Of a DNA stretch of 35,716 bases, positions 1 through 35,716 are shown in pieces (the first letter of the stretch is position 1; every line of letters begins with the position of its first letter). Made by a program: the position numbers and the translations under genes. Origin of the DNA: Gemmatimonadota bacterium (GTDB taxonomy: Bacteria > Gemmatimonadota > Gemmatimonadetes > Gemmatimonadales > GWC2-71-9); NCBI GenBank assembly GCA_016794805.1, contig JAEUJI010000353.1, positions 1 to 35,716 of the forward strand, in the 5' to 3' direction. The notes under the pieces were generated by a model, which was not told the origin of the DNA, did no database searches, and saw only the letters and a program-made list of their open reading frames with translations.

Positions 1-1453
1 CGCCGAAGGCGGCGGAGACGGCCACGATGATCGGCGTCCAGATGGCGCAGGCCACGAAGAAGTAGGCCGCGAACTTCGCCATGCTGGTGCGGAGCATCCC
101 GGCGGCGAAGTAGGTGGGGAGCCGGGTGCCCGGGAGCACCCGCGTCAGGAAGACCAGCGCCGCCCCCTGCCGCTCGATCCACTGCGAGCTCCAGGAGACC
201 GCCTCCGGGGTGATGAACCACCGCACCGGCGCGCGGGAGAGCACCGCGCGCCCGAAGGTCCGCCCCGCCTGGAAGACCAGCAGGTCCCCGAGGAAGATGC
301 CGGTGAAGCAGGCCAGCGTCCCGACCCCGAAGCCAATCGTCCCCCGCGCGATCATCAGCCCGGCGGTGATGCAGGTGAGGTCCTCGCTGATCAGGGTGGA
401 GAAGGCCAGGATCAGGAACAGGATCACCAGCGCCATCCCCTCCACCCGGGGAAGGGAACGCGGGTCGAAGGGCGCCGCCGCGGCGGCGACGCGGTCCGGC
501 GCGGCCGTGGCCCGGGTCGTCGCCTCGCCGCGCTCCACCCGCGCCACGAAGTCGCCGATCGGCGCCGCGACCGCCTCCGGCCGCACGAAGGCGGTGAAGT
601 GGTCCCCCTCGTCCATCCGGAGCTCCGCCTGCGGCACCAGCCGCGCGTGCTCCCGCGCCACCGCCGGCGACACCAGCACGTCCCGTTCGCCCTGCAGGAT
701 GAGCATCGGACCGGCGTACCGCTCGAGGATGCCCCGGTACGGCCGCTGGTCGGTGTCGTAGAAGTTGCGGGCGTAGGGGACGCTCAGCATGGCGTCGTCC
801 AGCCAGCCGAAGTGGGGCACTCCCTCCCGCAGCAGCCAGAGCCCCGCCAGCTGCGCCGCGTGGATGGCGTGGTTGAGGTGATAGTCCCCGAGCAGCTCGT
901 ATTCCTGGGCGCCGATCGCCGCGAGCATCGTGAGCGACCGCACCCGGCCGGGCGCCAGCCGCTCCATCTGGAGCACCACGCCGCCGCCCATGCTGAACCC
1001 GACCAGGTGGGCGGAGGGGATGCCCAGGCTGTCCATCAGCTGCAGCAGGTAGCGGGCGTGGGCCAGGTTGGAATAGTCGGGCGCATTCCAGCTCGAGCCG
1101 CCGAACCCCGGCAGGTCCGGCGCGATGGCCCGGTAGCGCTGGCCCAGGAGCGCGCCGATCTCGGTGACCTCGTCGTTGTCACCGGGGCTGCCGTGCACCA
1201 GGAGGATGGCGGGCGGGGATTCGTTGCTGGCGGCGGGGGCGAAGGCCCGGTACGCGATCCGTACGGTCCCGGTCCGCTCCTCCTCACCGGACACCGCCCG
1301 CACGGTGATCTCCCGCTCGTCCGGGTCGGGGAGGTGCTCGGTGGGGCCCAGGAGGCGCGCCGCGTGGCTCGCGCCGAGCAGCGCGAGGTAGCCCCACAGC
1401 AGCCAGCGCCGCCGGCGGCGGCCGGCGGGCGCCGCCTCCGGGGCCTCAGTCAC
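1..1453 (-). CDS. alpha/beta-hydrolase fused to a DedA/SNARE-associated membrane domain (3' end beyond window)
   Basis: The protein starts with a basic N-terminus and a probable signal-anchor helix. An alpha/beta-hydrolase domain follows, with HGSPGDND (oxyanion region), the nucleophile elbow GFSMGGG, an acid-side GERDVL and a late EGDHF histidine, so the Ser-Asp-His triad looks complete. After a linker the same frame continues into a DedA-type membrane domain, seen as SEDLTCITAGLMIARG, FLGDLLVFQAGR and LPGTRLPTYFAAG. DedA proteins are polytopic inner-membrane proteins, some implicated in undecaprenyl-phosphate or phospholipid flipping; the substrate of the hydrolase half is unknown. I place the start at a GTG that overlaps the stop of the upstream NRDE gene by 4 bp (GTGA), which implies translational coupling. 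The C-terminus lies outside the window. The fusion is read directly from one open frame; its role in lipid turnover is inferred from the neighbouring acyltransferases. Confidence 0.82.
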   Translation of the reverse strand, partial: MTEAPEAAPAGRRRRRWLLWGYLALLGASHAARLLGPTEHLPDPDEREITVRAVSGEEERTGTVRIAYRAFAPAASNESPPAILLVHGSPGDNDEVTEIGALLGQRYRAIAPDLPGFGGSSWNAPDYSNLAHARYLLQLMDSLGIPSAHLVGFSMGGGVVLQMERLAPGRVRSLTMLAAIGAQEYELLGDYHLNHAIHAAQLAGLWLLREGVPHFGWLDDAMLSVPYARNFYDTDQRPYRGILERYAGPMLILQGERDVLVSPAVAREHARLVPQAELRMDEGDHFTAFVRPEAVAAPIGDFVARVERGEATTRATAAPDRVAAAAAPFDPRSLPRVEGMALVILFLILAFSTLISEDLTCITAGLMIARGTIGFGVGTLACFTGIFLGDLLVFQAGRTFGRAVLSRAPVRWFITPEAVSWSSQWIERQGAALVFLTRVLPGTRLPTYFAAGMLRTSMAKFAAYFFVACAIWTPIIVAVSAAFG

Positions 1454-2187
1454 TCCGTCGCGGGGCAGGGGAGGGCGCGGCGCTCCAGCGAGAGCGGCGG
1501 CAGCGGGACGCCACGGCAGGGGGCATCGGGAACATGCAGGAGGGTAACGCGGTCCCCGGTCACCGTCACCTGCGAGAAGCACTGGGTCTCGGCGTCATCG
1601 CGATGCATGCAGACCGAGCGGCGGCCCCGTTCCGGCAGGTGGCTCCGGTGCAGCCGGACCAGGTCCTCCGGCGTCGGGGACACGACCGCCGCGAAGGTCG
1701 CCTCCCGGCTCGCCGCGACCTCGGGCTCGGTCACCGAGGAACTGGTGAGCAGGAAGCCGGGCGCCGGTCGCCGGCCGCCCTCGAGCGTGGCGCCATCCCA
1801 GGCCGCCACCCGGGGCGCGGCCGCCGGTTCCAGCGCCGCAAGGACAAAGGGCGCGGTCTGGCGGAGGTCGGTTCCCTCCAGCGCGCGCCAGAGCTCCCCC
1901 ACGGAGCCCGCCGCAATCAGGTCCAGCAGCAGCAGGCCGCGGCTCCGCGGCCGGGCCGGCGGCTGGTAGCCCGGCACCAGATAGCGATTGAGGAGGCAGA
2001 TTGTGACGCCCGCGGCGTTCACCGCGAGCCAGGTGCCGCCGTGGTCACCATCCAGCGGCGCGAGGAAGGGCATGCCGTCCCGGGTGTGCGGGGCCGGCGG
2101 GAGGGCCGGGGAGCGGGTGAACCGCTCGTCCCGGTTGAAGCAGAGGGTGTAGCCGCCGGCCCCGGGGAGCCAGCTTACGGTGCACAT
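1450..2187 (-). CDS. NRDE family protein (TANGO2-like)
   Basis: This 245-aa protein begins MCTVSW and carries the diagnostic Asn-Arg-Asp-Glu motif (CFNRDERF) near residue 18, which defines the NRDE/TANGO2 family (DUF833). The invariant Cys2 is present, as in family members proposed to belong to the N-terminal nucleophile hydrolase superfamily. The biochemical function of the family is not settled; the eukaryotic homologue TANGO2 affects Golgi and lipid/heme homeostasis. The ATG overlaps the 3' end of the upstream DinB-fold gene by 13 bp, and its own stop overlaps the next gene by 4 bp, so it sits in the middle of a translationally coupled operon. No signal peptide is visible, so it is probably cytoplasmic. 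Confidence 0.85.
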   Translation of the reverse strand: MCTVSWLPGAGGYTLCFNRDERFTRSPALPPAPHTRDGMPFLAPLDGDHGGTWLAVNAAGVTICLLNRYLVPGYQPPARPRSRGLLLLDLIAAGSVGELWRALEGTDLRQTAPFVLAALEPAAAPRVAAWDGATLEGGRRPAPGFLLTSSSVTEPEVAASREATFAAVVSPTPEDLVRLHRSHLPERGRRSVCMHRDDAETQCFSQVTVTGDRVTLLHVPDAPCRGVPLPPLSLERRALPCPATE

Positions 2188-2711
2188 GCGGCGGCGCGCC
2201 GCTGCGCCACGATCGTGGAGGGCGCCACCCCGAACTCCGCGCCGGGAGAGACCCCGGCGCGCTGCAGCAGGTCCTTGATCAGGGCGTAGTGGTGCACGGT
2301 GTGGCTCACCAGGAACTGCAGCTCGCGCTTGAGGCTCGACTGGCTCCAGTCGGGGCCGCTCTCCTCCCCCGCCGCGCTCCGCACCGTCACCCGGAGCGGG
2401 CGGTTGCCCAGCTCGGCGGGAAGGCGGGAGAGGTCGGCCATGAAGCCCAGCGCGGTGGCCAGCGCCAGGCTGCGATCGGTCTCGAGCGGCACCTGCCGGT
2501 CCCGGGCGTCGTAGTCGATCTCGTCCGTGGCCAGGCCCATCAGGAAGGCGCGGTAGTGATCGAACACATGCCGGAAGTGGACCCCCGCGGCCGAGACCCC
2601 CGGCCCCGCGCCGCCTTCCGCGTAGGCGGTGTCGTCCATGGCGCGCAGCAGGTCTACCGCCTGCTGCAGTACGATCAGGTTGCCTTCCACCGCTTCCATG
2701 CGCTCGGACAT
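2175..2711 (-). CDS. DinB-fold (YfiT/DinB superfamily) protein
   Basis: A 178-aa protein whose predicted helices carry the histidines expected of the DinB/YfiT four-helix-bundle superfamily: HFRHVFDHY in the second helix and HTVHHYALI near the C-terminus. Together these can form the three-His metal site of the fold. Superfamily members include thiol-dependent transferases (bacillithiol, mycothiol) and proteins of unknown function, so no substrate is assigned. I use the ATG at 2711 (MSERMEAVEG) rather than an upstream in-frame extension. That ATG lies 2 bp after the TAA of the acyltransferase gene and follows a GGAG-like sequence. The C-terminus overlaps the NRDE gene by 13 bp. Nothing in it looks broken. 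Confidence 0.75.
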   Translation of the reverse strand: MSERMEAVEGNLIVLQQAVDLLRAMDDTAYAEGGAGPGVSAAGVHFRHVFDHYRAFLMGLATDEIDYDARDRQVPLETDRSLALATALGFMADLSRLPAELGNRPLRVTVRSAAGEESGPDWSQSSLKRELQFLVSHTVHHYALIKDLLQRAGVSPGAEFGVAPSTIVAQRRAAACAP

Positions 2712-2713
2712 CC

Positions 2714-3511
2714 TTACTCCGTGACTACAGGGATGAATTGGGCGGCGACCGCCTGGTGCAGGCGGCCCGCCAGTCGCTTCCGGTCCGGCTCGGCGATCGG
2801 CGCCGCGCCAAACCGCACCGTCGCCTCGATCCAGGGCAGCCGCGCCAGCTCCGCGACGTGCCCGCCAAAGGTCATCTCTCCCCACCAGCACACCGCCAGG
2901 TGCGCCGGCGGCCCGCCGGGGGGCGTCCGGTACTCCACGCTGGCGTAATGTACCGGGTGCCCGGAGCGCGCCGCCCAGTCCAGCAACGCCGGCCGGAAGG
3001 GGAGCACCGTCTGGCCCGCCGTGCTGGTGGCTTCCGCGAAGACGATGACGCCGTCGCCGTCGGCCACGGCCTCCTGCACCACGTCCAGCGCCCGCACCGC
3101 GTCCCGCTTGAGGGTGCGGTCAATGAAGATCGTCCCCACCATCGCCGCCAGCGGGCCGATCAGCGGCCAGCCCCGCACCTCCCGCTTGGCGACGAATCGG
3201 CCCCGCACCACCGTCCCGTAGGCCACGATATCGAGGTAGCCGAGGTGGTTCGAGACCAGCAGGTACGGCGCCGGCGGTGGCGTCCCTTCGACCCGGACCC
3301 GGAGGCCGAGGATGCTTCCGACCCCGCGGGCCCAGTAGTGCTGTACCGCGGCCTGGACCGCGCGCCGCCGCCGGGGGAAGGGCAGCACCACCAGCGTGCC
3401 GAGCGCCCACGCCACGAACGCCAGCGGCCCGGAGAGCGCGAGCAGCACCAGCCGGGTTCCGCTCCGGAGCAGGCTATCCCTCCCGGAAGAAGAACTGGTA
3501 GCTGTGGGCAT
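2714..3511 (-). CDS. 1-acyl-sn-glycerol-3-phosphate acyltransferase family (PlsC/OlsA-like)
   Basis: A 265-aa membrane-associated acyltransferase. The N-terminal hydrophobic segment (about residues 18-46) anchors it in the inner membrane. The catalytic HX4D motif appears as NHLGYLD, and the second acyltransferase block as FAEATS, where the family usually has FPEGTR or, in OlsA, FAEGTS-like versions. Members transfer an acyl chain from acyl-ACP or acyl-CoA to a lyso-lipid. It directly follows, with a 38-bp overlap, an OlsB-like N-acyltransferase. The pair matches the two-step ornithine-lipid (or related aminolipid) pathway, in which OlsB makes lyso-ornithine lipid and OlsA adds the second, ester-linked chain. 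The OlsA role is inferred from this pairing; a housekeeping PlsC is the alternative. Confidence 0.82.
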   Translation of the reverse strand: MPTATSSSSGRDSLLRSGTRLVLLALSGPLAFVAWALGTLVVLPFPRRRRAVQAAVQHYWARGVGSILGLRVRVEGTPPPAPYLLVSNHLGYLDIVAYGTVVRGRFVAKREVRGWPLIGPLAAMVGTIFIDRTLKRDAVRALDVVQEAVADGDGVIVFAEATSTAGQTVLPFRPALLDWAARSGHPVHYASVEYRTPPGGPPAHLAVCWWGEMTFGGHVAELARLPWIEATVRFGAAPIAEPDRKRLAGRLHQAVAAQFIPVVTE

Positions 3512-4322
3512 CGAGGCTCAGGATGTCCAGCGCCACCAGGAAGTCGATGGTCTTGAACTGCCGGTCAATGGCCGGGGGCCCGAAGACCTTGGCGCCCAGG
3601 CTCAGGTAGCTCTGGAACAGCGGTGGAATATGCACCGTGGCCCGGGCGATCTCCGCCGGATCCGCGTCGTCGCAGCCGAAGCCGGGCAGCGGCGGGGCAC
3701 AGAGCGCCGGGTGCACCTGGCCGCTCCGTTCCAGCTCCCGCATGGTGGCCGCGCCCAGCGCCGGGTCCTGTGAGGTGAGCGAGCAGCAGCCGAAGAGATA
3801 CCGCTTGCGGTTCCAGGACAGGTATCGCGCCAGCCCGCGCCACAGCAGGTTGAGGACCCGCCCGTTCCGGTGGCCGCGGGCCACGCACGCCCGGCCCACC
3901 TCGACCGCCCCCGCCAGGAACTCGGCCGGCAGGCCGGTCAGGTCGAACTCGCCGGCGGAGTAGAATCCCGCCCGGCGTGCCGCCATTTCCGCCGTCTGCA
4001 ACCGGTACGTCCCGACCACCTCCGCCGGATCCCCGCAGGAGATCAGCAGGTGGTGGAAGTGCGGGTCCAGGTCGTCCTCGTCCCGGCCGGTCTGGAAGGC
4101 GCTGTCGAGCCCCTCCCCCAGCTCCAGGTTGAAGATCTCGAAGCGGAGCCGCTGGATGGCGTCCAGGTCCTCCACCGAGCGCGCGAAGCGCACGGTGTAG
4201 CGTCCCGCGCCAACCGCCCCCTCCGGCAGCAGGTCGGGGAAGCTGGGGTAGGGCACGCCCAGCGTGCGGCTGGCGAAGTCGAGGCTGGCGCCGGGGGCGC
4301 GGGGGTCGGGTTGGGCGGTCAT
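3474..4322 (-). CDS. OlsB-like acyl-ACP N-acyltransferase (GNAT fold, COG3176 type)
   Basis: A 282-aa GNAT-fold protein resembling ornithine acyl-ACP N-acyltransferases (often misnamed putative hemolysins). Visible family blocks are RFEIFNLELGEGLDSAFQTG, DEDDLDPHFHHLLI with the conserved aspartate and histidine region, VGTYRL, and VEVGRACVARGHRNG, which carries the ER/GR core of the acyltransferase. The expected reaction is transfer of a 3-hydroxyacyl chain from ACP to the amino group of ornithine or a related amino acid, forming a lyso-aminolipid. The next gene is the matching O-acyltransferase. The ATG at 4322 has a GGAGGGG ribosome-binding site 5-6 nt upstream and overlaps the stop of a possible 18-codon leader ORF by ATGA. 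The aminolipid head group cannot be read from sequence. Confidence 0.82.
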   Translation of the reverse strand: MTAQPDPRAPGASLDFASRTLGVPYPSFPDLLPEGAVGAGRYTVRFARSVEDLDAIQRLRFEIFNLELGEGLDSAFQTGRDEDDLDPHFHHLLISCGDPAEVVGTYRLQTAEMAARRAGFYSAGEFDLTGLPAEFLAGAVEVGRACVARGHRNGRVLNLLWRGLARYLSWNRKRYLFGCCSLTSQDPALGAATMRELERSGQVHPALCAPPLPGFGCDDADPAEIARATVHIPPLFQSYLSLGAKVFGPPAIDRQFKTIDFLVALDILSLDAHSYQFFFREG

Positions 4323-4375
4323 AGGGCCCCTCCGGGACTTGGGGGGAGCGCAACTACAACGTAATGGGCAGGCAT
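4319..4375 (-). CDS. possible 18-aa leader peptide upstream of olsB-like gene
   Basis: A short frame encodes MPAHYVVVALPPSPGGAL. It starts at an ATG preceded by a good Shine-Dalgarno (CGGAGG, 6 nt before the ATG) and its TGA overlaps the ATG of the olsB-like gene as ATGA. Stop/start overlap of this kind is used by almost every other gene pair in the window, which makes accidental occurrence less likely. Its Shine-Dalgarno lies in the 3' arm, as transcribed, of the hairpin at 4382-4408. If the region is transcribed, it could couple or regulate olsB translation. No homology is claimed, and the transcription start of olsB is unknown, so it may not be transcribed at all. Confidence 0.3.
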   Translation of the reverse strand: MPAHYVVVALPPSPGGAL

Positions 4376-4381
4376 TTGGTT

Positions 4382-4408
4382 CCTCCGTTGCGGTGACGCG
4401 AACGGAGG
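4382..4408 (-). promoter_or_regulatory. stem-loop that would sequester the leader-ORF ribosome-binding site or terminate the CHAT gene
   Basis: CCTCCGTT (4382-4389) and AACGGAGG (4401-4408) form a perfect 8-bp stem. It extends inward by GCG/CGC pairs around a 4-nt GTGA loop (plus-strand reading), with one bulged G, giving about 11 pairs. As transcribed on the minus strand the distal arm ends in CGGAGG, the Shine-Dalgarno of the 18-codon frame. It lies 88 nt downstream of the CHAT gene stop, so a terminator role is also possible, but no T-run follows. Confidence 0.4.
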
Positions 4409-4435
4409 GCTCGTACCATCACGGTGGAATGACGG

Positions 4436-4452
4436 GCCGGTCACCAACCGGC
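4436..4452 (-). terminator. weak hairpin after the CHAT gene
   Basis: GCCGGT (4436-4441) and ACCGGC (4447-4452) flank a 5-nt loop, about 45 nt downstream of the stop of the TPR-CHAT gene. The stem is GC-rich but only 6 bp and has no U-tract, so it is a weak terminator candidate only. Confidence 0.2.
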
Positions 4453-4495
4453 GGCGGGAAGTTGCTGCCCGCCGGGCCGTCGCGCCAGAGGCGGT

Positions 4496-7400
4496 TTAGC
4501 GCCAGTCGCCCACCAGGACCCAGGCGCCCCAGTAATAGGGATGCGCGTACTTCGGGTTTGCCCGCAGGGCGAGCTGGGCCTGCCGCAGCGCCTCCGCCGT
4601 GTCCATGGTGCGCAGGTTCCGGTAGAAGGCGGTGATGAGCGTGGCGGTCGCGGCATCGTCCACCGGCCACAGCGACGCGACCACCGTCGGCACCCCCACA
4701 TCCAGGAAGGCGGTGGCCGGGCTGTTGGGCCATCCCGCCACCTGTTCGTCCGCCACCGCGGTGTTGCAGGCGGAGAGCACCACCAGCTGCCGCCGGTCGA
4801 AGCCGTTCAGGCTCCACACTTCCTTGAGCGTCAGCTTGCCGTCCTCGACCCCGTCGGTCCCCGGCGCCAGGGTCAGGAAGCTGTTGTCGAAGTTCTCGTA
4901 GTCGAGGTTGCCGTGGGTGGCGAAGTGCACCGCCGTGAAGCTGGCGGGCAGCAGCTTGGCCTTGCCCTCGGTGGCCTCGGCCCGGAGGAAGACGGTCGAG
5001 GCCGGATACAGCCGCTTCAGGTCCAGCACCTCCCGCTCCGCGCTCGGCAGGGTGTTGTCGGCGTTGCCGAAGGCGGCGAGCCGCAGGGCGGGGCGGGGGC
5101 CCCGCCGCGCCGCCGGGACGCTCAGCTCGGTGACGTAGAAGACCGTCCGCTCCGCGCCGAGCGGGGTGGCGGCGCTGTCCGCCGTGGGCGCCAGGATCTG
5201 GAACGGGACGTAGTAGAGGCTCCCGCTCGGGATGATCGCCAGCCGCTTCCGGCTGCCGATCTCCCCCAGCACCGGCGCGATCAGCTGCTGGTAGAGGAGC
5301 GCCGCCTGCTGCCGCACGTCCCCCTCGGGGCGGCCGGCTGCCGCCTGGCCCGCGGCGCCGATCCGCTGCACCGTGGCGAAGTTGGCCGCCGGGTTCCGGG
5401 CCAGCGCCACCAGCAGCCGCACCATCCGGTCCAGCGAATCCCGGGGGAGCGGCACCACCTTGGCCACCAGGGTGTCGGAGGTGACGGCGAAGATGTAGAG
5501 CTCCCGCTGCCCCGGCAGGTACGACAGCAGCGCGACGTCCCGCGGCAGGTCCCGCTTGGTGGTGCGCAGGTCCCGCAGGTTCACCCGGGTGTGGTTCTTG
5601 AGCTCGGGCTGGTCCCGCACCATCTGGTTCACGAAGCCGAGGTACTCCTGCTCCGCCACCGTGCGGGTGCGCTCCAGTGCCTGGATCTGCTCGCTGTTGC
5701 GCGCGCTGTCAGGGGCGGACCGGGCCACGGTGAGCTGCTGGGTGACGCCGTCGAGCCGCGCCTTGCGCCGCTCCTCCTCCGCCAGCAGCGCCGCCTTCTG
5801 GCGGTCGGCGAAGGTGATGTCGAGCCCGCGGAACTTGCTGCGCAGCTCCTCGTTGAGGCTCTGTTCCAGCACCGCCAGCGCCCGCTCCACCTGGTTGTGC
5901 CGCACCAGCAGCGCCACCAGCTCCTCGTACACCCGGCCCTGGACCTCGCCGGAGGCAAACAGCTTTTGCGCCGCCTCGCCACCCGCGACCTGGCCCCGAA
6001 GCTCCTCCATGACCGTGGCCGACTGCTCCAGCAGCGCGAGCGCGGCGGTGGTATCCCCCTCCGCCTTCCGCACCAGCGCCAGTTCGAACAACGGCTCCCA
6101 CAGCAGCTTGGTGCTCCCCACCGCGCGGGCCACTTCCACCGCCTCGGTGAGCGACAGCCCCGCCGCCGGCAGGTCGCCGGCGGTGCGCTCCGCCTTCCCT
6201 CGCACCGTCGCGATCTCGGCCAGCTGGCTCCGGAGCCCCGCCCGGCGGGCCAGGCTGTCCGCGCCGGCCAGCCGCTGCCGCACCAGCGGCAGGTTGGCCT
6301 GCGCCAGCGCCACCTTGGCCAGGACGGTGAGGTGGCTCGCCTCCAGCCGCACCAGCCCCGCCGCCGCCGCGATGCCCAGCGCGTCGGTGAGCGCCCGCTC
6401 CGCCTCGGGGTAGCGCCGCTCCTCGTAGTGCACCTCGCCGATGTTCCCGACATAGGTGGACCGGGCGTCGGGATCCACCCCCTCCGGCCCGGCGGCGTCG
6501 AGCAGCCGCACCGCGGCCTCGAACTGGGGCAGCGCGCGGGCGTAGTCCCCCTGCCAGAAATAGATGGTGCCGATGTTGTTGGCCGGCGACGACCGGGCCG
6601 AGGCGCTGTTGAGCGTGGCGAAGACGCTGTCGGCGCGCTGGTACCAGCCCAGCGCCTCGGTGTAGCGGCCGCGGGAATTGAGCACGCTGCCCATGAGGTT
6701 GTAGGCGCTGCCCATCCCCCAGGCATTCTGCACCGACTCGCTCAGCGTCCGGCTCCGCTCCGCCGCCTCCAGCGCCGGCCCGTAGTTGCCGGTCATCAGT
6801 TCCACCCAGCTGATCCCGACCAGCGCGGAGGCCTGCTGGGTCCGCCGGTTGTCCCGGGTGGCGGCGGCGAGCGCGGCGTCGTAGCGGGCCCGGGCCTCCG
6901 CGAAGCGGCCGCGGTCGGCCAGGATCTCCCCCAGGCGCAGCTCCTGCTCGGCCTCGTTCTGCCGGTCGTCCACGGAGCGGTACAGCTCCCGGGCCCGGGT
7001 ATAGGAGGCGAGCGCGCTGTCTCCCTGGTTGCGGGCGCGGAAGCGCCGGCCCACCAGCGCCGCCATCCAGGCGCCCAGCCCCGGATCGTCGAGGGTGGCC
7101 AGGAGAGTGCCGGCCTCGCGGTACAGGCTGTCGGCGCTGCCGGGCCGCCCCAGCTTCTCGGCCGCGAGCCCCAGGCTCGCGACACTCAGCACCTGCGCCC
7201 GGCGGTCGCCGCTCTGGCGCTGCAGGGCGAGCGCCTCGGTGTACGCGGCGGTGGCGCTGTCGTAGCGCTCCGCGAAGTAGTGGACGTCTCCCACCTGGTA
7301 GAGGGTGGCGCCGGTCTCCGCCGTCGCCCCGATGCGCCGGGTGATCGCGAGCGACTGGCGGTACGCCGCCAGGGCGCGGGGATAATCCTCCTGGGTGCGG

Positions 7401-9298
7401 AACAGGTCCCCCTGCTCCTTGAGCAGGGTCGCCTCGCCGCTCTGGTCCCCGGCGGCGCGGTACACTGCCGCCGCGCTGTCGTAGTAGGCCAGCGCGCGGC
7501 GCGGGTCGCCGCTGTCGCGGTAGAGCCCGGCGAGCTTGCTCAGCGAATAGGCCTCGCCGGTGCGGCTCCCGGCGCGGCGGCGGAGACTCACCGCCTCCTG
7601 GTGCGCCGCGATCGCGTCGGGGTACTTCCCGATGTTCCACCAGGCCTGCGCCGCCGCCGAACGGGCGTAGCCGGCGTCGTCCAGCTCGCCGGTCTGGAGG
7701 TGCAGCGTGTAGGCGCTGTCCCACAGGGCGATGGCCTCGGCCTTCCGCCCCAGCATCGAGGTGTGGTAGCCGATATTGTCGAGCTGGTCCGCCACCCCTT
7801 CCGGGTTGGCGAGGTCGCGGTGGTACTGGAGGTTGGCCCGGTAGATCTCGATGGCGCGGGCGTGGTCTCCCTGCTTGCCCAGGATGCCGGCGATCCGGCC
7901 GCGGGCGTCGGCCTGATGGGTGGGACCCTGCTCGGTGTTGGAGCGGCCGTACACCTGCACCGCCTCCTCGAAGGCGGTACGGGCCTCGTCCCACCGGCCC
8001 AGTTTCTCGAGCACGTTGCCCCGGCCAAAGAGCGAATGCCCCAGGCTGGCGAACAGCGGGCCGGCCTCGTCCCCCGCCACCAGCAGGCGCTTGGCGGCGA
8101 TGGCGGAGTCGTGGATGGCGAGCGCCACGGCGTAGTTGCCGCGCTCGGTCTCGATCCCCGCGATGCGCGACAGCGAGAAACTGGCCCCCTGGGCCTCGCC
8201 GGTGCGCTCGAACAGCGCCGCCGCCTCCCGCAGGGTGACCAGCGCGGCGTCGTTGCGCGCCGCCTTCTCCTCCAGCTGCGCCCGCTGGAACAGCGCCCAG
8301 GCCCGGGCCGCCGGATCGTCGAGCTGCGCCGCCGCCTCCAGCACCAGCTGGTTGAGCCGGGTCGCGTCCTCCACCCGGCCCGCGTCGCTCCAGGTGGAGG
8401 TGGTATTGTTCCACGCCGTGGCAAAGGCATCCTTGAACTGCTTCGTGTGCTCCGCCAGCAGCTGGCGCCGCCGCTCCGGGCCGCTCACCAGCAGGGTGTC
8501 GCGCAGCTCGTCGTCGCCGAAGGGCCCGTCGTTCAGCACCCAGGTGGCGAAGGTCTCGTCCACCCGCCACCGGCTGCCCATGTACTTGCCCGGGTACGAC
8601 CGCACGAACCGCAGGAAGGCGAGCAGGTCTCCCGGCGTCGCGGCCAGCATGACCTGCATCACCGAGCGGCCCCGGTAGCGGCCGCCCTTGAGCGGGGCGC
8701 CGAGGCTGCTGGTGCTGTCGTAGTCGTCCTGGAGCAGGTTCGCCGTTTCCCGGACGCTGGCCAGCAGGGAATCGAGCACCACCCGCTCGAGCGAATCGCC
8801 GTCGAATCGCAGGATGGCCCGGCGCGGGGTGAGCTCCTGGCGCGAGGTCCCGAGGAATTCGATGCGGAGCCGCAGCAGGTCGCTCAGCAGTCCGGCGCGG
8901 GGGGGCCGGGGGACGCGGCTCCCCAGCGCCACCAGGTCTCCCTCACGGAGCCGGCCGGCGGGGTCCGCCGGCCGCGCCAGCCGCACCACGACGGTGCTCG
9001 AGTCGCGGTCGGCGGTCAGCACCTCCGCCTGGCCCAGGTAGTCGTCCCCGTTCCGCGTGCTGTCCCCGCTGGTCCAGCGCGCCCGCGCCGTGCCGCGGCT
9101 GCCGGGGTAGAGCCCGTCGTCCCGGCCCCCGGCCACCCGGACCAGCGTGCTGTCCCCCCGCTGGCCGAGCAGCGCCGCGACGGGGTAATAGAGGATCCGG
9201 GTTTCGAGCTGACCGGACTGGGCGCGCACCCCCGTCGGGAGGGCGGCGGCCAGCAGCGACAGGGCGAGCGTGAAGATCCTGCGGTGCATCGAGCGCAT
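4496..9298 (-). CDS. exported TPR-CHAT protein (caspase-like clan CD protease or pseudo-protease), 1600 aa
   Basis: The protein opens with a signal peptide (MRSMHRRIFTLALSLLAAAL, then PTGVRAQS). About 280 residues without clear repeats follow, then a long array of tetratricopeptide repeats (about residues 300-1130, recognisable by recurring A..Y..AL....R units), a coiled linker, and a C-terminal CHAT domain. The CHAT catalytic pair is intact: His in HFATHG (about H1462) and Cys in LSACNT (about C1511). The conserved tail block ASLWPVDD and a WGAWVLVGDW ending are also present. CHAT proteases are caspase relatives activated through their TPR or partner domains, and some act in TPR-CHAT effector systems. 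Here the signal peptide argues for a periplasmic or surface location. A TTG-initiated extension to 9340 is open, but the signal sequence fits the ATG at 9298 (or 9289). It is divergent from a second caspase-fold gene. Confidence 0.88.
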   Translation of the reverse strand: MRSMHRRIFTLALSLLAAALPTGVRAQSGQLETRILYYPVAALLGQRGDSTLVRVAGGRDDGLYPGSRGTARARWTSGDSTRNGDDYLGQAEVLTADRDSSTVVVRLARPADPAGRLREGDLVALGSRVPRPPRAGLLSDLLRLRIEFLGTSRQELTPRRAILRFDGDSLERVVLDSLLASVRETANLLQDDYDSTSSLGAPLKGGRYRGRSVMQVMLAATPGDLLAFLRFVRSYPGKYMGSRWRVDETFATWVLNDGPFGDDELRDTLLVSGPERRRQLLAEHTKQFKDAFATAWNNTTSTWSDAGRVEDATRLNQLVLEAAAQLDDPAARAWALFQRAQLEEKAARNDAALVTLREAAALFERTGEAQGASFSLSRIAGIETERGNYAVALAIHDSAIAAKRLLVAGDEAGPLFASLGHSLFGRGNVLEKLGRWDEARTAFEEAVQVYGRSNTEQGPTHQADARGRIAGILGKQGDHARAIEIYRANLQYHRDLANPEGVADQLDNIGYHTSMLGRKAEAIALWDSAYTLHLQTGELDDAGYARSAAAQAWWNIGKYPDAIAAHQEAVSLRRRAGSRTGEAYSLSKLAGLYRDSGDPRRALAYYDSAAAVYRAAGDQSGEATLLKEQGDLFRTQEDYPRALAAYRQSLAITRRIGATAETGATLYQVGDVHYFAERYDSATAAYTEALALQRQSGDRRAQVLSVASLGLAAEKLGRPGSADSLYREAGTLLATLDDPGLGAWMAALVGRRFRARNQGDSALASYTRARELYRSVDDRQNEAEQELRLGEILADRGRFAEARARYDAALAAATRDNRRTQQASALVGISWVELMTGNYGPALEAAERSRTLSESVQNAWGMGSAYNLMGSVLNSRGRYTEALGWYQRADSVFATLNSASARSSPANNIGTIYFWQGDYARALPQFEAAVRLLDAAGPEGVDPDARSTYVGNIGEVHYEERRYPEAERALTDALGIAAAAGLVRLEASHLTVLAKVALAQANLPLVRQRLAGADSLARRAGLRSQLAEIATVRGKAERTAGDLPAAGLSLTEAVEVARAVGSTKLLWEPLFELALVRKAEGDTTAALALLEQSATVMEELRGQVAGGEAAQKLFASGEVQGRVYEELVALLVRHNQVERALAVLEQSLNEELRSKFRGLDITFADRQKAALLAEEERRKARLDGVTQQLTVARSAPDSARNSEQIQALERTRTVAEQEYLGFVNQMVRDQPELKNHTRVNLRDLRTTKRDLPRDVALLSYLPGQRELYIFAVTSDTLVAKVVPLPRDSLDRMVRLLVALARNPAANFATVQRIGAAGQAAAGRPEGDVRQQAALLYQQLIAPVLGEIGSRKRLAIIPSGSLYYVPFQILAPTADSAATPLGAERTVFYVTELSVPAARRGPRPALRLAAFGNADNTLPSAEREVLDLKRLYPASTVFLRAEATEGKAKLLPASFTAVHFATHGNLDYENFDNSFLTLAPGTDGVEDGKLTLKEVWSLNGFDRRQLVVLSACNTAVADEQVAGWPNSPATAFLDVGVPTVVASLWPVDDAATATLITAFYRNLRTMDTAEALRQAQLALRANPKYAHPYYWGAWVLVGDWR

Positions 9299-9482
9299 GG
9301 CGGTCCGGGGAGGACGTGGGTTCCGGCGTGAGGCTGGCAAGGCTGCTGCAGAACGCGGACCGTCCCTCCGGTCGCACGCGCTCCATAGATTACAGTGTCG
9401 TCACCTGCCGCCGGTCGTGCAAGTTGAGCCCGGTGGCGCATACTCTCGCCCGAGACCACCCCGGCCCCGAGCCTTCCTGATA
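9299..9482. promoter_or_regulatory. divergent intergenic region between TPR-CHAT and caspase genes
   Basis: These 184 bp must hold the promoters of both divergent genes. I see an AT-richer patch around 9387-9396 (tagattacag) that could supply a -10 on either strand, but no convincing -35/-10 pair at normal spacing. No long inverted repeat is present, only a 5-bp GACCG/CGGTC pair near 9359-9374. Confidence 0.35.
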
Positions 9483-11579
9483 ATGATGCCTTCTCCGCTG
9501 GCGCACCTGTCCCTGGTGGGCGCCCTCCTGCTGGCGCCGCTCCCCGGCGCGACCGGCTTCCAGTCGCCTTCTCCCCCTGGATCCCCCGCGCCCGACAGCG
9601 GCCGGAAGCTCGCCCTGATCATCGCCATCGCCCGCTACCCGCGCGCCAGCGGCTACACCCGGCTCCACTCCGACAACGATGTCCCCCTGATCCGGGCCGC
9701 GCTCCAGCGCCAGGGGTTCGACTCGACCGCCATCCGGCTCCTCGCCGACGCCCAGGCCACCCGCGCCGGGATCCTCGCCGCCCTCGACACGCTGGTGGCC
9801 GACGCCCGGCCGGGCGACGTCGTGGTGATTCACTACAGCGGGCACGGCCACCAGGTCACCGACGACAACGGCGATGAACTGGACGGCCTGGACGAGGTGC
9901 TGGTCCCCATTGATGCCCGGGCCGACGTGGACCCCGCCACCTACCGCGGGGAGCTGCACGTGCGCGACGACGAACTCGAGCCGCGGCTGCAGGCGCTCCG
10001 GGCCAGGGTGGCCGGCGGCGGCAATGTGGTGGTCTTCATCGACGCCTGCCACTCCGGCTCCGCCACCCGGAGCGCCCTCCCGGTCCGCGGCGGGCTGCCG
10101 CCCATCGGGAAGCCGGCCCGGACCGCCACCCGGGGCAGCGCCGACGGGAGCGACTGGATCCGGCCCGCCGCGGCCACCCGCGGCGGCGAGGCCACGGCTG
10201 GGGGACTCGCGCCGATGGTGATCTTTTCCGCCGCCCGGCAGGACCAGCTCGCGAGCGAGGTGGAGCTCAAGGACCAGGACCTGACCGCCGGCTCGCTCTC
10301 CGTCGGGCTGGCGCGGGTGCTCGCCACCCTCGACGCCGCCGGGGGCACCGCGACCTACCGCGCGGTCTTCGACCGGCTCAAGGGGTGGATGCAGGGGGAG
10401 GTGCCGCTGCAGACGCCCCAGCTCGAGGGCGACGCCGATGTGGCGCTGTTCAGCGGACGGGCCGTGACCCAGAAGCCGTACGTCCGGGTGGTGGGCGCCG
10501 AGGGGGATTCGCTGCTCCGGCTCGAGGGGGGGAGCCTGGTGGGGCTGCTGCCCGGCACCCGGCTGGCGTTCCACCCCGGCGGCACCGCCGAACCCACGGC
10601 GGGCACCCAGCTGGCGCAGGGCGTGGTGGCCCGCGCCACCGAGGTGGCGGCGCTGGTCCGGCTGGAGGGGGGCGTCTCCCCCGCCCGCGCCGCCGCCAGC
10701 TGGGCCTTCGTGACCGAGTACGCCTTTGCGGAGTTCCGGGTCCGGGTGCGGCTCGATCCCGCGATTCCGCCGGCCCAGCGCCAGGCGCTCGCCGCGGACT
10801 TCGGCCGGAGCGGGGTCATCCAAATTGCCGATTCCCTGGGCGAACTCATGATCCGGCCGGTCGGCGCCGCCACCCGGGGCGGGGCGCCGCTTACGGTGGC
10901 CTGGACCCAGGACACCACGGTGGCGCTGCTCCCGCCGGTGGACGCGACGACGCCGGCGGGCCGGGCCACCCTCACCGAACGGGTCCGCACCCTGGCGCGG
11001 AGTTCGTACCTCAAGCAGGTGGAGATGCAGGATCCGAGGATCCGGGTGCGGATCGAGCTGGTGCCGGCCACCCATCGGTTCGGCGCCGACGGCAGCTGTG
11101 ACGCGCGCCAGTCCGACACCGTCAACGTGCGGGCCCGGCTCACGCCGGGCAGCCAGTGGGTGCTCCGGCCCAACGACGGCTTCTTCCTCCGCTTCGTGAA
11201 CGAGGGCGCCGATCCGGCCTTCATCGCGGTGCTGGACCTGACGCCCGACGGCGAGATCGGCCAGCTCTTTCCCCGCCCGGACCTGAGCGGGGAGGACAAC
11301 CTGCTCCCCCCGGGCGCGCGCTACACCTCGAACATCTGCTTCTACGCCACCGAGCCGTTCGGGGCGGAGGTGCTCAAGCTGTTCGCCACCCGCGCCCGGG
11401 TGGACTTCCAGCCGGTGCTCACCACCCGCGGCCCCACCCGCGGGCCCGGGGCCCATCCGCTGGAGCGGCTGCTGGGCGGGACCTTTGCCGCGACCCGCAC
11501 CGGCACCGCCGCCGCGCCCCAGGGCACCGGGACCACCAGTTCACTCACGCTCCAGGTCGTGCCACCCACGGCGCCCTGA
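9483..11579 (+). CDS. exported metacaspase-like protein (peptidase C14) with DUF4384-like C-terminal domain
   Basis: A 698-aa protein with a signal peptide (LSLVGALLLAPLPGATG). The caspase p20-like domain spans about residues 41-210. The catalytic dyad is visible as His121 in HYSGHGHQ and Cys189 in FIDACHSGS. The acidic DELDGLDEVL stretch after the His matches the basic-P1 pocket region of metacaspases, suggesting cleavage after Arg or Lys. The C-terminal part (about 540-640) has the LRPNDGFFLRFVNEG and AVLDLTPDGEIGQLFP blocks typical of DUF4384, a domain often attached to bacterial caspases and kinases. I choose the double ATG at 9483/9486 because the signal peptide begins there; the open frame upstream lacks any domain. 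It is divergent from the TPR-CHAT gene and ends 9 bp from the convergent acetate kinase gene. Confidence 0.88.
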   Translation: MMPSPLAHLSLVGALLLAPLPGATGFQSPSPPGSPAPDSGRKLALIIAIARYPRASGYTRLHSDNDVPLIRAALQRQGFDSTAIRLLADAQATRAGILAALDTLVADARPGDVVVIHYSGHGHQVTDDNGDELDGLDEVLVPIDARADVDPATYRGELHVRDDELEPRLQALRARVAGGGNVVVFIDACHSGSATRSALPVRGGLPPIGKPARTATRGSADGSDWIRPAAATRGGEATAGGLAPMVIFSAARQDQLASEVELKDQDLTAGSLSVGLARVLATLDAAGGTATYRAVFDRLKGWMQGEVPLQTPQLEGDADVALFSGRAVTQKPYVRVVGAEGDSLLRLEGGSLVGLLPGTRLAFHPGGTAEPTAGTQLAQGVVARATEVAALVRLEGGVSPARAAASWAFVTEYAFAEFRVRVRLDPAIPPAQRQALAADFGRSGVIQIADSLGELMIRPVGAATRGGAPLTVAWTQDTTVALLPPVDATTPAGRATLTERVRTLARSSYLKQVEMQDPRIRVRIELVPATHRFGADGSCDARQSDTVNVRARLTPGSQWVLRPNDGFFLRFVNEGADPAFIAVLDLTPDGEIGQLFPRPDLSGEDNLLPPGARYTSNICFYATEPFGAEVLKLFATRARVDFQPVLTTRGPTRGPGAHPLERLLGGTFAATRTGTAAAPQGTGTTSSLTLQVVPPTAP

Positions 11580-11588
11580 GACACCCCG

Positions 11589-12665
11589 CTACGCGCCACC
11601 GCCGGGGGCGCCGAGCAGCCGCGCCGCTTCCCGCGCAATCAGCTCTTCCTCCCGCGTCGGGATCACCCACGCCTCGAGCCGCGATCCCGCGGCGGAGATG
11701 CGTCCCTCCCGCGTGCCGTCGTGGTCCTCGCCATACGCAAGGCCCGCCCACGCCAAGGGCGTCGCGATCCGCCCGCGGATCAGGCTCGACCCCTCCCCGA
11801 TGCCGCCGGTGAAGATCAGCGCCTGGGCCCGGCCCTCGAGGACCGCGAGGTAGGCCCCCACGTATTTCCGCACCCGGTAGCAGAACAGCTCGAGGGCGAA
11901 GGCCGCGTCGCTGTCGCGGCGCGCGAGCAGCGGCCGGACGTCGCTCTCCCCGGCGAGGGCCTGCAGGCCGGAGCGGCGGTAGAGCAGGTCGGTGAGCGTC
12001 TCCGGGGTGTGCCCGGTCCGCAGCAGGTGCAGCAGCACCCCCGCGTCGATGTCGCCGGGCCGGGTGCCCATCACCAGCCCCTCCAGCACCGAGAGCCCCA
12101 TCGAGGTGTCCACCGACCGGCCGTCCCGGATCGCGGTCGCGGAGGCGCCGTTCCCCAGGTGCAGCACGATCAGCGATGGATTGGCGCGGCCGGTCAGCTC
12201 GACGTACCGCTCCATCACGGAGCGGCAGGACCAGCCGTGGAAGCCGTAGCGGTGCACCGCGGTTTCCGCGGGCACGGCGTAGCGCCGGGCCACGGGGGGC
12301 AGGGTGCGGTGAAAGGCGGTGTCGAACGCGGCCACCACCGGCACCCCGAGGTGCCGGGTGGCGCGGAGGCCGGCGAGGGTCCCCTCGCCGTGCAGCGGGT
12401 TGAGCGGCAGCAGCGACTCGAGTTCGGCGATGACCGCGTCGGTCACCAGCGCCACGTCGCCGAACCGGTCCCCGCCATGCACCCACCGGTGGGCCACCGC
12501 GTCGGGCCGGGCCGGGAGGGTGCCGAGCAGGCGGGTCACCGCCTCGCCGTGGCCGTGGTCGAGCTCCTCCCGCCCCTCGGCCAGGATGCGGAGCGCGTCC
12601 CCGTTCACCCGGACCAGCTTGTACTTGAGCGTGGCGCTGCCTGCGTTGATGACCAGCACGTGCAT
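11589..12665 (-). CDS. ackA: acetate/propionate kinase family
   Basis: A 358-aa ASKHA-fold kinase interconverting acetyl phosphate plus ADP with acetate plus ATP. Diagnostic blocks are VINAGSATLKYKL at the N-terminus, AHRWVHGGDRF (substrate arginine), RYGFHGWS, LHLGNGAS, DTSMGLSVLEGLVMGTRPGDID, FTGGIGEGS and the TREEELIAREA tail with the catalytic glutamate. The length is about 40 residues below the usual 400. One oddity is that the motif normally reading FHGTSHxYV is FHGWSCRSV, so the second histidine is a cysteine. No phosphotransacetylase gene is adjacent. The start ATG has a GGGGGA sequence just upstream. Transcription is divergent from the hybrid histidine kinase gene. Substrate preference (acetate against propionate or butyrate) cannot be decided by eye. 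Confidence 0.9.
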   Translation of the reverse strand: MHVLVINAGSATLKYKLVRVNGDALRILAEGREELDHGHGEAVTRLLGTLPARPDAVAHRWVHGGDRFGDVALVTDAVIAELESLLPLNPLHGEGTLAGLRATRHLGVPVVAAFDTAFHRTLPPVARRYAVPAETAVHRYGFHGWSCRSVMERYVELTGRANPSLIVLHLGNGASATAIRDGRSVDTSMGLSVLEGLVMGTRPGDIDAGVLLHLLRTGHTPETLTDLLYRRSGLQALAGESDVRPLLARRDSDAAFALELFCYRVRKYVGAYLAVLEGRAQALIFTGGIGEGSSLIRGRIATPLAWAGLAYGEDHDGTREGRISAAGSRLEAWVIPTREEELIAREAARLLGAPGGGA

Positions 12666-12700
12666 CGGATCCCCCGGGAGCGGGGGGAAGGATATTCGCC

Positions 12701-12714
12701 CTCGCCCCGGCGAG
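12701..12714. promoter_or_regulatory. palindrome in the ackA / histidine kinase divergent promoter region
   Basis: CTCGCC-CC-GGCGAG is a perfect 6-bp inverted repeat. A TATATCTTA sequence (about 12722-12730) lies just beyond and is the best -10 candidate for the kinase gene, though I find no good -35 at 17 bp. It could be an operator or chance symmetry in GC-rich DNA. Confidence 0.2.
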
Positions 12715-12754
12715 CGAGTGGTATATCTTAGGCCATCCCCCTGCTTCCTGGGCC

Positions 12755-15331
<2,577 letters not shown>

Positions 15332-15341
15332 CTTGCAGCGG

Positions 15342-16181
15342 ATGAGCGATCCCCTGGCGGGCTTCATTGCGCGGACCGCGGCGGCCCGGGAGGCCTATGC
15401 CCTCCCGGTCCAGGCGGCGCAGAAGGCGGAGGAGCTGGCGCACGCCGCCCTCGCCCTGCTGTTCCCCCACTTTGCGCCCACCCGGTGCGCCACCCCGGCG
15501 GAGGTCCGCGGGGAGGTGGACCGGCTCCGGGTGATCCTCGACGCCTTCCTGGTGGCGCAGGGCATGCCCGCCGGGCCGGCCGCGAAGGCGGGGGAACAGT
15601 TCATCGCCGCCCTGCCGGCGCTGCGGGAGGCCATGGAGCGGGATGCCCAGGCCACCTGCGAGGCGGACCCCGCCGCCCACAGCGTGGACGAGGTGATCCT
15701 GGCCTACCCGGGGTTCCGCGCGCTGGCCTGTCACCGGATCGCGCACACCCTCGCGGCCGGCGGGGCGGTCCTCCTGCCGCGGCTGATCTCGGAGTTCGCC
15801 CACCGGGAGACGGGGATCGACATCCATCCCGGCGCCCGCATCGGGCGCTCGCTCGCCATCGATCATGGCACCGGCATCGTGATCGGCGAGACGTCGCTGA
15901 TCGGGGACCGGGTGCGGCTCTACCAGGGCGTCACCCTCGGCGCGCTCAGCGTGCGCAAGGACCTGGCCCGGCAGAAGCGCCACCCCACGATCGAGGACGA
16001 TGTCGTGATCTACGCCAACGCCACCATCCTCGGCGGCGACACGGTCATCGGCGCCGGCAGCGTCATCGGCGGCAACGTCTGGCTGACCCACAGCGTCCCG
16101 CCCGGCTCGGTGGTCACCCACGGCGCCACGATCGAGCGCCCGCGGGTCGCGGATGAGCCGCTGCTGGAGTACAATATCTGA
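15342..16181 (+). CDS. cysE: serine O-acetyltransferase (EpsC-type)
   Basis: A 279-aa left-handed beta-helix acetyltransferase converting L-serine and acetyl-CoA to O-acetylserine, the first step of cysteine synthesis. The helical N-terminal half is followed by hexapeptide repeats and the signature [27 protein letters not shown] and [12 protein letters not shown], where the His and Asp of the active site are visible. The ending EYNI has the C-terminal Ile that in CysE proteins docks into the cysteine synthase active site. The ATG at 15342 (MSDPLAG) is preferred over a TTG 9 nt upstream. The gene sits 27 bp before cysK and just after the hybrid kinase, and the two cysteine enzymes clearly form a functional pair. 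Confidence 0.93.
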
Positions 16182-16208
16182 AATGACGCCCGCCCCGGAG
16201 ATCCGCCC

Positions 16209-17120
<912 letters not shown>

Positions 17121-17132
17121 GGGGAGAGTGGC

Positions 17133-17191
17133 GGTAACGACGGTAGCGACGGTAAACGGTACCGTCGCTACCGTCGCTACCGTCGCTACCG
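17133..17191. terminator. 22-bp hairpin made of 9-bp tandem repeats between convergent cysK and hypE
   Basis: The left arm 17133-17154 and the right arm 17160-17181 are complementary at 21 of 22 positions around a 5-nt AACGG loop. Both arms are built from a 9-bp unit (GGTAGCGAC, or GTCGCTACC on the other strand), and the right side carries a third full copy extending to about 17190. The structure abuts the hypE stop codon (17192-17194) and starts 12 bp after the cysK stop, so it can work as a bidirectional terminator. No U-tract is present. The repetitive build is unusual for a simple terminator. Confidence 0.7.
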
Positions 17192-18250
17192 CTAGCAAAT
17201 CCGCGGCAGCTGATCCCCGGGCAGCAGGTCCACCACCCGGGTGCCGCCGATGCGGGTCTCCAGCACCACATAGCCCGGATGGTCGGTGGTGACCACCCCG
17301 ATCTGCCGCGCGCCGGCGCCGATCGGGTGTCCCCGCAGCGCCTCCAGCGCGGCGGCGGCCTGGTCGGGGGCCACGATCGCGGTCAGCACGCCCTCGTTGG
17401 CCACGTACATCGGGTCCAGCCCGAGGATCTCGCAGGCGGCGCCCACCTCGACCGGGATCGGGATCCGGTCTTCCACCAGCCGCATCCCCACCTTCGACGC
17501 CTGGGCAATCTCGTTGAGCGCGCTGGCGAGCCCGCCGCGGGTCGGATCGCGCAGCACCCGGATGCCATCCCCCGCGGCCGCCTTGAGCCGCTCCACCAGC
17601 GGGACCAGGCTCGCGGTGTCACTGGTGATGGCGCTCTCGAAGGCGAGCCCCTCGCGCGCGGCCATGATGGCCATGCCATGCCGGCCGATCTCGCCGCTCA
17701 CCAGGATGACGTCTCCCGGCCGCGCCCGGGCCGGCCCCGGCCGGAAGGCCGGGTCGAGCAGGCCGAGTCCGGTGGTATTGATGTAGAGCCCATCGGCCTT
17801 GCCCCGCTCCACCACCTTGGTGTCGCCCGCCACGAGCGGCACCCCGACGCTCTGCGCCGCCGCCGCCATGCTGCGGACGATCCGCTCCAGCAGGTCGAGC
17901 GGCAGTCCCTCCTCCAGCACGAACCCGGCGGTCAGGTAGCAGGGACGCGCCCCCATCATGGCGACGTCGTTGACGGTGCCGTGCACCGCCAGCATCCCGA
18001 TGTCCCCGCCGGGGAACTCCAGCGGGCTGACCACGAAGGTGTCGGTGGACAGCACCGCCTCGGCGCCGCCGAGCGGGACCACCGCGCCGTCGCTGAGCTG
18101 GGCCAGGAAGGGATTCCCCAGGTGGGGCAGGAACCGGTCCTTGAGCAGCCGCGCCGAGAGCTTGCCGCCGCTCCCGTGGCCGAGCTGCACCCGCTCCGTG
18201 TCCACCAGCGGCGTCGGGCAGGCGGGGCCGTCGAAACGCACCGTGGTCAT
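17192..18250 (-). CDS. hypE: hydrogenase maturation protein HypE (carbamoyl dehydratase)
   Basis: A 352-aa PurM-like ATPase. HypE takes a carbamoyl group from HypF onto its C-terminal cysteine and dehydrates it to thiocyanate, the source of the CN ligands of the [NiFe] site. The protein ends PRIC, so the essential C-terminal Cys352 is present. Family blocks are [50 protein letters not shown] and [16 protein letters not shown] start at the ATG at 18250 (MTTVRF), which overlaps the hypD stop by 4 bp. It is the last gene of the operon, and its stop codon touches the repeat hairpin. Confidence 0.96.
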
Positions 18251-19365
18251 GACGGGACTCCCGTGGGACCGGCCGGGCTCCGGAACCGGGCGTAGTTGTA
18301 GTAGGCGGCGCAGGCCCCCTCGGAGGAGACCATCGGCGCCCCGAGCGGATGCTCGGGGGTGCAGCGGGTGCCGAAGGCGGAGCAGCCGCTGGGCTTGAGC
18401 ATCCCGCGCAGCACCTCGCCGGCCCGGCACTCCGCCGGCTCCTCGGCGTGGATGTCGCCCAGGCCGAAGCGCAGCTCGGCGTCGAAGTCGGCGTACTCCT
18501 CGCGCAGGGTGAGCCCGCTCCCCGGGATGGTCCCGATGCCGCGCCACTGCCGGTCGGCCAGGCGGAAGACTGTCCGCACCAGCTCCTGCGCCGGCGGGGT
18601 GCCGTCCCGCTGCACCGAGCGCACGTACTGGTTCTCGACCTCGTGCCGCCCCTGCTCCAGCTGGGTGACCGCCATCAGCATCCCTTCCAGGATGTCCACC
18701 GGCTCGAAGCCGGTCACGATGATCGGCACCCGGTACTTCGCCGCGATCGGCTCGTACTCCTTCCAGCCCATCACGGCGCAGACGTGCCCCGCCGCCAGGA
18801 ATCCCTGCACCCGGTTGTCGGGGGCGTCGAGGATGGCCGTCATGGCGGGGGGCACCGTGACGTGGGAGACCAGGATGCTGAAGTTGGGCACGTTGAGCTG
18901 CCGGGCCCGCCACACCGCCATGGCGTTGGCCGGCGCCGTGGTCTCGAACCCGACCGCGAAGAACACCACCTGCCGGTCGGGGTTCTTGATGGCCAGTTCC
19001 AGCGCGTCGAGCGGCGAATAGACCACCCGGATGGTGCCGCCCCGGGCCCGCACCTGCAGCAGGTCGCAGGAGGAGCCGGGGACCCGCAGCATGTCGCCGA
19101 AGCTGGTGAAGATCACGTCGGGCCGGGCCGCCAGGGCGAGCGCCTTGTCAATCTGCTCCAGCGGGGTGACGCACACCGGGCAGCCGGGGCCGTGGATCAT
19201 CTCGACCGCCCCCTCCAGCAGCTGGTCGAGTCCCTGCCGCACGATCGTATGGGTCTGGCCGCCGCAGACCTCCATCAGCGTCCAGGGCCGGGTCGCGGTC
19301 TCCTTGATGCGCGCGATGATCCCCCGGGCCACCGCGCCGTCGCGGTACTCGTCGAGGTATTTCAT
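18247..19365 (-). CDS. hypD: hydrogenase maturation protein HypD
   Basis: A 372-aa iron-sulfur protein that, together with HypC, carries the Fe(CN)2CO unit during [NiFe] cofactor assembly. Canonical blocks are [11 protein letters not shown] (Cys of the active-site loop), [33 protein letters not shown], and, in the C-terminal cluster-binding region, CRAGEVLRG and [31 protein letters not shown]. The ATG at 19365 has a strong AGGAGG ribosome-binding site and overlaps hypC by 4 bp; the much longer open frame upstream is an artefact. Nothing is missing from the usual set of cysteines. Confidence 0.96.
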
Positions 19366-19661
19366 CGGGCCTCCTGCGGCGGCATCCCCTGCAGCCCCTG
19401 GTCCGCCACCTCCCGCATCCAGTCCAGCTCCTCGAGCTGGCTCATCTCCTGCAGCGCCTCGAAGGTGCGGCGCGCTTCGATCTCGTCCACCCGGCTGATG
19501 GCGAAGCCCACGTGGACCACGACGTAGTCCCCCGGCGTGACCTGGTCCGCCACGTAGGCCAGGCAGACCTCGCGGCGCACGCCGCTGAAGTCCACCGAGC
19601 CCATCAGCAGCCCCCGGTCGTCCCGGGTATCGAGTATGCGGCCGGGAATGCCCAGGCACAT
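19362..19661 (-). CDS. hypC: hydrogenase maturation chaperone HypC
   Basis: A 99-aa HypC/HybG-family chaperone starting MCLGIPGRI. Cys2, exposed after methionine removal, binds the iron precursor and contacts HypD and the large-subunit precursor. The OB-fold core ([17 protein letters not shown]) is complete, and the C-terminal helical tail is somewhat longer than in E. coli HypC. A GAGGAGG ribosome-binding site precedes the ATG, which lies 10 bp after the hypF stop; the 3' end overlaps hypD by 4 bp. Confidence 0.95.
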
Positions 19662-19671
19662 GGTGTCCTCC

Positions 19672-21981
19672 TCAGGACGTGAGGGGTCGGGCGAGGCGGG
19701 CCGCGGCCACCGCCGCCTGCCCGTAGCTCACGCCGCCGTCGTTCGGGGGGAGGGCGCTCGCGGTGAGCACCCGGAAACGCGCCAGCTCCAGCCTGGTGCG
19801 GACCGACGCCAGCAGGCGCGCGTTCTGGAACACGCCTCCCGCCAGCACTACCGTGGCGCAGCCCGCCAGTTCCGCCGCGCGCCGCACGGCCAGCTCGGTG
19901 CCGCGGGCCAGGCTGGCGTGGAAGTCGGCGGCCAGGTCGGCGGGGTCGGCGCCGCGCTGCCGCCGCACCCCGAGCCGCACCAGCAGCGGCACCGGGTCGA
20001 GGACGAAGCCGCCGTCCTCGCCCTCCTCGAGCGGCATCGGGTACTCCGCCGCCGTGCGGCTGCCGGCCAGGTGCTCCAGCTCCATCGCCGCCTGGCCCTC
20101 GTACGCGGCGGCGCCGCGGAGGCCGAGGAGCGCGGCGGCCGCGTCGAACAGCCGGCCGACGGATGAGGTGAGCGGGCTGTTGATCTGGCTCGCCAGCTGC
20201 CGCTCCACCAGCGCCAGTTCGGTCTCCGGCACTTCGCTGAGCGCCCGCTGGGCCACGCCGCGCAGGGAGCCGTCCAGGGACGCGAGCCCCAGCAGCGCCC
20301 GCCAGGGGCGGCGGGCCGCGAGGTCCCCGCCCGGGAGCGGCGCGTAGCGGAGGTGCGCCAGCCGCTGGAAGCCGCGCAGGTCGGCGTGCAGGATCTCGCC
20401 GCCCCAGACGGCGCCGTCGCTGCCGTAGCCGGTGCCGTCGAAGGCCACCCCGATGGCGGGGCCCTCCTCGCCATGCTCGGCCAGCACCGCGGCGATGTGG
20501 GCATGGTGATGCTGCACCCCGACCATCGTGGCCAGGTTGAGCTCGTGCGCGAGCCGGGTGGAGAGGTAGCCCGGATGGAGGTCGTAGGCCACCGCGGCGG
20601 GCTCCAGCGCGAAGAGCCGGCGATACACCGCCAGCGTCTGCCGGAAGTGTTCCAGCCCCTCGAGATCCTCGAGGTCGCCGATGTGCGGGCTCACCCAGGC
20701 CTGGTCGCCGATGGCGAGGGTGAAGGTGTTCTTGAGGTGCGGGCCCACCGCCAGCAGCGGCACCGGCGACGCGACCGGCAGCGGCACCGGCAAGGGGGCG
20801 TAGCCGCGGGAGCGCCGCAGGTACACCGGCTCGCCCTGCACCACCCGAAGCACGGAATCGTCCACCCGGGAGAGGATCTCGCGGTCGTGCAGCAGGAAGC
20901 CGTCGGCGATCACCGCCAGCCGCCGCCGCGCCTCCTGGTTCCCGATCGCGATCGGCTCATCGGTCCGGTTGCCGCTGGTCATGACCAGCGGCCGGTCCAC
21001 CAGCTCCGCCAGCAGCAGGTGAACCGGCGTGCTGGGAAGCATCACGCCGAGGGTCCCGACCCCGGGCGCCACCGCGGGCGCGAGCGCTGCCTCCGCGCGC
21101 GCCTGGAGCAGGACGATGGGCCGCTCCGGCGACTGCAGCAGCTCCTCCTCGGCGGCGCTCACCACCGCCAGCCGGCGTGCTTCCTCCACCGAGCGGACCA
21201 TCACCGCGAATGGCTTGGCCTCGCGCCCCTTCCGGCGCCGGAGCAGCTCCACCGCCTCGGGGCTGGTGGCGTCGGCGGCCAGGTGGAATCCGCCAAAGCC
21301 GCGCAGCGCCAGGATACCGCCGCCCTCGAGCAGCCGCGCCGCCTCGCGCAGCGCCCCCTCAGCCACGGCGTCGGGGTCGGCCGCCCCGCGGCACTCGTAC
21401 CAGAGGGCGGGGCCGCAGGCGGCGCAGCTGTTGGTCTCGGAGTGGTGCCGGCGGTTGCCGGGGGTCTGGTACTCGAGCTCGCAGGCGGGGCAGGGCGTGA
21501 AGGCCCGCATGGTCGTCCGCTCGCGGTCGTACGGCAGCCGCTGGATGATGCTGTAGCGCGGTCCGCAGTCGGTGCAGGTGATGAACGGGTAGCGGTAGCG
21601 CCGGTTCATCGGGTCCAGCAGCTCCGCCTCGCAGGCGGGGCAGAGGGCGATCTCGGGGGGCACCGGCAGCCGGGCGCCGGGCTGGTCCTCGCTCACCTCG
21701 ATGACGAACCCGGAGAGCCCGGTCGGCTCGGTCCAGTCCACCGTCACCGACTCGATCCGGGCCAGCGGCGGCGCCTCCTGCCGCAGCGCCGCCAGGAAGG
21801 CGTGGAGCGCGTCCTCCTCCCCCTCGAGGCCGAGCGCCACCTCACCGGAGGCGTTCCGGACCCAGCCGTCCACCTGGTAGCGGATCGCCAGCCGGTGCAC
21901 GAAGGGGCGGAAGCCCACGCCCTGCACCACCCCGCGAACCGAGGCCCGGCAGCCGGCGCGGGGGTGCAGGGTGGTGCTCAC
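19672..21981 (-). CDS. hypF: carbamoyltransferase HypF
   Basis: A 769-aa multidomain enzyme that uses carbamoyl phosphate and ATP to carbamoylate HypE. Domains in order are an acylphosphatase (ASVRGVVQGVGFRPFVHRLA), a double zinc finger (CPAC, CTDC, CPAC and CAAC pairs), a YrdC-like domain (GGILALRGFGGFHLAADAT and the MTSGNRTDEPI block), and a Kae1-like domain with the metal-binding HHHAHIAAVLAEHG and the VLAGGVFQN nucleotide loop. The N-terminus fits a GTG at 21981 (STTLHPRAG), which overlaps the hypB stop as GTGA. The longer frame up to 22026 overlaps hypB and adds no domain. The length matches the family. Confidence 0.95.
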   Translation of the reverse strand: MSTTLHPRAGCRASVRGVVQGVGFRPFVHRLAIRYQVDGWVRNASGEVALGLEGEEDALHAFLAALRQEAPPLARIESVTVDWTEPTGLSGFVIEVSEDQPGARLPVPPEIALCPACEAELLDPMNRRYRYPFITCTDCGPRYSIIQRLPYDRERTTMRAFTPCPACELEYQTPGNRRHHSETNSCAACGPALWYECRGAADPDAVAEGALREAARLLEGGGILALRGFGGFHLAADATSPEAVELLRRRKGREAKPFAVMVRSVEEARRLAVVSAAEEELLQSPERPIVLLQARAEAALAPAVAPGVGTLGVMLPSTPVHLLLAELVDRPLVMTSGNRTDEPIAIGNQEARRRLAVIADGFLLHDREILSRVDDSVLRVVQGEPVYLRRSRGYAPLPVPLPVASPVPLLAVGPHLKNTFTLAIGDQAWVSPHIGDLEDLEGLEHFRQTLAVYRRLFALEPAAVAYDLHPGYLSTRLAHELNLATMVGVQHHHAHIAAVLAEHGEEGPAIGVAFDGTGYGSDGAVWGGEILHADLRGFQRLAHLRYAPLPGGDLAARRPWRALLGLASLDGSLRGVAQRALSEVPETELALVERQLASQINSPLTSSVGRLFDAAAALLGLRGAAAYEGQAAMELEHLAGSRTAAEYPMPLEEGEDGGFVLDPVPLLVRLGVRRQRGADPADLAADFHASLARGTELAVRRAAELAGCATVVLAGGVFQNARLLASVRTRLELARFRVLTASALPPNDGGVSYGQAAVAAARLARPLTS

Positions 21982-22652
21982 CGGAGCGCGGGCGCCCGCG
22001 CCTCGGCCCGGAGGAACCGGTACCACTCGTCCAGTCCTTCCCCGGTGCGGGCGGAGGTGAAGAAGAAGCGCAGCTCGGGGTTCACCTGCCGGGCGAACGC
22101 CACCGCCTGGTCGAGGTCGAAGTCGAGGTGCGGCAGCAGGTCGATCTTGTTGAGCACCGCGTAGCGGGCCATGCGGAACATCTTGGGGTACTTGAGCGGC
22201 TTGTCCTCGCCCTCGGTCACCGAGAGCACCACGATCTTGGCCACCTCGCCCAGGTCCCAGCTCGCCGGGCAGACCAGGTTGCCCACGTTCTCCACGAACA
22301 GCAGCCGGGTCTGCTCCAGGTCGATCGCGTCCAGCGCCGCCGTGACCTGGGCCGCGTCGAGGTGGCAGGCCCCGCCGGTCACCACCGCCTGCACCAGCCG
22401 CTCGGTGCGCCGGGCCAGCCGGTCGGCGTCGTTCTGGGTCTGCACGTCGCCGGTGACCACCGCGATGCCCAGCTCCTCGCCCAGCGTCTCCAGGGTGCGC
22501 TCCAGCAGGCTGGTCTTCCCGGAGCCCGGGGAGGAGACCAGGTTGAACGCCGGCACCCCGGCGTCCCGGAGCCGCTGCCGCACCACGGCCGCCAGCTCGT
22601 CGTTGCGGGCCATCACCCGCTCCCGCACGTCAATCGTCCGGACGGCCATCAT
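21978..22652 (-). CDS. hypB: nickel-insertion GTPase HypB (lacks N-terminal Cys and His-rich metal motifs)
   Basis: A 224-aa SIMIBI GTPase that helps load nickel into the hydrogenase large subunit. The P-loop SPGSGKTSLLE (residues 41-51), the Mg/switch region ENVGNLVCP and the base-recognition NKID (168-171) are present. The intersubunit metal site of the GTPase domain is also present: Cys96-His97 in GGACHL and Cys128. It has neither the CxxCGC high-affinity nickel motif of the E. coli protein nor a histidine-rich stretch, so it is the minimal form. Its ATG lies inside the 3' end of hypA (23-bp overlap), and its stop overlaps hypF by 4 bp. Confidence 0.95.
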   Translation of the reverse strand: MMAVRTIDVRERVMARNDELAAVVRQRLRDAGVPAFNLVSSPGSGKTSLLERTLETLGEELGIAVVTGDVQTQNDADRLARRTERLVQAVVTGGACHLDAAQVTAALDAIDLEQTRLLFVENVGNLVCPASWDLGEVAKIVVLSVTEGEDKPLKYPKMFRMARYAVLNKIDLLPHLDFDLDQAVAFARQVNPELRFFFTSARTGEGLDEWYRFLRAEARAPALR

Positions 22653-22890
22653 CTACCTCCAGGTAACTCACCCTGAGATCGGTGCCCGGCAGCGATACCA
22701 GCTCCGCCCGGGCCCCGGCGAACGGGGCGCCGGAGAGCAGGGCCTCCAGGCAGAAGCGGAAGTTCTCCAGTTCGATCCCGGCATCCTCGCCCACTTCCAC
22801 CGCCACCGTGCGCACGTCGCGCGCGGGGCGGGGGGCCGCATTCAGCTCCGCGATGCGGCAGACCTCGAGGGCCAGGCTCAGCTCATGCAT
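22630..22890 (-). CDS. hypA: HypA-like nickel chaperone lacking the zinc ribbon
   Basis: An 86-aa protein beginning MHELSLALEV, which matches the nickel-binding MHE start of HypA, and ending TDLRVSYLEVDD, which matches the C-terminal beta-strand of HypA. Normal HypA proteins are about 113-118 aa and carry two CxxC motifs in a zinc ribbon. Here the sequence jumps from the AELVSLPG strand to the last strand, with only Cys11 and Cys47 in the whole protein, neither in a CxxC. About 28 residues are missing while the frame is intact on both sides. It is placed exactly where hypA is expected, overlapping the endopeptidase gene by 8 bp and hypB by 23 bp. Nickel delivery may be retained through His2, but the zinc-dependent structural part is absent. 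Confidence 0.9.
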   Translation of the reverse strand: MHELSLALEVCRIAELNAAPRPARDVRTVAVEVGEDAGIELENFRFCLEALLSGAPFAGARAELVSLPGTDLRVSYLEVDDGRPDD

Positions 22891-23392
22891 GAACCAGCGC
22901 GTCCCGCCGGGCGGGGCGGTATCCCCAGTGGGCCAGCCGGTCCACCGCGCGCAGCACCACGTCATCCACCCGCGCCGCCACCGCGGGGGTGAGCCCGGTG
23001 GCGAGGTCCACGAACTCCGGCTCCGCGCCGATGGCCACCGCCTGCGCCGGCAGGGTGCCGCGGAGTTCGGCCAGCCCCAGGACCTCGCGCAGGTCGATCT
23101 GGTGCGGGGAGATCTTGAGGCTGAAGTACCGGGGGAGGTCGGCCCGCTCGATCTCGATCAGCGTGCCCGGCGCCTGTCCCCCCCGGATCGCGTCGAGCAG
23201 CAGCAGCTGCGCCGCGTCCTCGATCAGGGGGAGGAGGTTCATCCCCCAGGTGCCGCCATCCACCAGGGTCACGGACGGCGGCAGCTCCCACTCCCGGCGG
23301 AGCTGCTCCAGGGCGACGAGGCCGAGGCCGTCATCGCCCATGATCGGGTTGCCGCAGCCCAGGACCAGCGCCCCGGCGGCGGGCCTACGCAT
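22883..23392 (-). CDS. hyaD: hydrogenase maturation endopeptidase (HyaD/HupD type)
   Basis: A 169-aa nickel-dependent protease that removes the C-terminal extension of the large subunit after nickel insertion. Family metal ligands are visible: Asp21 in GNPIMGDDG (Glu or Asp in relatives), Asp67 in LLLLDAIRGG and His97 in ISPHQIDLREVL. The DGGTWGMNLLP block is also typical. The ATG at 23392 is chosen; it overlaps the cytochrome b stop by 8 bp, whereas a TTG 12 nt upstream is less likely. Its presumed substrate is the large subunit in this operon, which carries a 15-residue extension. Confidence 0.93.
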   Translation of the reverse strand: MRRPAAGALVLGCGNPIMGDDGLGLVALEQLRREWELPPSVTLVDGGTWGMNLLPLIEDAAQLLLLDAIRGGQAPGTLIEIERADLPRYFSLKISPHQIDLREVLGLAELRGTLPAQAVAIGAEPEFVDLATGLTPAVAARVDDVVLRAVDRLAHWGYRPARRDALVHA

Positions 23393-24155
23393 CTTCGGCG
23401 TCAATGAACTTTTCCTTCGCGTCCACGAACCGCCCGCCGGTGATGATCGAGGAGATCACTCCGGTGCGCTCGAGGGTGTCCGCCCGCATGGCGAGGTAGA
23501 TGTGCATCGGGATGAAGATGATGAGCACCCAGGTGAGGACGTGATGGATGAAGCGGACCATCTGGATCCCGCCCGCCAGCGCCGGCACCCAGGCGAAGCC
23601 GCGGTTGATGAGGCCGCCGGGGTTGGACTGGCCGTAGAGCGCGAAGCCGGTGACCACCATGACGGCGGCGACCAGGTAGATCCCGGTGTAGCTGAGCTGC
23701 TGCATCGGGTTGTGGCCCAGGTACGCCGGTGGATGCCGCTCCATCAGCATGTAGAACTTGGCCTGCTTCCACATGTTGACCCAGTCCCGCGGCCGCACCG
23801 GGAACAGCGCCGCGAAGCGCTCGAACTTGTTGCCCGCGAGCAGCCAGTAGCCGCGCACGATCGCGGTCATCACCAGGACGGCGGCGGAGGCGAAGTGGAT
23901 GAACCGCATCCACCCCATGACGAACGGGTCCGCGGACTCGGCGCCGCCGGTGATGAAGTACGGCTTCCCGATGTAGAAGCCGGTCACCGCCAGCGCCACG
24001 ATGGCGATGGCGGCCAGCCAGTGCATGGCCCGGAGCGGGGCGTCCCACAGGTACACCCACCGGTACTCGCCGCTGGGGGGCGGAATCCGGTGCCCCAGGG
24101 TGAAGCCACGCGGCCGGGGCGGCGCCGGCTGGGGCGGAAGGGGAGTGGCGCTCAT
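23385..24155 (-). CDS. hyaC: [NiFe]-hydrogenase b-type cytochrome subunit
   Basis: A 256-aa four-helix membrane cytochrome that accepts electrons from the small subunit and passes them to quinone. The helices lie around APLRAMHWLAAIAIVALAVTG, FIHFASAAVLVMTAIVRGYWLL, SYTGIYLVAAVMVVTGFALYG and FIHHVLTWVLIIFIPMHIYLAM. These supply the heme-ligand histidines in the first, second and fourth helices, as in HyaC/HupC. The start ATG overlaps the large-subunit stop as ATGA. Its presence argues for a membrane-bound respiratory uptake enzyme rather than a soluble hydrogenase. Confidence 0.95.
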   Translation of the reverse strand: MSATPLPPQPAPPRPRGFTLGHRIPPPSGEYRWVYLWDAPLRAMHWLAAIAIVALAVTGFYIGKPYFITGGAESADPFVMGWMRFIHFASAAVLVMTAIVRGYWLLAGNKFERFAALFPVRPRDWVNMWKQAKFYMLMERHPPAYLGHNPMQQLSYTGIYLVAAVMVVTGFALYGQSNPGGLINRGFAWVPALAGGIQMVRFIHHVLTWVLIIFIPMHIYLAMRADTLERTGVISSIITGGRFVDAKEKFIDAEDA

Positions 24156-25867
24156 TGCACCTTGACCTCCGTCACCACGTTGCCCTGGGCATCGAGCACG
24201 TGCACGCCGCAGGCCATGCAGGGATCGAAGGAGTGGATGGTGCGCAGGATCTCGATCGGCTGCTCCGGGTTGACCAGCGGGTGGTTGTCCACCAGCGCGG
24301 CCTCGTAGGGGCCCATCTGGCCCTGCTTGTCCCGCGGGGAGCAGTTCCAGGTGCTGGGCACCACGCACTGGTAGCGGCTGATCTTGCCGTCCTTGATCTG
24401 CACCCAGTGGCCCAGCGCGCCGCGCGGGGCGTCGAGGTAGCCGTACCCCTCGCAGCTGGCCGGCCAGGTGGAGGGCTCCCACTTCTCGCCGGCGAAGGTC
24501 TTGGTGTCGCCGCTCTTCACCCGCTCGATCAGGCTGTTGAACCAGGTCTCCATCCGCCGGGCGATCAGCACCGTCTCCAGGCCGCGGGCCGCGGTGCGGC
24601 CCAGGGTGGAGAACAGCGCCGCCGGCCCCACGCCGAGGCGGCCCAGCGCCTCGTTGACGATGCCCTGGGCGTCGTCGTGGCCGCTGGCATACGCCACCAG
24701 CATGCGGCCCAGCGGTCCCACCTGCATCGGCTTGCCGTCGTACCGCGGCGCCTTCATCCAGGTGTACTTGTCGAGCCCCTGCAGGTACTCCCACGGCGCC
24801 GGCGGGCCGGTGTACTTGGCCTTGGTCTCACCCTCGTAGGGGTGCAGGCCCACGTCATCGCCGCCCGGATACTCGTACCAGGAGCTGGTGATGTACTCCT
24901 TGACCAGCTTGTGGTCGTACTCGTGGACGGTGCTGAGGTCGCCGTTGAGGATCACGCCGCGGGGGAAGTAGAGCTTGCCGAAGTCGTTGACGCCGGCCTC
25001 GGGGAACTCGCCCACGCAGAGGAAATTCTTCGTACCGCCGCCGATCGCCGCCCAGTCCTTGTAGAAGCCGGCGATGGCCATCAGGTCCGGGTAGTACACC
25101 TGTTCCACGAAGTCCCGGGCGCGGCGGATCATCGCCTGCACGTCCACCAGCCGCTCGGCGTTGATGGTCCCGGTGTCCTCCAGGTTGATGGCGCAGGCCA
25201 TGCCGCCCACCAGGAAGTTCGGGTGCGGGTTCTTGCCGCCGAAGATGGTGTGCAGCCGGATGACGTCCCGCTGCCAGTCCAGCGCCTCCAGGTAGTGCGC
25301 CACCGCCATCAGGTTGGCCTCCGGCGGGAGCTTGTACGCCGGGTGGCCCCAGTAGCCGTTGGTGAAGATGCCGAGCTGGCCCCCGGAGACGAACTTCTTG
25401 AGCCGGTCCTGGACCGCCTTGAAGTAGGTCTCGGAGTTGTTGGGCCAGGGGGAGATCGAGCGGGCCAGCCGGCTGGTGCCGGCCGGGTCCGCCTTGAGGG
25501 CGCTGACCACGTCCACCCAGTCCAGCGCGTGCAGGTGGTAGAAGTGGATCACGTGGTCCTGGATGAACTGCATCCCGTGCACCAGGTTGCGGATCAGGTT
25601 GGCGTTGGGCGGGATGGTGATGCCCAGCGCGTCCTCGACCGCGCGGCAGGAGGCGACGGCGTGCACCACCGTGCACACCCCGCAAATCCGCTGGACGAAG
25701 GCCCAGGCGTCCCGCGGGTCGCGGCCCTGCATGATGATCTCGATGCCGCGGAACTGGGTGGAACTGGCCCAGGCGTTGCTGATCCGCCCGTTCTCGGCCT
25801 GGGCCTCGATCCGGAGGTGACCCTCGATGCGCGTGATCGGGTCGACGACGACTTTGGTGGCAGCCAT
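24152..25867 (-). CDS. hyaB: [NiFe]-hydrogenase large subunit (group 1)
   Basis: A 571-aa catalytic subunit holding the NiFe(CN)2CO centre. The four metal-binding cysteines are present: RICGVC (Cys62, Cys65) near the N-terminus and DPCMAC (Cys550, Cys553) near the C-terminus. A 15-residue extension follows His556 and should be cleaved by the maturation protease encoded two genes downstream. The N-terminal VVDPITRIEGHLRIE is typical of respiratory group 1 enzymes. I start at the ATG at 25867 (MAATKVVVD), preceded by an AGGCGAGAG-type ribosome-binding sequence. A GTG at 25885 that overlaps the small-subunit stop would add six residues and cannot be excluded. The protein lacks a signal and would be exported with the small subunit. 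Confidence 0.96.
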   Translation of the reverse strand: MAATKVVVDPITRIEGHLRIEAQAENGRISNAWASSTQFRGIEIIMQGRDPRDAWAFVQRICGVCTVVHAVASCRAVEDALGITIPPNANLIRNLVHGMQFIQDHVIHFYHLHALDWVDVVSALKADPAGTSRLARSISPWPNNSETYFKAVQDRLKKFVSGGQLGIFTNGYWGHPAYKLPPEANLMAVAHYLEALDWQRDVIRLHTIFGGKNPHPNFLVGGMACAINLEDTGTINAERLVDVQAMIRRARDFVEQVYYPDLMAIAGFYKDWAAIGGGTKNFLCVGEFPEAGVNDFGKLYFPRGVILNGDLSTVHEYDHKLVKEYITSSWYEYPGGDDVGLHPYEGETKAKYTGPPAPWEYLQGLDKYTWMKAPRYDGKPMQVGPLGRMLVAYASGHDDAQGIVNEALGRLGVGPAALFSTLGRTAARGLETVLIARRMETWFNSLIERVKSGDTKTFAGEKWEPSTWPASCEGYGYLDAPRGALGHWVQIKDGKISRYQCVVPSTWNCSPRDKQGQMGPYEAALVDNHPLVNPEQPIEILRTIHSFDPCMACGVHVLDAQGNVVTEVKVQ

Positions 25868-25881
25868 GGGTTGCTCTCGCC

Positions 25882-27030
25882 TCACGCTTTGGGGGTGCCG
25901 GGGCCGCCGGACGTCGGGTCAACCACGGGGAGGGAGCGCTTCCGCTCCCGCATCTGGTGCACGCTGGTCGCGGCGGCATGGGCCACCACACCGGCGGTGG
26001 CGCCGATCGCGAGGGCCGCCCCCAGGATGTCCACCTTCGACTCGATCCCGAAGCCGCCCACGTCCGGCAGCCGGCCGTAGAACGGGGTCATCGTGTCCCA
26101 GAAGCCCCGCTCGGTGCACCCGATGCAGGGGTGCCCGGCGCCGATCGGCCAGTCGGTGTGGCTGTTCCACTGGAAGATGGGGCAGGGGGAGAAGGTCGCT
26201 GGCCCCTTGCAGCCCACCTCGTACAGGCACCACCCCTTCCGCGCCCCCTCGTCGTCGAACTTCTCCACGAACTGGCCGGCGTCGAAGTTGGCCCGCTTGG
26301 GGCACTGGTCGTGGATCCGGGCGCCGTAGGCGAACAGCGGCCGCCCGTCGCCGTCCACCGCCGGCAGCCGGCCGAAGGTGAGGAAGTGCGCCACCGTCGC
26401 GGTGACCACGTCCGCGATCGGCGGGCAGCCGGCGATGTTCACCACCGGGCGGTTCTTGATGACCTCGCTGACCCCCACCGCCCCCGTCGGGTTGGGCCGC
26501 GCCGCCTGCACGCTGCCCCAGTGGGCGCAGGCCCCCAGCGCGATGATCGCCGCCGCCCCCTCCGCCGCCTCCTCCAGGATGACCTTGGCGGTGCGGCCCC
26601 CGATGGTCAGGTAGATCCCGTCGTCCGCCAGCGGGATCGAGCCGGTCACCACCAGCAGGTACTTGCCCTTCTCCGCGGCCATCGCCGCCGCCGCCGCCGA
26701 CTCCGCCGCGTGGCCCGCCGCCGCCATCAGGGTGTGGGAGAAGTCGAGGGAGATCTGGTCCAGCACCAGGGTGCCGATCGACGGCTCCGAGGTCCGGATC
26801 ACGCTCTCCACGCAGCCGGTGCACTCCTGCAGCTGGATCCAGATGACACTCGGCCGCCGGTCAGCAAGGATCGCGGCGGCCATCCTGGGTGCTTCCGACT
26901 TGCCGACGCCGAGCACGATACAGAGGCTGCTGCAGTATTCCATGAACTCCCGGCGGGAGACCCCGCGGCGGGCGAGTTCATCTTCCACCGACTCGGTGGC
27001 GGGGAACCAGGATGGGGCGGCGAACGACAT
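25882..27030 (-). CDS. hyaA: [NiFe]-hydrogenase small subunit with Tat signal and standard four-Cys proximal cluster
   Basis: A 382-aa electron-transfer subunit. A twin-arginine motif (SRREFM, Arg26-Arg27) directs folded export, and a C-terminal helix (about 333-357) anchors it. The proximal cluster has Cys70, Cys73, Cys168 and Cys202. The two positions that are extra cysteines in oxygen-tolerant E. coli Hyd-1 are Gly72 and Ser173 here. The distal cluster is His240, Cys243, Cys268 and Cys274, and the medial cluster Cys283, Cys302 and Cys305, all at canonical spacing. The ATG at 27030 has a GGAGG site about 9 nt upstream; the open frame to 27141 adds only proline-rich sequence. It is the first gene of the ten-gene operon. 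The exact hydrogenase subgroup cannot be assigned by eye. Confidence 0.95.
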   Translation of the reverse strand: MSFAAPSWFPATESVEDELARRGVSRREFMEYCSSLCIVLGVGKSEAPRMAAAILADRRPSVIWIQLQECTGCVESVIRTSEPSIGTLVLDQISLDFSHTLMAAAGHAAESAAAAAMAAEKGKYLLVVTGSIPLADDGIYLTIGGRTAKVILEEAAEGAAAIIALGACAHWGSVQAARPNPTGAVGVSEVIKNRPVVNIAGCPPIADVVTATVAHFLTFGRLPAVDGDGRPLFAYGARIHDQCPKRANFDAGQFVEKFDDEGARKGWCLYEVGCKGPATFSPCPIFQWNSHTDWPIGAGHPCIGCTERGFWDTMTPFYGRLPDVGGFGIESKVDILGAALAIGATAGVVAHAAATSVHQMRERKRSLPVVDPTSGGPGTPKA

Positions 27031-27259
27031 CGGAACGACCTCCGCTTCGGCTGAAGGAGCCAGCGGCCCGGGTGTGGGGGGCGGCAGCGCGGCCAGTGGT
27101 AGATCGCGACTGTCGGGAAATGGGCCGGAATGCCCGACCAAGATTGTCCCGGGTCAATGAAGGGAACTTGAAGGGGCGGTGAATCGGCTTCAGGTTAGGG
27201 GGAGCCGCCCGCGGGACGGGCCGGCCGGAGTCCAGCCCCCTTGAGAATCAGGCTCAATC
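27031..27259. other. divergent intergenic region between hydrogenase operon and Vgb-like gene
   Basis: This 229-bp gap contains the palindrome at 27143-27158, an AT-richer stretch at 27157-27197 with a possible TTGAAG -35 (27168-27173) for the plus-strand gene, and a very GC-rich stretch with short self-complementary runs at 27200-27235. A TTGAG/CTCAA pair (27241-27257) sits immediately before the plus-strand ATG. I see no coding sequence in it. Confidence 0.4.
27143..27158 (-). promoter_or_regulatory. palindrome upstream of hydrogenase operon, CRP/FNR-box-like
   Basis: ATTGTCCCGGGTCAAT is symmetrical at 7 of 8 base pairs. Read on the operon strand it gives TTGA-N6-ACAA, one base from the CRP/FNR-family TTGA-N6-TCAA pattern. 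It lies 113 bp upstream of the small-subunit ATG in the only divergent intergenic region of this block. A TTGACC inside it could also act as a -35, but I see no good -10 at 17 bp. No sigma-54 -24/-12 pair was found. Confidence 0.35.
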
Positions 27260-28264
27260 ATGCGCGCCGTGCCCATCCTGCTCCTCCTGCCCCTCGCCGC
27301 GGCCGCCCAGGCCCCCGCCACCGTCACCGAGTGGCCCGTCCCCTGGGAACAGAGCCGCCCCCGCGATCCCATGGTGGCCCCCGACGGCCGGGTCTGGTTC
27401 GTCGGCCAGGCTGGCAACTACCTCGCGGTGCTGGACCCGGTCTCGGGCCGGTTCCGCCGCTACGAGATCGACCCCGGGACCAACCCCCACAACGTCATCG
27501 TGGCGCGGGACGGCACCCCCTGGTACGCCGGCAACCGGAACGGGATGATCGGCCGGCTGGATCCGGCCACCGGGGCGATCACCCGCTACCCGATGCCGGA
27601 GGCGGACCTGACCGATCCGCACACCCTGACCTTTGACCGGGCCGGCAACCTCTGGTTCACGCTGCAGGGCTCCAACGCGGTGGGGCACCTGAACGCCACC
27701 ACCGGGGCCATCCGCATCGTCCGCATGCCGAATCCCGGCTCCCGCCCCTACGGCATCGTGATGGACTCGAAGGACCGCCCCTGGTTCGTCGAGTTCGGCG
27801 CCAACCGGATCGGGACGATCGATCCGGCCAGCTACACCCTCCGGGAGTACACCATCCCCGATCCCGGCGCCAGGCCGCGGCGGCTGGTGATCACCCCGGA
27901 CGACCGGATCTTCGCGGGCGACTACGCCCGCGGAAAGCTGGTCGCGCTCGACCCCGCGACCGGGACCTTCGAAGAGTGGCAGAACCCCGCCGGCGCCCGC
28001 TCGGCGCCGTACGCCATGGCCGGGGATGACCGGGGCCGGGTATGGCAGGTGGAGACCGGGGTGCAGCCGAACCGGCTGGTGGCGTTCGACCCCCGCACCC
28101 GGAGCTTCGGGACCCCGATTCCCATCGCCGAGAGCGGGGGCATCGTGGTGCGGCACATGACCTTCGACCCGCGGACCCGGAGCCTCTGGTTCGGGACCGA
28201 TGCCGGGACCATCGGCCGCGCGGCACTCGGCGGACCGGGCGCCGGGGCGGGCGCGACGCCGTAG
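27260..28264 (+). CDS. secreted Vgb-like (virginiamycin B lyase family) beta-propeller protein
   Basis: A 334-aa protein with a signal peptide (MRAVPILLLLPLAAAAQA), then about six to seven blades of the repeat D..G..WF.....N.IG.ld. Examples are APDGRVWFVGQAGNYLAVLD, FDRAGNLWFTLQGSNAVGHL and MDSKDRPWFVEFGANRIGTID. This is the pattern of the virginiamycin B lyase (streptogramin lyase) family. True Vgb linearises type B streptogramins in the cytoplasm; most exported relatives are uncharacterised and may bind or cleave other lactones or glycans, so antibiotic resistance should not be assumed. It is followed by a 105-bp mirror repeat and then a two-gene efflux system. Confidence 0.82.
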   Translation: MRAVPILLLLPLAAAAQAPATVTEWPVPWEQSRPRDPMVAPDGRVWFVGQAGNYLAVLDPVSGRFRRYEIDPGTNPHNVIVARDGTPWYAGNRNGMIGRLDPATGAITRYPMPEADLTDPHTLTFDRAGNLWFTLQGSNAVGHLNATTGAIRIVRMPNPGSRPYGIVMDSKDRPWFVEFGANRIGTIDPASYTLREYTIPDPGARPRRLVITPDDRIFAGDYARGKLVALDPATGTFEEWQNPAGARSAPYAMAGDDRGRVWQVETGVQPNRLVAFDPRTRSFGTPIPIAESGGIVVRHMTFDPRTRSLWFGTDAGTIGRAALGGPGAGAGATP

Positions 28265-28293
28265 GGGGGTGGGCGGCCCGAACTACAACTGCC

Positions 28294-28398
28294 CACCACG
28301 GAAGCACGGAATCCACGGAATCACACGGAACAGTTCGCCGCGAGAATCACCACTTCTTCCATTCCGTGAACTTCCGTGTATTCCGTGATTCCGTGGTG
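28294..28398. repeat. 105-bp mirror-symmetric heptamer repeat, copy 1
   Basis: Four CACGGAA units start at 28297, 28305, 28314 and 28324, separated by 1, 2 and 3 nt. After a 31-nt centre (28331-28361), four TTCCGTG units start at 28362, 28372, 28381 and 28389, separated by 3, 2 and 1 nt. The element is bounded by CAC and GTG and could fold into a long hairpin. It lies 29 nt after the stop of the Vgb-like gene. Copy 2 at 32739-32843 is the same length and differs at 6 of 105 positions. Confidence 0.92.
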
Positions 28399-28488
28399 AA
28401 TGCGATCCCCGTGGTCCTCCGCGGCTCGGCGCGCCGGCCCGGGGGGCGCTCCCTTGCTGTGCTCAACGCGGAGGCGGATCTTCCTCGC

Positions 28489-29658
28489 ATGAAACCGCTC
28501 GCCCTCCTGCTCTGCGCCGGCGTCCTCACCGCCTGCGACGGCGACGCCAAGCCCGCCAAGACCCCGCCCGCCACGATCGCCCAGCCTGTCACGGAAGGCG
28601 CCCTCACCAGCATCACCCTGACCGCGGATGCGGTGCGCCGGATCGGCATCGTGACCGATACGGTGGCGGTCCGGTCGGTGCCACGGCTCCGGACCGTCGG
28701 CGGTGACCTGGTCAGCCGTGCCGGGGCACGTCTGGTGCTCAGCGCGCCGCGGGCCGGCACGGTCGTGGCGCCCGCCGGTGGTGTTCCCGCCGCCGGCTCC
28801 AGCGTGGCCCGGGGCCAGGAGGTGCTGCTGCTCCTGCCTCTGCCGGCGGAGGCGGATCTCTTCGGCGCCCGTGAGGCGGTGCTCTCCGCCGAGGCCCGCT
28901 CGGCGTCGGCCACCCGCAAGCTGGAGCGGGCCGAAGAGCTGCTCAAGGCGGGGGTGGGGACGGTCGAGGTAGTCGAAGACGCGCGCGCGGAGAAGGCGGC
29001 GACGGACGCGGAGCTGGCGGCGGCCCGGGCCCGCGCGGGGCAGCTCGAAGGGGGCGACCTCGATGCCGTGAGCGAGGGCGCCATCGCGATCCCGGCGCCG
29101 CTCACCGCGGTCGTGCTCGATGTTGCGGTGGCGCCGGGACAGCGGGTGGCCGCGGGGGCGGCGCTGATCACCATCGAGGATGTGGATCCGCTCTGGCTCC
29201 GGGTGCCGCTCTACGCCGGCGACCGGGCCGATGCCGATCTCTCCCTCGGCGTCCGGGTCCGCGGGATCAGCGAGCCGGCCGCGGCGGGGGGCCACCTCGC
29301 CCGGCGCATCGCCGGTCCGCCCACCGCGGATCCGCTGGCGGCCAACGTGGATCTCTGGTTCGCCCTGCCCAACGCGAGCGGACAGCTCCGGCCGGGGGAG
29401 CGGGTGCTGGTCTCGCTGCCGCTCCGGGGCAGCGCGGCCGGGCTGGTCGTGCCCTGGTCCGCGGTGGTCCGGGACATCAATGGCGGCACCTGGGTCTATG
29501 AGCGGACCGACTCCCTGGTCTTCGTGCGGCGGCGGGTGGAAGTGGAGCATGTGGTCGGGGACGTCGCCGTGCTCCGCCGGGGGCCGCCGGTCGGCGCCCG
29601 CGTGGTGCGCATCGGGGCGATGGAGCTGTTCAGCACCGAGTTCGGGCCCGCGAAGTGA
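28489..29658 (+). CDS. RND efflux periplasmic adaptor (membrane-fusion) lipoprotein
   Basis: A 389-aa membrane-fusion protein. The signal peptide ends in a lipobox (LTAC, Cys16), so it should be lipid-anchored. The central region has the lipoyl/barrel-sandwich halves ([18 protein letters not shown] and [24 protein letters not shown]) around an alpha-helical hairpin of about 65 residues rich in Ala, Glu and Lys. A beta-barrel and membrane-proximal domain follow ([37 protein letters not shown]). Such adaptors link an inner-membrane RND pump to an outer-membrane channel. The pump gene starts at the stop (TGATG, 1-bp overlap). No outer-membrane TolC-type gene is nearby. The ATG at 28489 is chosen because the signal peptide starts there; a GGAGG lies 16 nt upstream. 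Confidence 0.9.
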
Positions 29659-32600
29659 TGGGAGCGCTCGTCGGAATGGCCCTGCGCCACCGGGTCACGG
29701 TGGTGGCGCTCGCGCTGCTGCTGGTCCTGCTCGGGCCCGGCGTCCTGCGGCAGACGCCGCTCGACGTCTTCCCCGAGTTCGCCCCGCCCCTGGTCGAGAT
29801 CCAGACCGAGGCGCCCGGCCTCTCCACCGACGAGGTGGAGAGCCTGGTGACCATCCCGATCGAGAACGCGATGCTCGGGATCGGGTGGGTGAGCACCATC
29901 CGCTCCAAGTCGGTGCTGGGTCTCTCCTCCGTGGTGCTGCTCTTCCCCCAGGGCACGGACCTGCTGCGGGTGCGGCAACTGGTGCAGGAGCGGCTGGCGC
30001 CGGTCGCCGTCACCCTTCCCGGCGCCGCGCACCCCCCCGTCATCCTCTCGCCCCTCTCCAGCACCAGCCGGGCGCTCAAGATCGGGATCAGCTCTCCCAC
30101 GCTGACCCAGGTGGACCTCACCACCCTGGCCATGTGGACCATCCGGCCCCGGCTCATGGCGGTGCCGGGCGTCGCCAACGTGGCCATCTGGGGCCAGCGG
30201 GACCGGCAGCTCCAGGTGCTGGTGGACCCCGATCGTCTCCGGGCCCATGGGGTCACGCTGGACCAGGTGACGACCGCCACCCGGGAGGCCACGACGATCG
30301 GCGGCGGCGGTTTCGTGGACACCCCGAACCAGCGCTTCGCGGTGGCGCACCGCTCCCCGATCCGGGGCCCCGCCGACCTCGCCCGCATGGTGGTGGTGGA
30401 GCGCGCCGGGACCCCGCTCACGCTGGGCGACGTCGCCACGGTGGTGGAGGGCCATCCGGCCCCGATCGGCGACGCGATCATCAACGACGGGCCCGGGCTG
30501 CTGCTGATCGTGGAGAAGCAGCCGTGGGGCAACACCCTCTCCGTGACCCAGGGGGTGGAACAGGCGCTCCGTGAACTGGCGCCGGCGCTCGCCGGCGTCG
30601 AGGTGGACCCCACCATCTTCCGCCCCGCCACCTTCATCGAGATGTCGCTCGGCAACCTGCGGCGGGCGCTGCTGCTGGGATGTGCCCTCGTGGTGCTGGT
30701 CCTGGCGCTCTTCCTCAATGAATGGCGCACCGGCGTCATCAGCCTCACGGCGATTCCCCTCTCCCTGCTGGCCGCCGGCCTGGTGCTGCACTGGCGGGGC
30801 GGCACCCTGGACACGATGGTGCTCGCCGGCCTCGTCATCGCGCTGGGCGAGGTGGTGGATGACGCGATCATCGACGTCGAGAACATCTCCCGGCGGCTGC
30901 GCCAGAATCGCGCGCTCCCGGCGCCCCGGCCCGCCCTGGAGGTGGTCTTCGGCGCCTCCCTCGAGGTCCGCAGCGCGGTGGTGTACGGCAGCCTTCTCGT
31001 GGTGCTGGTCTTCCTGCCGGTGTTCCTGCTCCAGGGGCTGGCGGGGGCCTTCTTCCGGCCGCTCGCGCTGGCCTACGTCCTGGCCATCGGCGCGTCGCTG
31101 CTGGTGGCGCTCACCGTCACCCCGGCGATGGCGCTGCTGCTCCTCCCTGGGGCGCCGGAGGCGGCGCACACCACGCGCACCGTGGCCTGGCTGCGGCGCC
31201 GCTACGAGGCGGCGCTGCCCCGCTGGGTGGACCGGCCCGGCCGGGCGATCCGGATCATCGTCGTCGCCCTCGGGCTCACGGCGGCGACCTGGCCCTTCCT
31301 GGGCGAGGAGTTCCTGCCGCATTTCAAGGAATACGACTTCCTCATGCACTGGGTGGAGAAGCCGGGGACGTCCATCGAAGCCATGGACCGCATCACCCTC
31401 CAGGCCAGCCGGGAGCTGCGCACCGTGCCGGGGGTGCGCAACTTCGGCAGCCACATCGGCCGGGCGGAGGTGGCGGACGAGGTCGTGGGCCCGAACTTCA
31501 CCGAACTGTGGATCAGCCTCGACCCGTCGGTGGACTACGACGCCACCGTGGCCCGGGTGCAGGAGATCGTGGACGGCTATCCGGGACTCTACCGCGACCT
31601 GCTCACCTACCTCCGGGAACGGATCAAGGAAGTGCTGACCGGCGCCAGCGCCACGGTCGTGGTCCGGATCGCCGGGCCCAGCCTCGAGACCCTGCGCGCG
31701 ATGGCGGCCGTGGTTCGCGACAGTCTGGCGGGGATCGGGGGCGTGGTGGACCTCAAGGTCCAGCCGCAGGTGCTGATCCCGCAGATCGAGGTGCGGCTCC
31801 GCCCGGAGGCGGGGGCGCGCTACGGCCTCACGGGGCAGGCGGTGCAGCGCGCCGCCACCACCCTGATCCAGGGATCGGTGGTGGGGCAGTTCTACGAGGA
31901 CCAGAAGGCGTTCGATGTGGCGGTGTGGGGGGTGCCGGAGATCCGGCGGGACCCGGCGGAGATCGGGCGGCTGCTGCTCGACACCCCGGCGGGAGGCCAG
32001 GTGCCGCTCCGCGATGTCGCGGACGTCGCGGTGGTCCCGGCGCTCAACGAGATCACCCGCGAAGGGGCCACCCGGAAGATCGACGTGACCCTGAATGTCG
32101 CCGGCCGCGACCTCGGCAGCGTCGTGCGCGACGTCGAGTCGCAGCTCGGCGGGGTGCGGTTTCCCGCCGAACACCGGGCCACCGTCCTCGGCGAGTACGC
32201 CGAACGCCAGGCCGCCAGCCGCTCGTTGCTGGTCGCGGCGGCGGTGGCGCTGCTCGGCATCCTGCTGCTGCTCTACACCGACTTCCAGAGCCCGCGCCTT
32301 ACCCTCCTGGTCTTCGGATCCCTGCCGTTCGCCCTGATCGGCGGGGTGGCGGCGGTCCTGCTCACCGGTGGCGTGCTCTCGCTCGGGTCACTGGTGGGAT
32401 TCGTCACCGTCGTGGGCATCGCGGGCCGGAACGGAATCATGCTGGTGAGCCACTACCGGCACCTGGAGCAGGAGGAGGGGCTGCCGTTCGGCCGGGAGCT
32501 GGTGCTGCGCGGGTCGGCGGAGCGCCTCGCGCCCATCATGATGACCGCCCTGGCCACGGGGCTGGCGCTGGTGCCCATCGCGCTGGGCGGCAGCCGCCCG

Positions 32601-32717
32601 GGGCAGGAGATCGAACACCCGATGGCGGTGGTGATCCTCGGCGGCCTGGTCACCTCGACCCTGCTCAACCTGCTGCTGATGCCGGCGCTTTATCTGCGCT
32701 ACGGCCGGCGGACCTGA
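29658..32717 (+). CDS. RND efflux pump, CusA/CzcA-like (heavy-metal efflux family)
   Basis: A 1019-aa proton-driven inner-membrane pump with twelve expected membrane helices and two large periplasmic loops. The N-terminal [36 protein letters not shown] is characteristic of the HME-RND (CusA/CzcA) branch. Helix 4 reads [14 protein letters not shown]: the Asp and Glu equivalent to CusA Asp405 and Glu412 are kept, while the DFG aspartate of the zinc-type CzcA is absent. The length is typical. Which substrate is exported (Cu/Ag, divalent metals or organic compounds) cannot be fixed by eye. ATG 29658 is used; a GTG 3 nt upstream is in frame. It forms an operon with the adaptor, and copy 2 of the mirror repeat begins 21 nt after its stop. 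Confidence 0.93.
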
Positions 32718-32738
32718 CGCCACGGCGTGGAAAACACC

Positions 32739-32843
32739 CACCACGGAAACACGGAAGGCACGGAATCACACGGAACTGTTCGCCGCGAGAATCACCACTT
32801 CTTCAATTCCGTGAACTTCCGTGTATTCCGTGTTTCCGTGGTG
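32739..32843. repeat. 105-bp mirror-symmetric heptamer repeat, copy 2
   Basis: Same architecture as copy 1: CACGGAA at 32742, 32750, 32759 and 32769 (gaps 1, 2, 3), a 31-nt centre at 32776-32806, then TTCCGTG at 32807, 32817, 32826 and 32834 (gaps 3, 2, 1), bounded by CAC and GTG. It begins 21 nt after the pump stop and ends 28 nt before the stop of the convergent lipoprotein-like gene. It accounts for most of this intergenic gap. Confidence 0.92.
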
Positions 32844-32871
32844 AAAGTTGCAGTTCCTCAGCAACAAGGAA

Positions 32872-33576
32872 TCACGGCGTCACCGAAGTGAGCCGCACGA
32901 TGTCATCCACCAGCGGCCCGACGCCGCTGGCGTACACCTTGGTGGACTTCGCCCCCGGCTCGAGCGGGGTGGTCTCCGCGAACCGGACGGTATTGCTGTA
33001 GCTGCCCAGCGGCACCACGGTCGTCTCCCCCACGGCCTTGATGGTCACCCGGTCCTGCGCGATCCCCGGCGCCACTTCCTGCTCGAACGCCTGCCCCACC
33101 GCCGGCGTCGCCGGCATGAAGATCCCCGGCGTCGCGCCGCTCACCCCGGCCCGCCACGCGCCGTCGTGCGAGACGATCACCCCATTGTCGTAGATGTCCA
33201 CGTCCTCGCCGTAGTAACAGACCGTGCCGTCCCCGGTCTGCACGAAGAAGTTGCGCGACACCTCGAGCAGCGCCCCCCCAACCGTCTCCCGCTCCTCCAG
33301 CACCCGGGTATAGACCCCGGCGACGAGCTCGGTGTCCGGCAGCGCCGTGACCTGCAGGATCACCGCCTGGCCCTGGTCGTCCCCCTCCAGCACCCACTGC
33401 CGGCCCACCGTCATCGGGAAGTAGGGGTGGGTGATGGCGCTGGAGAGATTGCCGGCCGCGGGCTGGCAGACGGCGATGTCGAGATTGGGCGTGAAGCCGG
33501 GGCCGGAGGCGTCCTGGCAGGCCAGGGTCTGGCCCAGCGTGGTGAGCAGCAGGGCAAGGGTAAGCTGGGTCCGCAT
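32872..33576 (-). CDS. exported lipoprotein-like protein of unknown function
   Basis: A 234-aa protein with a signal peptide (MRTQLTLALLLTTLGQTLA) followed by Cys20, giving a plausible lipobox (TLAC). The mature part contains NPYFP-like HPYFPMTVGRQWVLEG, seen in many uncharacterised exported proteins, followed by beta-rich sequence with paired strands. There are also two later cysteines (Cys37 and the Cys of GTVCYYGED). I do not recognise a characterised family. A GGGGAGGA ribosome-binding site precedes the ATG. A promoter-like motif shared with the nearby ECF sigma gene lies about 42-68 bp upstream, suggesting it belongs to that sigma factor's regulon. It is convergent with the efflux operon. 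Confidence 0.75.
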   Translation of the reverse strand: MRTQLTLALLLTTLGQTLACQDASGPGFTPNLDIAVCQPAAGNLSSAITHPYFPMTVGRQWVLEGDDQGQAVILQVTALPDTELVAGVYTRVLEERETVGGALLEVSRNFFVQTGDGTVCYYGEDVDIYDNGVIVSHDGAWRAGVSGATPGIFMPATPAVGQAFEQEVAPGIAQDRVTIKAVGETTVVPLGSYSNTVRFAETTPLEPGAKSTKVYASGVGPLVDDIVRLTSVTP

Positions 33577-33612
33577 GATGTCCTCCCCGCGCCGGGCGCG
33601 GACTGGGTCTGC

Positions 33613-33644
33613 CCAAGGAACCCCTCAGCCGGAAAGTTGTGACG
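33613..33644 (-). promoter_or_regulatory. candidate ECF-type promoter, copy A (upstream of lipoprotein-like gene)
   Basis: On the minus strand the site reads CGTCACAACT, then CCG after 2 nt, then GGGTTC and TGG, with the same spacing as copy B at 34893-34924. The block lies between the anti-sigma stop and the lipoprotein-like ATG, leaving a leader of about 40 nt with a good ribosome-binding site. The TCACAAC part resembles -35 elements of some ECF sigma groups; the -10 assignment is tentative. Confidence 0.5.
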
Positions 33645-33650
33645 CCCCGC

Positions 33651-34385
33651 TCAGGGCGCGGCCGCCCCACCAAATCGGAGCCGATAACCCCCGTCGCTGT
33701 CCTGCGTCACGGCCGATTCCACCACGCCCGCCCGCAGCAGGAAGAGCCGCCGCCCCTCCGCCTCGATGCTGACGAGCGGCGCGTCGCGCGGCAGCTCCAC
33801 CTGGAGCCCGGCCCCGGAATCCCCGGCCTGCACGATGAGGAGCCCGGCGCTGCTGGTGAACGCGGCCTGGCCCTCACTCACCCGGACGGTGATCCCCCCC
33901 GAGTCCACCACCACGACCCTGGCCTCGCTGCCGGCCGCGCCACCACCCAGCCGGATGGCCAGGCTCGGCTCCACCGGAAGCACGATGCCCGATGGCGCGG
34001 CCGGCGCCGTCGCGGGTGCCGTCGGAGGTGGAGCCTCGTCACGCCGCGAGATCCAGCCGGCGACCCGCTCCACCCACCGCGGCAGCGGCGATCCCGGCAT
34101 GGCATAGGCCGTCCCCGCCGCCGCGCAGGTCAGCACGATCGTGGCCGCCCACCGCCATCGCCGCATGGCGTTCACGCGGGTGCGGAGCCCCGCCGGCGAA
34201 GACACCGTCCGCGGGTCGGGGAGCTCCGCCAGCCGTGACCGCAGCCACCCTTCCTCTGCCTCCGCGGCGGCCACCCGCGCCCGGCACTCGGCGCAGGCCT
34301 GAAGGTGCGCCGCCACCGCCTGCCGCGCCGGCTCGTCGAGCTCGGCGTGGAGCCAGCGCTGGGTCCGCTCATCATCAAGGTGCAT
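33651..34385 (-). CDS. zinc-finger anti-sigma factor with FecR-like periplasmic domain
   Basis: A 244-aa single-pass membrane protein. The N-terminal anti-sigma domain has the HX3CX2C zinc motif (His27, Cys31, Cys34). A transmembrane helix follows at about residues 75-95, then a Pro/Ala-rich linker and a beta-rich periplasmic domain resembling FecR (SGGITVRVSEGQAAFTSSAG, VSIEAEGRRLFLLRAGVVESA). It should hold the ECF sigma at the membrane until an envelope signal releases it. The start overlaps the sigma gene by 11 bp, the usual arrangement of cognate pairs. The signal is unknown; proximity to a TonB-dependent receptor makes a FecIRA-like signalling route possible, but that is inference. Confidence 0.88.
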   Translation of the reverse strand: MHLDDERTQRWLHAELDEPARQAVAAHLQACAECRARVAAAEAEEGWLRSRLAELPDPRTVSSPAGLRTRVNAMRRWRWAATIVLTCAAAGTAYAMPGSPLPRWVERVAGWISRRDEAPPPTAPATAPAAPSGIVLPVEPSLAIRLGGGAAGSEARVVVVDSGGITVRVSEGQAAFTSSAGLLIVQAGDSGAGLQVELPRDAPLVSIEAEGRRLFLLRAGVVESAVTQDSDGGYRLRFGGAAAP

Positions 34386-34896
34386 CGGGATCCTCCGGAT
34401 ACGCGGCGCGGAAGGCGCGCTTGGCCCGCGCCAGCAGGGTGCCGATGCTCGCTTCCGCGATGCCCGTCGCCTCGGCGATCTCCCGGTAGCGATAGCCCTC
34501 CGCCAGGAGCAGGAGCAGCTCGCGGTCCCGGTCGGGGAGCTGGGCCAGCGCCGCTCGCACCCGGACCCCCGCCTCCGCCGCCAGGGTCGCGTGGGCGGGA
34601 GAGGGGCTTGGGTCTCCCACCAGCTCCGGCGCGCGTGCCGGGCCGAGCAGCCGCCGTCGCCGGCCGCGGGCCGCGCGCGCGTTGCGCCACAGGTTCGTCG
34701 CCACCGTGATCAGCCACGCCTCCGGCCGGTCGGGGAGTCCGCTCCGGCGGTACAGCCGCAGGAAGCTCTCCTGCGCCAGGTCCCGGGCCAGCTCCCCATC
34801 CCCGGACAGACGGTCGAGGTAGCGCTGCAGCCGCGGGAACTGGGCGTGGAACAGCCGCTCGAAGGGATCGTCGCCGGGTCCGGTCATCTCAGCCAT
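34375..34896 (-). CDS. ECF-type RNA polymerase sigma factor
   Basis: A 173-aa sigma-70 family factor with only regions 2 and 4. Region 2 runs from FERLFHAQFPRLQRYL through ARDLAQESFLRLYRR and RPEAWLITVATNLWRNARA. Region 4 shows ALAQLPDRDRELLLLLAEGYRYREIAEATGIAEASIGTLLARAKRAFR with its helix-turn-helix. No SnoaL or other C-terminal extension is present. The ATG at 34896 (MAEMTGPG) directly abuts a promoter-like motif, so either the transcript is leaderless or translation begins at the ATG at 34887. It lies 36 bp after a TonB-dependent receptor gene and overlaps its anti-sigma factor gene. Confidence 0.93.
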   Translation of the reverse strand: MAEMTGPGDDPFERLFHAQFPRLQRYLDRLSGDGELARDLAQESFLRLYRRSGLPDRPEAWLITVATNLWRNARAARGRRRRLLGPARAPELVGDPSPSPAHATLAAEAGVRVRAALAQLPDRDRELLLLLAEGYRYREIAEATGIAEASIGTLLARAKRAFRAAYPEDPDAP

Positions 34897-34924
34897 TGAA
34901 CCCGCGACGCGGTGAGTTGTGACG
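34893..34924 (-). promoter_or_regulatory. candidate ECF-type promoter, copy B (upstream of the ECF sigma gene)
   Basis: The minus strand carries CGTCACAACT, CCG, GGGTTC and TGG at exactly the same spacing as copy A. The motif begins about 9 nt after the stop of the receptor gene, and its 3' end runs into the sigma ATG. It fits positive autoregulation of the sigma gene; a leaderless mRNA would follow if GGGTTC is the -10. Confidence 0.5.
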
Positions 34925-34932
34925 GCGGAGGC

Positions 34933-35716
34933 TCAGAAGCGCCAGTCGATCCCCACGACGAGTGGAGCGCGGGGACGCAGGTCCACCGGGTCCCGGGAGC
35001 CATCGTCGGCGGTGGCGTAGGTGAGGAGGTTCCGGCGGCTGAGCAGGTTGGAGAGGGTGCCGTAGGCGGCCATCGTGCCCCGGCGGCCGAGGAGGGTGGG
35101 GGAGAGCTCGTAGCGCAGCCCGAGATCGAGCCGGGCGTAGGCGGGGAGCCGGAGCGCGCCGCGGGGGCCGGTCAGCACCGGCGTCCCGGCGAACTCGCAA
35201 CCGCGGTCGCGGAGATTGCAGCTTTCCCACTCGAAGGGGCCGCGCGCCAGCGTGGCCCGGCGCCCGAACTGGCCGGTGAAGCCCGCCCGCAACTCCCACT
35301 GCCGCAGGGGGCGCAGGGTGATTCCGGCGTTCAGGTTGTGGCGTGGCGCCGCCGCCGGCTGGTAGCGCTGCCCGGCGCCGGCAACCCGGGTGTCCTGATA
35401 GCCGTAGCCGAGCCGCGCCACGCCGATGGGGTGCACGGCCTCCAGCTCGATCGCCGCGCCCAGGGTCCGGCCGCGGCCGGTGGCGGGGAGCCGCGTCGCG
35501 GAGGGCCCGGAGTCTCGCAGCGCGACCAGCGCCAGGCCCCTCGCTGACCGGCCGTACACCCGCGCCGAGGCGCGGAGCACGCCACCGGGTCGGAGCTCGG
35601 CGCCCACGGTGAACAGGTCCGCCCGCGCCAGCGGCAGGCCGGACTGGCCCCCCGCCGCCATGAGGTCCACGGGAAAGAGCGCGCCGGTCACCGCCTCCGG
35701 GTTCCGGAGCGACTGC
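34933..35716 (-). CDS. TonB-dependent outer-membrane receptor, C-terminal part (5' end beyond window)
   Basis: The last roughly 260 residues of a beta-barrel protein, open to the right edge of the window without a stop. The sequence alternates polar and hydrophobic residues in strand-sized blocks (LFTVGAELRPGGVLRASARVY, LNAGITLRPLRQWELRAGF, YARLDLGLRYELSPTLL). It contains the YGTLSNLLSRRN-type block common near the end of TonB-dependent receptors and finishes VVGIDWRF with the terminal aromatic residue used for outer-membrane assembly. The plug and TonB box are not in the window, so the ligand cannot be guessed. Two cysteines (in ESCNLRDRGCEF) fall in one predicted surface loop and may form a disulfide. 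The ECF sigma gene follows 36 bp downstream. Confidence 0.82.
   Translation of the reverse strand, partial: QSLRNPEAVTGALFPVDLMAAGGQSGLPLARADLFTVGAELRPGGVLRASARVYGRSARGLALVALRDSGPSATRLPATGRGRTLGAAIELEAVHPIGVARLGYGYQDTRVAGAGQRYQPAAAPRHNLNAGITLRPLRQWELRAGFTGQFGRRATLARGPFEWESCNLRDRGCEFAGTPVLTGPRGALRLPAYARLDLGLRYELSPTLLGRRGTMAAYGTLSNLLSRRNLLTYATADDGSRDPVDLRPRAPLVVGIDWRF

Follow-up and report, generated by a model that had tools for sequence, protein, structure and literature searches.

Two copies of a promoter-like element lie on the minus strand of the analyzed DNA, one before an ECF sigma factor gene and the other before a gene for an exported lipoprotein-like protein. Both are very probably (at a probability of about 0.88) promoters read by the sigma factor encoded between them, which would regulate its own operon and a single exported-protein target in a small stress-type circuit. 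The pairing of the motifs, their uniqueness in the genome, their conservation, their gene linkage and the start-site signature beside them are all directly readable from the sequences compared here. A common predicted two-block promoter precedes the sigma operon and its target, and this arrangement is retained in orthologous loci. The preliminary description had proposed an autoregulated sigma unit with a lipoprotein target, and the proposal gains support from the conservation of the element before sigma orthologs, from its absence before all 21 paralogous ECF genes scored and from its retention on the lipoprotein side even where that gene is divergent.

The receptor-sigma cluster and its duplicated element

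The window, a stretch of 35,716 nucleotides from a Gemmatimonadota bacterium, is one whole contig. The cluster reads, in minus-strand order, TonB-dependent receptor, motif, ECF sigma factor, anti-sigma factor, motif and exported lipoprotein-like protein, with the receptor gene running off the end of the contig (Table 1). We saw no motif copy that would serve the receptor gene. The sigma factor possesses regions 2 and 4 (Sigma70_r2 at residues 18-79 and Sigma70_r4_2 at residues 112-161) without region 3, the composition of an ECF (group IV) factor. The anti-sigma protein carries the zinc-binding motif as HLQACAEC and scores 21.3 bits against zf-HC2, just under the Pfam cut-off of 22.2; its match to anti_sig_ChrR is below cut-off and is limited to residues 1-49. 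Hydropathy gives it only a weak membrane helix, with no 19-residue stretch above threshold in the window protein. The target protein has a weak lipobox (TLAC), with cleaner lipoboxes in its homologs, and shares with them motifs that include GNVWYFGED, EGSWEAG and PGIxMPAxPxVG. It matches no family in Pfam, NCBIfam or PDB, and its single-sequence structure model is uninformative (pLDDT 35).

Table 1. Coordinates of the cluster genes and of the predicted promoters and transcription starts in the window
Feature	Position	Strand	Details
TonB-dependent receptor, C-terminal part, cut by contig end	34933..35716	-	TonB_dep_Rec_b-barrel 2.6e-6
Predicted autoregulatory ECF promoter, sigma operon	34898..34924	-	-35 CGTCACA 34924-34918, 16-nt spacer, -10 GTTC 34901-34898
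Predicted transcription start, sigma operon (G, after T)	34890	-	8 nt past GTTC; inferred from sequence
ECF sigma factor, 173 aa from ATG 34896	34375..34896	-	Sigma70_r2 3e-10, Sigma70_r4_2 4.8e-13 (Pfam)
Anti-sigma factor, zf-HC2/ChrR-like, HxxxCxxC zinc-binding motif	33651..34385	-	Overlaps sigma stop
Predicted ECF promoter, exported lipoprotein gene	33618..33644	-	-35 CGTCACA 33644-33638, 16-nt spacer, -10 GTTC 33621-33618
Predicted transcription start, lipoprotein gene (A, after C)	33610	-	Inferred from sequence
Exported lipoprotein-like target, 234 aa	32872..33576	-	No family match in Pfam/NCBIfam

The two blocks read CGTCACAACTTTCCGGCTGAGGGGTTCCTTGG (minus strand, 33644-33613) and CGTCACAACTCACCGCGTCGCGGGTTCAATGG (minus strand, 34924-34893). 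Re-reading them confirms that they have CGTCACAACT, CCG, GGGTTC and TGG in common at identical spacing, as first noted, and ORF and Pfam checks agree that one precedes the ECF sigma gene and the other the exported lipoprotein-like gene. The CCG of the spacer and the TGG that follows the -10 are not conserved in orthologs and, by that measure, are chance identities outside the element. When up to three mismatches are allowed, the two-block pattern matches twice in the window, versus 0.03 matches expected from shuffles. The genome-wide scan proposed as a check found no further sites: GTCACAACT-N10-20-GGTTC occurs exactly twice in the 3.9-Mb genome, at these two blocks, and the looser GTCACAA-N15/16-GYTC returns the same two sites and no others, while the reversed-pattern controls return none in either case. 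Within this genome the predicted regulon is strictly local.

Conservation of the element and its predicted start sites

We searched 288 genomes of the order for orthologs of the sigma factor, accepting as clear orthologs those with E <= 1e-30, and recovered 30 in 29 genomes, with the window's own counted. A search of genome contigs with the same query returned distant paralogs only, at 22-52% identity over the best segment. In all 30 ortholog loci, the best upstream site conforms to (T/C)GTCACA(A)-N16/17-GYTC, also written TGTCACAA-N15/16-GYTC. Under a leave-one-out position weight matrix (PWM), 28 of the 30 reach at least 14 bits, and the remaining two score 13.7, a value that is weak on its own and that shuffles of the same sequences also reach; the sigma-operon promoter of the window scores 21.9. 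A regular expression with strict GYTC missed six orthologs, and the PWM gave sites in all six. Among the 21 paralogous ECF genes scored from the order, none reaches 14 bits and the highest score is 6.0. Had orthologous loci lacked the motif, this would, as stated beforehand, have counted against the proposal; no such loss was observed. The core of the motif is amended to YGTCACA-N16/17-GYTC. The surrounding genes are also shared: all 23 loci examined have a TonB receptor homolog directly upstream of the sigma gene, and an anti-sigma homolog is detectable by blastp at the same position in 12 of them.

The alignment columns of TGTCACAA and GYTC have high information content, and most of those in the spacer carry almost none. 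Because the information is confined to the -35 and -10 blocks and the spacer is nearly random, the conservation does not merely reflect shared ancestry of the region. The same data bear on whether the blocks resemble each other by chance or are relics of a local duplication of nonfunctional sequence, as the presence of only two genomic copies, 1.3 kb apart, might suggest. The two copies differ in their flanks and spacers, and such an origin is contradicted by the ortholog scan, with the element retained across families whose sigma proteins are only 45-63% identical; we consider it scarcely credible.

A start-site signature accompanies the element. Of the 30 sigma promoters, 26 have a purine 8 nt past GYTC and 25 a pyrimidine just before that position (+7); of 17 target promoters, 13 have the purine. 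A pyrimidine-purine step is the usual initiator pattern, and this step likely marks the start site. The 8-nt distance is close to that of a Sinorhizobium meliloti ECF41 promoter, which lies 9 nt ahead of its mapped start (PMC3616915). The signature also helps to separate promoters from operators of an ordinary DNA-binding regulator, for which short conserved blocks ahead of two genes could be mistaken. The blocks form two asymmetric hexamer-like elements with a fixed spacer of 16-17 nt and no dyad, the initiator stands at a fixed distance from them, and no conserved regulator gene besides the sigma and anti-sigma genes was identified at the locus. An operator function is therefore very unlikely, and we retain the promoter assignment.

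The predicted starts in the window imply different leaders for the two transcripts. That of the lipoprotein gene would be about 34 nt long and would contain GGGGAGGA as ribosome-binding site (33588-33581). The annotated sigma ATG at 34896 begins 2 nt after the -10 and so precedes the predicted transcript start, which points to Met4 (ATG 34887-34885), 3 nt from the predicted mRNA 5' end, as the translation start. The sigma factor is thus probably translated from Met4 on a nearly leaderless mRNA. An in-frame start codon occurs 5-10 nt past GYTC in 13 of the 30 orthologs, in many cases coinciding with the predicted start site, and this recurrence suggests that sigma mRNAs of the group are often leaderless or nearly so.

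Regulon size and target genes across relatives

To gauge the regulon in relatives, we scanned genomes by pattern search. The 27 genomes with the sigma factor contain 37 exact sites compared to 12 in the control, a modest excess because most of the signal sits at the locus: 22 of the 37 belong to the sigma locus or to its target, and the remainder are at about background. The 27 genomes without the sigma factor contain 13 exact sites, versus 9 in the control. Since the motif is at about background away from the locus, the predicted circuit is local.

These distributions also address whether the promoters are read by a different ECF sigma factor of the same genome, for example one of the ECF41 type, with the present sigma gene merely among its targets. 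In favor of this reading, the consensus resembles the ECF41 promoter TGTCACA-n16-CGTC, and the genome encodes many ECF paralogs. No protein of the genome reaches the cut-off of the ECF41 profile (TIGR02957), however, the motif excess is limited to genomes with this sigma factor and is found mainly at its own locus, and the motif is absent upstream of paralogous ECF genes. Reading by another sigma factor is therefore unlikely, and we infer from conservation and co-occurrence that the sigma factor encoded between the blocks recognizes the motif directly. As 19 stretches of the genome match an ECF profile, some cross-recognition by other ECF factors may occur.

A PWM scan of 24 loci yielded 44 sites of at least 16 bits, compared to a single site in the reversed-sequence control. 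Beyond the sigma gene itself, these sites precede genes for exported proteins, and a second copy is present in about 17 genomes. This copy tracks the target gene when the gene moves or flips. Target and site lie downstream in the window and in genomes G014, G013, G276, G001 and G142, are divergent in G027, G225, G266, G052, G246, G047, G161 and G162, and lie upstream in G057, G215 and G143. The element precedes homologs of the window lipoprotein in seven other genomes, following the anti-sigma gene in G014, G013 and G276 and standing divergently beyond the receptor in G027, G225 and G266. The seventh, G001, belongs to the same genus and has a pattern-only site on another contig, before a 38%-identical lipoprotein and just where an anti-sigma gene ends; its layout is thus that of the window. 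In eight genomes, namely, the other five divergent cases and the three upstream ones, the site instead precedes a second, unrelated family of small exported or membrane proteins. The site in G142 precedes another lipoprotein-like protein, and a second target copy in G146 is ambiguous. A convincing second target copy is absent from six of the 24 neighborhoods (G035, G113, G094, G247, G263 and G111), several of which lie on short contigs.

The alternative targets (loci L066, L067, L069, L134, L141, L145, L146 and L148) are about 215-270 aa long and share conserved histidines in the motifs HR..SY, AH, HS and HR. They match no Pfam family, and one guess is that they are b-type heme proteins.

Relation to known ECF systems and a proposed circuit

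The predicted promoters closely resemble those of ECF41 sigma factors, which have been mapped experimentally as TGTCACA-n16-CGTC; the 2012 description treats this -35 as specific to the group, whose regulon consists of one neighboring gene (Wecke et al. 2012; PMC3426412). The -35 and the spacing are nearly the same here, the -10, (C/G)GYTC (SGYTC), is a related form of the ECF41 CGTC/TGTT, and the predicted regulon is likewise confined to the sigma factor's own locus and one neighboring gene. The proteins differ. ECF41 factors carry a fused C-terminal SnoaL-like regulatory extension, whereas the present sigma factor ends 12 residues after region 4 and is followed by a gene for a zf-HC2-type anti-sigma factor. 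The ECF41 target is a COE gene (carboxymuconolactone decarboxylase, oxidoreductase or epimerase), in contrast to the exported lipoprotein or membrane protein found here, and the neighbors in the window are a TonB receptor, an anti-sigma factor and a lipoprotein. Against TIGR02957, the sigma factor scores 40.9 bits, compared to a cut-off of 323. Lacking both the extension and the COE partner and falling far below the cut-off, it is ECF41-like at the DNA level and is not classed as ECF41.

The cluster also resembles FecI-FecR-FecA in uniting an ECF sigma factor, a regulator gene after it and a TonB-dependent receptor. It differs in that the receptor gene precedes the sigma gene, no copy of the promoter element is seen before the receptor, and the anti-sigma protein is zf-HC2/ChrR-like with no match to FecR. 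At seven ortholog loci the receptor carries CarboxypepD_reg in place of an N-terminal STN signaling domain; the N terminus of the window receptor lies off the contig. Given these ortholog receptors and an anti-sigma protein that is not FecR, FecA-type cell surface signaling is not supported. Classical autoregulated ECF/anti-sigma pairs with a zinc-finger anti-sigma protein, such as RpoE-ChrR and SigR-RsrA, share with the present system an overlapping sigma/anti-sigma operon junction, an HxxxCxxC anti-sigma protein and positive autoregulation, the latter predicted here. The ChrR match, however, spans only the N-terminal segment noted above, and the target gene family here is uncharacterized.

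In the circuit that we propose, the sigma factor would read a -35 of (T/C)GTCACA(A) and a -10 of GYTC, 16-17 nt apart, and transcription would begin about 8 nt beyond GYTC. Gene order suggests that, at rest, the putatively membrane-linked zinc-finger-type anti-sigma factor may sequester the sigma factor and that an envelope signal, possibly tied to the TonB-dependent receptor whose gene lies next upstream, may release it. Free sigma factor would then activate its own sigma/anti-sigma operon, a positive autoregulation with a built-in brake, as well as the gene for a single dedicated exported protein, in the window the lipoprotein.

The orthologs may constitute an ECF clade of Gemmatimonadota that has so far gone undescribed, defined by an ECF41-like promoter despite classical anti-sigma control, an often leaderless sigma mRNA and a single target slot filled, by lineage, with one of two unrelated exported proteins (the lipoprotein or the small histidine-conserved membrane protein); we regard the case for and against this broader proposal as evenly balanced. 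Our literature search found no description of the group, although its coverage was incomplete and such an absence is weak evidence. If the predicted promoters are correct, the TGTCACA-type -35 reported as ECF41 specific is used by another ECF clade as well. The switch in target identity, with promoter and circuit retained, bears on how small sigma factor circuits are rewired. The analysis also yields a testable promoter consensus, a start site and a complete predicted regulon for an apparently uncharacterized ECF group in a phylum whose transcription has been little studied.

Other features were observed near the cluster. Two copies of a long-hairpin element (plus strand, 28344-28378 and 32789-32823) flank CzcB/CzcA-like efflux genes; the core of the element occurs only twice in the genome, and for the copy within 32718-32880 the folding energy is -72.8 kcal/mol (z -6.6). 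The CzcA/CzcB pair of the window is convergent to the receptor-sigma cluster. In two relatives, at loci L068 (G035:C8) and L147 (G111:C67), the receptor-sigma cluster is immediately preceded, in the same orientation, by the gene for a CzcA-like RND efflux pump 24-29% identical to that of the window.
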